A stretch of 64,000 nucleotides of DNA, from contig NZ_CP058215.1 in the NCBI RefSeq assembly GCF_013388255.1, positions 1,178,001-1,242,000 on the forward strand. The letters run 5' to 3'. Under the pieces are notes generated by a model. It had not been told where the DNA came from. It saw nothing but the letters and a program-made list of their open reading frames with translations, and searched no databases. Shown here piece after piece: positions 1 through 64,000 of the stretch. This stretch comes from Methanolobus zinderi (GTDB lineage: Archaea; Halobacteriota; Methanosarcinia; Methanosarcinales; Methanosarcinaceae). Made by a program: the position numbers and the translations under genes. The stretch's first letter is position 1. Each line of letters begins with the position of its first letter.

Positions 1-1
1 T

Positions 2-142
2 GTTTCAGTTCTGCTGGAACATGACAGGGTTGACAGACAGCTTGGAGAATTCAGCAGGCTTGACCGGATGAAAAGATCAAGTGCGAAAAAAAGAGTCATG
101 CAGGCTCTCCAACACAAACACATGCAAATGGGAAACTTTTGA
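2..142 (+). CDS. C-terminal end of an unidentified protein (partial)
   Basis: An open frame runs from the window edge to a TGA at 140-142 and gives the last 46 residues of a protein that starts outside the window. The tail is hydrophilic and basic, with the segment RMKRSSAKKR and several Gln, His and Met residues near the end. It converges on the VWA gene on the other strand, leaving about 30 nt between the two stops. No family can be recognised from this fragment, and it could be chance coding. Confidence 0.4.
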   Translation, partial: VSVLLEHDRVDRQLGEFSRLDRMKRSSAKKRVMQALQHKHMQMGNF

Positions 143-171
143 AAATTGGGAAGGGATGCAAAAGAAAAGTT

Positions 172-2634
172 TCAGCCCTGTACTTCCCTTTGCATTCTCT
201 TCATTTCCTGTATCTCTCTGATCCTTCTGAGTATGACCTCCCCCAGGAAGATCACAAGGGCTGCCAGCAGGAACCAGATCTTCTGGCTGATGCTCTCACG
301 CACCAGTGTCTGTGAGTTCTCCCTTGCATCCACAAGCAGGTTTGCACGGGCATCCTGTCCGTCCTCATAGGTCTGGCCGCCATATTGTTTTATCATTGCG
401 GGTAGGTCCTCATTGAGTCCCACATCCCTGTATTCAAGGCCGTAGTTAATCGCGATTGGATAGCCTGACAGATCATGCATTCCTATGGTATCGGGCTCCA
501 CGGATGCTTCATAGACATTATCACCTGTAAGTGAAATGGATACGTCTTCCCCGTCAAGTTTCAGGATCGGTATTCCATCGTCATACATAGTGAGCTCGAT
601 CTCCACGGGTGTTCCGAACCAGCCGTCAGGAGCTTCAACCACAGCACCTGTCTCTTCCCTTGGATTGCCCACAGCCCAGCTCAGGGTGGATGATATGAGC
701 TTTGAATTATTTCCTGAATAAAGCTGGGTAGCCCATCTTGTCTCCCCGCCTTCTCCGTTATCTGTTGTCAGGGCAGCTACTCTTCCGAGGCTATATCTCC
801 ATGTGGTTAGCACTGGTTTTCCGGTGCTGGTGATCACAAGCCTGTCTGCCCCTGCCTTGGGAGTAACGTCATTGAAACCTGTGATATTGCCTTCAAGGTC
901 CACATCACGTGTTATAAAGTGCTTTGTGTTGAGTTCTATGAGCGGGTAGGAGCTTATCTGAGTCTCGTTACCAGTGTCAGTGGGTTCCTGCAGATCATCA
1001 AAGACGATATTTGCTCTCTCGCCCTGTGCAACATGGAAGTAAATGCCTCCTATCTCACTCATCAACTTTTCAGCATAGGGAGTTCCGGTATTATCATATT
1101 GGGAAGGGGCACTGGACTGGATATGTACATAGTACATATTCACACCATTGCCCTGTATATTATTGGCAATCTCAAGGCTTTCGTCATATGACTGCTCTAT
1201 ACCACCGTCGGATATGATTATTATATCAAGTTCTCCAACCTCGTTCTGCAGCCATTCCTCAGCGATGAGAAGTCCCTCATTAAGTGAGGTCTCACTGGTT
1301 GTTGTGGGTGAAAGTGTTTCAACACTGTTTCTTAATGATTCGACATTGGATGCACTTCCAAGATAGACCAGACCATTTGAGACATCCAGCCCTTCACTTC
1401 CAAAAGCGATGACTCCGAGATACGCATCTCTGAGATTCTCGTTTTCAATTATATGAACAGCATTTCCCAGAATATCTCCAAGTGTACCATGTGCAGCCGT
1501 ACTCTGGGATACGTCAAGCACAAGCACAACATTCCTTCCTCCACTATAGTCAGTGGGCTCGGATATCACAGGTAGTATCTGTTCTATATCCGAATCAAGA
1601 TAATTTCCGAAATTATATGACCTCTCTCCTCCCACGACAACAATACCGCGTCCGTCCCGCAGATATTCTTTAAGATCCTCCACATCGCCTGCTGAAAGTG
1701 AGTTCGCGTGTACATTATCCAGAACTATGGCCTTTGTACCATCAAGATCTGAGAAATCATCTGATGTGTCCACATCATAGAGCTTGAATAGATTGTAAGC
1801 AAGAGGCGAATCCGTTTCCAGTCCTACAGCCTGTATGGGTGGTTTGGGTATTGCATATATGCTCTTGTAGAATTCGTTATTGATGGGGTCCGAGTCTGAT
1901 GAAGGTGTAATGACCAGTCTCAAAGTATGTTCTCCGAGTTCTGAGAAACTGATCTGGGGTACAGGTATGGTCTTTGTGCGCTCATCTTCATTTATTTCAG
2001 AGTCGCCGCTTCTTATGAGCTCATCGTCCCTGTACAGCTCATAACTAAAACTTATAGTTTCTTCGTCTGCCTGTGTTACAAGGATGTTGAACTGGTTGTC
2101 ATTGCCCACGATTACGGTCTTGTCTCCGACTATCTGTGCACTCAGGTCATTTGTTTCCAGATCAGGTTCCACATAGTAGACGGTGGTTCCCACATCATCG
2201 GCAAATTCAAGCGCCTCTTCAATTTCTGCTCCCCGGTTATTGTTACCGTCGGTTACCAGGACTATCTGGTTATCGCCTCTTGCATACTGCATGATGGCAT
2301 CACCAAGGGCAGTTTCCTCTCCGGTGAGCCGGACAAGTGTTGTGGGCGTCATGGCGGTCAGAGCTTCGTAGAGATTTGTCGATGTCTCTCCATTGAAAAG
2401 TTCCATACTGGCCGTCTCGTCTGATATCAGGACAATATCGGGATTCTCGCTGGAGCTGACTCTCGCATCCAGAGTATAGGGTGATGCAAATGCGATCACA
2501 AGCAATATGGCAACAATCATTCTGGAAATTATGAGGCTCTTTTTTGTGGATTTTCTGAACAGATAGATTCCGCCGATAATGACCGGAACGATGAGCCAGA
2601 GCATCTCAGGGCTTTCAAAATTAATTATTGCCAT
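172..2634 (-). CDS. Large membrane protein with two VWA-type domains
   Basis: The product has 820 residues. Two N-terminal membrane helices (about residues 10-26 and 36-52) are followed by a first VWA-like region whose metal site is degenerate (ISDETAS where DxSxS is expected). Around residue 370 comes a second VWA domain with an intact MIDAS motif (LDVSQST). A final membrane helix lies near residue 790 with a basic cytoplasmic tail, so the bulk should sit outside the membrane. It is the last gene of the MoxR/DUF58/VWA cluster, and its start overlaps the stop of the preceding VWA gene (TAATG). By analogy with Bat-type clusters it probably acts in assembly or quality control at the envelope. 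The substrate is unknown. Confidence 0.85.
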   Translation of the reverse strand: MAIINFESPEMLWLIVPVIIGGIYLFRKSTKKSLIISRMIVAILLVIAFASPYTLDARVSSSENPDIVLISDETASMELFNGETSTNLYEALTAMTPTTLVRLTGEETALGDAIMQYARGDNQIVLVTDGNNNRGAEIEEALEFADDVGTTVYYVEPDLETNDLSAQIVGDKTVIVGNDNQFNILVTQADEETISFSYELYRDDELIRSGDSEINEDERTKTIPVPQISFSELGEHTLRLVITPSSDSDPINNEFYKSIYAIPKPPIQAVGLETDSPLAYNLFKLYDVDTSDDFSDLDGTKAIVLDNVHANSLSAGDVEDLKEYLRDGRGIVVVGGERSYNFGNYLDSDIEQILPVISEPTDYSGGRNVVLVLDVSQSTAAHGTLGDILGNAVHIIENENLRDAYLGVIAFGSEGLDVSNGLVYLGSASNVESLRNSVETLSPTTTSETSLNEGLLIAEEWLQNEVGELDIIIISDGGIEQSYDESLEIANNIQGNGVNMYYVHIQSSAPSQYDNTGTPYAEKLMSEIGGIYFHVAQGERANIVFDDLQEPTDTGNETQISSYPLIELNTKHFITRDVDLEGNITGFNDVTPKAGADRLVITSTGKPVLTTWRYSLGRVAALTTDNGEGGETRWATQLYSGNNSKLISSTLSWAVGNPREETGAVVEAPDGWFGTPVEIELTMYDDGIPILKLDGEDVSISLTGDNVYEASVEPDTIGMHDLSGYPIAINYGLEYRDVGLNEDLPAMIKQYGGQTYEDGQDARANLLVDARENSQTLVRESISQKIWFLLAALVIFLGEVILRRIREIQEMKRMQREVQG

Positions 2635-4499
2635 TACAGTTCACCCCGTTTTTTGATTATGTAGAGTTCAAGCAGGACCAGCAGGAAGACTATGATTATC
2701 ATATACGTATCAAGGTAGTTCTTTGCCGTGTAGCTGTCAGCACGCACAATGCCTGGATCTTCCTCAGCTTCCGCACGCTCGATCAGGTCCACTCCTTCAA
2801 GGGTCGTATCGGACTCCCTGTCATCGTAAAGGTTTACAGCTATCTGTTTGCCTGCCACGGTGTACACACCGGCCTCATCATAGAGTACCCTGTTGACATT
2901 CTCCACACCACTGGGTGTCTCGATGTCCTGTACCTGTGCAAGTGCGGAGACAGAACCCGTCTGTAAGTTATAATCGGTTATGGTTCCGGTGCCTCCGAGC
3001 CATCCCGCAAGCTTGAACCAGAATACCGGGTATTCGGGCAGGTTATGGAAGTTGTTCCATGCATCCTCTGCAAGTGCATCGTTGAGTCCCAGATAGACCA
3101 CTGTTCCGTCTCCTATGGTCCCGTAACTTAGCATGGGTACACCTTCGGTAGTGCTGACCAGTGTGGTGGCACCTCTCCTTTCGGTGGCATTGAGGTAAGT
3201 GTAAACGGCAACCTCATCGAATTTGATATCCTCGCTGAGCCTGGTATCCTGCTGGACTTCCAGCGTGGTACCTCTTTCAGCTTCCACAACTCCGTCGGTA
3301 ATCACAGGCATCAGCTCCTGCAGGCTGGCACCGGCATTATCCCCGGACAGTGCATTACTTGCCACAAATACACTCTCTCCGCCAGATCTGATGAAGCTGC
3401 CAAGTGTTTCGATCTCACCTGATGCCAGTGCTCTCTCTTTGTTTGCAATGACCACAAAACTGTAATCTGAAAGGTCTGCAGGTACTCCGTTCATAAGGGT
3501 GGTCCGGATGTTCGGCATGAGTGACAGGGCTGTATATGATGGTAGTTTTTCAACATCAGATACCACGAGTACTTCCTTTGTGGAAACCCGGGGTATGGAT
3601 ACGTAGGCTGTATTGTCCACCATAAGACTGTCAGGAGTTGTAATCGTCACTTCTGTGATGCCTCTTTTCAGATTATCTACCTTGAACTGCTGTGTGGATC
3701 GCGCTGCAACATCAAACCTCTGGGTTGTTGTCGAACCTCCGGTGCTGATCTCAAGCTCGACCAGTTCCCTGCTGTTCTTATAGTTCTTCACGACACCTGT
3801 GTAGGTGTAGGACCCTTCGACCGCTTGTACCTCTCCCTGAATAATTCCTACGTTATCAGTACTTCTGCCAACAAGGACGTACTCGACATCGAGTCCGAAA
3901 GATTGTGCCAGAGTCTTTGCATTTACGGGGTCATCTCCCTCCCAGTTGGTGAAATCGGAGATAACAACAACCCTTCCTCCTTCGTCAAGCAGTTGCATAC
4001 CTGCGGAGATTGCACCGGAGATATCTGCAACCGTTGCTCCCGGCTCAACCGAGTCAAGGGTCTGGTAGGCTGCGTCCGATCCTTCTCTCTCAAGCACTGT
4101 AACCGGAGTGTTGCCTGCAAGTATTATGCTGTTTGTCCTGCTCACATAATCCCTTGCATCCGAGACAGCATCCTCGAAGCGGTTATCGGTCTGCATACTT
4201 GCGGATGAATCTATAATTATGACAGTATGCTCTCCACTCAGTGGTTCCTGGGTCTCGATAAAAGGTGCTGCTGCTGCCAGTGCAAGTAATATCAGAACAA
4301 ATAGCTGGATAAGGAAAAGCGGGTCCTTTATGAGTTTAGTGATGGATGTATAGAAACGTTTTTTCTCTTCCTGTATCTTCATCAGGAACATCAGCGAAGG
4401 CACCATCACCTGCAGTGGTTTTGGCCTGAGCAGGTAGAGGATTATCAACGGAATGACACTAGCAAGAGCGGCAAGAGCAAGGGGGTTTTCAAAGGGCAT
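2634..4499 (-). CDS. BatA-type VWA membrane protein
   Basis: The product has 621 residues. The N-terminus matches the BatA/aerotolerance regulator region, with two membrane helices (about 7-25 and 58-78) and the typical RPKPLQVMVPSLMFL loop. A VWA domain with an intact MIDAS (IIIDSSASM, near residue 95) follows, then a long beta-rich part and a C-terminal helix ending in KKRGEL. It lies 3 nt after the DUF58 gene and overlaps the next VWA gene. The order MoxR, DUF58, VWA, VWA is a widespread chaperone-like module in which the MoxR ATPase works with VWA partners. The specific role here is inferred from that context. Confidence 0.87.
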   Translation of the reverse strand: MPFENPLALAALASVIPLIILYLLRPKPLQVMVPSLMFLMKIQEEKKRFYTSITKLIKDPLFLIQLFVLILLALAAAAPFIETQEPLSGEHTVIIIDSSASMQTDNRFEDAVSDARDYVSRTNSIILAGNTPVTVLEREGSDAAYQTLDSVEPGATVADISGAISAGMQLLDEGGRVVVISDFTNWEGDDPVNAKTLAQSFGLDVEYVLVGRSTDNVGIIQGEVQAVEGSYTYTGVVKNYKNSRELVELEISTGGSTTTQRFDVAARSTQQFKVDNLKRGITEVTITTPDSLMVDNTAYVSIPRVSTKEVLVVSDVEKLPSYTALSLMPNIRTTLMNGVPADLSDYSFVVIANKERALASGEIETLGSFIRSGGESVFVASNALSGDNAGASLQELMPVITDGVVEAERGTTLEVQQDTRLSEDIKFDEVAVYTYLNATERRGATTLVSTTEGVPMLSYGTIGDGTVVYLGLNDALAEDAWNNFHNLPEYPVFWFKLAGWLGGTGTITDYNLQTGSVSALAQVQDIETPSGVENVNRVLYDEAGVYTVAGKQIAVNLYDDRESDTTLEGVDLIERAEAEEDPGIVRADSYTAKNYLDTYMIIIVFLLVLLELYIIKKRGEL

Positions 4500-4502
4500 T
4501 GA

Positions 4503-5381
4503 TTATCTCCTCCTGCTGATGGTGTGCAGGAACGCATCAAATATCGGTATATCCGTGGTGAAGGTGTAGAATTCGGCTCCTACCCTGCTGCATGTGTCCT
4601 GTATCCTGTTTATGTGCTCTTCAAGTTTTTCCTGGTACTCATCCTTGAACGAATCACTTACATATGTGTCAAGATTGACATCCGTTTCAAGATCTACCAG
4701 CTTGCTGTGGCCGTGTACCTTCAGGTTTCGCTCAGTTGGGTCAAGTACCTGGACAAGTATGAGGTCGTGATATGAAAAACGATAGATTGCAGATTCTATC
4801 GACTTGAAGTCATCAAGAAAATCAGATATAATGATTATGAGTGACCTTGACTTTATGGCTTTCCCGTACTGTGTGGTAATCTCATCGATACCGGTCTTAC
4901 CTCCCAGTTTCACATCTTCAAGACGCTCGATGGTCTGCAGGAGGTATTTCCTGCCTCTCCTGGCTCTTGCTATATTCACATCATCTGCAAAGGTCGAGAT
5001 CGCGAACTTGTCATTGTCCTTTGTGACAAGATAGGCAAAACCAGCAGCAAGCATTGTTGCATATTCGTATTTGGTGGTATCTTCGCTTGCATAGTCCATA
5101 CTATTGCTGGCATCCAGTAAGATATGGGTTGTAAGGGATTTATCTTCCTCGAACTGGCGTACATAGAGTTTTTCGATCCTGGCATATGCCTTCCAGTCTA
5201 TGGACTTGAGTTCGTCTCCCCGGTTGTATTCCCTGTAACCGACAGTGTCCAGTCCCTTTCCGCTATGGGTGGATCGCCTGCTACCGGCATAGGCAGTGGA
5301 CACCTTCTTTCTTACCATGAAGGTAAAGCGGTCGAGCTGCCTGAAGAAATCAACATCTATAGTATGCTTTTTTTCGCTCAT
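4503..5381 (-). CDS. DUF58 domain protein (VWA-like, MoxR-associated)
   Basis: A 292-residue soluble protein of the DUF58 family. The hallmark stretch GYREYNRGDELKSIDWKAYA lies at about residues 47-66, followed by a VWA-like core beginning ILLDASNSMDY with a plausible metal site. No membrane segment or signal peptide is visible, so it should be cytoplasmic or peripheral to its membrane partners. It sits about 40 nt after moxR and 3 nt before the BatA-type gene, consistent with translational coupling. Members of this family almost always lie beside MoxR ATPases. The biochemical function is not established. Confidence 0.88.
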   Translation of the reverse strand: MSEKKHTIDVDFFRQLDRFTFMVRKKVSTAYAGSRRSTHSGKGLDTVGYREYNRGDELKSIDWKAYARIEKLYVRQFEEDKSLTTHILLDASNSMDYASEDTTKYEYATMLAAGFAYLVTKDNDKFAISTFADDVNIARARRGRKYLLQTIERLEDVKLGGKTGIDEITTQYGKAIKSRSLIIIISDFLDDFKSIESAIYRFSYHDLILVQVLDPTERNLKVHGHSKLVDLETDVNLDTYVSDSFKDEYQEKLEEHINRIQDTCSRVGAEFYTFTTDIPIFDAFLHTISRRR

Positions 5382-5420
5382 TGCCTGCTTCTCGGATTAT
5401 TTTCCGGTCTGGCCGATGAC

Positions 5421-6392
5421 TTATTTTATCTTCTCAAGGATATTCCGGATAACCTGGTCCGTAGTGACACCCTTCCTTTCGGATTCGAAGGTGAGTATCA
5501 TCCTGTGTCTGAGGATTGGATAGGCCATTGCATCAATATCCTCGTTGCTTACGAAGTTCCTTCCCTGGAGTAGTGCCCTTGCCTTTGCGGCAAGTATCAG
5601 GCCGATAGATGCCCTTGGGGATGCACCGTACTCGATAAACTCGTTCTTAACACGGGTGCTCATAACTATCTTGATGGCACGGTTTCTGATATCATCAGCA
5701 ACAGGCATATCCCTTGTAAGTTTCTGAAGGTCGATGAGTGTGTTCTTGTTAAGCACCTTGCCGACACTCGGCATCACCGAACGTGTATACCTGTCCACGA
5801 TCTCAATCTCTTCCTCGTACTTGGGATATTCCAGAAGAATCTTCAGAAGGAACCTGTCGAGCTGCGCCTCTGGGAGCGGGAAGGTACCTTCCATCTCAAT
5901 GGGATTCTGTGTGGCAAGTATGAAGAACGGCTGCTCGAGGAGATATGTGTCATTACCTATGGTAATCTGTTTTTCCTGCATGGCTTCGAGAAGTGCGGAT
6001 TGCGTTTTCGGTGACGCACGGTTGATCTCGTCCGCAAGTACTATATTTGCGAAGATCGGTCCCGGCTCGAACTTGAACTGCTTGTGCCCGTCACTCTCTT
6101 CGATAATGTTAGTTCCGGTGATATCCGCAGGCATAAGGTCAGGCGTACACTGTATCCTGCTGAAGTTCAGGTCCATTGACTTGGATATTGTTGATATGGT
6201 AAGGGTCTTACCAAGTCCGGGGTTACTTTCGACCAGCGCATGGCCATTACAGAGAATTGCGATAATTATCTGTTCCACCGTTTCCTTCTGGCCGACAACT
6301 ACCTTGCCGATCTCATTGGAAAGAGTGGCAAACATATCTCCAGCAACTTTGTATGTCTGCGTAATATCCCTTGAATTCAGGTCACTAGCCAT
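5421..6392 (-). CDS. MoxR family AAA+ ATPase
   Basis: The product has 323 residues, the usual MoxR length. It carries Walker A (ESNPGLGKT, about residues 55-63), Walker B (IVLADEINRA), the MoxR-typical TQNPIEMEGTFPLPEAQLDR region with sensor 1, and an arginine-finger segment (SPRASIGL). It is the ATPase of the cluster and probably remodels or activates metal-binding or envelope proteins together with the VWA proteins encoded downstream. About 50 nt separate it from the membrane protein gene upstream. The family assignment is firm; the client is unknown. Confidence 0.94.
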   Translation of the reverse strand: MASDLNSRDITQTYKVAGDMFATLSNEIGKVVVGQKETVEQIIIAILCNGHALVESNPGLGKTLTISTISKSMDLNFSRIQCTPDLMPADITGTNIIEESDGHKQFKFEPGPIFANIVLADEINRASPKTQSALLEAMQEKQITIGNDTYLLEQPFFILATQNPIEMEGTFPLPEAQLDRFLLKILLEYPKYEEEIEIVDRYTRSVMPSVGKVLNKNTLIDLQKLTRDMPVADDIRNRAIKIVMSTRVKNEFIEYGASPRASIGLILAAKARALLQGRNFVSNEDIDAMAYPILRHRMILTFESERKGVTTDQVIRNILEKIK

Positions 6393-6442
6393 TTATTTTC
6401 TCCTTTATCTTAGTCCTAGAAATAATTCTATTAAAGTTACTA

Positions 6443-7327
6443 TCATTCTTCAGCAAGCTGTTCGAAGTAGTCTCTGATGACGGTTTCGTATCCTTCGGGC
6501 AGTTCTTCGGAATAAGTCCCGGAAGGTGTCACCGTGGGGGGTCCTCCTGGGGAATTTTCAAAATCCTCTATGATCTCTTCGGCTTCATCGTTCGGATTAA
6601 AACCGGTTCCGGTACCAGGTGGTAATGACAGGTCCACTTCCTCTCCGTCCACAACAACTACTGTGGGCTCACCGGTCAGGTCCTCGTTACCATTGCCTCC
6701 CTGGCCGTCTTCACCTTCATCTATCACAGCCACATCACCGGGATTATCCTCTTCCTGCATTCCCGGAATACTGTTGATCACTTCTTCCCAGTCAGGATTT
6801 GTTCCAATATTGTTTGTAGTAATGTAGGTGAGGGCCGAAACTGAAAGCAGTATGAGTACGATACTTACGATAATCCGTTTTTTTCTCAGGAACTCTGACG
6901 ACCTTACCTTTGTGAGATTAGAAGATACAGCCTCAAGCAGATCACTTACTATTATATTGTCAACATTGCTATTATCATATGCAGTGCGTAGCCTTTCCCG
7001 AAGGTTCGGATATTTTTGCTCAATCTGCAATATTGCGGCTGTTTTTCTATCCCTTATGTGTAGCAGCAATGTCAGTATTAGGGACATGAAAGCTGCAATG
7101 AGCAGCATGGCAACAGTCTCGAAAGGAATAGTTCTGCCCGCTACTTCGTAGCTGGTTCCGACGCGCACTTCGAGGCTGGCTATAAAAGTAAATACCTGGT
7201 CGAAATTCAGCACGACCATGATAGTATATAGTATGATCAGGATTGTGATGAAATCCAGCAGCTTGTAGACCCTGCGGTATCTTTTCAGGGCTGATTCCTG
7301 CTTTTTAATAAAGTCTCTGACATCCAT
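6443..7327 (-). CDS. Membrane protein at the head of the MoxR/VWA cluster
   Basis: The product has 294 residues with three predicted membrane helices (about 23-43, 70-91 and 152-171). The soluble loop between helices 2 and 3 contains QKYPNLRERLRTAYDN. The C-terminal part is acidic and rich in Gly and Pro (about residues 190-270) and ends in an acidic helix. I recognise no named family, although proteins of this layout occur at the head of archaeal MoxR/VWA operons. It begins about 32 nt after prephenate dehydratase and precedes moxR by 50 nt. It may serve as membrane scaffold or anchor for the MoxR/VWA system; that is inference from position. Confidence 0.75.
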   Translation of the reverse strand: MDVRDFIKKQESALKRYRRVYKLLDFITILIILYTIMVVLNFDQVFTFIASLEVRVGTSYEVAGRTIPFETVAMLLIAAFMSLILTLLLHIRDRKTAAILQIEQKYPNLRERLRTAYDNSNVDNIIVSDLLEAVSSNLTKVRSSEFLRKKRIIVSIVLILLSVSALTYITTNNIGTNPDWEEVINSIPGMQEEDNPGDVAVIDEGEDGQGGNGNEDLTGEPTVVVVDGEEVDLSLPPGTGTGFNPNDEAEEIIEDFENSPGGPPTVTPSGTYSEELPEGYETVIRDYFEQLAEE

Positions 7328-7359
7328 TGCGGCACCGGGTTCGATGTAATTTCATCTAT

Positions 7360-8241
7360 TTATAAGTGATCCTTTTTATATATCGGATATGAACCTAAGT
7401 TTTTCAACATTCCGACCTTGGACTCTATATTATATATTGCTTCTTTTATAATTTCATCGTTTATATGTCCTTCGAAGTCTATATAGAATACGTAATCTCC
7501 CAGACTGCGTTTGGAAGGTCGGGATTCGATCCTTGTGAGATTTACCCCATGACTTGCAAATTCCCCGAGTATCTCATACAGAGCTCCGGGACGATCACGA
7601 TCAAGGTACACAATAATTGAAGTTTTAAAGAATCTTTTTGCTTCCGGAACTGCGGAATTCCGTATAGTATCCTGGCAACTGTTAGTCGAATAATCCGGAC
7701 CGGCCATAATGAGAAAACGTGTGTGGTTCTGTTCCCTGTCCTGTATATTCGGAAGAATTATGTTCAGGTCATACATCTCTGCGGATTCACGTGAGGCAAT
7801 AGCTGCCATCTCCTCAAACTCGGTGGCAAGCTTGGCAGCATGAGATGTGCTACCAGTGGTCCTGAGTTCCGCATCCTTGAAATGGTCCTTCAGGAACTGA
7901 CGGCACTGGGCAAGCCCCTGAGGATGTGAAAGAATGATTCTGATGTCTTCTTTTTTGCCCCTGGAGAGCAGGCAGTGCTCGATTGTCACCACGGTCTCTC
8001 CGATTATATCTATGTCATATTCCAGCAGCATGTCGAGTGTGACGCCCACAGATCCTTCGATGGAGTTCTCTACAGGTGTTATGCCAATTTTAGCAGAACC
8101 CGATTTGAGGGACACGAAAACATCCTGTATATCATCACAGTATTCGAGAACTTGATCGTCTTCACTGCAATTTTCAGCAAGCCATTGTCTGGCAGCTTTT
8201 TCCGAGTAAGAGCCCCTGGGGCCGAGCACAGCGATTATCAT
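7360..8241 (-). CDS. pheA: Prephenate dehydratase
   Basis: This enzyme converts prephenate to phenylpyruvate in phenylalanine synthesis. The sequence opens with MIIAVLGPRGSYSEKAA, typical for the catalytic domain, and carries the conserved catalytic TRF motif (NHTRFLIM). A C-terminal ACT domain contains the ESRPSK motif that binds phenylalanine for feedback inhibition. The frame extends upstream to a TTG at 8262, but the ATG at 8241 aligns with family N-termini and is preferred, giving about 293 residues. It is a stand-alone enzyme without chorismate mutase. No other aromatic amino acid gene is nearby, and the MoxR/VWA cluster follows on the same strand. Confidence 0.95.
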   Translation of the reverse strand: MIIAVLGPRGSYSEKAARQWLAENCSEDDQVLEYCDDIQDVFVSLKSGSAKIGITPVENSIEGSVGVTLDMLLEYDIDIIGETVVTIEHCLLSRGKKEDIRIILSHPQGLAQCRQFLKDHFKDAELRTTGSTSHAAKLATEFEEMAAIASRESAEMYDLNIILPNIQDREQNHTRFLIMAGPDYSTNSCQDTIRNSAVPEAKRFFKTSIIVYLDRDRPGALYEILGEFASHGVNLTRIESRPSKRSLGDYVFYIDFEGHINDEIIKEAIYNIESKVGMLKNLGSYPIYKKDHL

Positions 8242-8339
8242 CCTGGGCAATAGGATTGTCAAATTTAAAGTATTTTCTGGTTATCAATGGAACTTTCTAC
8301 CGTCCGGTCACAGGAAAAGGTTTCGATGTTCAGGAACTT

Positions 8340-9515
8340 TTATGGCAGTAGCCTTTCCAGCCTTTTTTCCAGTCTTTTCAGACCGCTGTCTATCTCCGAA
8401 GCTCTGTTCTCAATATCCTTTATGGTGTTGATGATGGAGCCCCTGTCCTCTTCTTCCATATCGGCAGTGATGTCCGGGCCGGTCTTGAGCTCCTGTATCT
8501 CGGGTTTGAGCTCCGCTTCTTCCTGTTCCAGTAAAGTCAATTCATCCTTTATCCTGTTTTGGGCTCTTTCCTCCTGGAGGTCCCTGAGTTTCTCTTCAAT
8601 AGCTTTTCGTCTGGCCGGGAACTGCTCAACGGATTTGTATATCTGATTGAGGTTTCTGGCTTCGATGGCCTTGTCGAAAATTATCTCCTCGGTCTTCACT
8701 TCAGGTATTTCCTGCTTCTGGCCGATGATCTCTTTTTCTTCCGGCGGCAGGCATACGTAATCCTGGCTGAAGACTTTCTGGTTCATAAATGTGGGGGAAA
8801 CGATCTCGATGTCTGCCTCGTGCAGGGTATCCATTACGTTTTTCTTGAAGTCCGATCTTGCGGTAATTATACCTTCAACATCCCTGAGCAAGCCTCCTAC
8901 CTTATATGTAACAGAAAAATCACCGAGCTTTGTGACATGCACAAATGGGTTCTCAAGTCCTGTCTTTTCGGCTGCAAGCAAGAGATTCTTTTCAATATTG
9001 CTGCGTGAGATATTGTAACCAAGGGATACGCTTGTTGTGATTATAGTACCCGAGGAGCGGATTGTCTTGAGGGGGAAGGATATGAGGGTCCGGTTCGGTA
9101 TGGTTATCAGGTCCCTGTCGATGGACTGTATCTGGGTGTGCAGGAAATTGATCTCAGTAACCCTCCCGAAGGTATCGTTGATCTTGATGAAATCACCGAG
9201 CTCGAAAGGGTTTATCAGTCTGAGCATAACACCTGACATCGCATTTGCAACAAAAGTGGTGGAAGCAAATGTAATTGCTGCACCGATTATGATTCCCAGG
9301 AAGGTCAGGATGATGTTCTTGTCCTCGGCACTGATCGGCAGGGTGAAGATAGTGAAAATAATACCCAGAAGCATGACCAAAAAAATAGTTATCTCCTGTA
9401 CTATCTTTTCTCTGTAGAAAAGTGATTTCTTCCTGAAAAGATATGTCAGCACCAGAATTAGCAGGATGGTTACGATCAACGTAATAATACTTGCCGTAAA
9501 ATCCTCGAGTGCCAT
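8340..9515 (-). CDS. MscS family mechanosensitive channel with C-terminal coiled coil
   Basis: A small-conductance mechanosensitive channel of about 391 residues. Three N-terminal membrane helices lead into the glycine/alanine-rich pore helix (ATTFVANAMSGVMLRLINPFELGDFI), the most conserved part of MscS. The beta domain follows (DTFGRVTEINFLHTQI). The last 130 or so residues form a highly charged coiled coil not present in E. coli MscS. A TTG at 9545 would extend the frame, but the ATG at 9515 has GGTGA seven bases upstream and is preferred. It protects against osmotic down-shock. The long cytoplasmic coiled coil may gate the channel or hold a partner. Confidence 0.9.
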   Translation of the reverse strand: MALEDFTASIITLIVTILLILVLTYLFRKKSLFYREKIVQEITIFLVMLLGIIFTIFTLPISAEDKNIILTFLGIIIGAAITFASTTFVANAMSGVMLRLINPFELGDFIKINDTFGRVTEINFLHTQIQSIDRDLITIPNRTLISFPLKTIRSSGTIITTSVSLGYNISRSNIEKNLLLAAEKTGLENPFVHVTKLGDFSVTYKVGGLLRDVEGIITARSDFKKNVMDTLHEADIEIVSPTFMNQKVFSQDYVCLPPEEKEIIGQKQEIPEVKTEEIIFDKAIEARNLNQIYKSVEQFPARRKAIEEKLRDLQEERAQNRIKDELTLLEQEEAELKPEIQELKTGPDITADMEEEDRGSIINTIKDIENRASEIDSGLKRLEKRLERLLP

Positions 9516-9633
9516 GTTTGAAGTCACCGTCTGTCCCTTTTTCAAAATAGTGGTTCAGCAGATACCTGTGAACTCTTGATTATAATCTATTGTGTAGTAT
9601 CTTATATATTCTGTTCGTATATTACATTGAAAC

Positions 9634-10098
9634 TCAGTACATCTGTTTATCAGGTTTTTCTTCCCAGATATCAATTAACTCAAGGCATTTCTCCCTGTCC
9701 ATCCTCACAGTTTTAAAATCAGGGTCTTCAGCATTGCCACATATAAGGTCATAGAAGTGACTGTCATCAAATCCGATCTCTGCCACATCTTCCTTATCGG
9801 AACCAAAGTAAATGGTCTTGATCCTCGCCCAGTATATGGCTGCAAGGCACATGGGACAGGGCTGGGATGTGGTATATATCTCACATTCCGACAGGTCGAA
9901 ATTGTTGAGTAATGCGGAAGCTTCTCTGATGGCAAGTATTTCGGCATGGGCTGTGGGATCGTTGCTTCTTAATACCTGGTTATGTGCCTTTGAAACTATT
10001 TCTCCATCCTTGACTATAACAGCACCGAATGGTCCACCATGGTTGTGCACGATTCCATGTCTGGCTTCATCAATGGCTGTTTGCATAAAAAAATTCAT
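9634..10098 (-). CDS. guaD: Guanine deaminase (GuaD type of the CDA fold)
   Basis: A 154-residue zinc deaminase with the HAE motif (His51, catalytic Glu53) and PCPMC (Cys81, Cys84). The stretches GGPFGAVIVKDG, NDPTAHAE and GFDDSHFY, and a C-terminal tyrosine after a short basic tail, match bacterial GuaD rather than tRNA adenosine deaminase TadA. In GuaD the C-terminal tyrosine enters the partner subunit's active site. The reaction is guanine to xanthine. It stands alone on the minus strand. With the AzgA-type permease at 47.0-48.3 kb it would allow use of external purines. A related CMP/dCMP-type deaminase is the alternative. Confidence 0.85.
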   Translation of the reverse strand: MNFFMQTAIDEARHGIVHNHGGPFGAVIVKDGEIVSKAHNQVLRSNDPTAHAEILAIREASALLNNFDLSECEIYTTSQPCPMCLAAIYWARIKTIYFGSDKEDVAEIGFDDSHFYDLICGNAEDPDFKTVRMDREKCLELIDIWEEKPDKQMY

Positions 10099-10292
10099 GA
10101 ACCTGTATCATTGCTGATATCCCTTAAGTTAATTGGTAAGTGAATAACGACAATTTTAGAAAATAAAACTTTATTTCGAGCTTCTGGACTAATGGGGCTA
10201 TTATACAGCATTTAAAAAGTTAAAAGCCTCCTATTCAAGCTTAAATTTCTGTTGAAGCTTTACGGTTACTTTTCAATTATAAGTATCTTTAT

Positions 10293-10308
10293 ATTTGCAT
10301 CTGCAAAT
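10293..10308. promoter_or_regulatory. Inverted repeat ATTTGCA-TC-TGCAAAT downstream of a TATA-like box
   Basis: The two 7-base arms are exact. The repeat lies just after the TATA-like stretch TTTATATTTGC (about 10287-10297) and before the predicted transcription start of the DUF4405 leader, so it is placed like a repressor or activator site. The regulator is unknown. Confidence 0.35.
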
Positions 10309-10319
10309 CGGGAAATTGC

Positions 10320-10397
10320 AAAGATCACATGCAGAGTACCACCAACCATCACCACACACCAGCATAATACCCATATCGCACACCGCATGTGATCTTT
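10320..10397 (+). ncRNA. Leader hairpin with 13-bp stem and A/C-rich loop before the DUF4405 gene
   Basis: AAAGATCACATGC at 10320-10332 is exactly complementary to GCATGTGATCTTT at 10385-10397. The 52-nt loop is almost free of G, which would keep it single-stranded. A TATA-like box about 25-30 bases upstream would start a transcript near the base of the stem, so this may be a structured 5' leader of the gene at 10459. The remaining stretch 10098-10290 shows no gene. Confidence 0.45.
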
Positions 10398-10458
10398 CTT
10401 ACATTCATAGAACAGATCCAATATTCAGATCATAAAAAAAGCATACAGGAGTTCAGAA

Positions 10459-10743
10459 ATGAAGAAGACAACACTAAATTATCTTGTGGATATTCCACTA
10501 TTAGCACAATCAGTCATTGTAAGTTTAACAGGAATTGTCCTGATGTATGGAAGCCATGGAGCAAGCTTTCTTGGATTCAGCGGAAGGGAATTGTTTCACA
10601 TGCATGAGCAGATAGGGATATTGATGGTTGCATTCTCACTTCTGCATGTAGTGTTACACTGGAAGTGGATGGTCTGCACAACACGGAATTTCTTCAGCAG
10701 CAAGAGCGGATCATCCGCGAACTGCGAGATAACAGAAATCTGA
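10459..10743 (+). CDS. DUF4405 (cytochrome b-like) small membrane protein, altered C-terminus
   Basis: A 94-residue protein with two membrane helices (about 10-30 and 52-70). The family signature at the end of the domain is LHVVLHWKWMVCTT, with histidines (HMHEQIG and HVVLHW) that could be haem ligands. AGGAG lies eight bases before the ATG. After NFF at about residue 80 the sequence turns into a short unrelated tail. This is exactly where a decayed transposase frame begins, so the natural C-terminus was probably replaced or truncated by an insertion. The function of DUF4405 is not established; membrane electron transfer is likely. Confidence 0.65.
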   Translation: MKKTTLNYLVDIPLLAQSVIVSLTGIVLMYGSHGASFLGFSGRELFHMHEQIGILMVAFSLLHVVLHWKWMVCTTRNFFSSKSGSSANCEITEI

Positions 10744-10994
10744 TTGAAACTATGTTCTCAATACTCAAAGGGAAGTGTGGAGAAGAAATCAAAGCAAGAA
10801 AATTCAGGAATTAGATAAAATAAATCAAAATTAAACAAATAGTAAGCAACCTTGGCAGATATGCCAAGATTGTCTTGTACTTCAAACAGGGATTTATACA
10901 GAGCTATATTTTCACCGTCTTTTCCAAACCTATCCTATTAAAGGCACTTAGGGAACTGCTGGATAGATGGAGCGATGCTATCTTAAAAAGCTAA
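10731..10994 (+). pseudogene. Decayed C-terminal fragment of an IS transposase
   Basis: In one frame the DNA reads NRNLIETMFSILKGK followed by GEEIKARKFRN, which resembles the C-terminal end of IS4/IS5-type DDE transposases common in methanogens (RN-LIETxFSxLKRK). A TAG at 10812 and a TAA soon after interrupt it. The same frame continues with NLGRYAKIVLYFKQGF up to a TAA at 10992-10994. The N-terminal two thirds of the transposase and the inverted repeats are absent. The frame overlaps the odd C-terminus of the DUF4405 gene. The assignment of the part after the second stop is weaker. Confidence 0.55.
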
Positions 10995-11057
10995 GCTCTA
11001 GGATTTTTTCTTCAATCACGACATCAGTTTTTCGTTTATTATCATCTCTTACACTGA

Positions 11058-11066
11058 AAATATTTA
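11058..11066 (+). promoter_or_regulatory. TATA-like box for the SpoIIAA-like gene
   Basis: AATATTTAT lies about 30 bases before the predicted start of a leader transcript that would begin just ahead of the perfect hairpin at 11096-11131. Confidence 0.4.
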
Positions 11067-11095
11067 TTGCTGATGCCTTAACAACTATAATGTGA

Positions 11096-11131
11096 CTTTC
11101 AGGTGTTTGCGGGGGATGTAACACCTGAAAG
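11096..11131 (+). ncRNA. Perfect 12-bp leader hairpin with a G-rich loop
   Basis: CTTTCAGGTGTT (11096-11107) and AACACCTGAAAG (11120-11131) pair without mismatch around the loop TGCGGGGGATGT. The hairpin lies 55 nt before the ATG of the SpoIIAA-like gene and about 30 nt after a TATA-like box, so it would form the 5' end of the mRNA. It could protect the transcript or regulate translation. It has no T-run and is not a simple terminator. Confidence 0.55.
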
Positions 11132-11186
11132 AAATCTTCTAAATCGCAGTATATCGAATTAAGCAGACCACAAAAGGAGGAGTGGA

Positions 11187-11549
11187 ATGATAGAGATCAT
11201 GGAAGATATGCCGGATAAAGTTTTGGCAATCCGTGCAAGTGGAGTAGTAAAGCAAGAGGACTATGATAAGGTTTTGATTCCTGCCATTGAGGACAAAAAG
11301 GAAAAGTATGGAAAAGTTCGTTTCCTCTATTATCTGGACGAGGACTTTGAGAGTTTTAGCGGTAAAGCTATCCTGGAGGACGCTAAGGCTGTCACACAGT
11401 ACTTCACATCCTTTGAAAAGATCGCAGTAGTTTCAGATGTGGACTGGATCAATAGTGCTGTTGAAATTTTTAAGTATGTAATTCCAGGTCCGGTAAGAAC
11501 CTACAGTATTGAAGAACTTCCCAAAGCAAAAGTGTGGATCAACGATTGA
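11187..11549 (+). CDS. SpoIIAA-like (STAS/SEC14-fold, DUF3478) protein
   Basis: A 120-residue soluble protein. The start MIEIMEDMPDKVLAIRASG and the later KVRFLYYLDEDFESF and KIAVVSDVDWI match the SpoIIAA-like family, whose fold binds hydrophobic or nucleotide-like ligands. A strong ribosome site (AAAGGAGGAG) precedes the ATG. The gene stands alone with a leader that forms a perfect hairpin. Members are often small stress-associated proteins; the ligand is unknown. Family confidence is good, function is open. Confidence 0.85.
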   Translation: MIEIMEDMPDKVLAIRASGVVKQEDYDKVLIPAIEDKKEKYGKVRFLYYLDEDFESFSGKAILEDAKAVTQYFTSFEKIAVVSDVDWINSAVEIFKYVIPGPVRTYSIEELPKAKVWIND

Positions 11550-11552
11550 AGT

Positions 11553-11765
11553 CTAAAATTCTGGCCAATCAATTTCATTCATTGCTTGAGTAAAGTTGTG
11601 ACTTCTGACAATCCTTTTATAAAATGTCCTATGTCGTAAACTCTTACCTTTCACTAATTTTTGTTTTGGAACCTTAGCTTTATCATTTAGCTTCATTTTA
11701 AAAAAGTGGGCATCGCTCTTGGTCCTAACGATGCCCTGAATTATTCCACCACTCCACCCGCACAA
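11553..11765 (-). CDS. Doubtful 70-codon frame, possibly a gene remnant
   Basis: The frame opens with TTG and encodes a basic protein (many Lys and Arg) ending EIDWPEF. It lies only 3 nt from the convergent SpoIIAA-like stop. I recognise no family, there is no clear ribosome site, and an internal ATG would give only about 47 residues. Its upstream side has a 6-bp hairpin (CGCACA / TGTGCG). It sits beside other decayed sequence, so a remnant or chance frame is as likely as a gene. Confidence 0.25.
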   Translation of the reverse strand: MCGWSGGIIQGIVRTKSDAHFFKMKLNDKAKVPKQKLVKGKSLRHRTFYKRIVRSHNFTQAMNEIDWPEF

Positions 11766-11819
11766 TCCTCTTGTGTGCGTGGTGTAATTGTATTTCTAAA
11801 ATAGAACTATTTATTTTTA

Positions 11820-12560
11820 TCTAAATTACTTTCAATAATAAAGATATGCACCAAAATTCAAGCAGAATAAACTTTTAAAGAGTGGGTTATTGGGGAGTGG
11901 GAATTCGTGGCTTAAAAGTTTACAAAAAAGATTTACTTGATTGTAGGGTGCAGCAAAGTTCCTTTACAGGAGAGTCATATATATTGTTTTGAAATTAATC
12001 TCAGTTTTAGAACAATATTCAACTTTTTATCTTCTACACTAATTAAAACAAAGAAGTTACGTTTATACCTTTATCAAGGTGCCCTATTCCTCACTTGTAA
12101 GAAATAAATTAGCGTTGGGTTGCTAGTGTATTTATCACTTCTTTAATCTTGGTTGGGTTTAAAGAGTTCTATTGATAGGGCACCACATATACTATTTTTG
12201 CATGAAGCATATATCGTTTTTGGACTTCAGTTCTCACACATAATTACTCATATTCTGTCATAATGTAATATTCGAAAGTTGCACTAGAACAAAATTCAGA
12301 AAATAGGCAGTTTATATGAAACTACCTGATGGCATCCCATCTTTAACATTGGTTGTTGTCTAAAAATGTCCCTTTGTGGACATCACAGAGCTCTTCGTTG
12401 TAGATATTATATACCATTTTGGAACCTAAATTCTCACTTTTACTACTCATAATTATTCTATTTACTATAATGGACTTTAATCTCATGCAAGAAAGTACCC
12501 TTGTTATCCTCTTTGTAATAACAAACTATAAAAAATGCAATAGAAAAAATAAATTTAGTT
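11820..12560. other. AT-rich stretch without genes, with diverged repeats
   Basis: No convincing coding frame is present. GGTGCCCTAT at 12078-12087 and ATAGGGCACC at 12175-12184 form a 10-bp inverted repeat bounding about 107 bp. Two diverged direct copies of a roughly 65-bp sequence lie near 12205-12265 and 12402-12468; both contain TTTTGGA, then TTCTCAC, then TACTCATA at similar spacings. Short hairpins are seen at about 12366-12383 (ATGTCC/GGACAT) and 12503-12526 (TTGTTAT/ATAACAA). It looks like decayed mobile or duplicated intergenic DNA. Confidence 0.4.
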
Positions 12561-12570
12561 TTTGTGGATT

Positions 12571-12711
12571 TTAAGGTCTTATCAACTCAAAGCGACTTAT
12601 GTTTGGGAAGTCTTCTTGGAAAAGGTCCATTGCTTCAGTTTGCGTATTTGCATGCAGTGGTACTTCTCTTAGCACTTTTTCTTTATCCCAAAATTTAGCC
12701 CAATAACACAT
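12571..12711 (-). CDS. 46-residue protein of unknown function
   Basis: The frame starts MCYWAKFWDKEKVL and ends RFELIRP. AGGGGT lies about ten bases before the ATG. It begins 25 nt after the stop of the zinc-ribbon gene on the same strand, so the two probably form a small operon. The composition is ordinary for a folded mini-protein, with aromatic residues at the N-terminus (CYW, FW). I recognise no named family. Its closeness to a well-formed small gene with a good ribosome site supports it. Confidence 0.55.
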   Translation of the reverse strand: MCYWAKFWDKEKVLREVPLHANTQTEAMDLFQEDFPNISRFELIRP

Positions 12712-12736
12712 TTTGTATACCCCTAAAATTTCACAT

Positions 12737-12874
12737 TTATGCAAATACCATCAGTGAATCAAGTCTGGCAGTTCCGGTTTCAGTCCAGTATCCACAGATT
12801 TCACATTGCTGTACAATTTCATTCACTTCCTGCATATGTGCATTACATTCTGGACATTCTGTTAGCTGATTCAT
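12737..12874 (-). CDS. 45-residue zinc-ribbon protein
   Basis: The frame MNQLTECPECNAHM onward has two CxxC knuckles (CPEC at residues 7-10 and CEIC at 24-27) spaced as in a zinc ribbon. AGGTGGGG lies about seven bases before the ATG. An imperfect palindrome (TGGAGT ... ACTCCA, 12895-12913) sits in its leader and could be an operator. It is the first gene of a two-gene unit with the 46-residue frame downstream. Such proteins are often DNA- or RNA-binding or metal-handling; no specific role can be named. Confidence 0.7.
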   Translation of the reverse strand: MNQLTECPECNAHMQEVNEIVQQCEICGYWTETGTARLDSLMVFA

Positions 12875-13045
12875 TTATTTACCCCACCTGTATCTGGAGT
12901 TAAATTTACTCCATCCATGTTCGAGTGCCAGGAACCCCATCCCGACAGTAAACCTACCAATACTTGTTTTTATTTAACCTAAACCGATATTTAATTCGTT
13001 AGTTTTGCTCAAATATTATGGCTTGAAATTTTCAGATAGCGTATA

Positions 13046-13696
13046 TCAAAGAAAGCTATTATGTTCTACAAGGAAAAATACTCCTATAAAAATCAAGAAC
13101 ACACCGCATATGTAAATCAACCATTTATGTGTACGTGTTGATAAAAAATCCTTACCTTTGGAAAATGATGAGGATACAAAAACAAGAAATCCAAGGTCTG
13201 CTATCCAGTGGCCGATAACGAAGGCAATAACTGCATATATACCTAACATATACTGCTGGAGTATTATAGCACTGCCCGCTGTTAACCACCATAACAGTAA
13301 AGTGGGATTCAGTGCGGAAGTAACAATACCTGCATATACAGGACCATTGGTCACATCAAATTTGGAAGCTGAAGCATTGATATCTATTGTTGATGCTTCT
13401 TTAGCCCTTGAGATTATGAATGCTCCAAAAAGTACCATCACCAGACCACCTATTATGGCAATGTAGGGCAACATGTCTTTTATAAGCACAGTGGACAAAC
13501 CCATTATAATCAGCAAAAACAAAGATGTTTCAACAATGGAATGACCACCAAAAACATAGAGTCCGGTTTTCCATCCTTTCTTTAAGGATATACTTATGGT
13601 TGCAAGCATCATGGGACCTGGCACCAATGCAGCAGAAATACCTATTGTGAAACCTAAAATAAAAGCCTGTATAAGGTTTATTGTATCTACTGCCAT
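13046..13696 (-). CDS. LysE/RhtB family exporter
   Basis: A 216-residue membrane protein with about six helices. The N-terminal GFTIGISAALVPGPMMLATI is the LysE-family signature near the first helix. Further helices carry NPTLLLWWLTAGSAII, typical of the family around helix 4. It exports amino acids or related small molecules; the substrate cannot be told from sequence. The start ATG is at 13694-13696. The gene stands alone, divergent from a small secreted peptide gene. Confidence 0.88.
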   Translation of the reverse strand: MAVDTINLIQAFILGFTIGISAALVPGPMMLATISISLKKGWKTGLYVFGGHSIVETSLFLLIIMGLSTVLIKDMLPYIAIIGGLVMVLFGAFIISRAKEASTIDINASASKFDVTNGPVYAGIVTSALNPTLLLWWLTAGSAIILQQYMLGIYAVIAFVIGHWIADLGFLVFVSSSFSKGKDFLSTRTHKWLIYICGVFLIFIGVFFLVEHNSFL

Positions 13697-13812
13697 AAAA
13701 TCTGAATGCTATATAGGCGACTTGCTATAATAATAAAATCAGCATAAAGATTTTCAATTTTGATTATCATTATGATTATGCAAGCATATTTAAGAAAGAC
13801 TCTTTCGCATTT

Positions 13813-13995
13813 ATGCTAATGACACGAAATGGATTACTATTGTTATTAATCACAATCGGAATGCTTGTTGCTATATCCAGTACTGCTTCAGCTGACCCTG
13901 GCAATGGGGCAACAGTTGTTCGAAATGGAGCAATCTACTACGACGGAACACTGTACGGAACTGTATTAACTCCAACCCTGAATAAAATAAAATAA
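13813..13995 (+). CDS. 60-residue secreted peptide of unknown function
   Basis: A clear signal peptide (hydrophobic residues 8-22, cleavage likely after SSTASA near residue 27) is followed by a 33-residue mature part containing ATVVRNGAIYYDGTLYGTVL. This has a repeated hydrophobic/Gly/Tyr pattern suggestive of beta strands. No cysteines are present. A TATA-like box (GCATATTTAA, about 13781-13790) would place transcription start at or next to the ATG, so the mRNA is probably leaderless. I recognise no family. It could be a surface or signalling peptide. Confidence 0.6.
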   Translation: MLMTRNGLLLLLITIGMLVAISSTASADPGNGATVVRNGAIYYDGTLYGTVLTPTLNKIK

Positions 13996-14105
13996 AATAA
14001 TAGTATTCCCTCAAAGACACTCTATCTCTGTTTTTTTTAGCTCTATAGAAGTTTTCATTTGTCTTATTGCTCACTTACTCACCTCTGGTGCTTTATGTTG
14101 GGGAA

Positions 14106-14123
14106 TAGAAATGCGCATTTCTA
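14106..14123. promoter_or_regulatory. Perfect 18-bp palindrome upstream of AMP phosphorylase
   Basis: TAGAAATGCGCATTTCTA is an uninterrupted dyad about 130 bp before the deoA start and 50-65 bp before the TATA-like TTTATATT (about 14173-14180). The position fits an activator site. The regulator is unknown. Confidence 0.4.
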
Positions 14124-14250
14124 AACTCAGAACTCTAGTCTCATGCCTATTAAAGGGTTTGGGTTGAGAGCCTTATTTATATTCCCCGATTAACAGAGGT
14201 TAACTTATTTATCCCTTGATGCATTTCCTCTATAAAATAAAGGTGTAAAA

Positions 14251-15771
14251 ATGCAATTAAAAGTACAGCCAATTGATATCAAAGTCGGCAAGTATAAGGT
14301 GGTATTGAATACCATCGATGCAAAGGAACTTGGGGTCTATGAAGGTGACAGGGTCAGAATAAAGGATCATGTAACCCTTACTGCTATCGTTGATTTCACA
14401 GAGGACATGATATCTCCCGGAATGGTGGGGCTGTACCATGAGGTCCAGGAGCAGCTTCAGCGGGAGTGGACAGAGACCGTGGAGGTTGAACCTGCCGAGA
14501 GGCCAAAATCCTCCCGTATCATCCGTAAGGTCATGGATGGGTTTAAGCTTGAAAGGGACGAGATAAACGAACTTGTAAAGGATATAGTTGAGGAGAATCT
14601 CAATGACATCGAAATTGCCGCTTTCCTTACTGCTACATATATCAAGGATATGTCCGAGGACGAGACCGAATGGCTCACAAGGGCTATGATAGAGACAGGT
14701 GAGAAGATAGAGTTCAGTACCTCTCCGATCATGGACAAGCATTCCATAGGCGGAGTACCCGGCAATAAGATCTCCCTGCTCATCGTACCTATAGTGGCAG
14801 CGAATGGTCTTCTTATACCCAAGACCAGTTCTCGTGCCATTACAGGTGCGGGAGGAACTGCAGACCTTATGGAAATACTGGCACCAGTGGAGTTTTCAGC
14901 ATCCCAGATCAAGGAAATGACCGAAAAGGTGGGCGGTGTCATTGTATGGGGAGGTGCTACCAATATAGCACCTGCGGATGACAAGCTGATCAAGATCGAA
15001 TATCCGCTATCTATCGATCCCCACTGCCAGCTCCTTGCTTCCATAATGGCTAAAAAAGGTGCTGTAGGTGCCCAGAAAGTAGTTATGGACATACCAATGG
15101 GCGCGGGTACCAAGATACTCGATGCGAAAACAGGCAGAAAACTTGCCAGGGATCTCATCAGTCTGGGAGAGCGTCTGGGCATGGACGTGGACTGTGCACT
15201 TACATATGGTGCATCTCCGGTTGGCAGGACAGTTGGTCCGGCGCTTGAGGTTATCGAGGCATTGAAGGTGCTTGAGACAATGGAAGGTCCGAACAGCCTT
15301 ATCGAAAAGAGTGTTGCTCTGGCCGGTATGCTGCTTGAGATGGGTGGTGTGGCAGCAAGAGGACAGGGAAGGGACCTGGCCTATGAAACCCTGAAGAACG
15401 GAAAGGCACTTGCAAAGCTGAAGGAGATCATCGAGATACAGGGCGGAAACCCGGATGTCACTCATGAGGATATCAAAGTAGGCGAGTTCAAGGCTGATAT
15501 CACGGCTCCTGCAAATGGCTATATTATCGAGTTCTACAACAAGCGGATAGTCCAGACAGCAAGATATGCCGGAGCACCCAACGACAAAGGTGCTGGTGTG
15601 CTCATACACAAAAAACGTGGTGAGGTCGTTGAAAAAGGCCAGCCCGTACTGACCGTATATGCTGAGAAGAAGGACAAGCTCGAAGATGCGGTTAAGTTCT
15701 GCAGGGAAAATCCTCCGATACTCGTAGAAGGCATGCTCATTGAGAAGGTGGCAGACCTTAGGGAACTCTGA
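14251..15771 (+). CDS. deoA: AMP phosphorylase
   Basis: The product has 506 residues, the archaeal AMP phosphorylase length, with an extra N-terminal domain of about 85 residues that bacterial thymidine phosphorylases lack. The glycosyltransferase part carries MDKHSIGGVPGNKISLLI and the KTSSRAITGAGGTADLME signature. It phosphorolyses AMP to adenine and ribose-1,5-bisphosphate. RuBisCO at 58.7-60.1 kb uses ribulose-1,5-bisphosphate, so the two belong to one salvage route, linked by an isomerase not in this window. AAAGGTG lies before the ATG. The Trm56 gene follows after 25 nt and is probably co-transcribed. Confidence 0.95.
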   Translation: MQLKVQPIDIKVGKYKVVLNTIDAKELGVYEGDRVRIKDHVTLTAIVDFTEDMISPGMVGLYHEVQEQLQREWTETVEVEPAERPKSSRIIRKVMDGFKLERDEINELVKDIVEENLNDIEIAAFLTATYIKDMSEDETEWLTRAMIETGEKIEFSTSPIMDKHSIGGVPGNKISLLIVPIVAANGLLIPKTSSRAITGAGGTADLMEILAPVEFSASQIKEMTEKVGGVIVWGGATNIAPADDKLIKIEYPLSIDPHCQLLASIMAKKGAVGAQKVVMDIPMGAGTKILDAKTGRKLARDLISLGERLGMDVDCALTYGASPVGRTVGPALEVIEALKVLETMEGPNSLIEKSVALAGMLLEMGGVAARGQGRDLAYETLKNGKALAKLKEIIEIQGGNPDVTHEDIKVGEFKADITAPANGYIIEFYNKRIVQTARYAGAPNDKGAGVLIHKKRGEVVEKGQPVLTVYAEKKDKLEDAVKFCRENPPILVEGMLIEKVADLREL

Positions 15772-15796
15772 TCATACTCTCAATCCAGGTGCATAT

Positions 15797-16348
15797 ATGA
15801 AAAGTATAGTTATCCTAAGACTCGGTCATCGTCCTGTGCGCGATAAGAGGATTACCACTCATGTGGGGCTAACAGCCAGGGCCTTTGGTGCTGAGGGTAT
15901 GCTGCTGGCATCCGATGACCCAAAGCTTGCAGACAATATCTCCGATGTTTCCAAAAGGTGGGGCGGAGACTTCTATGTCAGGAACAATGTAAACTGGAAG
16001 GCCGAGATCAGGAAATGGAAAGAGCAAGGCGGTAAGGTGTGCCATCTTTCCATGTACGGGGTAAACCTGCCTGACGCAGTTTCGGAGATCAGCAAAGCTG
16101 AGAAACTGATGATAGTAGTAGGTGCTGAAAAAGTCCCGTTCGAGATATATGAGCTTGCCGACTGGAATGTTGCTGTGGGAAATCAACCTCACTCCGAGGT
16201 TGCCGCAGTTGCCGTGACCCTGGACAGGATAGCCGTGGCTGATCCCCTGAAAAATGAATTCAGTGGCGGGGAACTGACAATTCTGCCTACGGAATGCGGG
16301 AAAAGAGTAGTGGATAACCGGCAACAAGAGCAAGGTTCCATTGAGTAG
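15797..16348 (+). CDS. tRNA (cytidine(56)-2'-O)-methyltransferase
   Basis: Archaeal Trm56 of the SPOUT superfamily, about 183 residues. It methylates the ribose of C56 in the T-loop of tRNAs using S-adenosylmethionine. The start MKSIVILRLGHRPVRDKR and THVGLTARAFGA, and the later IVVGAEKVPFEIYE and VGNQPHSEVAA, are the conserved SAM-knot segments of this family. The frame extends upstream to 15740 inside deoA, but the ATG at 15797 has AGGTG seven bases before it and fits family N-termini. It lies 25 nt after deoA. Confidence 0.93.
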   Translation: MKSIVILRLGHRPVRDKRITTHVGLTARAFGAEGMLLASDDPKLADNISDVSKRWGGDFYVRNNVNWKAEIRKWKEQGGKVCHLSMYGVNLPDAVSEISKAEKLMIVVGAEKVPFEIYELADWNVAVGNQPHSEVAAVAVTLDRIAVADPLKNEFSGGELTILPTECGKRVVDNRQQEQGSIE

Positions 16349-16393
16349 AGTAAAATAGCCAGGAAAAAAGTTTGATAAAGGGGGACTGAATTG

Positions 16394-16564
16394 TCAGGAA
16401 GGATCGGATTCTTTCTTCTCGTCTCTTTTTACAGAAGGTCCCCTGTAGATTCTTCTTCTCTCATAATCCCCGTAACCTCTGTGCTTTGGTTTTTCCTTTA
16501 GTTTTGAATGCTCTTCAAGCAACTCTTCCAGCTCTTCATCGGTCAGTTCTTCATTATCAGACAT
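16394..16564 (-). CDS. 56-residue charged protein in the nif3 operon
   Basis: The frame begins MSDNEELTDEELEELLEEHS, an acidic helix, and switches to a basic Arg/Lys-rich C-terminal half (YERRRIY and KRDEKKES). It starts about 10 nt after the stop of the Nif3-like gene on the same strand, so co-transcription is very likely. No domain is recognisable. The acidic-then-basic layout suggests a small binding or adaptor protein, which is a guess from composition only. Confidence 0.6.
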   Translation of the reverse strand: MSDNEELTDEELEELLEEHSKLKEKPKHRGYGDYERRRIYRGPSVKRDEKKESDPS

Positions 16565-16574
16565 ATTTTTTCAC

Positions 16575-17315
16575 TTAAAGTGTTCTTATGAAGGGATTAT
16601 GGTCGATGAATTCCACATCTATTCCGAGCTTTTCCTCAAGCCTCGGACACAGTTCCTCCATGCCGGGATTCTCGGTTGCATAATGGGTGGCATCCACCAG
16701 CAGCATATCGTCCCAGGAACGTATTATGTCATGTTTGAGTTCAGATGAAACGTAGGCATCAACACCATGTTCTCTTGCGGTTTCAAGAAACTCGCTCTTA
16801 AAACCACTGCCCCCGAATACCATGACTTTACTTACCTCTTCTCTTTTGCCGGTGTACCATACATGTGTGTCAAGACTCTTTGCGACATGGTTGGCAAAGT
16901 TCTCAGCCGAGCAGGGACTTATCGTACCTATCCTGCCCATATCCGTCTCTTCGATGTTCTCCAGGCCTATTCTTTTTGCAAGTACGTCATTGATACCGTC
17001 TTTTGCCCTGTCATAGTTGGTATGCATGGAGTACATGGAGATATTGTTGTCCAGAGCAATTTTAAGTACATCCGCAAGTGCTTTGTCGATACGGTTCACT
17101 GCATTGAAGATAAGTGTATGATGTGTGATCAGAAGATCAGCCTCGATGTCGGCTGCTCTTTTTAGCACATATTCCGTGGGATCAAGGGCAACGGCTATTT
17201 TTTCTATATCGTTCTCAAGATCAAGCGTCAATCCTATCCTGCCAATATCGAAATCTTCCGCAAGCTCGGGAGGGGCTATTTCTTCAAGAGTGAGAACTAC
17301 GTCTGAAAGCTTCAT
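16575..17315 (-). CDS. Nif3-like dinuclear metal centre protein
   Basis: About 246 residues of the NIF3/DUF34 family. Metal-binding motifs are seen as DLLITHHTLIF in the first half and VDATHYATENPGMEEL near the C-terminus. The usual WDNVGL stretch is replaced by FDIGRIGLTLD. The family binds two metal ions; bacterial and archaeal members are often labelled GTP cyclohydrolase 1 type 2, but the true role is uncertain. The frame reaches a TTG at 17345, but the ATG at 17315 (MKLSDVVLTLEEI) fits the family. An AT-rich divergent promoter region separates it from the KaiC-like gene. Confidence 0.88.
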   Translation of the reverse strand: MKLSDVVLTLEEIAPPELAEDFDIGRIGLTLDLENDIEKIAVALDPTEYVLKRAADIEADLLITHHTLIFNAVNRIDKALADVLKIALDNNISMYSMHTNYDRAKDGINDVLAKRIGLENIEETDMGRIGTISPCSAENFANHVAKSLDTHVWYTGKREEVSKVMVFGGSGFKSEFLETAREHGVDAYVSSELKHDIIRSWDDMLLVDATHYATENPGMEELCPRLEEKLGIDVEFIDHNPFIRTL

Positions 17316-17469
17316 AAATAACGGATAATTTTCAAGAGATTTCAATTTGTCGCAAATAGACTCGTGATAAATATAAGTAATTTATATATAGAATTAAAAG
17401 GATAAAATTAATACATATATGGTTATTATAAATATAGAAACAAATATTATATTACTATGAGGTTACTTC

Positions 17470-18213
17470 ATGAGAATTGGAACCGGAATTGATGGATTTG
17501 ACGAAATCGTGCAGGGCGGCCTTCTGTCCGAGCGCGTTTATCTTGTAAGTGGACCTCCGGGAAGCGGTAAGACTACCTTTTGTGTCCAGTATCTTGCCCA
17601 CGGAGCAACACACGGGGATGTAGGGCTTTATGTGAGTCTGGTGGAGAGCCCTCAGAATATAATCGATGACATGTCAAACTATGCCATGAATGTCATACCA
17701 CTGGTCAAAATGAACAAGCTGCTCTTTGCAGATCTTGGACCCAGGATGGAATATGGTTTTATTGACGATCTCAATGACTATGTGACTCCGGAATATGAGG
17801 TCGGTAATTCTCCAGGTGAACATGAGGCACCGTCTCCTGCAACGGTCTTCAAGGAGATAGCAGCCTATGTTGCTGAATATGAGGTCAAGAGGCTTGTTAT
17901 CGATTCTGTTTCAGCGATCCGGTTCACCACAAAGGATCCCTCCCTGCAGGAAAAGGAAATGAGTCGCTTCATACGCAACCTTAAGAAACTGGGTTGTACC
18001 ACGATACTTATTTCCGAGATGACGGATCCGACTGCCTATTCCACAGAGCAGTTCGCATCACATGGTGTTATTTTCCTGCATAATTTCCTGTACGATAAAA
18101 CAATGACACGTGCGATACAGGTCATCAAGATGCGGGGAACCAAACATGACTGTAATCTGCGTGGTGTCCATTTCACTGAAAAAGGGATGGAGGTCCAGGG
18201 ACTTCTTGAGTGA
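17470..18213 (+). CDS. KaiC/RadA-like single-domain ATPase
   Basis: A 247-residue RecA-superfamily ATPase. Walker A is GPPGSGKTT (residues 28-36) and Walker B lies around RLVIDSVSAI (near residue 140). The opening TGIDGFDEIVQGGLL is the usual KaiC-domain start. There is one ATPase domain only, unlike cyanobacterial KaiC. GAGGTT precedes the ATG. The next gene begins about 13 nt later and encodes a small soluble protein, so the pair is probably one unit. Archaeal members of this group are linked to signalling and motility; no such gene is adjacent here. Confidence 0.88.
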   Translation: MRIGTGIDGFDEIVQGGLLSERVYLVSGPPGSGKTTFCVQYLAHGATHGDVGLYVSLVESPQNIIDDMSNYAMNVIPLVKMNKLLFADLGPRMEYGFIDDLNDYVTPEYEVGNSPGEHEAPSPATVFKEIAAYVAEYEVKRLVIDSVSAIRFTTKDPSLQEKEMSRFIRNLKKLGCTTILISEMTDPTAYSTEQFASHGVIFLHNFLYDKTMTRAIQVIKMRGTKHDCNLRGVHFTEKGMEVQGLLE

Positions 18214-18225
18214 GGGGTGTTTGAT

Positions 18226-18729
18226 ATGGTAAGATTCTTCAAAAAGAAAGAGGAGCAGACACAGCTCACCAAATCGGAGATCGACGAGCTTGTAAAAAAT
18301 GCCTATAGTCTTGGTTTTGAAGTAGGTTACCATAAACACTCTGAACTGGGATGGGTAAGTGAGCAGTACTCCATGCTCGAGGACCTTGCTAAGGAATCGG
18401 GCCTTGGAAAACTTGTCAGTGAAAACTACGGTAAGGGAAAGGAAGAAGGCATTAAAACGAAGGAAAGAGACGTGAACGCCGGTCTCTCCAGAAAAGATGC
18501 TGAAAAACAAAAGAGCAGATCAGATTCATCTCATGAGCAAATAGGTGAGCAAATAAAAAATCCAAAGATCGAGGCAGGCTATCAGAGCCAGCGTGAGATC
18601 GATGATAATACAATAGTTGCCATTCAGCAACCCGGAGTGACGGATCTGCCAAGCTCTACCTCCCGTCCAAAGGCCATTGACAGGCCCTCACAGATAAAAG
18701 GTTTTAAGCAGCTGATTCCCAAGAGATAA
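18226..18729 (+). CDS. Hydrophilic partner of the KaiC-like ATPase, unknown family
   Basis: A 167-residue protein. Its N-terminal 60 residues (SEIDELVKNAYSLGFEVGYH and a following helical part) look folded. Residues from about 70 on are low in hydrophobics and rich in Lys, Ser, Gln and Glu, so probably disordered. The tail ends KGFKQLIPKR. GAGGGG lies nine bases before the ATG at 18226; a GTG at 18217 is less likely. It follows the KaiC-like gene directly, which suggests an adaptor or regulator of that ATPase. No family is recognised. Confidence 0.75.
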   Translation: MVRFFKKKEEQTQLTKSEIDELVKNAYSLGFEVGYHKHSELGWVSEQYSMLEDLAKESGLGKLVSENYGKGKEEGIKTKERDVNAGLSRKDAEKQKSRSDSSHEQIGEQIKNPKIEAGYQSQREIDDNTIVAIQQPGVTDLPSSTSRPKAIDRPSQIKGFKQLIPKR

Positions 18730-18769
18730 TGCATCTGATATCAATTTTGACAGGTCATGAGGTTATATT

Positions 18770-20380
18770 ATGTTCAAAAAACTCATTATAATTTCTGTAT
18801 TCCTTATTGCACTTTTCTGCTCGCATGCCTTTGCCTATACGACCGATGACATCGAGTGGGAGGATAGTGCTGCCAAGAGTGCTACCCTTTACTGGGGCAG
18901 TACGGTGAAACTGGATGACTACACAATAAAAGCCGAAGACTTCAACGAAGAAGGTTTTGTGAGTATAAGCATTTCCAGAGGTGGTCAGGTGGAAGACGTA
19001 TCTCCGCTGAAGGTGGGAGATAGTCTGAAATATCGTGATACTGAGAATGGCGATGACATAATGGTAGTCGTCAATAAGGTGAAAACAAATATCGATGAGT
19101 GGACTGGGGATATGGAAAATCCTTCTGCGTCCATTAAAATATATAGAAGAGCCATTCCCGAGATGAAGATCAAGATCACTACCGAGGAAGACACTTATGA
19201 CCCAAGGGATATGGCCTATAAGTACATCACCACAACCATTGAAATTGAAAATGAAGGTGATGCAAAGGCATTTGAAATGGATCTTGAGATCGATCCAAAC
19301 GGAATGGAACTTTATTCCGGAAAACTCAACTATAATTTCATAGCTATAGAAGAGGATGAGGTTCTGGAGCCTATTGTCGTTAAATTCGAGATTCCAGAAT
19401 ACTGGGAAGAGACCGATGTAAATATCGATGTTACTACGAAATCTCTTGATCTGAATGATGAAATAAATGAGGACACCAAGACAAAAACCCTTACAATCGA
19501 ACCGGTTGTCGAACTTATTGTAACGAAGACGATTACCACAGAAGTATACATGGACGAGACGGCTCATGTTTCTGTAAGCATCTGGAATGACGGAAAATAT
19601 AGTGTGAATTCTGCCGATATTACAAATCCTGTTATTGCAGACCTTGAGCTGCAGGATAGTGTGAATGAGGAAACGACGCTGTCCTTTGCACCTGGTGAAA
19701 CAAAGGCAAAGATCTTTGAGTATACACTCAAACCTGTAAAAACAGGTACTTATAAAGTGCCGGCAGTGACTGCAACATTCACCGATCCCGAAGGAAAGGA
19801 GCATACTTTCAAATCAGAAAGACCATCGGTCAAAATAACAGGGCCTAATATCGTTATTACCAAATCGGTAAGTCCTTCTTCTGTCAATATTGGTGATGAG
19901 GTCAAGGTTACCGTAAAGGTTGCAAACAAGGGTACAGTCAAGGCAAGTGTGACAGCAACAGAAACCCTGCCGGAAACAGTTTCTTATGTCAGCGGAGACC
20001 TCAGTTTCAAAGAAGTTGTTAACAATGGTAAGACACTCAGCTACTCCTATACTATCAAAACAGAAGAGGCAGGTGAGATCAGGTTGCCTGCGACAACTTC
20101 TACTTTCATAGATATGGGAGAGTTCAAGGGAGAAAAGATCTCGAATATGCCTGTGATAACCGTGGTAGACCCTGAAACGAGTGCCGAGCTTGCGTCAGAT
20201 GAATCATCGGATTCTACATCATCCTCCAGCAGCTCCTCATCTTCATCATCTTCATCTTCATCCGATAACAGTGAATACGTTGAGGATGAAACAAGGGTAC
20301 AGCCCGGGTTTGAAGGAATTACCATGTTGTTTGCACTGCTTGGTGTGTATGCTGTATACGGACGTAAGAGAAAACAGTAA
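18770..20380 (+). CDS. Secreted multi-domain protein with PGF-CTERM anchor
   Basis: The product has 536 residues. It has a signal peptide (cleavage after SHAFA, about residue 21), an N-terminal domain shared with the next gene (DDIEWEDSAAKSATLYWGS), and then Ig-like/CARDB-DUF11-type beta domains, the last starting PNIVITKSVSPSSVNIGDEVKV. A serine-rich linker of about 20 residues follows near residue 485. The C-terminus (QPGFEG, hydrophobic helix, RKRKQ) is a PGF-CTERM signal for archaeosortase processing and lipid anchoring. It is likely an S-layer-associated surface protein. Its paralogue begins 5 nt downstream. Confidence 0.85.
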   Translation: MFKKLIIISVFLIALFCSHAFAYTTDDIEWEDSAAKSATLYWGSTVKLDDYTIKAEDFNEEGFVSISISRGGQVEDVSPLKVGDSLKYRDTENGDDIMVVVNKVKTNIDEWTGDMENPSASIKIYRRAIPEMKIKITTEEDTYDPRDMAYKYITTTIEIENEGDAKAFEMDLEIDPNGMELYSGKLNYNFIAIEEDEVLEPIVVKFEIPEYWEETDVNIDVTTKSLDLNDEINEDTKTKTLTIEPVVELIVTKTITTEVYMDETAHVSVSIWNDGKYSVNSADITNPVIADLELQDSVNEETTLSFAPGETKAKIFEYTLKPVKTGTYKVPAVTATFTDPEGKEHTFKSERPSVKITGPNIVITKSVSPSSVNIGDEVKVTVKVANKGTVKASVTATETLPETVSYVSGDLSFKEVVNNGKTLSYSYTIKTEEAGEIRLPATTSTFIDMGEFKGEKISNMPVITVVDPETSAELASDESSDSTSSSSSSSSSSSSSSSDNSEYVEDETRVQPGFEGITMLFALLGVYAVYGRKRKQ

Positions 20381-20385
20381 TCACC

Positions 20386-21657
20386 ATGAAGCAGCTGGCA
20401 TTTAAACTGACACTATTGACGGTTCTGTTGGTGTACCTGTGTGGTAATGCAGGTGCACAATCAACCGAAGAGATAGAATGGCTTGAAGCTGAGGAGTATA
20501 CGCTGTACTGGGGCGAGGAGGTAAATGCCAGTGGTTATTTTATCAAAGCACAGGATTTCTCTCCCTCCAGGGCTTTTGATGTTGATACGGATTATGTGAT
20601 GATATCGGTCCTTTCCGATGATTCTGAATCATGGGGAACCATACTTGCCCTGAATAACTCGGATATTCCGGACCATTATGTTTTTGAGGACCGCCTGAAT
20701 GTCAGCGCAGTGGATATAGTTACGGGCAACGACATCCCCGTGCCTTATACCAATATCAGTGTCGCAATTGCAAATCAGTCAGCAACTTCTTCCCGCGTTG
20801 TTACGAAGGTCAATGCAACCATATCGGTGGACGAAAAGAGGTCCGATGAGATCTATATGGATGAGCGTGCATATATTGAGCTAAAGATAAAGAACCTGAA
20901 GGAAGCTCCCCTTGAACATGTAGAAGTGGTCTCTCCGGTTCCGGAAGAGTTCATATTTGATCCCGATATAAGTCCCTCATGGAATTTCTCTCTGGGGGCC
21001 TACGGGCAGAAAACAATAAGCCATTCACTAAAGGCTCTGAAACCTGGAAACTATACATTTGAGGGGACCCGGATTCTTGTTGACATAGGAGGGCGCACTT
21101 ACACAAAAACTCTCAACGAGTCACAGGTAGTCATACACGGACCGGATATAGATCTGACAAAGTCCGTGTCTTCAGATATCGTTGGTGTCGGTGGTACTCT
21201 GGATGTGGATATAATCGTAAATAACTCAGGTGACAGGGCAACATATGTATCTGTTTCCGACGAGCTACCCCTTGGTGCTGTTCTTCTGTCAGGGGAAACA
21301 TCAGGCAGCAAGGTTTTGCACCCTGCGGATACACTGAATCTGACGTATTCTATTAGAATGGATAAGGGTGGAGAAATCGTTATCCCTTCGGTTAAGGCAG
21401 AATCTGTTGATTCAAAAGAATGTGAGCAAACTGTTTATTCCAAACGTTTTTTTGTCCGGGTTTCAGATCAACCGGTGATTCCGGATTATGAAAAAGCAGA
21501 AGAAGAGCCTGTCGAATTGTCAGCTGAGAATACAGTTGATACTGATGATTCCGCAGAAAACGATGCTTCTGAAAATACAGCTCCTGTAGTTGAGGACGAT
21601 CATGGTATGCTCCAGCCACTGTATGATCTGCTGGACAGGATAAAAGGTCTTCTGTAA
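20386..21657 (+). CDS. Secreted paralogue of the upstream PGF-CTERM protein, without anchor
   Basis: The product has 423 residues with a signal peptide ending near GNAGA. The domain starting STEEIEWLEAEEYTLYWGEEV matches the N-terminal domain of the preceding protein. Two DUF11/CARDB-like domains follow, the second starting PDIDLTKSVSSDIVG. The C-terminal part is acidic and ends in a short amphipathic helix (LLDRIKGLL); there is no PGF motif, membrane helix or basic tail. It follows its paralogue by 5 nt and is co-transcribed. It may be free outside the cell or held by the anchored partner. Confidence 0.83.
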   Translation: MKQLAFKLTLLTVLLVYLCGNAGAQSTEEIEWLEAEEYTLYWGEEVNASGYFIKAQDFSPSRAFDVDTDYVMISVLSDDSESWGTILALNNSDIPDHYVFEDRLNVSAVDIVTGNDIPVPYTNISVAIANQSATSSRVVTKVNATISVDEKRSDEIYMDERAYIELKIKNLKEAPLEHVEVVSPVPEEFIFDPDISPSWNFSLGAYGQKTISHSLKALKPGNYTFEGTRILVDIGGRTYTKTLNESQVVIHGPDIDLTKSVSSDIVGVGGTLDVDIIVNNSGDRATYVSVSDELPLGAVLLSGETSGSKVLHPADTLNLTYSIRMDKGGEIVIPSVKAESVDSKECEQTVYSKRFFVRVSDQPVIPDYEKAEEEPVELSAENTVDTDDSAENDASENTAPVVEDDHGMLQPLYDLLDRIKGLL

Positions 21658-21754
21658 ACATAAAGTAAAAATAAGATTGCTTATATTGTTTCCCTGAATG
21701 AAATCTATTCTTTAAAAACATCAATCATTCTTAATTAAAAAAGGTAAGATCTGT

Positions 21755-22753
21755 ATGAAAGGCCTGCACGGTTCCAGCAAAAGTGATTCTCTGATTCTGA
21801 CACATGGTGATTCTGACGGTGTATGTTCCGGTGCTATTGCAAAAAGAGCTTATCCGGATTCGGATGTTTATTTTACATCTCCCGTGGGTATACTTGATGA
21901 GCTGGAGCTGGCTAATGGCTACAGCAATATAATCATCTGTGATATTGCAGTGGATGAGCGTGCATGTAAAAAACTGTACAGCAGGCTAGTTGAACTCTCT
22001 GAGATCTCGAATATAACCTATATCGACCATCACCCATTACCAAAAAAGTGCTGGGATGTCGACTGGCTGCACCATGATGTGAACGTCTGTTCTTCTGAGT
22101 TGACCTATAAGGTACTCGAGAACCGGCTTAACAGGGATATGCGCAGGGTGGCCATTTATGGTGCAATTGGTGATTATTATGACAATACACCTTCTGTTAA
22201 GGAATGGTTACATGACTGGGACAAGCGAAATCTTTTCTATCAGGCAGGTTCCCTTATCCAGGCCCTGATATATATGGGGCGCAATTATGATTTTAAACGT
22301 AAGCTGCTTGCTCCTCTCTCCCATGATGTTATCCCTTCGGAGATACCCGATCTGCCGGAGCTTGCAAAGGAAGGCTCTCGTCTGGAGGAGATGCTGCGCA
22401 TCAGGGTCAAGAAACAGGTAAAATCACTTGATAACCTTGCATATGTGATCGACCCGAAAGGATATATGTCTAAATCGGCTATCTATGCTGCATCCTATGG
22501 CAGGAGAGGTGTCGGCATTGCAGCCGAGTATCGTTATAAGAAACAGGTCTACGATATGAGCCTGCGGTCAAGGAACGGCAAGGCTGATCTTAACCGGCTG
22601 TTGCGTAGCATAGCACCAAGGCACGGGGGTACGGGCGGAGGACATGCATCCGCAGCAGGTGCAAGGGTTCCCAAAGAATCCTTCATGGCATTTTTGCACG
22701 AACTGGACGCTGCCATAGGAAAGGAAGAGAGTAAGGAAACAAGTGAAAAATAA
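21755..22753 (+). CDS. DHH family phosphoesterase (DHH-DHHA1)
   Basis: A 332-residue protein. Metal-binding motifs are LTHGDSDGVCSG at the N-terminus, CDIAVDER, and the DHH motif in TYIDHHPLP (near residue 91). The C-terminal DHHA1 domain has GTGGGHASAAGA, the substrate-binding glycine motif. Archaeal members act as RecJ-like exonucleases or nano-RNA/oligonucleotide phosphatases. The short length argues for the latter or a replication-associated RecJ-like role, and sequence alone does not decide. AAGGT precedes the ATG. Its stop overlaps the ATG of engB. Confidence 0.9.
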   Translation: MKGLHGSSKSDSLILTHGDSDGVCSGAIAKRAYPDSDVYFTSPVGILDELELANGYSNIIICDIAVDERACKKLYSRLVELSEISNITYIDHHPLPKKCWDVDWLHHDVNVCSSELTYKVLENRLNRDMRRVAIYGAIGDYYDNTPSVKEWLHDWDKRNLFYQAGSLIQALIYMGRNYDFKRKLLAPLSHDVIPSEIPDLPELAKEGSRLEEMLRIRVKKQVKSLDNLAYVIDPKGYMSKSAIYAASYGRRGVGIAAEYRYKKQVYDMSLRSRNGKADLNRLLRSIAPRHGGTGGGHASAAGARVPKESFMAFLHELDAAIGKEESKETSEK

Positions 22754-23379
22754 TGGCAAAAAATAAAGACCTGACTGAAGGTGCGAATCTGGAAATAATA
22801 TTTGTCGGCAGGTCCAATGTCGGCAAATCCTCACTAATAAGGAAACTTACCGGTCACAAAGTAAAGGTTGGAAAGCGTCCTGGTGTGACACTCATACCGA
22901 CCCATGTACGCTTATCCGATCTGCTGGTCACTGATATGCCCGGCTTTGGTTTTATGAGTGGCATTAAAGAACGCAAGCAGGATATTGTGAAGGATAAGGT
23001 TGTAAGCTATATTGAAACAAATGCCGATCGTATACTGATGGCTGTTATGGTTGTAGATGGTCCTGTTTTTGTTGAAGTTGTGGAACGATGGGAATCACGT
23101 GATGAGATCCCGATCGATGTTGAGATGTTCGGTTTTCTCAGTGAGCTTGGTATCGATACCGTACTTGCCGTTAATAAGACTGATAAGGTAAAGGAAAAAG
23201 AGCTGGACCGGACCCTTGATGATATTGTTGAAAAGCTCGGTATCCTGCCTCCGTGGAGACAATGGATGGACATGATCGCCCCGATAAGTGCCAAGAAGGG
23301 ACAGGTAAAACCATTAGTATCAATTATCAGGCAGCGGCTGCATGATGAAAAAAGGGACGATCTCTTCAAATATTTCTGA
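22753..23379 (+). CDS. engB: EngB/YihA-type GTPase
   Basis: A 208-residue GTP-binding protein of the TrmE-Era-EngA-EngB group. G1 is GRSNVGKSS, G2 lies around RPGVTLIPT, G3 is DMPGFGF, G4 is NKTDK, and G5 is in PISAKKG. The DMPGFGF form of G3 is characteristic of EngB. In bacteria it is required for large ribosomal subunit assembly; archaeal copies are presumed to act similarly. Its ATG overlaps the TAA of the DHH gene, indicating translational coupling. It converges with the radical SAM gene, leaving 1 nt between stops. Confidence 0.93.
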   Translation: MAKNKDLTEGANLEIIFVGRSNVGKSSLIRKLTGHKVKVGKRPGVTLIPTHVRLSDLLVTDMPGFGFMSGIKERKQDIVKDKVVSYIETNADRILMAVMVVDGPVFVEVVERWESRDEIPIDVEMFGFLSELGIDTVLAVNKTDKVKEKELDRTLDDIVEKLGILPPWRQWMDMIAPISAKKGQVKPLVSIIRQRLHDEKRDDLFKYF

Positions 23380-23380
23380 G

Positions 23381-24004
23381 TTATCGCACTCTAAAGCCTG
23401 CACCAAGATCTCTGGCAATCTTTTCGCATTTATCAATGTCAATTTCAGGCATTCCCACAACACTCATCCGGGTATCTAGGCCGGCTTCGATTGCTTCCTT
23501 TGTGAATTGAAGCATTGATCCGTAGGCACCTTTGAGGGACGGCTTGCATATTTCTTCATATTTTTCTTCGGACTCGGCGTTAAGGCTCACAGAGACCGCA
23601 TCAAGACCTGCTTTTTTAAGTTCGGAAACAACGTCTGTCTCCGGATACATGAGCTGTGCATGGCCGTTTGTATCAAGTCGGACACGAACACCTCTTTCGT
23701 GGAGCCATCTGGTGATTGCAAGTACGACCTCAAGCCTGCAGGTCGGCTCACCCAGACCTGTGAATACGACTTCGTTATACTTTGACAGGTCGGTCTCTTC
23801 CAGTTCCCTGATAATCTCATCATAGTCCGGTTCTCTGGATAATCGGAGGTTATAACCGTAAACACCATCCGAGGATTCCCTTACACAGAAATAACAGTTA
23901 GCTGAACACTTATTGGTGATATTAAGATACAGGTTACCATGTGCTTCGTAGCCGATGGTCCCTCCTGAAAATCCGATCTCTGTATTTTCGTTGCTGTCAG
24001 ACAT
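23381..24004 (-). CDS. TatD-linked-type radical SAM protein
   Basis: A 207-residue radical SAM protein. The [4Fe-4S] motif is CSANCYFC (Cys33, Cys37, Cys40), set in a LYLNITNKCSANC context typical of the small radical SAM group that bacteria encode next to TatD nucleases. TGLGEPTCRLE carries the GE-type SAM-binding stretch and LDTNGHAQL follows. There is no C-terminal cluster-binding domain. It is the last gene of a three-gene minus-strand unit after a GGCT-like protein and geranylgeranyl reductase. The substrate is unknown; no TatD gene is adjacent. Confidence 0.88.
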   Translation of the reverse strand: MSDSNENTEIGFSGGTIGYEAHGNLYLNITNKCSANCYFCVRESSDGVYGYNLRLSREPDYDEIIRELEETDLSKYNEVVFTGLGEPTCRLEVVLAITRWLHERGVRVRLDTNGHAQLMYPETDVVSELKKAGLDAVSVSLNAESEEKYEEICKPSLKGAYGSMLQFTKEAIEAGLDTRMSVVGMPEIDIDKCEKIARDLGAGFRVR

Positions 24005-24020
24005 TTTCCGGCTCCTGTAT

Positions 24021-24371
24021 TTAATTTTCAGTCCAGACTCCGTTATCTATGATTCTTATATCCTTAAGATCGAAGGGATATTCTATGAGAAAATACATCT
24101 GTGCAGTAAAACCTGACTCAAGCTCCACTTCCTCTCTGGAATACCACTTACCTTCGTACATATCTATCTGTCTTAAAGTATTTGTATCCACGTCATAGAT
24201 CTCTCCCTGTATCGGGGAAATCTTTTTGTCCTTTATTACTCCCGGGAACAGGTTCAGGTCTACCATTGCAAATTCATCCTGAGTTCTGGTCTCGCAGATA
24301 AATTCTGAGTTCTCAAGCAGTTCATGGCTTGGAAACCCTTTTTTGAGTGTGCCATAGACAAATACGTACAT
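24021..24371 (-). CDS. Gamma-glutamylcyclotransferase-like (AIG2 family) protein
   Basis: A 116-residue protein with the family start MYVFVYGTLKKGFPSH, where YGTL forms the substrate-binding loop, and a catalytic-type Glu in DMYEGKWYSREEVEL. The fold cleaves gamma-glutamyl amines or amides by cyclisation; the substrate is unknown. Its start directly abuts the stop of the geranylgeranyl reductase gene, and 16 nt separate it from the radical SAM gene, so all three share one transcript. Confidence 0.88.
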   Translation of the reverse strand: MYVFVYGTLKKGFPSHELLENSEFICETRTQDEFAMVDLNLFPGVIKDKKISPIQGEIYDVDTNTLRQIDMYEGKWYSREEVELESGFTAQMYFLIEYPFDLKDIRIIDNGVWTEN

Positions 24372-25562
24372 TCAGCTCAGACCTACGTTAAGTTTTAGCA
24401 GGCTTTTCTTCACGGCATCAGGTAACTGTCCGCATTGTATTGCTTTCATTTGCTCGGGTGAGATCATCCTGATAGCCGCACTCATGAGCCTGTCCGAGAG
24501 CATGAGCTTATCCATGAGCTTTCTGGTATAGACCGCAGTCTTGATCTCAAGTCCCATCTGCTCTCTCCAGCGCCTGTCATATTCCGTGAGCTTGCATTTC
24601 CCCTCAAGATGGTCCGCAGCGGTCTCTCCTGCTATCCTGCCGCCCACCATTGCTGTGGATATGCCTCCTCCGTTGGTGGCTATTATGTGTCCTGCCGCAT
24701 CCCCTGCGATAACAGTATCCTTTGTGGCTGTAACCTTTGGTGCTCCTCCCACCGGGACAAGGCCTGCAACAACTGAAACTACGGATGCACCTTCCAGTTT
24801 TCCAGAGGCTATTGGGTGTTCGTACATGAATTTCTCGAGGTAGTCCCTGGCGCACATGTGTTGCTCAAACATGGCTTCACGGATACCTACGCCTATGTTT
24901 GCTGTATCTCCGCCCTGTGAAATGATCCAGGCGTATCCTCCGGGAACATAGTCCTTTCCGAAATACATCTCAACGGCTTCCCTGTCCACATCCACACCGC
25001 TTAATTCGTACTCAAAGGCCGTGCCTGTGCCCATGGGATCGGCATCCCTTAGCATATTATTGGCTTTTGCGACTATGGAATTGGGTCCGTCGGCTCCGAT
25101 TATGATCTTTGCCTTTACGTCAAACTCCCCGAATGCTCCGTCCATTAAAAGCTCGGTTCCATCCACTTCGAGGACGTTTGTTCCCACAAGAAGCTGTGCA
25201 CCGGCCTTTCCCGCAAGTCTGGCAAGGTGTTTATCAAAACGTCTCCTGTCGATGGCATCGGCGTTGACATGGAAACCTTTTGACATCCCGTCGGGTGCTA
25301 TGAAACGCTGATAAGATGTGCTTGTGTGGATACAGGATCCTGGTATTTCTTCCAGAGTGTATGGCAGCTCGGCATTTGGCACAAGCTCCCTGAGGGTCTC
25401 ATAATGGGGTAGGAAACCACCGCACTGGAGCGGTGTTCCAATGTCTTTTTTCTTGTCGATAAGCAGGACGGACATGCCTCTCTGGGCTGCGTACATTGCT
25501 GCCGTGGAGCCGGCGGGTCCTGCTCCGACAACTATTATATCATAGGAATTATCAGGTATCAT
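24372..25562 (-). CDS. Geranylgeranyl reductase family flavoprotein
   Basis: A 396-residue FAD enzyme. The dinucleotide motif is DIIVVGAGPAGSTAAMYAA at residues 8-26, an internal IIGADGPNSIVAK is the second FAD motif, and TVIAGDAAGHIIATNGGGI the third. PLQCGGFLP matches the CxGG-type region of archaeal reductases. It saturates the double bonds of geranylgeranyl chains in archaeol lipids. Archaea often have several paralogues, so which isoprenoid this one reduces is open. First gene of the unit with the GGCT-like and radical SAM genes. Confidence 0.9.
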   Translation of the reverse strand: MIPDNSYDIIVVGAGPAGSTAAMYAAQRGMSVLLIDKKKDIGTPLQCGGFLPHYETLRELVPNAELPYTLEEIPGSCIHTSTSYQRFIAPDGMSKGFHVNADAIDRRRFDKHLARLAGKAGAQLLVGTNVLEVDGTELLMDGAFGEFDVKAKIIIGADGPNSIVAKANNMLRDADPMGTGTAFEYELSGVDVDREAVEMYFGKDYVPGGYAWIISQGGDTANIGVGIREAMFEQHMCARDYLEKFMYEHPIASGKLEGASVVSVVAGLVPVGGAPKVTATKDTVIAGDAAGHIIATNGGGISTAMVGGRIAGETAADHLEGKCKLTEYDRRWREQMGLEIKTAVYTRKLMDKLMLSDRLMSAAIRMISPEQMKAIQCGQLPDAVKKSLLKLNVGLS

Positions 25563-25742
25563 ATTGAGTAAATGTGCACTTTTAAGTGCAATGGTGATCG
25601 TTAATTATTCTGTGCACGGTGCCACGCATTTTAGAACATGTTCAATTTCCTGTGGCAGGCTCTCATGCATTACGCTTATCACAAACCACATTCTATTAGA
25701 TATATCTAACTATTATTCACCCATCATCAGGTGAGATTCTAT

Positions 25743-26489
25743 ATGGTATACGAACATCGGAATAACGTATGGATAGTACGTGCCGGGCGCAACGTGGGTC
25801 GTGAAAAGCTCTTCTTTGAGAAAGGTGTGATCTCCCTTGATCTGAATCTGCAGCTTCTGGACTATTTTGCCGAGGATCTGGAGGAGTTCAGGAACCTGCC
25901 TCATAATCACAAGCAGTATCATTTCCTGGGGGAGAAATACATGGATTTTGACCGCAGGTTCAGGAAAGAATTTGATGATGCTGTCAAGAATCTTGATCAC
26001 TCCGAGGAGGACCAGCGTCCGGAGGTTGTGAGGAAGATGCGAAGCCTCAACCGCAAACTGAAAAATTTCGATGAGGAAATAAGACAGTTCTCTGCAACCA
26101 TGCAGAAGTTCGATGAATTCGAGAAAATGGAGTTCATTAAGGAAATGGTGGCAGCAAAACTTGCAACTCTGGATCATACCGTACTTGACCGCTGGGCACA
26201 GGAGATATACCATTTTGTGAGCGGCATGCGGCCTCATGATACTGTGGTGCTTCCCGTGGAAAGCGAAGGGATCGCCTATGTTGGCAGGGTCCGGGAGAAC
26301 TACAAGTACAGGGAAGGCTTCGGGGATCTGAGTCACTATATGAGAATTATATGGTCCGACGATAAGGTTCCCTTTTCGGATTTCTGTCCTGAGTTTACGG
26401 AGATGCTGGAATCCGACTCACAGCTCATCCTTGTCAAGGGTGAATGCAGGGATTCCATTCTCGATATTGCTTCGAATGTATACTTCTGA
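25743..26489 (+). CDS. EVE/Mrr_N-like sensor domain split by a helical insertion
   Basis: About 248 residues. The N-terminal part (NNVWIVRAGRNVG, then FEKGVISLDLN) and the C-terminal part (RPHDTVVLPVESEGIAYVGR, then a Tyr-rich strand and MRIIW) resemble the two halves of the small PUA/EVE-like module found at the N-terminus of Mrr-type restriction proteins. Between them lie about 110 residues of charged helix, probably coiled coil. AGGTGA is eight bases before the ATG at 25743; the frame also opens at a GTG at 25731. No nuclease domain is present. A role in binding modified bases or a nucleotide ligand is inferred. Confidence 0.65.
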   Translation: MVYEHRNNVWIVRAGRNVGREKLFFEKGVISLDLNLQLLDYFAEDLEEFRNLPHNHKQYHFLGEKYMDFDRRFRKEFDDAVKNLDHSEEDQRPEVVRKMRSLNRKLKNFDEEIRQFSATMQKFDEFEKMEFIKEMVAAKLATLDHTVLDRWAQEIYHFVSGMRPHDTVVLPVESEGIAYVGRVRENYKYREGFGDLSHYMRIIWSDDKVPFSDFCPEFTEMLESDSQLILVKGECRDSILDIASNVYF

Positions 26490-26587
26490 TCGTCTTTTAC
26501 TGGCAAAAGGTTCTTAAAGACATATGAGTATAGCGTGCAGGTAATTCTACTCATAAATAGTGACAGATTCAAATAGAGTTGATCGAT

Positions 26588-27349
26588 TTGGCAATTGAGA
26601 AAGGCGATTTCATAAAGATACAATACACTGGAAAGTTCAATGAAGGCATGGTCTTCGATACAACCGATGAAGAGGTTGCGAAGGAAAACGGCATCTACAC
26701 TCCCCGTGGCGTTTACGGCGGAGATGTGGTGGTTGTAGGCTCCGGCCAGACCATCAAGGGTCTTGATGAGGATTTCGAGGGTAAGGAAGAAGGATACTCC
26801 GGCAGTATCACAGTCCCTGCTGAGAAGGCATTCGGACCACACAACCCTGCACTTGTTGAAACCCTTTCAGTTACAAAGCTCAAGGACCAGCTCAAGGACC
26901 AGAAACCATACCCGGGGATGGGTATAGAGCTTAACGGCAAGCGTGGTGTCATTATTCAGGTGATCGGCCGCAGAGTACGTGTAGATTTCAACCATGCCCT
27001 TGCAGGCAAGGAAGTCGAGTACGAGTACACCATCGAGAAGAAGCTCGAGGACAATGTGGAAAAGGTAAAAGGTCTTATCGCACTCTACACAGGCATTGAG
27101 GACATCGAGACAGAAGTCACTGAAGATCTTATCCAGATCTACACCCCGATAGAGCTCAGCTTCAACCAGAGATGGCTTGTAAGCAAGGTCAATATCGCAA
27201 ACGAACTTATCGAGAGGCTCGGCATTCCGAACCTGGAGTACATCGAAAGACACCCATACGTACCACCAGAGGAAGAAGCAGCCGCAGCAGCACCTGTTGA
27301 GGAAGAATCCGAAGCAGAAGCCGAAGAAGCAGAACAGAGCGAGGAATAA
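26588..27349 (+). CDS. FKBP-type peptidyl-prolyl isomerase with C-terminal extension
   Basis: The start IEKGDFIKIQYTGKFNEG and the later PAEKAFGPHNP are typical of SlyD-like archaeal FKBPs, which catalyse proline isomerisation and act as chaperones. An insert-in-flap domain (about residues 85-145) is followed by an extra C-terminal domain of about 70 residues and a Glu/Ala-rich acidic tail. The likely start is the TTG at 26588; a TTG at 26579 is the alternative. No membrane segment is seen. The gene stands alone, with tRNA-Ser downstream. Confidence 0.92.
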   Translation: MAIEKGDFIKIQYTGKFNEGMVFDTTDEEVAKENGIYTPRGVYGGDVVVVGSGQTIKGLDEDFEGKEEGYSGSITVPAEKAFGPHNPALVETLSVTKLKDQLKDQKPYPGMGIELNGKRGVIIQVIGRRVRVDFNHALAGKEVEYEYTIEKKLEDNVEKVKGLIALYTGIEDIETEVTEDLIQIYTPIELSFNQRWLVSKVNIANELIERLGIPNLEYIERHPYVPPEEEAAAAAPVEEESEAEAEEAEQSEE

Positions 27350-27445
27350 TCCCCTCGTTCCCACATCCTTTACGACTACTCAACACCGTTTTTGAGTCAA
27401 AAACCTTATATCCAAGCGTGCTGTTTAGGTAAATCCATCCAATAT

Positions 27446-27531
27446 GCTGAGGTAGCCAAGCGGACTACGGCGCCGGTCTTGAAAACCGGTAGTGCTGACG
27501 CGCTACGGGAGTTCGAATCTCCCCCTCAGCG
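27446..27531 (+). tRNA. tRNA-Ser (anticodon TGA)
   Basis: An 86-nt cloverleaf. The acceptor arms GCTGAGG and CCTCAGC pair, the anticodon loop CTTGAAA has anticodon TGA, a long variable arm (about TAGTGCTGACGCGCTA) marks a class II tRNA, and GGGAGTTCGAATCTCCC is the T arm. The CCA end is not encoded. A TATA-like CTTATAT lies about 38 bases upstream, and a T-rich stretch follows. Confidence 0.97.
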
Positions 27532-27578
27532 CTTTTCTACTGATTTTTTTGAGAAATGATATCTTGTAGTAGCTATAC

Positions 27579-27959
27579 TCACTTTAAAAAAGTACAAGGC
27601 AAGTTTGACATTAAACAAATGTCTATTTTTTCACTGAATGTACGGTCAGCCCATGTGAATACACTATTAACAGCACATGAGTAGTTCTGTCCAACTGGAT
27701 TATTATCAAAAAATGATAAGCAAGTCGTGCCACCAATCAAAAGAACGAGACCCAGAAAGCCTGCTCCTATTGAGTACATCATTGCATCTTCATTTTGAAG
27801 CATCAGGCTGAAGACAAAACCCAAAAACGCACCAACTATCAATATTATTCCCAAGGTAACTGCAATCTTTGCAAGTATCCAGATAGCTACAAAAACAAGT
27901 ACTAGAACTATAACTACTTTTGCCATAAAAGAACTGAGGTCAACCCCGTCTTGTGCCAT
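27579..27959 (-). CDS. Small membrane protein of unknown function
   Basis: About 126 residues with three predicted membrane helices in the first 85 residues (around VVIVLVLVFVAIWIL, ILIVGAFLGFVFSLM and GAGFLGLVLLIGG), then a short cysteine-containing soluble tail. GAGGTG lies six bases before the ATG at 27959, which is preferred over the GTG at 27968. No family is recognised. The C-terminal tail is low in conserved-looking character, so the true end could differ if a frameshift is present. Confidence 0.6.
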   Translation of the reverse strand: MAQDGVDLSSFMAKVVIVLVLVFVAIWILAKIAVTLGIILIVGAFLGFVFSLMLQNEDAMMYSIGAGFLGLVLLIGGTTCLSFFDNNPVGQNYSCAVNSVFTWADRTFSEKIDICLMSNLPCTFLK

Positions 27960-28211
27960 AAAATTCACCTCATCTTATTCATGAGAATCTTTCAGATTTA
28001 TTAAGTTGGAACCGGCTCACAAATAAGTATCTTTGATAAGTAACAATTATATTTATAATATATATTGTTTCTCAATTTGTTTGCTCAGTTCTCCATATGT
28101 CATAGGTAGAATACAAATTACTTTTTATAAAAATTGAAGAAATTCGTTTTAAATAAAGAATATAGTTTGTTTATTAAAAAAGATTAAATAGTTCTCTGTT
28201 TAATTCACCAC

Positions 28212-29030
28212 ATGAAAATCTACTCCGCGCTACTAATTCTAAGTTTTGTCCTGATCACGCTATCCGGCTGCATCGAAGATAATTCCGCAGATCCCACAAT
28301 AAACAATCTGGACAGCGAAAATGAAAGTGTCAGAAATGCTGCAATGGACAGACTTGTGGAAACTGGTGATGAAGGAACAGTGGAGGCACTGATTCAGCTA
28401 GCCGGGGATGAGGACAGGACAGTTGAAGAACGCAAGAATGCAGTTACTGTTCTCGGTAAAATAGGTGAAGAAAGCCCGGCAGAAGTATTGTTAAACATTT
28501 CAATGGACGAAGGTGAAGAAAAAGAACTTAGGATGGCTTCAATCCTTGCTCTCGGGGAGATTGGGAATGAAAGCATGATTAAGCCTCTCAGAGGTCTGGA
28601 TTATGATGGTGACGGGCTGCTCCGATATCATGCTGTCTATGTTCTCGATCAATTAGGGACGAATAATGAAGTTTATGCAACTTACGGAGAGCTCCCGTAT
28701 CCATTGAGCGAAGAACAGAGGCTTTACAGGAACAATGTTAACGAAATAAAAGATGCCTGCCGAGCAGATGGCACATTTCCGGTGGTTGATAATGCGACCT
28801 GTGTCCTTGTTGGGTATAACTACCAGAGCGGCTACATAGAGGTATCTAGTGATGTAAAGCCCGAAAAGTCGGAAATGGATGAGATCTATCAGTTATATGA
28901 CTCAGAAGCACAGAAAAGAGGAGTTGATCAGGTCCCTGTGAGATTTGTTTACGGGTATGTATCTCCACTGGAAGGTGAGTGGTATAATATGTCAGATCTT
29001 GATGATTTTAATGTCACAGGCACTTTATAG
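28212..29030 (+). CDS. Lipoprotein with HEAT-like repeats
   Basis: A 272-residue protein. The N-terminus is a signal peptide ending in a lipobox (LITLSGC, Cys19). Residues 30-150 hold three or four HEAT/PBS-lyase-like helical repeats (AAMDRLVETGDEGTVEALI, AVTVLGKIGEES, ASILALGEIGNES). The C-terminal 120 residues form a separate domain with two cysteines and several Tyr. It is likely attached to the outer face of the membrane and binds a partner through the repeats. No ribosome site is obvious, which suggests a short leader. Function is unknown. Confidence 0.78.
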   Translation: MKIYSALLILSFVLITLSGCIEDNSADPTINNLDSENESVRNAAMDRLVETGDEGTVEALIQLAGDEDRTVEERKNAVTVLGKIGEESPAEVLLNISMDEGEEKELRMASILALGEIGNESMIKPLRGLDYDGDGLLRYHAVYVLDQLGTNNEVYATYGELPYPLSEEQRLYRNNVNEIKDACRADGTFPVVDNATCVLVGYNYQSGYIEVSSDVKPEKSEMDEIYQLYDSEAQKRGVDQVPVRFVYGYVSPLEGEWYNMSDLDDFNVTGTL

Positions 29031-29164
29031 ATTCATCATAGAATCTTTCCCACCCTAAAATGAATCAATAAAAAAATTAAGCTTTTTTCCCAAATGGGAC
29101 TATATAGTATGCAGACATATTACCTATACAAACACTGTAGTGTGTTAAAAAGGGGGTTAAGAAA

Positions 29165-29386
29165 CTGAACTACGAATTAGACGAAATCAGAAAAATGGAC
29201 AGTGCTGATATTATGGTCGAAATGAGAAACATTGTCCAGGGGAATAATAAGGACGATCCGGTAGCCCATTCTGACATGGCAAAGATGTATATAGTCATGG
29301 CACAGCGCAAAGGTATTGACCCACGAGCAACACTCAGATCACATGGTATGCTCGAATACGCTGAGAAGTTCGGGTGGTTACTGTAA
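29165..29386 (+). CDS. Small conserved-looking protein with probable CTG start
   Basis: From the first ATG (29195) the product has 63 residues and reads as a real small soluble protein (VAHSDMAKMYIVMAQRKGIDP, then a helix ending FGWLL). The same frame runs upstream without a stop, and a strong ribosome site (AGGGGG, 29151-29156) stands eight bases before an in-frame CTG at 29165, not before the ATG. A CTG start would add ten charged residues (NYELDEIRK). No family is named. Confidence 0.6.
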   Translation: MNYELDEIRKMDSADIMVEMRNIVQGNNKDDPVAHSDMAKMYIVMAQRKGIDPRATLRSHGMLEYAEKFGWLL

Positions 29387-29621
29387 AATCCGCCGGGAAG
29401 ATGAATAAAATCACTTCCCATTAATTGCCCTTTTAATCTGTTCTTATTCTCTATCCAAATCCAGGCGTATGATTCATTTTTTAAGAATTTCTGCTCTTTA
29501 GCTAACAGGGAAAGGCTGAAAATGATAGATTGTGTCTTTATTTATATTATTTTTGTAAGTGGCGAACACAATGCTAATCAACCAAGACCCGTATATAAAT
29601 TTGTTAAAGGGAGTGTAACAC

Positions 29622-29852
29622 ATGAAGGAATTTACAATAGAAGAGCTTTCGCAATATGATGGAAAGCAGATGGATAAAATCTATGTCGTTCACGATGGAA
29701 AGGTGTATGATGTGACCGATAGCATCTCATGGGACATTGGAGAGCATTATGGACATGAAGGTGGTCTTGACCTTACCGAGCAGATGGATGAGGCTCCGCA
29801 TACAGATGATGTCTTTGAGGATTTTGAGGTCGTCGGAACATTGAAAGATTGA
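29622..29852 (+). CDS. Cytochrome b5-like haem-binding protein
   Basis: A 76-residue protein matching the minimal cytochrome b5-like domain of methanogens. The start FTIEELSQYDGKQMDKIYVV is followed by GKVYDVTDSISW and HYGHEGGLDLTEQMDEAPH. The histidines in HYGHEGG and APHTDD are the likely axial haem ligands. No signal peptide or anchor is present, so it is cytoplasmic. GGGAGTG lies about 11 bases before the ATG. Electron transfer or haem/steroid-type ligand binding is the family role; no redox partner lies next to it. Confidence 0.88.
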   Translation: MKEFTIEELSQYDGKQMDKIYVVHDGKVYDVTDSISWDIGEHYGHEGGLDLTEQMDEAPHTDDVFEDFEVVGTLKD

Positions 29853-29894
29853 TCCACAACCGGACTTTCTATTAAGAACAACTGCTGAGACTGA

Positions 29895-30680
29895 TTAAAT
29901 TTCGCTTATCAGAGTTGAATCTTTGAGGTAATGATCAAAGAGTTCCTTTCCCCATTTAATCGCATGGGGATTGCAACAAACAGCCTGTTTGTAATCGTAT
30001 GATCCGTCTTCTGTCAATAATCTCAGAATTATACAATCGTCATTGAGTGCAAACGAGAACAGTTTGATATCACTTTGATATAGGTAATATCTGACCCTGC
30101 CACTATCGATGAACCTCTTTACTCTTTCACTGTGTTCTTCCCTGAGCTTTTGATACAGCTCATTGGTGATGATTATATGTATATTCATATCGCTTTCAAT
30201 AAACTGAGATATAAGAGGTGGGATATCAGGATGGGTGAAAGTGAAAATAAAGTACAGATCCTTTGATGTGCTGCACATCTCAATGAAGTCCTTGTTTATC
30301 TCGTAAAGATTAACAAGACTGGGTTTCACTATGCTGCATGAGCTTAGTTCATGTATCCTTTCCAAGAGGAAAGGAGGACAAAAATCCATATTCCTTTTTC
30401 CCCAATAGTCAATATCAGTATCCAGGATGTCAACAGTACCCAGAAGTGGTTTCATTTTACTTACTATAAGCTTCCCGATGCTGGTTAATTCATAACTGTC
30501 TTCATAATGAATAACAAGATAACTGTTTTCAAGTATTTTTATTTGGGGAAGCAGTGCCTGTCTGTTTGTATTCAGATTTTTGAGCAACTCAGCTGTTTCA
30601 AGGGGGCCGTTTTGAAGCAGTAAGAGCATATTCTTTCTCTTTTCAGACCTGAACAAAACATCCAGCAACCGGGTATCCAT
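29895..30680 (-). CDS. DUF1724 (FilR1/Msr-type) transcription regulator
   Basis: A 261-residue regulator. An N-terminal winged helix (KRKNMLLLLQNGPLETAELL, then NTNRQALLPQIKILE) is followed by the DUF1724/FilR1 middle domain, with the family end AIKWGKELFDHYL. In Methanosarcina, Msr proteins with this layout control methyltransferase genes. There is no methyltransferase in the window, so its target is unknown. A second copy with the same layout lies at 50756-51535. It stands alone and diverges from a 415-nt gene-free stretch. Confidence 0.88.
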   Translation of the reverse strand: MDTRLLDVLFRSEKRKNMLLLLQNGPLETAELLKNLNTNRQALLPQIKILENSYLVIHYEDSYELTSIGKLIVSKMKPLLGTVDILDTDIDYWGKRNMDFCPPFLLERIHELSSCSIVKPSLVNLYEINKDFIEMCSTSKDLYFIFTFTHPDIPPLISQFIESDMNIHIIITNELYQKLREEHSERVKRFIDSGRVRYYLYQSDIKLFSFALNDDCIILRLLTEDGSYDYKQAVCCNPHAIKWGKELFDHYLKDSTLISEI

Positions 30681-31095
30681 GAACGCACGCTCTTATGTTT
30701 ACTATAGCAGTTACATATAAGTTGGACTTAATAATACTTATATAGAACTCTGACTTATTATAATAATTTCCAAGCTATGAAAAATCAGCAGCCATTGCAA
30801 GTCAGTCAGAGGAAAGTCATTCAGGCGAAAATCATGCGGTTTACAATATTAAAACCATAAAAAAAGAGCATCAGCAAAAGATAACTTAAAACCAGATACA
30901 GAAGGTTTTTTTGCTTGCTTTTGATACCCACTTTGAACATATATTCCTATACGGAAGCTAACTATATAAATTTGTCTACAGAATAATTTATTTAGCTTTA
31001 TGTTTTAAATAAATGATAATGTAGTTTTGCTTTAAAGCAAAGATGTTACATCTTTAATTAAAATACAATTTTAATGTTGCCAATTCTCTTCAGGA
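30681..31095. other. 415-nt AT-rich intergenic stretch
   Basis: No gene of credible length is visible. It holds the promoter side of the DUF1724 gene and the 3' side of the kinase/response regulator unit. The perfect dyad TTTGCTTTAAAGCAAA at 31026-31041 and AGATG-TAA-CATCT just after it lie downstream of the response regulator stop and may form its terminator. A 27-codon frame starting at 30777 is not supported by anything else. Confidence 0.45.
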
Positions 31096-31455
31096 TTACA
31101 GAAAGCTTGCCACAGTTTCACTGAATTCATGAGTACTGAAAGGTTTTGCTATATATCCGGAACAACCAGCTTCAAGGAACTTTTCCTTATCTCCTGTCAT
31201 TGCATTGGCAGTCAGGGCAACCACCGGGATATCTTTTATCTTTTCCTTGTTTTTGATCAGTCCGAGCAATTCCAGCCCGTCCATGCCCGGTAACTGAATA
31301 TCCAGTAATATAAGGTCAAACTCTTTGTTCCCCAGCTGCTGGAGTGCCTGCTCTGCATTCATTGCCTTTGAAACCTCATATCCGTCATATTCAAGGAGAC
31401 ATACCGTAAGCTCCATGTTAATCGGACTATCCTCTACAACAAGTATACTCTTCAT
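31096..31455 (-). CDS. Stand-alone response regulator receiver protein
   Basis: A 119-residue CheY-like receiver without an output domain. The acidic pocket is VVEDS (Glu8, Asp9), the phospho-acceptor is Asp52 in LILLDIQLPGMDG, and the conserved lysine is in YIAKPFS. Its ATG overlaps the stop of the sensor kinase gene (31452-31455), so the two form one two-component unit, and the kinase is its probable phosphate donor. Without an output domain it should act by protein contact. Confidence 0.95.
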   Translation of the reverse strand: MKSILVVEDSPINMELTVCLLEYDGYEVSKAMNAEQALQQLGNKEFDLILLDIQLPGMDGLELLGLIKNKEKIKDIPVVALTANAMTGDKEKFLEAGCSGYIAKPFSTHEFSETVASFL

Positions 31456-34400
31456 AAGATCTCACTATCCATGCTTACTTTTTCCTCACATGTAGTATCT
31501 GCTATTGTAAATGTGAAAGTGCTTCCTGTCCCCTCTTCACTTTCAACATTTATCTCACCCTCATGCATTTCAACAAACTGTTTAACCAGAGTAAGTCCCA
31601 GGCCTGTGCCTCCATGCTTTCTTTTATTCGATGAATCAACTTGGGTGAACGGATCGAATATATCACTAAGCCTGTGCTCAGGTATACCTATTCCGGAATC
31701 TGTGATCGATACAGAGACTTTTTTATCGATTCTTTCTGCAGCAACAAAAACTTCACCGTTCTCGGGTGTAAACTTGATGGCATTGCTTAGAAGATTGTAC
31801 ATGATCTGCTTGAACTTAACCCGGTCTGCAAATATATCATCAGTGGTAATATTGTTCTCTATCTTAAGATCTACATTCTTCCTCATTGCCATTGGAGTCA
31901 TCAGTGTCCTGATCTCTTCAAACATTGCTGATACTGAGAAATATTCGCATTCAAGCTTCATCTTTCCGGCTTCGACCTTCGAGAGATCGAGAATGTCATT
32001 GATCAACTCAAGAAGATGCTCGCCGCTTTTGTTAATATGATCTATGAACCGATATTGTTTTTCATTCAGATCTCCTGCCATTTTAGTATTCAGCATATCC
32101 GAAAACCCTATAATAGCTGTAAGGGGTGTGCGAAGTTCATGGCTCATGTTTGCCAGGAATTCTGATTTTATCCTGCTGTTCTCCTCAGCCATCATCTTTG
32201 CTTCAATGAGTGAATGCTCTGCTTTTTTCTTCTCAGTTATATCGCTTGCAAAAACAAGATTGGTATTTTCTGGAAGCCGGGTAGCATCACATTTCAGCCA
32301 GCGCTTTGTTCCATTCTTTTTTCTGAATATCACTTCACTTGAACTGAAGCCGTTTTCTTTGAGTTCCCTGAATATCTTCTTTGAGCGGTGAAGGAATTCC
32401 GGCTCAACCATTTCAGTAAGCTTAGCTCCAACTAACTCTTTTTCCGAGTAACCCGTAAGGATAGAAGCTGTTCTGTTAACCTCCATACAGTTTCCTGTTT
32501 CATCAACAATAAAAATGCCATGTGGGGCATTTTCAATATAGCTTCTGAATTTTCTTTCACCCTCTCTTAATGCGTTATCTGCCTTTTTACGATCACTTAT
32601 ATCATGATAGTTCAACAAGATTCCTTTTATGGAAGGTTCATGAAGGAGGTTTCTGGCAGTAAATTCTATCCACTTATACGTACCATCTTTACACAGATAC
32701 CTTGTCTCAGCAGTTATTTCAATATCTGTTTCCTCTGTTAAATTCCGCACTACTTCTTGTGCTTTTTTCAGATCTTCCGGGTGAATGTTCTGCCAGGTGG
32801 ATATGCCCACGACTTCTTCAGGTTTCCATCCGAACCATTTCTCAATATTGGGACTTTTATATCTGTTAATTCCATTTTCATCTATTATGGCAATAACATC
32901 TGAAATATTCGCTATCATGGCGCTGAGCTTTGCTTCACTTTCACGAAGTGCCTTTTCAGCCTCTTTGCGCTTGCTTATGTCACGGACCATTGCCAGTATC
33001 AGTTTCTCGTTTCCGAAATAAACACAACTTGTAGTAAGTTCAATGGGATAGATGGTGCCGTTTTTATGGAAGTGCTTTGCTTCCAGTGTTACAGGTTCTC
33101 CGGGAGACCACCGGGACCATTGTTGCAATATATCATCTTTATCAAATTCCTCTGGTAGGAAACTAAGTACATTCATGCCCAATAGTTCTTCTCTGGAATA
33201 TCCGGACTGCACAACCGCTTCATCATTTACATCAAGTATATTTCCTTCCAGATCATGCAGATAGATTCCCTCTGCTGACTGATTGAATAATGATCGGTAT
33301 TTCCTTTCACTTTCCCGAAGTTCTTCCTCTGCCTGTTTCTGAGAGGTGATGTCCCAGTTTGTGCCGATCATTCTCAAAGACTTCCCGGATTCGTCACGTT
33401 GGACAACAGCAAGGGCGCGAATATTGCGAACGTTTCCGTCAGGCCAGAGAACACGGAATTCAGTATCGAATTCTTTCTCGCCGCTTAGTGCCATCTGTAT
33501 CTCGGAATCACATCTTTCAAGGTCACCCGGATGTAGCCCTGATCTCCAGGCTTCATAAGCACCACTGAATTGATCCTGATTTATGCCATAAAGGCGGAAC
33601 ATCTGTTCATCCCAGACAAGAGTGTTATTTACAATATCATAATCCCAGATCCCCACACCTCCTGCTCTTGTTGCTAATGCAAGCCTGTCACTGGCTTGTT
33701 TCAGGGCTTCTTCTGTTTTTTTTCTTTCTGTAATATCCCTGAATTCTACAACTCTGACCTCTTTTCCTTTATACGGGATATTCTTTGCTTCAAGTTGTAA
33801 AGGATACTCCGTACCGTCTTTGCGAAGACCTGTGACCGTATAAGCTTTTTCGAAACCCGAAAGTATATTGTGCATAACTGTGTCGCGTGAACTTTCGGCT
33901 ATTAGCAGCAAACCATCCATTCCGATAAGCTCGTTCATTGTATAACCGGATATGTCTGAAAGTCCCTGATTACAATCCAGAATGATTCCTTTGTCATGAA
34001 TCGCAATTCCGCCAAATGACGCATTGTGCAATCTTCTGAAGCGCTCTTCACTCTCCTTTAGTTCGTTTTTGGCTTTCTGGCGCAAAATACTCTCGCCTAT
34101 GCCGTCAGCGACAATCCTGAGGAGATTTATATCATCTTCATGCCACTGACGTGCTTGTTCACAGTCATCAAAACCTATGAAGCCCCAGAGTTCCTGTCCT
34201 GTGTAAATTGGAATGATAAGTACCGAAAGAATTCCCTGTTCCGAAAGGATTGTCCTTTCCGGCCCATCAAGTTCGGCCACGATATGTACATAAGCCTGTT
34301 TTACCTGCAGAGTTGCAAGAAGTGTCGGTGATCCCTCGCTGTAGGGGAGGTGTTTGAGAAGAGGATTATCTATTTCCCTGGAAATTCCGTCTGCTACAAC

Positions 34401-34859
34401 TTCATGGGTCTGTGACATACAGATTCCCAGATCGGGGTCATCTTCATTCCGGAAGATATAGGACCTGCTGCTACCGACAGTCCGGTGGATTGTTTCCAGG
34501 ATATTCGGGATTACATCATCAACATCATTTGTCTCAAGCAAAATGCGCATGCAATCAACAGTTGCAAGTTCATAGTCCAGTCTTCTTTTTAGTTCCCTTT
34601 CAGTTTCAACAAGAGCTTCTTGAGATTCATCCAGTGCTTTTACACGGGGCTTGAAATATACTAAAAAAAGGGCTCCTGTGAAAAGAATAAAAGCCCAACC
34701 TTTGTATGTTTGCAGTCGGCTGTATGTTTCCATATCGGAAACGAATTGAATTAAGATACTGTCGGAGAAGAGAACCCAGATGCTGGCCAGAACTATGTAT
34801 ATGACTATAAATTTCAATACAATTTTAGTACCTCTGTCAAAAACAGAAGTTGAATCCAT
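31452..34859 (-). CDS. Membrane-anchored sensor histidine kinase with GAF and five PAS domains
   Basis: The product has 1135 residues. Two N-terminal membrane helices (about 12-35 and 50-66) enclose a short outer loop. A GAF domain (about 100-260) follows, then five PAS/PAC units to about residue 890, each closed by a DITxxK-type linker. The HisKA motif MSHELRTP holds the phospho-acceptor His near residue 908, and the ATPase has N, G1 (DSGIG) and G2 (GGTGLGL) boxes. The input signal is unknown; several PAS units may bind cofactors. It is translationally coupled to the receiver gene at 31096-31455. Confidence 0.94.
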   Translation of the reverse strand: MDSTSVFDRGTKIVLKFIVIYIVLASIWVLFSDSILIQFVSDMETYSRLQTYKGWAFILFTGALFLVYFKPRVKALDESQEALVETERELKRRLDYELATVDCMRILLETNDVDDVIPNILETIHRTVGSSRSYIFRNEDDPDLGICMSQTHEVVADGISREIDNPLLKHLPYSEGSPTLLATLQVKQAYVHIVAELDGPERTILSEQGILSVLIIPIYTGQELWGFIGFDDCEQARQWHEDDINLLRIVADGIGESILRQKAKNELKESEERFRRLHNASFGGIAIHDKGIILDCNQGLSDISGYTMNELIGMDGLLLIAESSRDTVMHNILSGFEKAYTVTGLRKDGTEYPLQLEAKNIPYKGKEVRVVEFRDITERKKTEEALKQASDRLALATRAGGVGIWDYDIVNNTLVWDEQMFRLYGINQDQFSGAYEAWRSGLHPGDLERCDSEIQMALSGEKEFDTEFRVLWPDGNVRNIRALAVVQRDESGKSLRMIGTNWDITSQKQAEEELRESERKYRSLFNQSAEGIYLHDLEGNILDVNDEAVVQSGYSREELLGMNVLSFLPEEFDKDDILQQWSRWSPGEPVTLEAKHFHKNGTIYPIELTTSCVYFGNEKLILAMVRDISKRKEAEKALRESEAKLSAMIANISDVIAIIDENGINRYKSPNIEKWFGWKPEEVVGISTWQNIHPEDLKKAQEVVRNLTEETDIEITAETRYLCKDGTYKWIEFTARNLLHEPSIKGILLNYHDISDRKKADNALREGERKFRSYIENAPHGIFIVDETGNCMEVNRTASILTGYSEKELVGAKLTEMVEPEFLHRSKKIFRELKENGFSSSEVIFRKKNGTKRWLKCDATRLPENTNLVFASDITEKKKAEHSLIEAKMMAEENSRIKSEFLANMSHELRTPLTAIIGFSDMLNTKMAGDLNEKQYRFIDHINKSGEHLLELINDILDLSKVEAGKMKLECEYFSVSAMFEEIRTLMTPMAMRKNVDLKIENNITTDDIFADRVKFKQIMYNLLSNAIKFTPENGEVFVAAERIDKKVSVSITDSGIGIPEHRLSDIFDPFTQVDSSNKRKHGGTGLGLTLVKQFVEMHEGEINVESEEGTGSTFTFTIADTTCEEKVSMDSEIL

Positions 34860-35029
34860 CGTTTAATCCTCTCCGGTCACCCGTTTTCTAAAAACAATCT
34901 TTCATCCTTTTTTAGAATCAATTGTTCATTTTATCTGATGTATCTTATCTTTTATAAAATATCTTATCTAAAACACCTAATTTTGGTTTTACACATTGTA
35001 AAACTTAAATTGCTGATTCTCACACAATT

Positions 35030-35083
35030 AATATATAACTAAATATTATATTATTATCCAGAACCATCGAATGAGGAATAAGT
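35030..35083 (+). promoter_or_regulatory. Promoter and start region of the first peptidase gene
   Basis: The TATA-like AATATATAAC lies about 50 bases before the GTG start. The stretch ATGAGGAATAAGTGTG has GAGG as ribosome site. The corresponding regions of the second and third genes have the same plan. Confidence 0.55.
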
Positions 35084-38000
35084 GTGAAAACGATACTGAA
35101 GTTAAGTCTCTTTGTGCTTGCATCAATTTGCATATTAATAAGCACCCCATCCTTTGCATTGGCAGAGGATTATGAAAATGACAGTTATTTGAGCAATGAC
35201 AACTTCAGCAATGTTTCACCTGATAACCAGTTCTCTACGGTCCCCATAAACCCTGCATTTATCGAATATCAGAAAGAACTTGAAGAAAACAGCGAAAAGC
35301 AGTCAAATGTGGATAATCGATTCAGTATTAACACCTTTGAGACAGATTTCGATAATCATTTTCCTCCTGAAATTTCAAACGATATGCAGGACATTCAGTC
35401 CCCGGAAGGAATAATTCATCCATCCGGCCTTAAGCCATCGCCTATAGATTTTTCCTACATTTCTCCGGTGGATATGAAAGAATTACTTACCAGCGATGAG
35501 TATGGCGATATGCCATCCTCGATGTCAATGAGTACTCTTCTTGAGGAGTCCTATTCTACCCAATATGATCTGCGGGAGAAAGGTGGTGTGACAGGAGTAC
35601 GTGATCAGGCATTTGCAGGAACTTGCTGGGCACATGCATCATTGGCTTCACTGGAATCATATCTGATGCATAACAGGTCCGAAGAATGGGATTTTTCTGA
35701 AAATCACGTTAAGAATGCACTGGTATCATCCTACCAGGATGGTTTTGATCGCCCGACTCACGATGACGGTGGAAATGACCTTATGACACTCGCATATCTT
35801 GCAAGATGGGATGGTCCTGTTACCGAGTCCGATGATCCCTATGATGACCTGTCACCTGTTTCATCCTCTGACACGGTTGTTGCAAAACATGTTCAGGAAG
35901 CACTGATGCTTCCGATGGTAAATCATTCAGATGATCTGTTCAAATGGGCAATAACAAACTATGGTGCCATTACGGTTGCCATGCATGATGATAGTTCCAG
36001 ATATTTCAACAAAGAGAACAATACATATTATTGCTATGAAGAAGGCAAACCTTTGACTCACGCAGTATGTCTGGCTGGCTGGGACGACAATTTTGACAGG
36101 AACAGGTTCACTCCGGCAGCGCCGGGTGATGGAGCATACATAATCAAGAATTCTTGGGGTGACAACTGGGGTGATGCCGGATACTTCTATATTTCATACT
36201 ACGATACGGCACTGGGTACTTCCAATAATATGGAAGGCGATGGTGGTCAGAATGTATATACCACAAATTTCGTGATCACTGCTGAGAATGTCAGCAACTA
36301 TGATCGCATCTACCAGTACGATCCACTGGGCTGGTGTTCAAACCTGGGCTATAACAACAGCACTGTCACAGGAGCAAATATCTTCACGGCAGAATCAAAT
36401 GAAACCCTGGAAGCTGTAAGTTTCTATACAGTTGATTCTAATTCATTCTACAATATCTCAATCTATCTTGACCCCGAAAATGGTCCGATCACCGTTTCCG
36501 GTCCTGTATCAGTAAAGAACGGAAGCATGCCACTGGCAGGCTACCATACTGTGGATCTTGATACCAATGTGTCGCTCTCGGAAGGCCAGAATTTCTCGGT
36601 AGTAATAGCTTTCACAACTCCCGCTTATAATTATCCACTAGCTATCGAAAAAGCTATATCCGGACATAGCAGCAATGCCCATGCCGAAAAAGGACAAAGT
36701 TATCTAAGAGTCAATGAAACCACATGGGAAGATATTTCGCAAAACGGTACGAATGTATGTATCAAAGCTTTCACAAAAGAAGATAAAGAGCCTGAATCAA
36801 GATTCGTAGCTGATAAAAGGTACGTCCATGTGAACGAACCTGTTAATTTCCATGATGCAAGTCTTTTCTCACCGGAGTCATGGGAATGGGATTTCGGGGA
36901 TAATTCCACATCAACAGAACAGGATCCTTCTCATTTCTATACCAGTACAGGAATCTACAACGTTTCTCTGAATGCATCAAATGAATTTGGTAGCAATAGT
37001 AAAAAACGGACTTCCTTCATTCAGGTGCTGAATACCACGATCAATGTCAACAGCAGCGGGAATGCAGACTTTACAAACATCCAGGATGCCATTGTTGCAG
37101 CATCTGAAGGTGATACCATCATCGTTGAACCGGGGACATATACCGAGAGGCTTAGTTTCAGGAAGGATAATCTAACTCTCAGATCATCTACAGGCAATCC
37201 TGCGGATGTAAAGATAATTTCTTCAAATCCTGATGATACTGATAAGCTTAACTTTGCAGTCTTTATAATGGGGGATAATGTCACATTTCAGGGTGTTACG
37301 GTTTCAGGAGGTTACTATGGTATACTTCTTCAGCTATCGAATAATTGCAGTATTAACGATTGCATGCTAACTAACAATTATTTGAGCGGGCTGTTCATTG
37401 GTGGTTCATATAACAACAGTATTCTAAATTGCACTACCTATAACAATACAGCAGGTGGATTATACCTCACGGATTCAGCTAATAATTATTTCGCAAACAA
37501 TTCAATGTTCGGGAATAGTGTTAACTGCGTGCTGATTTCACAAAAAGACATCATAGATATCAGTAATACGGTTGAAGGTAAGCCTATTTACTATCTTTCG
37601 GGCTTATCGGACATGGTGATAGATAAGGATTCCAATGCCGGATTGGTTCATCTTATCGATTGCTCGAATATCACGGTAAAAGATATCGAAGTGGAAAAGA
37701 ACTACTATGGTACATATCTTTACAATACTAGCAATAGCACTATCAAAAACAGCACATATAGTAAAAACTTCCGTGGTATTTATCTGGATTATTCCACAAA
37801 CAACACGGTTTCAAACTGTACTTCAGACAGTAATAGAAATTACGGTATTGCACTGATCGAATCCAGCTATAATCTCATCTATAACAATTATTTCAATAAT
37901 ACTGATAATGTCCTGATCTCAGGCATTCTCTCCAATCAATGGAACATTTCGATGACTTCAGGTACTAATATCATTGGTGGAGACTATATTGGAGGTAATT

Positions 38001-38869
38001 ACTGGGCAAAACCTGACGGCACTGGCTGGAGCCAGGTTAACCCTTCAACAGGGGATGGGTTCTGCGAGCCTTACACTTTGACTGCTTGTAATATTGACAA
38101 TCTCCCACTAACAACTAATGATGAAATATCTTTGGCTGACGGAAACAATGCAAATGATAATTCTGGCAGTCAGAGTGAGAATGACGGAGTAAACATTCGA
38201 AAAAGTAATCCGGTACTCTACGGTGCTAATGTCGTTTCAGTAGTTTCGGATATGCAGTTTATCGGCAAGGAATCTGAAGTGAATTATGAATTCACTGATA
38301 AGGAAAATCCCGTTACTCATATACGTCTTCAGGCAAAGACAACTGAAGGATATGTAGTTGCAGATGTAAGCAGGCTGGATGGTCCTCACAAAGGTCTTTC
38401 CGAACAACCCTCCGGTAAGGTCTACCAGAATCTGGAAATCACTCTTGGAGATGAATCACTTTCATTCTCAGATTTCATAGATGAAGCTGTAATAGGTTTC
38501 AACGTACCGATAAAGTGGATCGAGTATAATGGTATTGATGCGGATACAATTCGCCTGGAGCACTATTCTGAAGGAAGATGGGAAACACTTCCGACCACAA
38601 AGGTAGATGAAGCTGATGGAATATTTTACTTTGAGGCTGTAACAACCGGCTTCTCGCCATTTTCCATCTGTGCCGATACGGTTTCAAACAGTAATGAAAA
38701 AATAGAAGTATCCCTGTCAGGTGACGATGATATAAATAGCAAAAATGAAGGTAGTGGATCTAACAGTGAAAGCAAGAAAATCGGAATGAATTCTTTCATG
38801 TTCATGCTTTTTATGCTGTTCATCATTGCAGTTTTTGCATATGTTAAGTATCAGAAGCGGGATAGATGA
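35084..38869 (+). CDS. Surface papain-like peptidase with lectin-like, PKD, beta-helix and PGF-pre-PGF domains (copy 1)
   Basis: The product has 1261 residues. A signal peptide (to about 27) and a prodomain-like segment with PSPIDFSYISPVDM lead to a C1 peptidase (about 155-385) with catalytic Cys181 (AGTCWAHA), His326 and Asn356 (IIKNSWGDNWG). A lectin-like domain of the type often paired with archaeal C1 peptidases (about 400-565) follows, then PKD (about 575-650, WEWDFGDNST), a NosD-type parallel beta helix (about 655-1010), a PGF-pre-PGF domain (about 1065-1205), and a C-terminal helix with basic tail. There are many NxS/T sequons. It should be a cell-surface protease or adhesin. The start is GTG. 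Confidence 0.9.
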   Translation: MKTILKLSLFVLASICILISTPSFALAEDYENDSYLSNDNFSNVSPDNQFSTVPINPAFIEYQKELEENSEKQSNVDNRFSINTFETDFDNHFPPEISNDMQDIQSPEGIIHPSGLKPSPIDFSYISPVDMKELLTSDEYGDMPSSMSMSTLLEESYSTQYDLREKGGVTGVRDQAFAGTCWAHASLASLESYLMHNRSEEWDFSENHVKNALVSSYQDGFDRPTHDDGGNDLMTLAYLARWDGPVTESDDPYDDLSPVSSSDTVVAKHVQEALMLPMVNHSDDLFKWAITNYGAITVAMHDDSSRYFNKENNTYYCYEEGKPLTHAVCLAGWDDNFDRNRFTPAAPGDGAYIIKNSWGDNWGDAGYFYISYYDTALGTSNNMEGDGGQNVYTTNFVITAENVSNYDRIYQYDPLGWCSNLGYNNSTVTGANIFTAESNETLEAVSFYTVDSNSFYNISIYLDPENGPITVSGPVSVKNGSMPLAGYHTVDLDTNVSLSEGQNFSVVIAFTTPAYNYPLAIEKAISGHSSNAHAEKGQSYLRVNETTWEDISQNGTNVCIKAFTKEDKEPESRFVADKRYVHVNEPVNFHDASLFSPESWEWDFGDNSTSTEQDPSHFYTSTGIYNVSLNASNEFGSNSKKRTSFIQVLNTTINVNSSGNADFTNIQDAIVAASEGDTIIVEPGTYTERLSFRKDNLTLRSSTGNPADVKIISSNPDDTDKLNFAVFIMGDNVTFQGVTVSGGYYGILLQLSNNCSINDCMLTNNYLSGLFIGGSYNNSILNCTTYNNTAGGLYLTDSANNYFANNSMFGNSVNCVLISQKDIIDISNTVEGKPIYYLSGLSDMVIDKDSNAGLVHLIDCSNITVKDIEVEKNYYGTYLYNTSNSTIKNSTYSKNFRGIYLDYSTNNTVSNCTSDSNRNYGIALIESSYNLIYNNYFNNTDNVLISGILSNQWNISMTSGTNIIGGDYIGGNYWAKPDGTGWSQVNPSTGDGFCEPYTLTACNIDNLPLTTNDEISLADGNNANDNSGSQSENDGVNIRKSNPVLYGANVVSVVSDMQFIGKESEVNYEFTDKENPVTHIRLQAKTTEGYVVADVSRLDGPHKGLSEQPSGKVYQNLEITLGDESLSFSDFIDEAVIGFNVPIKWIEYNGIDADTIRLEHYSEGRWETLPTTKVDEADGIFYFEAVTTGFSPFSICADTVSNSNEKIEVSLSGDDDINSKNEGSGSNSESKKIGMNSFMFMLFMLFIIAVFAYVKYQKRDR

Positions 38870-38957
38870 ACAACTATCCCTTTTTCAGTTTTGGATAGAA
38901 AATCACTGGTAACTCTAGTTAAAAAACTTAATCAGTAGCGAGTTTTATGCAAAATCT

Positions 38958-39008
38958 AATTATATAATCTAGTTTTATATAATGTATGTTGCATCAATGA
39001 GGGATACA
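38958..39008 (+). promoter_or_regulatory. Promoter and start region of the second peptidase gene
   Basis: The TATA-like AATTATATAATC lies about 45 bases before GTG at 39009. ATGAGGGATACAGTG offers either an ATG start at 38997 or GAGGG as ribosome site for the GTG. Confidence 0.55.
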
Positions 39009-42000
39009 GTGAAAACGTTGTTGAAGTTGACAGTTTTTATGTTCGTGGCATTTTTTTTCATTTTAATGAATACTGCAACTTGTATGGCACAGCCTGATTC
39101 AGGAGATGAGTTGCTTGCAGTAACTAACTCAGATGTCAACTCCAGCAAAGATCAATCATCTCCTCAATTTTTTATTGCACCCGTTAATCCTGCATTCGTT
39201 GAGTACCAGAAAGAACTTGAAGAGAGTCAGGGTGAACAATCTTCCGAAAATAGGCAATTGAATACTTTGTCCTACGACGTTCTTAATAAATCTATCAATC
39301 ATGAAGATCAGGTACTATCGAATAATGCCAGCGTTCTGCTTGATCCACAGATTGCGGATGATCCGACTTATAAATCGGGTCTCCAGCCTTCTCCAATAGA
39401 TTTTTCCTATTTGTCTCCTGTTGACATTGATCAGTTACTGGCTGACGAAAATTATCCCATGGCATTTTCCACAGCAGGTATTGAACCAGCCGCTGAAACT
39501 TTCCCTTCACGCTTTGACCTTCGCGAACAGGGTGGTGTGACAGGAGTACGTGATCAGGCATTTGCAGGAACTTGTTGGGCACATGGCTCCCTTGGTTCAT
39601 TGGAATCATACCTCCTATATAGTAATTCAGAGAACTGGGATTTTTCTGAAAATCACATGAAGAATACATTGGTATCTTCCTATCAGGATGGTTTTGATCA
39701 GTCCTCTCCTGATGAAGGTGGCACCTCTCTGAAAGCGCTCGCATATTTTGCAAGGTGGGACGGCCCGGTCACCGAGTCCGATGATCCTTACAACGATCTG
39801 TCACCCGCTTCATCCTCTGACGTGGTCGTTGCAAAACATGTTCAGGAAACCTTAATACTTCCTTCTTTGAATCAATCGTTTGATCTCTATAAGTGGATAA
39901 TAATGAACTATGGAGCTGTTTCAATAGCCATGTATGAGGACGACGATCACTTTTATAACGAAGAAAACAGCACTTACTATTTTTATGAAGAAAGTCTACC
40001 ATTGACACATGGTATAACGCTGGTTGGCTGGGATGATGATTTTGACAGGAACAGGTTCACTCCGGCAGCTCCGGGAGATGGAGCATACATAATCAAGAAT
40101 TCCTGGGGGGATAACTGGGGAGAAGAAGGTTATTTCTATATTTCATATTATGATACATCGGTAGGTATCACTGAATTTAAAAATAAAAAGTCATATGCAC
40201 CGATGAGTAATTTCCTGTTCACGGCAGAAAACATCAGCAACTATGATCATATCTATCAGTATGATCCGCTTGGATGGAGTTCAAACATTGGAATAGGCAC
40301 CAACACAGTAATAGGAGCCAATATCTTCACAGCAGAATCAGACGAAACGCTTGAAGCTGTGAGTTTCTATACAACTGACTCCAACTCTTTCTACAACATT
40401 TCTATCTACCTGGATCCAGAAGATGGTCCGATCAATACTTCCGGTCCTGTAAGTGTGAAAAATGGAAGCGAAGCTTTTGCAGGATATCACACCGTAAACC
40501 TTGATACTGATATTTCACTTTCTGCCGGCCAGAATTTTTCCGTTGTTATCTTTTTCACAACACCTGAGTACACTTATCCTGTTGCAATTGAATCTCCACT
40601 ATCAGGCTATAGTAGTATCAATATACGTTCTGAACCTGGTCAGAGTTATGCCAGTGCTGATGGTGTGGAATGGACAGACCTGTCACTATATAATTCAAAT
40701 GTATGTATCAAAGCCTTTACCACAGAGGATAGAGGACCCGAAGCAGGTTTTGTTGCTGACAAGAGGTATGTCCATGTGAATGAACCCGTTAATTTCCATG
40801 ATGCAAGTCTTTTCTCGCCCGAATCATGGGAATGGGATTTCGGAAACAATTCCACGTCAACTGAACAGAATCCTTCACACACCTATTCCAGTACGGGAAT
40901 ATACAATGTTTCTCTGAATACATCAAATGAATTTGGCAGTAATGTCACAACAAGAAGTTCCTTTATCCAGGTACTGAATACAACGATCACTGTAAACAGC
41001 AGCGGAAATGCTGACTTCACGCACATTCAGGATGCCATTGTTGCAGCATCTGAAGGTGATACTATAATTGTTGAACCTGGAACATATACCGAAAGGCTCA
41101 GTTTCAGGAAAGATAATCTCACTCTCAGGTCATCCACAGGCAATCCTGCAGATGTAAATATAATTTCCTCAAACCCTGACAAAAATGATCCTTCCAACTT
41201 TGCTGTCTTTATGATGGCAGATAATATTACTCTCCAGGGTGTTACGGTTTCAGGCGGTTACTATGGGGTATTTCCCCAGCTATCGAATAATTGTAGTATC
41301 ATCGATTGCAGGATGGTCAATAATTCTTTATCCGGTTTGTTCATTTATGATTCATACAATAACACTATTCTAAATTGCACTATGGATAACAACACAGCCG
41401 GATTATACATATCAGATTCAGCTAATAATTATTTCGTAAACAATTCAATGTTTGGGAATATACGTAACTGCGCACTGATTTCACATAAAGATATTATTGA
41501 TACCAGTAACACAGTTGAAGGCAAACCTATTTACTACCTTTCGGGAGTATCGGATGTGGTAATAGATCGGGATTCGAACGCCGGACTGGTGCACCTTGCT
41601 GATTGTTCAAATATTACAGTAAAAGATATCGACGTGGAAAAAAACTTCTATGGTATATATCTCCACAATACTAGCAATAGTAAGATCATAAACAGTACGT
41701 CTTCTAAAAACATCCGTGGTGTTCATCTGGAGTATTCCACAAACAATACAGTCTTCAATTGTTCTTTAGAAAACAGTTCTAGCTACGGAATCTCACTTAC
41801 TGAAAGTAATGATAACCTAATCTATAACAATTATTTCAATAGTGATGATAACGTTCTGATCTCAGGCACTCTCTCCAATCGGTGGAACATTCCAGTGACT
41901 CCGGGTCGCAATATAATTGGTGGAGATTACATTGGAGGTAATTACTGGGCAAAACCAGACGGAACCGGCTGGAGCCAGGTAAATTCTTCTATTGGCGATG

Positions 42001-42815
42001 GGTTCTGTCATCCTTATAATTTAAGTGCTGACGGCTCTAACACTGATCACCTTCCACTTACACTTAATACTGATCCGCTTTCAGGTAGCGAGAACAATGC
42101 TAATGTTGACTCTGTCAGCCAGGGTGATGGTGAAGGAGTAAACATCCGCAGGACCACTCTCGCTTTTTACGATAGCAATATCATCTCAGTAGAATCTGAT
42201 ATGAGATTTATTGGTCAGGGTACTGAAGTGAACTATGAGTTCAATGAAAAAGAAAATCCAGTCACACATATACGTTTTCAGGCGAAGACAACTGAAGGAT
42301 ATGTAGTAGCGGATGTAAGCAGACTGGATGGTCCTCATGAAGGTACTTACAGCCAGCCTTCAGGTCATGTATATCAGAATCTGGAGATTACTTTGGGAGA
42401 TACGGGTCTTGGATCATCCGGTTTCATGGATGAGGCTGTAATTGGTTTCAATGTTCCCGGAGACTGGATGGAGTCAAATAACATCGATGAGAGCACTATT
42501 CGTCTGGAACATTATACAAACGATAGATGGGAAAAGCTTTCAACCGAAAAGGTCCGTGAAAGTGATGGGCTACTTTATTTCGAAGCTGTAACAAAAGGTT
42601 TTTCGCCATTTGCTATTTGTGCAGATACAGTTGAAATGAGTGATGAAATAGACGTATCCCTGTCCGGTGACAATGGCCTGAAACCCCAAAGTGAAGATAA
42701 AGAAATCAAAAACGGCAGCAGATATGGTAATATTTATGCTTTGTCGTTCCTGCTATTTATTGTGTTCATCTCTTCGGTTCTAATCTATCGCCGATACAGA
42801 AAACAGGATGAATGA
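38997..42815 (+). CDS. Surface papain-like peptidase with lectin-like, PKD, beta-helix and PGF-pre-PGF domains (copy 2)
   Basis: The domain order is that of copy 1: signal peptide, PVNPAFVEYQ and PSPIDFSYLSPVD in the prodomain, C1 peptidase with intact AGTCWAHG, a His in LTHGITLVGWDDD and IIKNSWGDNWG, lectin-like domain, PKD (WEWDFGNNST), beta helix, PGF-pre-PGF domain, C-terminal helix and basic tail. Nucleotide identity with copy 1 is nearly complete over some blocks (peptidase core, PKD start), which points to recent duplication or gene conversion. The ATG at 38997 or the GTG at 39009 is the start; the frame also opens at 38982. Confidence 0.9.
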   Translation: MRDTVKTLLKLTVFMFVAFFFILMNTATCMAQPDSGDELLAVTNSDVNSSKDQSSPQFFIAPVNPAFVEYQKELEESQGEQSSENRQLNTLSYDVLNKSINHEDQVLSNNASVLLDPQIADDPTYKSGLQPSPIDFSYLSPVDIDQLLADENYPMAFSTAGIEPAAETFPSRFDLREQGGVTGVRDQAFAGTCWAHGSLGSLESYLLYSNSENWDFSENHMKNTLVSSYQDGFDQSSPDEGGTSLKALAYFARWDGPVTESDDPYNDLSPASSSDVVVAKHVQETLILPSLNQSFDLYKWIIMNYGAVSIAMYEDDDHFYNEENSTYYFYEESLPLTHGITLVGWDDDFDRNRFTPAAPGDGAYIIKNSWGDNWGEEGYFYISYYDTSVGITEFKNKKSYAPMSNFLFTAENISNYDHIYQYDPLGWSSNIGIGTNTVIGANIFTAESDETLEAVSFYTTDSNSFYNISIYLDPEDGPINTSGPVSVKNGSEAFAGYHTVNLDTDISLSAGQNFSVVIFFTTPEYTYPVAIESPLSGYSSINIRSEPGQSYASADGVEWTDLSLYNSNVCIKAFTTEDRGPEAGFVADKRYVHVNEPVNFHDASLFSPESWEWDFGNNSTSTEQNPSHTYSSTGIYNVSLNTSNEFGSNVTTRSSFIQVLNTTITVNSSGNADFTHIQDAIVAASEGDTIIVEPGTYTERLSFRKDNLTLRSSTGNPADVNIISSNPDKNDPSNFAVFMMADNITLQGVTVSGGYYGVFPQLSNNCSIIDCRMVNNSLSGLFIYDSYNNTILNCTMDNNTAGLYISDSANNYFVNNSMFGNIRNCALISHKDIIDTSNTVEGKPIYYLSGVSDVVIDRDSNAGLVHLADCSNITVKDIDVEKNFYGIYLHNTSNSKIINSTSSKNIRGVHLEYSTNNTVFNCSLENSSSYGISLTESNDNLIYNNYFNSDDNVLISGTLSNRWNIPVTPGRNIIGGDYIGGNYWAKPDGTGWSQVNSSIGDGFCHPYNLSADGSNTDHLPLTLNTDPLSGSENNANVDSVSQGDGEGVNIRRTTLAFYDSNIISVESDMRFIGQGTEVNYEFNEKENPVTHIRFQAKTTEGYVVADVSRLDGPHEGTYSQPSGHVYQNLEITLGDTGLGSSGFMDEAVIGFNVPGDWMESNNIDESTIRLEHYTNDRWEKLSTEKVRESDGLLYFEAVTKGFSPFAICADTVEMSDEIDVSLSGDNGLKPQSEDKEIKNGSRYGNIYALSFLLFIVFISSVLIYRRYRKQDE

Positions 42816-42909
42816 GTTAAGGATTTTATTTCGGTTTTTTGATAAAAGCTAAATTCTTACAATTTTTATTCGCAGTTGGTTCATGAAAAAGAAGATGTCA
42901 TTCGGAATT

Positions 42910-42962
42910 AAAAATATATAATTTGATATTATATTATCTATGTTCTGTTAATGAGGGATTAT
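42910..42962 (+). promoter_or_regulatory. Promoter and start region of the third peptidase gene
   Basis: The TATA-like AAAATATATAATTT lies about 46 bases before GTG at 42963. ATGAGGGATTATGTG again allows ATG (42951) or GTG with GAGGG as ribosome site. Confidence 0.55.
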
Positions 42963-45900
42963 GTGAAAACGGTATTGAAATTTAATTGTTTTTTACTAAT
43001 AGTCATCTGTTTAATTCTGATTGCTACTCCATCAGTTATAGCACAATCAGTTCCAGCAGATGAAGAGATTACAGGTGCTGGTTCAGATATCAACCTCAGT
43101 ACAGACCCTTCGGAACTACAATTGCATGCTGCACCCCTCAATTCTGCTTTTATTGAATATCAGAACGAACTTAAAGAAGATCAGCCTGAACAATTGTACT
43201 CATTTTCACATAACCTTACTCCTGAATCTGTCGATCATGAAGAGTGGGCACTACTGACCAATAATAATAGCCTTTATGAAGTTCAGATATCAGACGATAA
43301 TGTATATCCTTCGGGACTTCATCCCTCTCCTGTAGACCTTTCCTATCTCTCTCCCGTCAATATGGAAGAATTACTGGCAGATGGGAAATATGGCGATATG
43401 CCTTCTTCAATGGCAATAAGTACTCTTTCAGAGGAAATCTATCCTTCCCGGTATGATCTGAGGGACGAGGGAACTGTCACGGAAGTAAAGTTTCAGGGAA
43501 CCGCCGGTAGTTGCTGGGCTCATGCATCGCTTGCTTCACTTGAATCATTCCTGCTAAGAAAGAATTCTGAGTACCGGGACTTTTCCGAGAACAATCTTAA
43601 AAACAGGTTAGTGATCTATGAACCGGATGGTTTTGACCGTATCTCTCATGATGCATGGGGAGCCAGTCTTCCGGCTGTTGCATATCTTGCCAGATGGGAT
43701 GGTCCGGTTACCGAGTCAGATGATCCCTACAACGATATATCACCCATTTCATCCTCTGAGGCTGTTGTAGCGAAACACGTTCAGGAAGTCTTAATCCTGC
43801 CGGATCTAAATCACTCTGATGACCTTTTCAAATGGGCGATAAGCAACTATGGTGCAATTACAGTAGCCATGCACGAAGATAGTGATTTTTTAAACAAAGA
43901 TAATAATACATATTATTGCTACGAAGAGGATGTAGAACGAAACCATGCTGTAAGTCTTGTTGGCTGGGATGATGATTTTGACAGGAACAGTTTTACTCCT
44001 GATGCACCGGGAGACGGTGCATACATAATCAAGAATTCCTGGAGTGATAACTGGGGTGAAGATGGATACTTCTATATCTCCTATTATGATTCAATTCTGG
44101 GAAATAACGGTGCTCTTTACAGCAATGGTCCATATTTGATGAATACTGTGATCACTGCAGAAAATGTCAGCAACTATGACAATATCTACCAGTACGACCC
44201 TTTTGGATGGTGTCTCAACTACGGTTATGGTTATGGCTATACTACAGCAACAGCAGCCAATATTTTCAAAGCAGCATCGAATGAAACCCTTGAAGCTGTA
44301 AGTTTCTATACAGTTGATTCAAATTCATTTTACAATATCTCAATCTACCTTGATCCTGAAAATGGTCCGATCAATTTTTCCGGTCCGGTGTCAGTGAAGA
44401 ACGGAAGTATGCCAATAGCGGGTTATCACACTGTGGATCTTGATACCAATTTTTCACTCTCAACAGGTCAGAATTTTTCGGTTGTCATCACTTTCACAAC
44501 ACCGGAATATGACTATCCTGTAGCAGTTGAAACTAATATTCCCACTTATAGCAGCAATGCATATGCAGAGGCAGGAGAAAGCTATCTCAGCTTTGATGGA
44601 ATCACATGGACAGATGTTTCTGAACAAGGTATGAATATATGCATTAAGGCTTTCACAAAAGAAGATAAAGAGCCTGAAGCAAGCTTTGTTGCAGGCAAAA
44701 GGTATGTTCATGTGGACGATCCGATTTATTTTTATGATGCGAGTCGTTTCTCACCTGACTTCTGGCAATGGGATTTCGGGGATAATTCCACATCAACAGT
44801 ACAGCATCCTTCCCACTCCTATGCAGAACCGGGGTTATACAATGTTTCCCTGAATGCATCAAATGGCTTTGGTAACAATATTACAACAAGAAAATCATTC
44901 ATCCAGGTGTTGAATACCACGATCACAGTCAACAGTAGCGGAAATGCTGATTTTACTACTATTCGGGATGCTCTGACTGCAGCTTCGGAAGGAGATTCTA
45001 TAATAGTCGAACCCGGGACCTACTATGAGCAGCTAAGGATCGCCAAGGACAATATCACTCTCAGGTCATCCACAAATAATCCTGCAGATGTAAGGATTAT
45101 ATCTTCAAACTCTAACCACACTGAGAAAGAGAATTATGCAGTCTATTTAACGGCAGATAATGTAACTTTCCAGGGTTTTACGGTTTCAGGTGCTTATCGA
45201 GGTATCTATCTTTCTGATTCAAACGAGTGTAATATAAGTGACAGCATGGTTTCAGGCTGTTACCAGGGAATGAGATTATCCAATTCGAATCTGTGCAATA
45301 TAAGTAACAGCAGTTTTTCCGGTTGCTATGTAGGGATACATCTCTCTGATTCTGAAGATTGTAGCATTATTGACTGCATTACGGATAATAACCTTTACAC
45401 CGGCCTGTACATTTATGAATCGTTTAACAACAGTATTCTGAATTGTACAATCGAGGACAATACAGATTATGGTTTGCAGTTGTGGTATTCGGAGAACAAC
45501 AGTTTTGCGAACAATTCAATTTCAGGAAGCATCTATAATTGCCTGCTCTATTCACATAACAATGTTATCGATACCAGCAATACTGTGGAAGGTAAGCCGA
45601 TTTATTATCTCTCTGGAGTATCAGACATCGTTATAGATAGGGATTCGAATGCCGGATTGGTGCATCTCATCGATTGCTCTAATATCACGGTAAAAGATAC
45701 CGAAATTCAAAATAACTTCTACGGCATCCATTTTTACAATACTACTAAAAGTACTATCGCAAACTGTACGCTAAGTACCAATGCAGATGCCATCTATCTT
45801 TTTGCTTCACACAACAATACAATATACAATTCCACACTAGCCAATAGTATCCACTACGGAATTTCATTAAGAGAAAGTAATGATAACCTTATTTATAACA

Positions 45901-46886
45901 ACCTTTTGAACAGCAGCCATAATTTCAAAATCTCAGGTATTCTGCACAATCAATGGAATATCTCAGTGACGTCAGGAACCAATATCATTGGTGGAGATTA
46001 TATTGGTGGTAATTACTGGGCAAAACCCAACGGAACCGGGTGGAGTCAGGTCAATACTTCTATTGGCGATGGATTCTGTCTGCCTTATAATTTGAGTGCT
46101 GACGGCTCTAACATCGATTATCTTCCGTTAACATCTAATGCTGAATTACCGTCGAGTAGTGAAAATTCGGGTACAGTAGATATTGATGAGGATGATGGTG
46201 TACATTTAAGAAGAAACAACTACAAACTAGCCGAAGCAAATATTGTTTTGAAAGATTCTGATATACGGTTTGTAAGTAGGGACACTGAAGTAAGATATGA
46301 ATTCACCGATGAGGCCAATCCGGTAAACCAGATACGCTTTGAGGCAAAGACCACAGAAGGCTATGTAGTGGCTGATGTGAGCAAACTGGATAGTCCTCAT
46401 GAAGGTCTCTCCGGAAAACCCTCAGGTGAGGTCTACCAGAATCTTGAGATTACAGTCGGTGATGAGAAACTCGGATCATCGGATTTCATGGAAGAGGCTG
46501 TAATAGGTTTTAGTGTATCGATAGAGTGGATCGAGTCGCATGATATTGATGTTGATACGATTCGCCTGGAACACTATTCTGGTGATATGTGGGAAAAATT
46601 ACCCACAACTAAGGTCGGTGAAGATACTGGCAGAATGTATTTCGAATCAAAGACGACATCTTTCTCACCTTTTGCAATCTGTGCTGATACAACTGCTATG
46701 CCAGATGAAACATCTATGGAACTGTCATTTACCGAAGGTGCCGATTCGAAGACAATACCGGATAAAGGAGATAAATATCCCTTCGGAACTCACACAAAGG
46801 ATAACTACCGACTGCTTCCAGTCTTTGTATTCATTGTACTTGCGTTATCGTTACTTGTCTATTATCGGCATAAAAAAAATAGTTAA
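42951..46886 (+). CDS. Surface papain-like peptidase with lectin-like, PKD, beta-helix and PGF-pre-PGF domains (copy 3)
   Basis: The product has 1311 residues and is the most diverged copy. The peptidase is still complete (FQGTAGSCWAHA, RNHAVSLVGWDDD, IIKNSWSDNWG). The lectin-like domain, PKD (WQWDFGDNST), a longer beta helix with additional NISDS/NISNS-type coils, the PGF-pre-PGF domain and a C-terminal helix with tail HKKNS follow. Some blocks in the lectin-like region are closer to copy 1 than copy 2 is, so the family looks mosaic. Each copy has its own promoter. Role as a surface protease or adhesin is inferred. Confidence 0.9.
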   Translation: MRDYVKTVLKFNCFLLIVICLILIATPSVIAQSVPADEEITGAGSDINLSTDPSELQLHAAPLNSAFIEYQNELKEDQPEQLYSFSHNLTPESVDHEEWALLTNNNSLYEVQISDDNVYPSGLHPSPVDLSYLSPVNMEELLADGKYGDMPSSMAISTLSEEIYPSRYDLRDEGTVTEVKFQGTAGSCWAHASLASLESFLLRKNSEYRDFSENNLKNRLVIYEPDGFDRISHDAWGASLPAVAYLARWDGPVTESDDPYNDISPISSSEAVVAKHVQEVLILPDLNHSDDLFKWAISNYGAITVAMHEDSDFLNKDNNTYYCYEEDVERNHAVSLVGWDDDFDRNSFTPDAPGDGAYIIKNSWSDNWGEDGYFYISYYDSILGNNGALYSNGPYLMNTVITAENVSNYDNIYQYDPFGWCLNYGYGYGYTTATAANIFKAASNETLEAVSFYTVDSNSFYNISIYLDPENGPINFSGPVSVKNGSMPIAGYHTVDLDTNFSLSTGQNFSVVITFTTPEYDYPVAVETNIPTYSSNAYAEAGESYLSFDGITWTDVSEQGMNICIKAFTKEDKEPEASFVAGKRYVHVDDPIYFYDASRFSPDFWQWDFGDNSTSTVQHPSHSYAEPGLYNVSLNASNGFGNNITTRKSFIQVLNTTITVNSSGNADFTTIRDALTAASEGDSIIVEPGTYYEQLRIAKDNITLRSSTNNPADVRIISSNSNHTEKENYAVYLTADNVTFQGFTVSGAYRGIYLSDSNECNISDSMVSGCYQGMRLSNSNLCNISNSSFSGCYVGIHLSDSEDCSIIDCITDNNLYTGLYIYESFNNSILNCTIEDNTDYGLQLWYSENNSFANNSISGSIYNCLLYSHNNVIDTSNTVEGKPIYYLSGVSDIVIDRDSNAGLVHLIDCSNITVKDTEIQNNFYGIHFYNTTKSTIANCTLSTNADAIYLFASHNNTIYNSTLANSIHYGISLRESNDNLIYNNLLNSSHNFKISGILHNQWNISVTSGTNIIGGDYIGGNYWAKPNGTGWSQVNTSIGDGFCLPYNLSADGSNIDYLPLTSNAELPSSSENSGTVDIDEDDGVHLRRNNYKLAEANIVLKDSDIRFVSRDTEVRYEFTDEANPVNQIRFEAKTTEGYVVADVSKLDSPHEGLSGKPSGEVYQNLEITVGDEKLGSSDFMEEAVIGFSVSIEWIESHDIDVDTIRLEHYSGDMWEKLPTTKVGEDTGRMYFESKTTSFSPFAICADTTAMPDETSMELSFTEGADSKTIPDKGDKYPFGTHTKDNYRLLPVFVFIVLALSLLVYYRHKKNS

Positions 46887-47027
46887 TTTCAATTTAATGA
46901 AAATTTAATTGCCATGGCGAGTAACTGCGCAGAATATTAATCTGACTTTTTATTAAATAATTAAATTTATATATTCACTTTGTGTTTGAAATGTTACTTT
47001 TATTCAATTTAATGATGAAGGGATGAG

Positions 47028-48338
47028 ATGGCAAATATACTGGAAAATTATTTTAACCTAAAAGAGCGCGGAACTGACATAAAGACCGAAATAACGGCTG
47101 GCGTTGTCACTTTCATGACAGTGGCTTACATAATCGTTGTCAATCCGGCCATTCTTGAAGCTGCGGGAATACCCTTTGGTGCATCCATGGTGGCAACTAT
47201 ACTGTCTGCTGCCTTTGGAACTCTTATAATGGGGGTATATGCAAAGAAACCACTTGCCATAGCTCCGTATATGGGTGAGAATGCCTTTGTTGCATACACT
47301 GTTGTGGGTGTTCTTGGCTATTCGTGGCAGACTGCCCTGGGTGCGGTGTTCATCAGCGGTGTGATCTTCACACTGCTCACAATTTCAGGACTCAGAAATA
47401 GGATGATTGATGCTGTCCCGGATAACCTCAAATACAGCTTTGCGGCCGGTATCGGTCTGTTCATCACTTTTATCGGTCTTGTGAATGCAGGTATAGTTTC
47501 ACTTGGAGTAGAAGTTGCTCCTTTGCATGTGGGAAGTCTGAATACAGCTCCCGTGGCTCTGGCGTTGTTCGGTTTTCTTCTTATAAGCCTTCTTATGGTA
47601 AAGAGGGTAAAAGGTTCTATACTGATCGGGATAATAATTACGGCGGTTCTTGGATTTGTTTCCGGTGTTGCCCCTGCTCCCGAAAGTATTGTCAGTATGC
47701 CCCCAAGTATTGATCCCATCTTCCTTCAGCTTGACATCACCGGTGCTCTTACATGGGGATTCTTTGCTGTGATCCTGACCATGTTCACTATGGATCTGAT
47801 GGACACCATGGGAACCCTTGTAGGTGTTTCCTTTAAAGCCGGTTTTACTGATGAACAGGGAAATATCGAAAACATGGACAAGCCCTTCCTTGCAGATGCT
47901 CTTGCAACGGTATTTGCTTCACTGGCGGGTACGACCACTACCGGTACTTACATTGAGTCTGCCACAGGTATTGAAGAAGGAGGAAGGACAGGACTCACAG
48001 CTCTTGTTGTTGCACTGCTTTTCACTCTTGGCCTCTTCTTCTATCCTCTCTTCTCGTCGATACCCACGGCTGCCACATCTCCAGCCCTGATAATCGTGGG
48101 TCTTCTTATGATGGGTTCGATAACGAAGATCGACATGAATGATTTCACGGAAATGATCCCTGCAATGGCGGTAATAATTCTCATGAGCTTTACGTATAAT
48201 CTTGGAGTAGGCCTTTCTGCCGGTTTTGTCCTGTTTCCGATACTTAAGGTCATAGATGGTAAAAGCAGCGAAGTAAAACCAATAGCCTGGGGATTGTTCG
48301 TCCTGTGCTCATTATTCTTTATATTCTATCCTTACTGA
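47028..48338 (+). CDS. AzgA-type purine permease (NCS2 family)
   Basis: A 436-residue membrane protein with about 12-14 helices. The opening ERGTDIKTEITAGVVTFMTV and VYAKKPLAIAPYMGENAFVAY are typical of the AzgA/PbuG branch, which imports adenine, guanine or hypoxanthine by proton symport. TTTGTYIESATGIEEGGRTG matches the conserved second repeat motif. GAAGGGATGAG precedes the ATG. It stands alone between the peptidase triplet and the hxlR gene. The guanine deaminase at 9.6 kb could act on its substrate. Confidence 0.92.
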   Translation: MANILENYFNLKERGTDIKTEITAGVVTFMTVAYIIVVNPAILEAAGIPFGASMVATILSAAFGTLIMGVYAKKPLAIAPYMGENAFVAYTVVGVLGYSWQTALGAVFISGVIFTLLTISGLRNRMIDAVPDNLKYSFAAGIGLFITFIGLVNAGIVSLGVEVAPLHVGSLNTAPVALALFGFLLISLLMVKRVKGSILIGIIITAVLGFVSGVAPAPESIVSMPPSIDPIFLQLDITGALTWGFFAVILTMFTMDLMDTMGTLVGVSFKAGFTDEQGNIENMDKPFLADALATVFASLAGTTTTGTYIESATGIEEGGRTGLTALVVALLFTLGLFFYPLFSSIPTAATSPALIIVGLLMMGSITKIDMNDFTEMIPAMAVIILMSFTYNLGVGLSAGFVLFPILKVIDGKSSEVKPIAWGLFVLCSLFFIFYPY

Positions 48339-48371
48339 ATCCCTTTTAAGATGAACATTCCTTTTATTTTT

Positions 48372-48737
48372 TTATTTCATGGTATCCTTCTGATCCATGT
48401 ACTCTATGCCCCACTGAGCCAAAGCTTCCAGCACAGGAATGATCGTTCTGCCAAAGTCAGTAAGTGAATACTCAACCCTTGGTGGTATCTCAGGATACAT
48501 CTCGCGTTTAACAATGCCATCTTCCTCAAGCTCGCGTAGTTGTTTTGTGAGCATTTTAGGGGAAATGCCGGGTAATGTCTGCTGGAGTGAATTAAAGCGG
48601 AGAATATCGTCTTTGAGTTGCCACAGGATCAGGGGTTTCCACTTGCCTCCGATAACGTCAAGTGTGGCTTCCACAGGACAGATATAGTTGCAATTGTCTG
48701 TGTCCGTTGTTTTATTTTGAGTAATCATGCTATCCAT
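48372..48737 (-). CDS. HxlR family transcription regulator
   Basis: About 121 residues. The family core is CPVEATLDVIGGKWKPLILW, with the redox-type cysteine before the winged helix, then RFNSLQQTLPGISPKMLTKQLRELE and PRVEYSLTDFG. The frame opens further upstream at 48803, but an inverted repeat at 48749-48765 and a TATA-like stretch lie in that extension, so the ATG at 48737 (or 48728) is more likely. It diverges from an iron-sulfur flavoprotein-like gene, probably its target. Members commonly respond to electrophiles or redox change. Confidence 0.9.
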   Translation of the reverse strand: MDSMITQNKTTDTDNCNYICPVEATLDVIGGKWKPLILWQLKDDILRFNSLQQTLPGISPKMLTKQLRELEEDGIVKREMYPEIPPRVEYSLTDFGRTIIPVLEALAQWGIEYMDQKDTMK

Positions 48738-48748
48738 TACTATACTTT

Positions 48749-48765
48749 TTGTTAGTCGATAACAA
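48749..48765. promoter_or_regulatory. Inverted repeat TTGTTA-GTCGA-TAACAA near the hxlR start
   Basis: The 6-base arms are exact. The element lies 12 bases upstream of the preferred hxlR ATG and close to its predicted transcription start, as expected for an autoregulatory site. Confidence 0.4.
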
Positions 48766-48815
48766 AAATGATTGTATGGTATATAAATATAGTATTGGTT
48801 CATTTACATTTGAAT

Positions 48816-48830
48816 ACTTTCAATGAAAGT
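48816..48830. promoter_or_regulatory. Palindrome ACTTTCA-A-TGAAAGT in the divergent promoter
   Basis: This is a perfect 7-1-7 dyad about 32 bases before the ATG of the flavoprotein gene, in the position of its core promoter. It is a good candidate binding site for the divergent HxlR regulator. Confidence 0.45.
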
Positions 48831-48861
48831 GAATACATTTACAAATTAGGAAATGATAACA

Positions 48862-49416
48862 ATGAAGGTAGTAGGTTTTGTAGGAAGTCCAAGAAAAGGC
48901 GGAAATACAGATGTACTGGTCCAGCAAGTACTGGACGGGGCAGTTGAAGCAGGTGCGGATGTGGAGAAATTCTATATCAATGAGATGGATTTCAAAGGCT
49001 GTCAGGGCTGCAACTACTGCAGAGCAGTAGATGCCTGTAAACTCGATGACGATATGCAGAAAGCATATGATGCTCTTAAAAAGGCAGACGGTTTTGTATT
49101 TGGATCACCGATTTACTTCTTCCAGTTCACCGGCCAGATGCGCCAGTTCATTGACCGCTGCTGGGCACTGGTAAATCCTGATTTTACTCCACGTATCGAC
49201 GGAGGTAAAAAAGCTGTCGTCGTAGGTGCACAGGGCAACCCCGAGCAGGGAGCTTTCCAGTCTGTGTTCGATGAATTCTCTCAGATACTGCAGATGTTTG
49301 GTATGGACGTAAAAGGTACATTTGTAGACGTAGGACACCATGCACCCGGTGAGGTAAAAGAAAACGCCGAGCTAATGGGGCAGGCTAAAACTGCCGGAAG
49401 CCAGCTTTTTGACTGA
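48862..49416 (+). CDS. Iron-sulfur flavoprotein-like NAD(P)H-FMN reductase
   Basis: About 184 residues with a flavodoxin-like fold. MKVVGFVGSPRKGGNTD is the FMN-phosphate loop. The compact cysteine motif CX2CX2CX5C (Cys47, Cys50, Cys53, Cys59) is that of Isf from Methanosarcina, which carries FMN and a [4Fe-4S] cluster. GSPIYFFQFTGQMRQFIDR is the family FMN-contact segment. Isf-type proteins reduce oxygen or peroxide or pass electrons. AGGA lies 11 bases before the ATG at 48862; the ATG at 48853 is too close to it. Confidence 0.88.
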   Translation: MKVVGFVGSPRKGGNTDVLVQQVLDGAVEAGADVEKFYINEMDFKGCQGCNYCRAVDACKLDDDMQKAYDALKKADGFVFGSPIYFFQFTGQMRQFIDRCWALVNPDFTPRIDGGKKAVVVGAQGNPEQGAFQSVFDEFSQILQMFGMDVKGTFVDVGHHAPGEVKENAELMGQAKTAGSQLFD

Positions 49417-49425
49417 TATGTATAC

Positions 49426-49453
49426 AGGGACATGCATTTTGTGCATGCTCCCT
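49426..49453 (+). terminator. Hairpin terminator after the flavoprotein gene
   Basis: AGGGA-CATGCA pairs with TGCATG-C-TCCCT with one bulged base, loop TTTTG, ten bases after the stop codon. The T-rich stretch after it is loose. Confidence 0.6.
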
Positions 49454-49500
49454 AATAGCATCCAGAAAGATGTTACTGATCTTTTATTTGTAAAATAATA

Positions 49501-49704
49501 TCACTTGTAATCCATTTTAAGGGTTACAAGGGACAGACCGAGTTTTTCTTCCAGCTCTTTTAGTTCCTTAAGTTGTTCTTCTGTAAGATCGGCGTATTTT
49601 ATGTCCTTGCTTGAGAAGGCAAGTATAGTTGCGTTGAATTTCTTTTCCAGATCTGTGATTGCTTTAATCTGTTCTTCGCTTAGATGAGATAGTCCCCAAA
49701 ATAT
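49501..49704 (-). CDS. Small protein without a usual start codon
   Basis: The frame codes for about 67 residues (WGLSHLSEEQIKAITDLEKK, then KYADLTEEQLKELKELEEKL) with two amphipathic helices and looks like a genuine small methanogen protein. There is no in-frame ATG, GTG or TTG near its beginning. AGGAG lies eight bases before an in-frame ATA at 49702-49704, which is taken here as start. A stop is met further upstream (5 codons before GTT). A sequencing error, a decayed start or a rare ATA start are the options. Confidence 0.55.
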   Translation of the reverse strand: MFWGLSHLSEEQIKAITDLEKKFNATILAFSSKDIKYADLTEEQLKELKELEEKLGLSLVTLKMDYK

Positions 49705-49801
49705 ATTCTCAACTCCTGTTAAATTTCAAATTGTATTTTAAGACAATACTTAATCTGTATCTGAGCTTATTTACGGCTTTCGAAAGAATGACCCGGCATG
49801 A

Positions 49802-50233
49802 CTAGTCATTGTTCATTTTCTGACAGATAAGCATAAAATCCTTTTTACTTATATGACGAAAACCATTTCTGAATGCCAATCCCCAATGTTCTTTGTCTTT
49901 GATGAAATCAAGTTCCGGTATCAGGGGTCTGACTTCGATCTCATGGATATTTTCCAGGAATTCTGCTTTTTTCCTGAAGGGTTTGAAGTTTTCGGACATG
50001 GAAACCTGAAATATATCTTCGCCGATTATCCTGGCAATAGCTGTTAATCTCTGGCAGGCTTTTGATCCATTGTGCTTTAGTTTTGGAGAATAATAGACTA
50101 TCCAGTCTCCATCTTCCATCTTTTCCAGAGGTGTAGGTTTCCCGTGGGATACCTGAACAAAGCTTTTCTCTTTGCCTGCCAGTACATGGTCCCTGGATGC
50201 AACTATCAGCCAGTAACCGGGCTTTTCATGCAT
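49802..50233 (-). CDS. EVE domain protein
   Basis: A 143-residue protein of the EVE (UPF0310) family, a PUA-like fold that binds modified bases in DNA or RNA. The start KPGYWLIVASRDHVLAGKEK, the DWIVYYSPKL strand and ARIIGEDIFQVSM, and the end FRNGFRHISKKDF are family features. The ATG at 50233 is preferred over a TTG at 50239. It stands alone. EVE proteins often accompany restriction or tRNA-modification genes; none is adjacent. Confidence 0.88.
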   Translation of the reverse strand: MHEKPGYWLIVASRDHVLAGKEKSFVQVSHGKPTPLEKMEDGDWIVYYSPKLKHNGSKACQRLTAIARIIGEDIFQVSMSENFKPFRKKAEFLENIHEIEVRPLIPELDFIKDKEHWGLAFRNGFRHISKKDFMLICQKMNND

Positions 50234-50325
50234 ACGCAATAAATGCCTGCATTATTGTATAAGTTGTTTTTCATATTCTAAAATGAACTTACTTTCCATT
50301 GACAGCCGGGAACTGATGATTTGCA

Positions 50326-50377
50326 CGAGACGTGCGGATTGTGGGGGGAGTGGGGTTAAAAAAGGTCACACGTCTCG
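50326..50377 (+). ncRNA. Hairpin with 9-bp stem and G-rich loop (element 1)
   Basis: CGAGACGTG (50326-50334) pairs exactly with CACGTCTCG (50369-50377). The 34-nt loop contains GGGGGGAGTGGGG followed by AAAAAAGGT. A second hairpin (CGGT, TATA, TATA, ACCG; about 50395-50415) follows. The element lies in the 520-nt stretch between the EVE gene and the DUF1724 regulator. The rest of that stretch holds only the regulator's promoter (TATAAATAG near 50640). Element 2 at 52508-52575 has the same plan. Confidence 0.5.
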
Positions 50378-50755
50378 GCAAAGGATAGAGGATGCGGTAC
50401 TATAAAGTATAACCGTCTTGGAAAACTGAATATATACTGTTTCAGGTTAATAATTCAAATTTGGATTCACTGAAAACGCTTAAATTTGATACCTGCAAAA
50501 TAAGATTCACAAAATAAGTTTTCACTCATTAGATGTTCTAAAATTTTATTCTGATATATCTACTTCTTAACAATTATACCTAACATTACATTGTTGCTTG
50601 GTGAGCAAGTATGCTTTATTAATTTAAAAAAAGGTATGTATAAATAGATTGCATCTGTAAAGAAGTCGATAATTTGTTAATCATATGCATCGGCCGTTTG
50701 CCTATTATGATAATGCAGGCAGTAATACAAATTACAAAAGGGGGTACGACCTTAA

Positions 50756-51535
50756 ATGCCGTTGCTTGAAACATTTGGTATATCGGAAGACAAGATCAAT
50801 TTACTTCTGCTATTGTATGATGGCCCGAAGAAAAAGAAAACTATACTTGAAACGCTGAATATAAGCAGCCAGGCACTTGTTCCCTCAATAAAGGTACTTG
50901 AAAGCAACAATATAGTTGTACACTATGATGGCACATATGAACTTTCATCCATCGGGAAAATAGCGGTTGATGAAATAATTCCCTTCCTGGATACACTGGA
51001 ATTTCTAGAGAACAATCTGGACTATCTTGCTGAACACAGGCTTGATTTCATTCCTTTCCATCTACTGAAGAGACTCCGGGAGCTGTGTCCCTACACTATA
51101 GTACGTCCCCACTTCTCAGAAGCTTTTGAATTCAACAAGAAACTTGAAGAAACCACAGATGCTTCTAAGACCTTCAGGATTGCCACATCCCTTTTACTTC
51201 CGACTCTCCCCTCTTTTTTTGCAAAATGGATCGATGAAGGAATAGATATATCGGTGATAGTTTCCGAAGAGCTGCTTGAAAAGATAAGAAACGAGCATGT
51301 ATTTATTTTTCAGGATTTGCTGACAAAAAGGCAGATCGAACTTATGGTATTCCCGGGAAACATGTGCTTCCAGACATTTGTACTGAATGACTATTGTTTT
51401 TCGTGTAACCTTTTAAACAAAAAAGGTTCTATCTCCGGTGAACAGCTGATAAGCTGTAATACTGAAGCCTTAAAATGGGGAAACGAGCTTTTTGAACACT
51501 ATAGAGAATGCTCTTTGCCAGTGATAACTATTTGA
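50756..51535 (+). CDS. DUF1724 (FilR1/Msr-type) transcription regulator, second copy
   Basis: A 259-residue regulator with an N-terminal winged helix (KINLLLLLYDGPKKKKTIL, SSQALVPSIKVLESNNIV) and the DUF1724/FilR1 domain ending ALKWGNELFEHYRECS. It aligns over its length with the regulator at 29895-30680. AGGGGG lies about 10-15 bases before the ATG, and a TATAAATAG box about 110 bases before it gives a long leader. In Methanosarcina this group controls methyltransferase genes; the target here is unknown. The 39-residue zinc-finger gene follows by 110 nt. Confidence 0.88.
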   Translation: MPLLETFGISEDKINLLLLLYDGPKKKKTILETLNISSQALVPSIKVLESNNIVVHYDGTYELSSIGKIAVDEIIPFLDTLEFLENNLDYLAEHRLDFIPFHLLKRLRELCPYTIVRPHFSEAFEFNKKLEETTDASKTFRIATSLLLPTLPSFFAKWIDEGIDISVIVSEELLEKIRNEHVFIFQDLLTKRQIELMVFPGNMCFQTFVLNDYCFSCNLLNKKGSISGEQLISCNTEALKWGNELFEHYRECSLPVITI

Positions 51536-51645
51536 TTCAGTTATTTTCTTTTTTTGCCGGTAAAGGTCTTATTCAGGTATCTGTATACAATTAAATAAGC
51601 TAGAACACTGTGAAAGCAGTGATATAGTATCTAAAAGGTGAATTC

Positions 51646-51765
51646 ATGGTCAGATATTGTAAAATATGCGGTAACAAGAGTGGAAGATGTAACCATATCG
51701 TACTGGAATTGGATAGAAAGGAACAGCAATCCGGAGAAGGAAAAGAATCTAGATCTGATAAATAA
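51646..51765 (+). CDS. 39-residue zinc-finger protein
   Basis: The frame begins MVRYCKICGNKSGRCNH. Cys5, Cys8, Cys15 and His17 form a compact CxxC...CxH metal site. The rest is charged and probably disordered. AAAAGGTG lies five bases before the ATG, a good ribosome site. A longer frame (51638-51826) in another phase covers the same DNA but has no comparable features. Small proteins with this knuckle usually bind RNA, DNA or a protein; the role is unknown. Confidence 0.65.
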   Translation: MVRYCKICGNKSGRCNHIVLELDRKEQQSGEGKESRSDK

Positions 51766-51910
51766 CATTTTTATGAGTCTTTGCGGCTCTTTTCTAATTT
51801 ATGGGTCTTGCTTGCATCTTTTTTAAGGCTGTAAAGCCTGATTTCCGAAAACACTTAAATATCTGGTGTTGACAAACCTTCTTATAGTGAAATAGGGGGT
51901 AGGTTAATAT

Positions 51911-52381
51911 ATGATATATAAGCGTATTTTGCTATTTCTTTTGGTAATGATAATAGCAGTAGCTGGAATACAGACAGTATCAGCAACTGGCGATATGATG
52001 GATGAGTTCAATCAGGAATATGACACCAATGCAACCAGGCTGGACAACTGCACCGTCTGCCATGGAGAGAGTATTGAATCACTGAATCCATATGGTATGG
52101 ATTATCAGGAGAACGATGCTGATCTGATGGCTGTGGAACCTCTGGATTCTGATGAGGATGGATTCAGCAACCAGGAAGAGATAGATGCTCTGACATTCCC
52201 TGGAGATCCGGAAGATATGCCGGAGAGTGTAGCTGAAGAGGAGGAAAGTGTAGTCGAGGAAACACCGGATGAGGAGGAACCTGTGAATGATACAGGTACC
52301 GATCAGCAGACACCGGGATTTGAAGCTATCCTTGGAGTTGCCGGTTTGCTCATGGCAATATTCCTGCTTAAGAAAAAATAG
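51911..52381 (+). CDS. Surface c-type haem protein with PGF-CTERM anchor
   Basis: A 156-residue protein. It has a signal peptide (cleavage near residue 25) and a single CxxCH haem c motif (Cys47, Cys50, His51 in NCTVCHGES). A calcium-type loop DSDEDGFSNQEEI follows at about residues 80-92, then a Glu-rich acidic linker. The C-terminus TPGFEAILG, hydrophobic helix and KKK is a PGF-CTERM signal for archaeosortase processing. A haem exposed at the cell surface and fixed to the membrane lipid fits extracellular electron transfer. That role is inference. A rho-independent-like hairpin follows the stop. Confidence 0.82.
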   Translation: MIYKRILLFLLVMIIAVAGIQTVSATGDMMDEFNQEYDTNATRLDNCTVCHGESIESLNPYGMDYQENDADLMAVEPLDSDEDGFSNQEEIDALTFPGDPEDMPESVAEEEESVVEETPDEEEPVNDTGTDQQTPGFEAILGVAGLLMAIFLLKKK

Positions 52382-52396
52382 TAACGTGTAACTACT

Positions 52397-52418
52397 ATCA
52401 TCGGTAAGGACCGATGAT
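52397..52418 (+). terminator. Hairpin terminator after the haem protein gene
   Basis: ATCATCGGT and ACCGATGAT form a perfect 9-bp stem with loop AAGG, followed by TTTTGACTTATTTTTT. Confidence 0.7.
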
Positions 52419-52507
52419 TTTGACTTATTTTTTAGTTCATATCTAATATATGTGGCAACATTCTGGCTTTAGCGCTCAAAACTAATAAAACTAATTTTGC
52501 ATCTAAG

Positions 52508-52575
52508 TTCTGAGGCGTGCCTGGTGATGACGGGTGGAGTGTGAGGGGAACGTAATAGGTGAGCACACCTCAGAA
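52508..52575 (+). ncRNA. Hairpin with 12-position stem and G-rich loop (element 2)
   Basis: TTCTGAGGCGTG (52508-52519) pairs with CACACCTCAGAA (52564-52575) with one C-A mismatch; CCT and AGG can extend it inward. The loop contains GGGTGGAGTGTGAGGGG. A second, AT-rich hairpin bounded by CCAG and CTGG (52587-52610) follows. Layout and loop content match element 1 at 50326-50377. Confidence 0.5.
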
Positions 52576-52864
52576 TACAAACTACACCAGATATCTAATA
52601 TATCTACTGGTTTTAATAATTTTTGGTGTATAATTTCCGGTATGAATTGAAACTTAATACAATTTGTTTCCTGTCCAAAAATATTACTACATTTATAAGA
52701 GCGAGTGAAGATTCAAGATCATTGAAATATACTGCATGCTTTTTGTTTAAGCTGAGTTTATGTTAAATAGAATAAAGAGAAAGTACTGCAAACGGGAGGG
52801 GAAAAGTTTAGCAGATCCCGCAAGAATAATAGAATAAACAAAAATAGTGTAGATTCTGGCTCGT

Positions 52865-52910
52865 AAGGAAAGAGGCACCTTGTGTGGGCCGTTTTTCAGG
52901 TGCCTTCCTT
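52865..52910. repeat. Inverted repeat forming a bulged hairpin
   Basis: AAGGAA-AGA-GGCACCT (52865-52880) pairs with AGGTGCC-TTCCTT (52898-52910), giving 7 and 6 bp separated by a 3-nt bulge, with a 17-nt loop. The loop ends in GCCGTTTTTC, the same core found in the tandem repeats that follow. Confidence 0.65.
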
Positions 52911-52912
52911 AC

Positions 52913-52972
52913 TACCGTTTTTCAGTTTGCCGTTTTTCAATCTACCGTTTTTCAGTTTGCCGTTTTTCAATC
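52913..52972. repeat. Two perfect 30-bp tandem repeats
   Basis: The 30-bp unit at 52913-52942 is repeated exactly at 52943-52972. Each unit itself consists of two near copies of a 15-bp sequence with the core CCGTTTTTCA. One more copy of the core lies in the loop of the preceding hairpin. Confidence 0.85.
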
Positions 52973-53377
52973 ACTATCAGTCAGGAAATATATTTTTCCT
53001 GATGATAATGATCTATCCCCCTAGATGTCAATATAATAAAAAAACGTTCCTATATATTCTTTTAAAAGCAAATTATTTTCTATATAGGGATATTAATCGA
53101 CAATATTTTGTTTATCTGTGAGAATTTGACACAATTCTCAATTTTATGAATGTAATGAGACAATATTATAAACAAAAACTATTGTAAGTAATTAATATTT
53201 TCAAAAAATGAACATTTTTGTAATATATAGTTGTATATATATATATATTATTTAGTAGAAAACGTAATTATTTGATATTACTGTATTAAAAATAATGCTG
53301 GAATTAAGGCTTAAGTAAAACATATCAAGTATGTGTTTCTACATTTAGGTAGTGGGAATAATAAATGGAGAGTTTAG

Positions 53378-54748
53378 ATGATATTCGAGCGTATTAAATC
53401 CGAAGGACTGGCCCATCTTTCTTATTTTATCGGTTCGGGGAACGAAGCCGTGGTTATTGACCCGCGCAGGGACTGTGAGGTATATACGGATATAGCCAGA
53501 AGAGAAGGCATGAGAATAAAACATATCCTTGAGACACACCGTAATGAAGATTATGTGATCGGCTCGAAGGAGCTTCAAAATCTCACGGGTGCTGACATCT
53601 ATCACGGTCCTGGTCTTGATTTTAAATATGGTAATACTTTGGAGGATGGCCAGGAAATAGTCTTTGGTTCGCTGAAGATAACAGCCCTGCACACGCCGGG
53701 ACATACGGACGAGAGTATGTCCTATGCCCTGATAGACCTTGACGCAGGTGATGAGGTCATAATGGTATTTACAGGAGATGCTCTCTTTATTGGTGATGTG
53801 GGAAGGACAGATCTTTATGGTCCGGAAGAAGCTTCACGACTTGCCGGGAATCTGTATGACAGCATTTTCAAAAAAATACTATCCCTTGGAGATGAGGTTA
53901 TACTTCATCCGGCACATGGCGCAGGTTCTGTATGCGGTGGAGCCATAAGTGAGCGTGAACACAGTACACTCGGACTTGAGCGTCATCAGAATCCGGCTTT
54001 GCAGAAGACAGATAAAAATGATTTCATCAGGTATAAGACTCAGGAAAAAATGGAATTCCCGCCTTATTTCAAAATGATGGAAAAATATAATCTTGAGGGT
54101 CCTCCGCTCTTACATGACCTTCCGGTGCCGGAACTTCTCTCTCCGGGGGAGTTCAGCGAAATAATGAAAGACTCGGCAGTGGTGCTGGATACACGTATGC
54201 CCCACTCTTTCGGTGGTGCACACATCAAAGACAGTTTCAGTATATGGCTGGAAGGTATTCCATCCTTTGCTGGCTGGGTGCTTCCCTATGACAAAAAGAT
54301 ACTCCTTGTTACCGAAGAACAGGAACAACTGGAAACTGCGGTAAGGTATCTTGTGCGACTGGGTTATGACAACATAGCCGGCTTTTTAAACGGAGGCATC
54401 GGAGCCTGGTATATTGATGCACAGCCTGTTGATGGTTTCAATCTGATATCCGTCCATGACCTGAAGGATAGGCTGGAAAAAGGAGAGACGATGTTCATCC
54501 TGGACGTAAGGAGTGATGAAGAGTGGGAAGAGGGTCATATACAGGACGCCACTCACATATATGTGGGGCACCTTGAAGAGAACCTGGATAAGATTCCCGG
54601 GGACTGCAGGATAATCGTCTATTGTGGAACAGGAAGGCGTTCCAACATAGCCGCATCAATCCTTAAGAAACATGGATTTAACAGGATATACAATGTTCTT
54701 GGCAGCATGACGGCATGGAAAAGTGCAGGTTATGAGGTAGTGGAATAA
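53378..54748 (+). CDS. Metallo-beta-lactamase / double rhodanese fusion with altered metal motif
   Basis: The product has 456 residues. An MBL domain (about 1-250) is followed by a degenerate rhodanese domain (about 265-360, no active Cys) and a complete one with Cys416 (VYCGTGRRS). The fusion type resembles CstB/persulfide dioxygenase-like proteins of sulfane sulfur metabolism. The usual HxHxDH metal motif reads HRNEDY (residues 54-59), losing two histidines, while LHTPGHTDES, FTGDALF and LHPAHG remain. Metal content and activity are therefore uncertain. GGAGAG precedes the ATG. Confidence 0.88.
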   Translation: MIFERIKSEGLAHLSYFIGSGNEAVVIDPRRDCEVYTDIARREGMRIKHILETHRNEDYVIGSKELQNLTGADIYHGPGLDFKYGNTLEDGQEIVFGSLKITALHTPGHTDESMSYALIDLDAGDEVIMVFTGDALFIGDVGRTDLYGPEEASRLAGNLYDSIFKKILSLGDEVILHPAHGAGSVCGGAISEREHSTLGLERHQNPALQKTDKNDFIRYKTQEKMEFPPYFKMMEKYNLEGPPLLHDLPVPELLSPGEFSEIMKDSAVVLDTRMPHSFGGAHIKDSFSIWLEGIPSFAGWVLPYDKKILLVTEEQEQLETAVRYLVRLGYDNIAGFLNGGIGAWYIDAQPVDGFNLISVHDLKDRLEKGETMFILDVRSDEEWEEGHIQDATHIYVGHLEENLDKIPGDCRIIVYCGTGRRSNIAASILKKHGFNRIYNVLGSMTAWKSAGYEVVE

Positions 54749-54921
54749 GCCTTTGCATTCTTTTTTATTTTGGCGTCTGGCCCTTTTCATATCAGCTCAG
54801 CTTTTCCATTATTTCTCATCTATTTTTGTTAAGTAAGAATGTTTCCATAATTATTAAAATTGCCAGAATAAAGTAGATATCGGGTCCATACCGGGGCTTA
54901 GAGAATGTGGGAAACTAGTAC

Positions 54922-55929
54922 ATGATATCTAAAAAAATTATTATAATATTTTGTTTTGTGACTATCCTGTCAGTAACATCTATGGGTAGCTCACTGGCAC
55001 AGACAGCTGAAGGAACGGAAAACCAGATCACTTCCAATATGTCGGATCAGTATTTCCCGGATATTCATGAAGACATCATAGTATGGACAGACGTTCGAAA
55101 CCAGAGTTCAGATATTTTTCTTTACAACCTGACATCCGGAGAGGAAATGCAGGTAACAACAAATACATCCGAGGAACGAGTTCCTCACATTTACGGGGAT
55201 ATAATTGTCTGGGAGGACTGGCGTAACGGTAACTGGGATATCTATATGCATAATCTGTCTTCAGGGGAGGAATCAGCAGTGATTACAAACGATTCCGATC
55301 AGAGAGTGCCCGATATATATGAAGACAGGATCGTGTGGGAAGACCTGCGCAATGATAACTGGGATATCTACATGTATAACATGACCACCGGTGAGGAGCA
55401 GCAGATAACGGATAATGCATCTGACCAGTTGTATCCTGCTATTTATGGTGACCAGATCGCCTGGATGGATGACCGCAACGGCGGCTGGGATATATTCATC
55501 TACAATATCAGTTCAGGAGAGGAGATGCAGATAACAGCGAGTGAATCCGTTTCCCTGTATCCTGATATCTATGAGGACAGAGTTGTATACATGGATGATC
55601 GCACCTTTGATCAGAACATCTACATGTATAATACTACGACCCATGAAGAGATGCAGATAACTACTAACGATTCCTGGCAGGTTGTTCCGAGAATTCATGA
55701 AAACAGGATAGTCTGGACCGATGAGCGTAATGCCAACTGGGATATCGTAGGTAACTCTGATATCTATATGTTCGACCTGACAACAGGCGAAGAGTTCCAG
55801 GTAAGTACAAATGAAGAACGACAGGTTTATCCTGCGATATATGGTGATACTGTGGTCTGGGAAGACAGGCGCAATCTGAATGCGGACGTCTTTGCCTTTG
55901 ATATTACAGGACAGAATTCAACGGAATAA
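54922..55929 (+). CDS. Secreted TolB-type beta-propeller protein
   Basis: The product has 335 residues. A signal peptide (about 1-30, ending near SSLAQ) precedes seven repeats of about 42-45 residues with the pattern VWxDxRNxNWDIYxYN..TGEExQxT, typical of TolB/DPP-IV-like propellers in methanogen surface proteins. No membrane anchor or PGF signal is seen at the C-terminus, so it may be released or held by partners. Two hairpins at the stop form a strong terminator. Function is unknown; binding is likely. Confidence 0.87.
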   Translation: MISKKIIIIFCFVTILSVTSMGSSLAQTAEGTENQITSNMSDQYFPDIHEDIIVWTDVRNQSSDIFLYNLTSGEEMQVTTNTSEERVPHIYGDIIVWEDWRNGNWDIYMHNLSSGEESAVITNDSDQRVPDIYEDRIVWEDLRNDNWDIYMYNMTTGEEQQITDNASDQLYPAIYGDQIAWMDDRNGGWDIFIYNISSGEEMQITASESVSLYPDIYEDRVVYMDDRTFDQNIYMYNTTTHEEMQITTNDSWQVVPRIHENRIVWTDERNANWDIVGNSDIYMFDLTTGEEFQVSTNEERQVYPAIYGDTVVWEDRRNLNADVFAFDITGQNSTE

Positions 55930-55972
55930 GATTCCGTTGATCTGACCTTCATTTCAGGCAATTTGCCTGAAA
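55918..55972 (+). terminator. Double hairpin at the end of the beta-propeller gene
   Basis: TCAACGGAAT-AAG-ATTCCGTTGA (55918-55940, containing the stop codon) and TTTCAGGCAA-T-TTGCCTGAAA (55952-55972) are both perfect 10-bp hairpins. A T-rich stretch (TTTTATTTTTTT) follows near 55990. Confidence 0.7.
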
Positions 55973-56105
55973 ACAATTCATTTTCCTCCGTTTTATTTTT
56001 TTACCGGTACTTTCTGCAATTTTTGCTGTTTTTATCTTGAACCATTAATACACACTTTAATCAATGTCTGCTGAGGTGTACATAAAGGTAAGTTTTATAT
56101 ACATT

Positions 56106-56125
56106 ATGTAAAGTATGCTTTACAT
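56106..56125. promoter_or_regulatory. Operator-like palindrome over the start of the DUF2178/Xre unit
   Basis: ATGTAAAG-TATG-CTTTACAT has exact 8-bp arms. It lies between the TATA box (TTTTATATAC, about 56092-56101) and the start codon at 56124, covering the expected transcription start. The Xre regulator encoded by the second gene of the unit is the obvious candidate ligand. Confidence 0.65.
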
Positions 56126-56528
56126 GGTGATACATATTAGAACTCAAGAGATTATATCAATTCTATTCGGAATAGTTTTAGTTATAAGCGGAGTTTACGT
56201 ACTCGTCTATGAACCGGATTGGGTTACGAGTGTAGCCGGGGCCATGGGTGGGCTCATTGGTGCCGGTGTCGCTCTTATTCTGATAACATTATGGCAATAC
56301 AGGAGCAGAGTAAGTGGTGAATTGCGGGAAGATGAAAGAGATTACAGGATTGCCGAAAAGGCAAGTTTCAGAACTTTTCAGGTAACATTTATACTTCAGG
56401 GTTTTATGTTTGCTGTACTCGGCATTTTCACTATTCAACTGCCGGCACAACCTGCGATCGGGTTACTTTTTGCCATTACGGGTGTCTCCTATGTAGCATT
56501 TTTCTACTGGTACAGAAATAAGATGTGA
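56124..56528 (+). CDS. DUF2178 membrane protein
   Basis: About 134 residues with four membrane helices arranged as two pairs (about residues 8-26 and 32-53; 80-100 and 105-125) around a charged cytoplasmic loop (GELREDERDYRIAEKAS), typical for DUF2178. The family is regularly paired with a small Xre regulator, as here. The TATA box position predicts a transcript starting next to the ATG at 56124, so a leaderless mRNA is likely; an ATG at 56115 lies inside the operator. The function of DUF2178 is unknown; a sensor or transport-like role is possible. Confidence 0.82.
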   Translation: MVIHIRTQEIISILFGIVLVISGVYVLVYEPDWVTSVAGAMGGLIGAGVALILITLWQYRSRVSGELREDERDYRIAEKASFRTFQVTFILQGFMFAVLGIFTIQLPAQPAIGLLFAITGVSYVAFFYWYRNKM

Positions 56529-56549
56529 TATACTTATGGAGATGCCATT

Positions 56550-56747
56550 ATGGAAAACAGCCTCAAGGTCTGGCGTGCTAAAAGGGACATTACACAGGAG
56601 GAACTTGCATCCTCTGTCGGTGTGACAAGACAAACCATCAATGCTATAGAAAGGGGAAAATATGACCCGAGTCTGGAACTTGCATTCAGGCTTGCAGGAT
56701 TTTTCGAATGCACAATAGAAGATATCTTTCTGTATAAAGGAAAATAA
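56550..56747 (+). CDS. Small Xre-type transcription regulator
   Basis: A 65-residue helix-turn-helix protein ([20 protein letters not shown], then [20 protein letters not shown]), complete apart from any sensor domain. It is of the YozG/archaeal Xre group that is commonly encoded with DUF2178 proteins. It lies 21 nt after the membrane protein gene with GGAG before the ATG. It probably represses its own unit through the palindrome at 56106-56125. Confidence 0.93.
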
Positions 56748-56841
56748 AGAAAAACCGCGTCTTTATAGAAAAGCTCATAAATGAATTCTGCCATGTACTA
56801 CAAAAAAGGCATTCAAGGAACCTTCATAGAACAGGTTGCAG

Positions 56842-56862
56842 CTGGTCTTTTTTTCTGACCAG
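56842..56862 (+). promoter_or_regulatory. Hairpin in the leader of threonine synthase
   Basis: CTGGTC and GACCAG form a 6-bp stem with a T-rich 9-nt loop (TTTTTTTCT), 27 bases before the thrC start. It could end transcription from the upstream Xre unit or act on thrC expression. Confidence 0.4.
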
Positions 56863-56888
56863 AGAAATAAAGCCGGTATTTGATAAAC

Positions 56889-58232
56889 ATGAAACTCTAC
56901 AGCACCAATCTCCAGGCGGAAGAAGTAAGTTTTGAAACCGCACTCATTGCAGGACTTGCCCCGGACAGGGGTCTTTACATGCCAGGGACACTGCCAGTAT
57001 TTACAGAGGAAGAGCTTACTTCACTGAAGGATAAACCATATCCTGAAATTGCTTATCAGGTATTGAGAAAGGTCCTCGAGGGTGAGATCGATGAAGAGTC
57101 ACTGAAGGAGATCACCTATGATGCCTATGACTATGAAGTCCCGCTGGAAAAAGTGGATGATATCACTTACATCATGAGACTTGACAGGGGTCCCACTGCC
57201 TCATTCAAGGACTTTGCAGCCCGTATGATGGCAAGGCTCATGCAGTACTACCTCAAGAAAGAAAACAGAGAGCTGACCATTCTCACAGCGACCTCGGGAG
57301 ATACCGGAAGCGCGGTGGCTCATGCATTCTATGGACTTGACAATATCCGGGTCATTGTGTTGTTCCCGACCGGCGAGGTATCCGACCGCCAGCGCAAGCA
57401 GATGACCACTCTGAATAAGAACATCAGCGCATTGTCGATTGACGGGAAGTTCGATGACTGTCAGGCAATGGTTAAACAGGCATTTGCCGACGGGGATCTC
57501 AAACACCTGAACCTCTCATCTGCAAACTCTATCAATATCGGGCGCCTTGTACCCCAGTCGATCTATTATTTCTATGCCTACCTCAAACTGAGGGATTACC
57601 CTGAAGAACTGATAGTTTCCATACCTTCAGGCAATTTCGGTAATATGATGGGTTGTGTACTGGCAAAAAGAATGGGTGTACCTGTTAAGAGGATACTGGC
57701 ATCTGTGAACGAGAATGACGAGGTTCCCTCTTTCCTTGGTACAGGCAAGTATGCAAAAATCGTTCCCTCGAAGAACTGTCTTTCCAATGCCATGAACGTA
57801 GGCCACCCAAGTAATCTTGCAAGACTTATAGCGATCTACGGTGGTGAAATGGATGAGCAGGGCAGGATCAATAAGATGCCGGATATGGAAAGACTCAGGC
57901 AGGACATATTCTCGATATCGGTCACAGACGCGGAAACCCGGGCAGTTATGAAGGAGTTCTATGATGAATACGGCATAATGATAGAACCACATGGTGCTGT
58001 GGGAATCAAGGGCTTAAGGGATTACAGGGAAAAGACAGGTGATAACACTCCTGCAGTAACTCTGGAGACCGCTCATCCTGCAAAATTCCCTGAAGAAGTA
58101 AAGGCGGTCATAGGAGTCGAGCCCCAACTTCCCGAGAGCCTGAAGAGAACCGAGGCAGGGGAAGAATTTATGGATTCTCTTAGCACTGATTATTCTCTGT
58201 TCAAGGAATATCTTATAAGAAAACTGGAATAA
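56889..58232 (+). CDS. thrC: Threonine synthase
   Basis: About 447 residues of the fold-type II PLP family, converting O-phosphohomoserine to threonine. The PLP lysine lies in PTASFKDFAARMM, and ILTATSGDTGSAVAHAF is the phosphate-binding loop. The N-terminal start MKLYSTNLQAEEVSFETA and the length match the longer (E. coli/yeast-like) threonine synthase class. The ATG at 56889 is preferred over the TTG at 56880. No other threonine gene is adjacent. A 457-nt stretch with a candidate RNA follows. Confidence 0.95.
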   Translation: MKLYSTNLQAEEVSFETALIAGLAPDRGLYMPGTLPVFTEEELTSLKDKPYPEIAYQVLRKVLEGEIDEESLKEITYDAYDYEVPLEKVDDITYIMRLDRGPTASFKDFAARMMARLMQYYLKKENRELTILTATSGDTGSAVAHAFYGLDNIRVIVLFPTGEVSDRQRKQMTTLNKNISALSIDGKFDDCQAMVKQAFADGDLKHLNLSSANSINIGRLVPQSIYYFYAYLKLRDYPEELIVSIPSGNFGNMMGCVLAKRMGVPVKRILASVNENDEVPSFLGTGKYAKIVPSKNCLSNAMNVGHPSNLARLIAIYGGEMDEQGRINKMPDMERLRQDIFSISVTDAETRAVMKEFYDEYGIMIEPHGAVGIKGLRDYREKTGDNTPAVTLETAHPAKFPEEVKAVIGVEPQLPESLKRTEAGEEFMDSLSTDYSLFKEYLIRKLE

Positions 58233-58342
58233 ACATTTCTGGTTTTATTTTCTTTTTTTCAGAATACTGGTGAGCGATAGCTCCTTTTTTGTGTTCATAC
58301 CTCATCATAATGATACTCAACATATATCATAGTATAGATATA

Positions 58343-58646
58343 TTTATATAGTTCAAATTAATACTTTGACTTGCAGTCACATAACCTGTATATCAGGGTG
58401 GTTGCAGGCCATTCGGTGGTACGATATGGACTGATCGGAAATGCTGATAAAAACGATAAACAAAAGGAGCATTAACAGACTTATAATGCCTCATTCCCTC
58501 ATGAAAAACAACCTGTTAATGTTCCTCTTTTCAGCATTCATCTTTAGTGGAGTATGAGCGAGTGGGGTTATGTCCCTTCGGGACGGGGTTATTGTCAAAA
58601 CAGGGTTATTGTCGAAATAAAGGGAAAGCACTCGTTTTTGCTTTCC
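58343..58646 (+). ncRNA. Candidate structured RNA between thrC and RuBisCO
   Basis: The stretch has no gene. A TATA-like TTTATATA at 58343-58350 predicts a transcript from about 58373. AATGCTGA (58440-58447) pairs with TCAGCATT (58531-58538), enclosing a 14-bp stem of AGGAGCATTAACAG (58465-58478) with CTGTTAATGTTCCT (58513-58526, one G-T pair). A GTCCC-TTC-GGGAC hairpin (about 58571-58583), two near copies of GGGTTATTGTC and a terminator-like hairpin (58623-58646) follow. The genes on both sides point towards it, so it is not a leader. Confidence 0.5.
58623..58646. terminator. Hairpin GGAAAGCA / TGCTTTCC before the RuBisCO stop
   Basis: A perfect 8-bp stem with loop CTCGTTTT. It may end the candidate RNA on the plus strand or the RuBisCO transcript on the minus strand. 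Confidence 0.55.
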
Positions 58647-58689
58647 TCTCTCTTCTTAATTTCAGAATACAATCTTTAACTAAAATGGA

Positions 58690-60129
58690 TTACATGGCAT
58701 CCTTTGATGCCTTTGTAAAGTATTCGATCGCCTCGGCAAGTTCCTTGTGTTCTTTTGCATATTCTTCAATATCCATGCCCTTAAGGTAGGCATCACATGA
58801 CTGTACAAGGGCTCTGGCACCTGCCTGGGTTCCGCCGGGGTGGGCATGCACACCGGATCCCATTGTTGTTATGAAATCCACATTACCCATCACATCAATG
58901 AAAGGTTTGAGTCTCACAGGATTAAGCCCTCCTGAAACGATGGGACAGCACTTTTTCATACCTCTCCAGCTGTCGTCCTCAAGGATTACGTGATGTGCCA
59001 TGTCTTCGTTCACAAGGTTTATGGCATCCTTATCGCTTACAGGGATCTTGGACCAGCTCTGTTTGAAGAAATGACCCTCCGAGCTCATATATTGGATCTC
59101 GTGTGCCGCGACGATGTCTTCCTTTGGTGTTCCCTTCATCTTTCCGACACCTGCAGTACCGGTATGAATTCCGGAAGCACCTGCAAGTCTTGCAAACTTG
59201 GACAGGACAAGTACCGAGAATCCGATGGGGTTCTCAGGTCTGGTGAAACCTCCGTGGCCTGCCCTGTGGAAGTGAATGAACACATCGGGATATCTTCTCC
59301 TGAGGGTCTGTACGGCCATCCAGCCGGCAGTGATACCGTCTATCAGGAATGCAAAGCTGCCTGGCTCGAAGCCGGCGTTGATGATCATCTCACATCTCTG
59401 GATCATGGTATCAAAATCAGGGGCTGAGACATTGAATGAGTGGACCTTTTTCTTACCTGTCTCTTTTACTGCCTTATCCATGGCTTCTTTGACATGGCTG
59501 ACCATTTTGTCATAAGGACAGAAATCCTGGTTTGCCTGCGGCTCATCATTCTTGACAAAATCTCCGCCTCCTACCCAGAAATCATAACATACTTCAGCAT
59601 ATTCGGCAGATGTGAGTCCCATCTTGGGTTTAACTATGGTGCCGAGGATAGGTCTGTCGTGTACGTTCAGGTATTCTCTCATGGCATCTACTGTATAACT
59701 CGGACCGTCATACTGTTCGAGCATGGATGGTGGGAACCAGACATCAAGTAATTTCAGGGCTGCAACTTCTTTCATTCCCAGAATATTCCCTACAATGTAG
59801 GTAAGAATGTTCTGCACATTTCCTCCCCTGTCAAAAAGTCTCCAGGGGTAGGCTATCCACACTAGTTCGCGCTCAAGATCAAGCTGGTAGACAAGAGCAT
59901 TCATCGTTTTTGAGAACGGTGTCTCAGTGTTTACTTTGAAGTTCGTACCCGTGGACGATTCGGCAGCAACCTCTGCGGCTGCCTGCAGTATGTTGAATTT
60001 GCCTCCCGGAACAAGGTGGAAAACACCAAGGAGATATTGACCATTTGTCGGTTCCGGCAATTCAAGATTTACATATGCTTCCTGTTTGGAGTTAAGCGAT
60101 TTTACAAGATCATCGTGTGTCGAACTCAT
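58690..60129 (-). CDS. rbcL: RuBisCO large subunit, form II/III
   Basis: About 479 residues. The catalytic lysine lies in TIVKPKMG (Lys167), the carbamylated Lys193 in GGGDFVKNDEPQANQ with the metal ligands Asp195 and Glu196, and loop 6 in GTAGVGKMKG (Lys330). The KNDEPQANQ stretch is form II-like, and an insertion at about residues 348-377 (VNEDMAHHVILEDDSW) matches the assembly domain of the Methanococcoides burtonii enzyme, so this is form II/III. It carboxylates ribulose-1,5-bisphosphate in AMP salvage. The ATG at 60129 fits; the frame opens further upstream. Confidence 0.95.
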   Translation of the reverse strand: MSSTHDDLVKSLNSKQEAYVNLELPEPTNGQYLLGVFHLVPGGKFNILQAAAEVAAESSTGTNFKVNTETPFSKTMNALVYQLDLERELVWIAYPWRLFDRGGNVQNILTYIVGNILGMKEVAALKLLDVWFPPSMLEQYDGPSYTVDAMREYLNVHDRPILGTIVKPKMGLTSAEYAEVCYDFWVGGGDFVKNDEPQANQDFCPYDKMVSHVKEAMDKAVKETGKKKVHSFNVSAPDFDTMIQRCEMIINAGFEPGSFAFLIDGITAGWMAVQTLRRRYPDVFIHFHRAGHGGFTRPENPIGFSVLVLSKFARLAGASGIHTGTAGVGKMKGTPKEDIVAAHEIQYMSSEGHFFKQSWSKIPVSDKDAINLVNEDMAHHVILEDDSWRGMKKCCPIVSGGLNPVRLKPFIDVMGNVDFITTMGSGVHAHPGGTQAGARALVQSCDAYLKGMDIEEYAKEHKELAEAIEYFTKASKDAM

Positions 60130-60210
60130 AAAATAAAATACAGTTTGCAATCTATTTTAGTTTTTGGCAGCCCACAAAACAATTTATTCAGGGAAAGACT
60201 ATTTTTCTTT

Positions 60211-62856
60211 ATGCACAGTGAGCTGAGCTGGTATCGTGCAGACATAGAAGAGACCTTCAATATTCTTGAAACCGGAAAGGAGGGACTCACAGAGGATGAG
60301 ATTTCACTGCGTCTGTCAAAGTACGGATACAATGAGGTTGAAACCGAAAAGAAACATGGCCCTGCTTATATGTTTCTTAAACAGTTCGCCAATCCGCTCA
60401 TATACATATTGATAGTGGCAGCCATAGTGACCTTCTTCCTGGGGGAATACGCAGACTCAGCAGTGATCACTGGTGTTATTGTTGCAAATGCGATCATCGG
60501 TTTTGTTCAGGAACGCAAGGCTGAGAATGCGCTTGAATCGCTTGTAAAGATGATGCAACCTGAAGCCACTGTGTTAAGGAACGGTATGCGTGAGCTTATC
60601 CCCAGCAGGGAATTGGTTATGGGGGATATTGTTCTTCTTGAAGCCGGTTCCAGGGTACCCGCGGATCTTCGCCTGTTCCGGATCAAGAACCTTCGTATAG
60701 ATGAATCCACTCTCACCGGTGAATCCACTGCAGTTGAAAAGAATGATGCTGTAATACCCAATGAGGACGTACCCATAGCAGACCAGAAGAATATGGCTTT
60801 CTCTGCGACGCTCATTACGCAAGGTACTGGTATGGGCGTGGTTGTTTCTACAGGTAAAGATACCGAGATCGGTAAAATATCCGAGCTAATCAAGGAATCC
60901 GGTGAGATATCAACTCCACTTACACGTACCGTAAATGGTCTAAGTAAAAAACTTTTTTTTGTGATCGCCTTTGTTTCGATCCTCACATATATTGTAGGCA
61001 GGTTGCAGGGTTTTACTAATCTGGACATCTTTCTGGCAACAGTAAGCATGGCTGTCGCGGCGATACCTGAAGGCCTGCCGGCACTTATCACCATATCCCT
61101 GGCGATCGGTGTCAATCAGATGGCTTCCAGGAATGCCATCATAAGAAACCTTCCATCGGTAGAGACGCTTGGTTCGGCAACGGTCATCTGCTCCGATAAG
61201 ACAGGAACGCTCACAATGAACCAGATGACTGTGACTTCGGTCTATACTGCTGAAGGCAGATTTGATGTGGCAGGTGAAGGATATTCAAGGGAGGGGAATT
61301 TCTTTTTAGATGGCAGGCAGGTAAATGCCAGTGATTTTTCCTCTCTGGCAAAGACCCTTAAGGCCGGAGCCCTGTGCAATGATGCTTATATCCGGGAAAA
61401 AGGAGGCATCAATGGGGACCCCACCGAGGGTGCCTTGCTGGTATCAGCTCTTAAGGTATCTTCCTTCCATCTTCCCAGACTGGATTCAATACCTTTTGAA
61501 TCTGAAAATCGGTTTATGGCGACACTTCATGAGATGAATGAGGACTCAAATATCATATATGTGAAAGGTTCCCCTGAAAAGATCGTCGGTATGTGCCACT
61601 CACAGTTTGACGGACGTAAGCAGGTCAGGCTCGATTCTGAACAGATACTTCAGAAAGCATCTTCCATGGCATCTGACGGCCTCCGTGTTATTGCGATGGC
61701 ATGTAAACCCACAGGAGCTGATAAAAAAGAACTGCTTCCGGAAGATATTCATGATCTTACCTTCCTTGGCTTGCAGGGTATGATGGACCCTCCCCGGGAG
61801 GAGGTGAAAGGGGCCATAAAGAAGTGTAACAGTGCGGGCATAAGAGTAATAATGATTACCGGAGACCACGTACTGACTGCCAGAAGCATTGCCGGGCAGC
61901 TCGGAATAACCACAGAAGGTGCTCTTACAGGGTCCGAGCTTGATGGTATGTCTGACGAACACCTCCTGGAAAAGCTTGAAAAGGTATCTGTCTTTGCACG
62001 TACATCACCCGAGGATAAATCAAGGATAGTGCGTCTGCTACAGGATAAAGAGAATGTTGTAGCTGTAACAGGTGATGGCATCAATGATGCACCGGCCCTT
62101 AAAAAAGCTGACATAGGAATAGCCATGGGAAGATCGGGCACTGAGGTTGCCAAGGAAGCTTCGGATATGGTACTTACGGACGATAACTTTGCTTCCATCG
62201 TCAATGCCATAGAGGAAGGCAGGGATGTCTACGATAAGATACAGAAGGTAATCCTATGGACACTTCCCACCAACACTTCTGAAGCGCTTATAATTATCAC
62301 TGCCGTTTTCCTCGGGTTCACAGATCCTCCACTGCTACCTATTCATATTTTATGGATCAATACTGTGACCGCCATAGGACTGGGTGTTCCTATCGTATTT
62401 GAACCGAAGGAAAAACAACTTCTGATGAGGCAACCTCGTCCTCCTGATGAACCTTTGCTTCTCCCCATAATAAAACGCAGGATAGTGACTGTAGCCCTGC
62501 TGATAGTAATAGCAAGCTTCCTGCTTTATTTCTTTGAAATAGAGAGCACGCAGGGAAACGTATCAAAGGCACAGACGATTGTTCTGAACACGATAGTCTT
62601 CTTTGAGATATTCTATCTTTTCAACTCGAAATCCATTTATGAGAACGTCATCACGAGAATATTCTCTAACCGCATAATGCTGGGCGGAGTATTTCTGGTA
62701 ATTCTATTGCAGCTCTTTATAACCTACAATGGTTTCATGAATGGAGTTATGAGCACGGCTCCTCTGGAGATCACTGACTGGATGGTAATTATACTGATAT
62801 CAAGCTCCGTATTCTTCCTGGTGGAAGCAGAGAAACTGTTCCATAAAAAATTTTAA
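60211..62856 (+). CDS. P-type cation-transporting ATPase (P2 type)
   Basis: An 881-residue P-type ATPase with the N-terminal cation-ATPase domain (ELSWYRADIEETFNILET), actuator TGES, PEGLP in helix 4, the phosphorylation site SDKTGTLT (Asp329), MITGDH and GDGINDAPALKKADIG, and a six-helix C-terminal part. PEGLP and the overall layout place it with P2A/P2B Ca2+ and related pumps; Na+ or other ions cannot be excluded. The frame extends upstream over the RuBisCO start, but the ATG at 60211 fits the family. It diverges from RuBisCO, leaving 80 nt. Confidence 0.92.
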   Translation: MHSELSWYRADIEETFNILETGKEGLTEDEISLRLSKYGYNEVETEKKHGPAYMFLKQFANPLIYILIVAAIVTFFLGEYADSAVITGVIVANAIIGFVQERKAENALESLVKMMQPEATVLRNGMRELIPSRELVMGDIVLLEAGSRVPADLRLFRIKNLRIDESTLTGESTAVEKNDAVIPNEDVPIADQKNMAFSATLITQGTGMGVVVSTGKDTEIGKISELIKESGEISTPLTRTVNGLSKKLFFVIAFVSILTYIVGRLQGFTNLDIFLATVSMAVAAIPEGLPALITISLAIGVNQMASRNAIIRNLPSVETLGSATVICSDKTGTLTMNQMTVTSVYTAEGRFDVAGEGYSREGNFFLDGRQVNASDFSSLAKTLKAGALCNDAYIREKGGINGDPTEGALLVSALKVSSFHLPRLDSIPFESENRFMATLHEMNEDSNIIYVKGSPEKIVGMCHSQFDGRKQVRLDSEQILQKASSMASDGLRVIAMACKPTGADKKELLPEDIHDLTFLGLQGMMDPPREEVKGAIKKCNSAGIRVIMITGDHVLTARSIAGQLGITTEGALTGSELDGMSDEHLLEKLEKVSVFARTSPEDKSRIVRLLQDKENVVAVTGDGINDAPALKKADIGIAMGRSGTEVAKEASDMVLTDDNFASIVNAIEEGRDVYDKIQKVILWTLPTNTSEALIIITAVFLGFTDPPLLPIHILWINTVTAIGLGVPIVFEPKEKQLLMRQPRPPDEPLLLPIIKRRIVTVALLIVIASFLLYFFEIESTQGNVSKAQTIVLNTIVFFEIFYLFNSKSIYENVITRIFSNRIMLGGVFLVILLQLFITYNGFMNGVMSTAPLEITDWMVIILISSSVFFLVEAEKLFHKKF

Positions 62857-62930
62857 TAATCGAACCTCAGGATAAACATATAAAGTTACAGACCAAATCG
62901 AATATTGAAATAAATTTGGTGGGGTTGTAG

Positions 62931-63671
62931 TTGTCACAAGAAAATTCGAACAATAAACTATACTATCTGGTAATTGCGCTCTCAGTTGCTCTTATATTCA
63001 TGGCAGCATCGCAGTATGCCAGTTCGCAGGAAGCGATACAGGAAGATATTGAACACACCATTCATACCAGCGGATATGCGGAAAAAAGGGTTGTGCCCGA
63101 TACTGCAACAATGAACATAGGTGTGGTAGTGCAGGCTGAAACTGCAGATGAAGCATCAAACGACAATGCTGCTATTATGAGTGATGTTATTGCAGAACTC
63201 AAGGCCATCGGTCTGGAGGATAATGAGATCCAGACATCTTTCGTGTCTGTGAATCCGGTCTATAATTATGATGGTACACGAAGCATAGAGGGATATTCGG
63301 CTTCCAACAGTGTACAGGTAAGAACCACGAACCTCGATAACCTGAGCGAGATTATTGACAGGTCTGCAGATGCGGGAGCAAACAATATAGGAAGTATCTC
63401 CTTTTCGGCATCAGATGAGCTGCAAGAGGATTTCAGGGAAGAACTGATCGCATCAGCGGTCGAAGATGCATCTTCAAAAGCCACTATACTTGCCGAAAAC
63501 CTGAATGTTGAAGTAATTGGTGTACAGTCCTCGTCACTAAATGACAACAACGGACCGATAGTCTATTATGATGCAGCGGAAGTTCCGACCGAGGAAGCAG
63601 CATCCACTCCCATTCAGCCGGGTGAGTCAACTGTTTCCATCTCCGTCGAGGTTACATATCTTATTGAATAA
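62931..63671 (+). CDS. SIMPL domain (DUF541) secreted protein
   Basis: A 246-residue protein. An N-terminal helix (LYYLVIALSVALIFMAASQ) anchors or exports it. The SIMPL domain begins HTIHTSGYAEKRVVPDTATM and continues with EIQTSFVSVNPVYNYD and NLDNLSEIIDRSADAGANNI. The start is TTG at 62931, with GGTGGGG before it. SIMPL proteins are common in archaeal and bacterial envelopes and have been linked to oxidative stress; the exact role is unknown. It lies 75 nt after the P-type ATPase gene. Confidence 0.9.
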   Translation: MSQENSNNKLYYLVIALSVALIFMAASQYASSQEAIQEDIEHTIHTSGYAEKRVVPDTATMNIGVVVQAETADEASNDNAAIMSDVIAELKAIGLEDNEIQTSFVSVNPVYNYDGTRSIEGYSASNSVQVRTTNLDNLSEIIDRSADAGANNIGSISFSASDELQEDFREELIASAVEDASSKATILAENLNVEVIGVQSSSLNDNNGPIVYYDAAEVPTEEAASTPIQPGESTVSISVEVTYLIE

Positions 63672-63863
63672 AATCAACGATAGATTTTGACTCTGCACAG
63701 GCAGGCATGACAGCCGGTTGTTGGTTGTGCATGCTTTCACATTTTCTTCGGATAAAAACAGACTCTTCCTTCTGTAAATTAAAGTCTTTACTGGTCTGAA
63801 TAAATTCAAGTGCACAAAATACAGGTAGTTTTATATAAAATTGAAATTATACTATAAAATCAT

Positions 63864-64000
63864 ATGACGCCTGCGACCAGGAACAAAATACTCGTAGTTG
63901 ACGATGAGGTATTAAACGTTGAGCTTATGCGCGCGTACCTTAGTAATGAGTATGATGTCATTTCCGCATATAATGGTAAAGATGCGCTGGAAAAGGTGAA
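63864..64000 (+). CDS. Response regulator receiver protein (5' part, cut by window end)
   Basis: The first 45 residues are present. KILVVDDEVLNVELMRAYL is the receiver start with the acidic pocket (DDE), and ISAYNGKDALEKV follows. The phospho-acceptor Asp lies beyond the window. A TATA-like TTTATATAAAA about 30 bases before the ATG suggests a leaderless or very short leader mRNA. Whether it is a receiver-only protein or carries an output or kinase domain cannot be seen. Confidence 0.85.
   Translation, partial: MTPATRNKILVVDDEVLNVELMRAYLSNEYDVISAYNGKDALEKV

Follow-up and report, generated by a model that had tools for sequence, protein, structure and literature searches.

The DNA analysed here, referred to as the window, is a stretch of 64,000 nucleotides (positions 1,178,001-1,242,000) on the single 2.70 Mb chromosome of Methanolobus zinderi. 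It carries three tandem, intact ORFs of 3.8-3.9 kb each on the plus strand, which we call copies 1, 2 and 3 (Table 1). A previous sequence-only reading had described three such genes with a common six-part architecture and intact Cys/His/Asn triads, and profile matches bear this description out. In every copy, a signal and pro region are followed, in identical order, by a C1A peptidase domain (PF00112), a lectin-like domain (PF18560), a PKD domain, a NosD beta-helix and a PGF-pre-PGF domain, after which come a predicted C-terminal transmembrane (TM) helix and a short basic tail. The PF00112 matches have E-values of 4e-23, 3e-26 and 6e-25 in copies 1, 2 and 3 (83-94 bits, with a cut-off of 20.7), and the lectin-like domain, which is of the Cwp84 type, is matched over its full length directly after the peptidase in all three (E 6e-50 to 3e-52). 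The catalytic Gln is present together with the triad: Q175, C181, H326 and N356 in copy 1; Q192, C198, H343 and N373 in copy 2 (numbered from 38982); and Q182, C188, H332 and N362 in copy 3. No further C1 peptidases were found in the genome at E <= 0.001.

The beta-helix has a confident predicted model that matches pectate-lyase-type folds in the PDB, and the PGF-pre-PGF domain is beta-rich in its predicted model. Each copy contains 34-38 N-X-S/T sequons, compared with about 20-22 in shuffled sequences (maximum 32-33), an excess that fits a glycosylated surface protein. The genome encodes archaeosortase A and S-layer (PF07752) genes. However, although the copies have the PGF-pre-PGF domain, no match to PF18204 (PGF-CTERM) was found in them, and attachment by the TM helix is therefore a prediction. 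Near the array, a 156-residue protein with a PGF-CTERM motif is a likely archaeosortase substrate.

Table 1. Positions of features in the window (position 1 is its first nucleotide)
Feature	Position	Strand	Remark
FilR1-type regulator	29895-30680	-	near array
PAS/GAF sensor histidine kinase	31452-34859	-	divergent from array
TATATAA box, copy 1	35032-35038	+	-52 from GTG
Copy 1	35084-38869	+	1261 aa; likely GTG start at 35084
Crossover point counterpart in copy 1	35525-35528	+	estimated; M. halotolerans fused gene is copy-1-like before alignment column 160 and copy-3-like after
S2-pocket loop, copy 1	36215-36259	+	GTSNNMEGDGGQNVY; copy-specific
Terminator-like hairpin, then TTTTT	38859-38880	+	across copy 1 stop codon; weak
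TATATAA box, copy 2	38961-38967	+	-48 from GTG 39009
In-frame ATGs, copy 2	38997, 38982	+	upstream of preferred GTG 39009
Copy 2	39009-42815	+	about 1270 residues; likely GTG start at 39009; architecture as copy 1
Peptidase domain, copy 2	39500-40200	+	see text
S2-pocket loop, copy 2	40164-40202	+	GITEFKNKKSYAP; copy-specific
Region of copy 2 replaced by copy-1-like sequence in the UBA118 ortholog	41313-41600	+	gene-conversion tract in relative
TATATAA box, copy 3	42915-42921	+	-48 from GTG 42963
In-frame ATG, copy 3	42951	+	upstream of GTG 42963
Copy 3	42963-46886	+	about 1310 residues; likely GTG start at 42963; architecture as copy 1, with ~44 extra beta-helix codons
Crossover point counterpart in copy 3	about 43413	+	estimated
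S2-pocket loop, copy 3	44100-44135	+	GNNGALYSNGPY; M. halotolerans fused gene has the identical loop
Extra beta-helix coils, copy 3	near 45200-45330	+	alignment codons ~777-820
FilR1-type regulator	50756-51535	+	near array
Protein with PGF-CTERM motif	51911-52381	+	156 aa

Of 112 genomes in the GTDB family Methanosarcinaceae, 61 encode at least one lectin-like domain. Single genes are common in the genus, and most family members are single, about 500-3500 residues long and with other C-terminal parts. Tandem pairs 3.7-3.9 kb apart are found in G008, G009, G014, G022, G071, G074 and G079, and in several Methanolobus the pairs lie at another locus. Apart from the window's species, Methanolobus sp. 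UBA118 alone among the genomes compared has a triple array, and there it is in pieces. The genus-level relatives of the window are Methanolobus: UBA118 is the 98% match, and further ones are M. halotolerans, M. psychrotolerans, M. bombayensis and M. vulcani. Two homologs, Soudan_27 (L057:11402-15121) and Soudan_28 (L058:8381-12218), are each split into two ORFs and are apparently broken or misassembled.

Common to all three copies is ATGAGG, which precedes the GTG, followed by GTGAAAACG, and this element makes GTG starts with a GAGG ribosome site likely. Ahead of each start lies a TATATAA box, in agreement with the TATA-like boxes that had been noted before; simulated sequence of matching dinucleotide make-up contains such a box within the interval with a probability of 0.015-0.022 for each gene, and both UBA118 and M. 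halotolerans have retained the boxes. A hairpin followed by TTTTT spans the stop codon of copy 1, which is weak evidence, as 9 such sites were found with 6.8 expected. A scan for sigma-70 promoters was uninformative here (41 sites, 40.8 expected). Together, the boxes and the hairpin make separate promoters likely, and it is plausible that the three copies are transcribed separately. An operon or a phase switch was considered but not favoured: each copy has a TATA box of its own and an intact ORF, and the sequences give no sign of switching. The histidine kinase encoded divergently from the array and the two FilR1-type proteins nearby could possibly be its regulators.

The clearest view of the history of the array comes from M. 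halotolerans SY-01. Its locus (L054) has the same flanks as the window, with the histidine kinase before and the permease after, and contains one gene, the sole copy in that genome. The first ~150 alignment codons of this gene match copy 1 (81-91%) and the remainder matches copy 3 (74-96%). Informative sites favour copy 1 by 148:28 before the breakpoint and copy 3 by 685:205 after it (P<=1e-5). Correspondingly, the pro region groups with copy 1 in trees and every later part groups with copy 3, and the reverse groupings fail AU tests (p=4e-4 and p=3e-75). An assembly error at the junction is unlikely, since copies 1 and 3 of the window have no exact run longer than 14 bases in common around there. 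The 5′ end of the first copy is thus joined to the 3′ end of the last, which is what would be expected from an unequal crossover that loses the middle. Judged from these sequence patterns, the M. halotolerans gene is an unequal-crossover chimera with a copy-1-type pro region and a copy-3-type body. The permease gene beside it (L054:5830-6648) is an ORF of 272 residues, compared with 436 in the window.

The direction of this event could also be the reverse: the single gene of M. halotolerans would be ancestral, and the array in the window would have arisen by later duplication and import of divergent copies. This would agree with the abundance of single genes in the genus, and after duplication it is naturally at the outer ends of an array that the ancestral 5′ and 3′ ends survive. 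However, dS between copies 1 and 3 is 1.3 and only 0.57 between copy 3 and the M. halotolerans gene, so the copies predate the split from M. halotolerans, and plain duplication leaves the combination of a copy-1-like pro region with a copy-3-like body unexplained. We therefore regard an ancestral single gene as rather unlikely, and infer that the array collapsed in M. halotolerans.

What the encoded proteins do is suggested by their closest solved relatives, the structures 4d59 and 4ci7 of Cwp84, which match over 400 residues of peptidase and lectin-like domain (E 2e-50). Cwp84 of Clostridium difficile matures the S-layer precursor SlpA (PMC4089489). As in Cwp84 and Cwp13, a long pro region and a C1A peptidase precede the lectin-like domain. 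At the positions aligned with the catalytic Gln, Cys and His of Cwp84, the three copies have the same residues, and the side chains that correspond to its calcium ligands Glu448 and Asn487 and to its interdomain Gln338 (PMC4089489) are invariant. There are also differences. The three copies have the Asn that is canonical for papain (KNSW), whereas Cwp84 aligns with KSSW; and where Cwp84 has PF04122 wall-binding repeats, which have no match in the three copies, these have the PKD domain, beta-helix, PGF-pre-PGF domain and predicted TM anchor. The occurrence of C1A plus lectin-like proteins in archaea, e.g. Methanosarcina mazei NP_632235, has already been pointed out (PMC4089489). Such Methanosarcinaceae proteins have the two-domain core in common with the array, but are mostly single genes with other C-terminal parts.

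The sequence-only reading had proposed a set of alternative surface proteases or adhesins. The proposal of surface proteases agrees with homology and predicted topology, i.e. the signal peptide, TM helix, sequon excess and Cwp84-like module; for alternatives in the sense of switching or condition-specific expression there is no evidence. Under the proposal of adhesins, the copies would be mainly adhesive or structural, and the peptidase domain would be a relic or would serve self-maturation only. The PKD, beta-helix and PGF-pre-PGF domains indeed fill over half of each protein, polysaccharide is a frequent ligand or substrate of beta-helix folds, and a lectin-like domain is carried as well. 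Nevertheless, the catalytic residues are intact in all three copies, and purifying selection between orthologs (dN/dS 0.19-0.28) is strong in the peptidase domains of copies 1 and 3 (0.09 and 0.08), which favours an enzyme. A mainly adhesive protein is thus unlikely, although adhesion may be a secondary role of these putative proteases. The peptidase domain of copy 2 has a dN/dS of 0.32.

The copies differ conspicuously in one loop of the peptidase domain. In a profile alignment that has a gap in this very loop, it aligns with Thr317-Asp320 of Cwp84, residues that belong to the S2 pocket, by which the P2 preference is set. (An AlphaFold model of the half from pro region to PKD domain had a mean pLDDT of 45 and was set aside.) Identity in the loop is 11% between copies, but 100% between copies 1 and 3 and their UBA118 counterparts and between copy 3 and the M. 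halotolerans gene. Since their S2-pocket loops differ, the copies probably cut different substrates, for which Cwp84 and Cwp13 offer a precedent: these too are paralogs, and they cut one S-layer precursor, SlpA, at different sites (PMC5842191). The loop of copy 2 is just 54% conserved between orthologs, and together with the dN/dS of its peptidase domain this may be read as a relaxed or changing enzyme.

Sequence exchange among the copies had been proposed earlier from blocks of "very high" nucleotide identity. This wording was too strong. Overall identity is 72% between copies 1 and 2, 69% between copies 1 and 3 and 68% between copies 2 and 3; the best windows of 90-120 bases reach 84-91%, and the longest exact runs, for the pairs in the same order, are 44, 33 and 32 bases. 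The block structure itself is real, however, as sliding-window comparison and a recombination test found the divergence to be non-uniform. Copies 1 and 2 are most alike in the PKD domain and beta-helix, and copies 1 and 3 in the lectin-like domain. The patterns cluster significantly when every polymorphic site is used (P=0.0005, the lowest value that the test can give), but only weakly on silent sites alone (P about 0.01-0.07 for copies 1 and 2, and 0.02 at best for copies 1 and 3). The window by itself would not prove conversion.

Stronger support for gene conversion or recombination than this original argument comes from the M. halotolerans chimera and from UBA118, a fragmentary MAG, 70% complete, in which contig ends interrupt copy 2. 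That copy 2 contains a copy-1-like tract of ~290 bases at alignment codons 821-918, in which sites favour copy 1 over its own ortholog by 43:10, and silent sites by 21:4 (P<=1e-5). The scan covered 14 ortholog/paralog comparisons, run once on all sites and once on silent sites, and the tract survives correction for that number. In a 60-codon window at 780, dS is 0.14 to copy 1 versus 0.70 to the ortholog; for the greater part of the gene, by contrast, it is 0.5-2 or saturated to copy 1 versus 0-0.6 to the ortholog. Weak silent-site clustering within the window and differences in dN/dS among domains could hint that region-specific selection or rates, not recombination, made the mosaic, but two findings render that explanation highly improbable: this inversion of dS, and the shift in tree position from the pro region to the body in M. 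halotolerans, where AU tests strongly reject the alternatives.

A further case is the tandem pair of M. vulcani B1d. In trees its two peptidase domains stay apart (AU p=4e-54), but its PGF-pre-PGF tails form a group, and a union of the b-copy tail with its counterpart in M. bombayensis is rejected (p=5e-5). With the M. halotolerans chimera, the UBA118 tract and this pair, recombination is recurrent in the family of C1A plus lectin-like proteases. As in known examples of gene conversion between prokaryotic paralogs (mtrA, PMC4632066; survey, PMC6053082), patches are closer between paralogs than between orthologs. Unlike in concerted evolution of the mtrA type, however, the patches are those of a large surface protein whose peptidase heads stay distinct. 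The protein family is already known and the array is an added member of it; for the swapping between copies we found no earlier report, as our literature search returned no study of this tandem family or of recombination among its copies.

Taken together, these observations are best explained, with a probability that we put at about 0.7, by a recombining array of surface-anchored C1A plus lectin-like proteases with diverging specificity. The proteins would be exported, probably made as zymogens, and anchored in the membrane, standing on a PKD/beta-helix stalk at the Methanolobus surface, where they may process or degrade envelope proteins, e.g. of the S-layer type, or proteins from outside. 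As a family of direct repeats, the genes would be homogenised in patches by conversion, mainly in stalk and tail, and unequal crossover could collapse the array into one fused gene. It is conceivable, though doubtful, that such arrays serve a recombination-driven renewal of protease specificity, in which the heads, with their copy-specific S2 loops, are maintained as distinct types, stalks and tails become alike, and an exchange of heads, pro regions and stalks between copies yields new fused proteases such as that of M. halotolerans. Surface proteases and envelope processing of methanogens are little studied. The tandem Cwp84-type module, the copy-specific S2 loops and the chimera in a sister species provide a concrete set of proteins for two questions, namely whether cysteine proteases serve archaea in S-layer processing and how recombination of paralogs shapes archaeal cell surfaces, and the array is a modest but good illustration of recombination among archaeal surface paralogs.

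Two smaller observations concern individual copies. Identity to UBA118 (window 33900-37700 against L055) is mostly 97-100% over the first ~890 codons of copy 1 and the flank upstream of them, compared with mostly 92-96% in the surrounding DNA and 73-94% in the remainder of copy 1; this jump suggests a recent exchange between lineages or a replacement of the tail. The extra beta-helix codons of copy 3 amount to two coils, within which a DNA-level search found no repeats; they would lengthen the stalk of this copy relative to copies 1 and 2, and are also present in the M. halotolerans gene.
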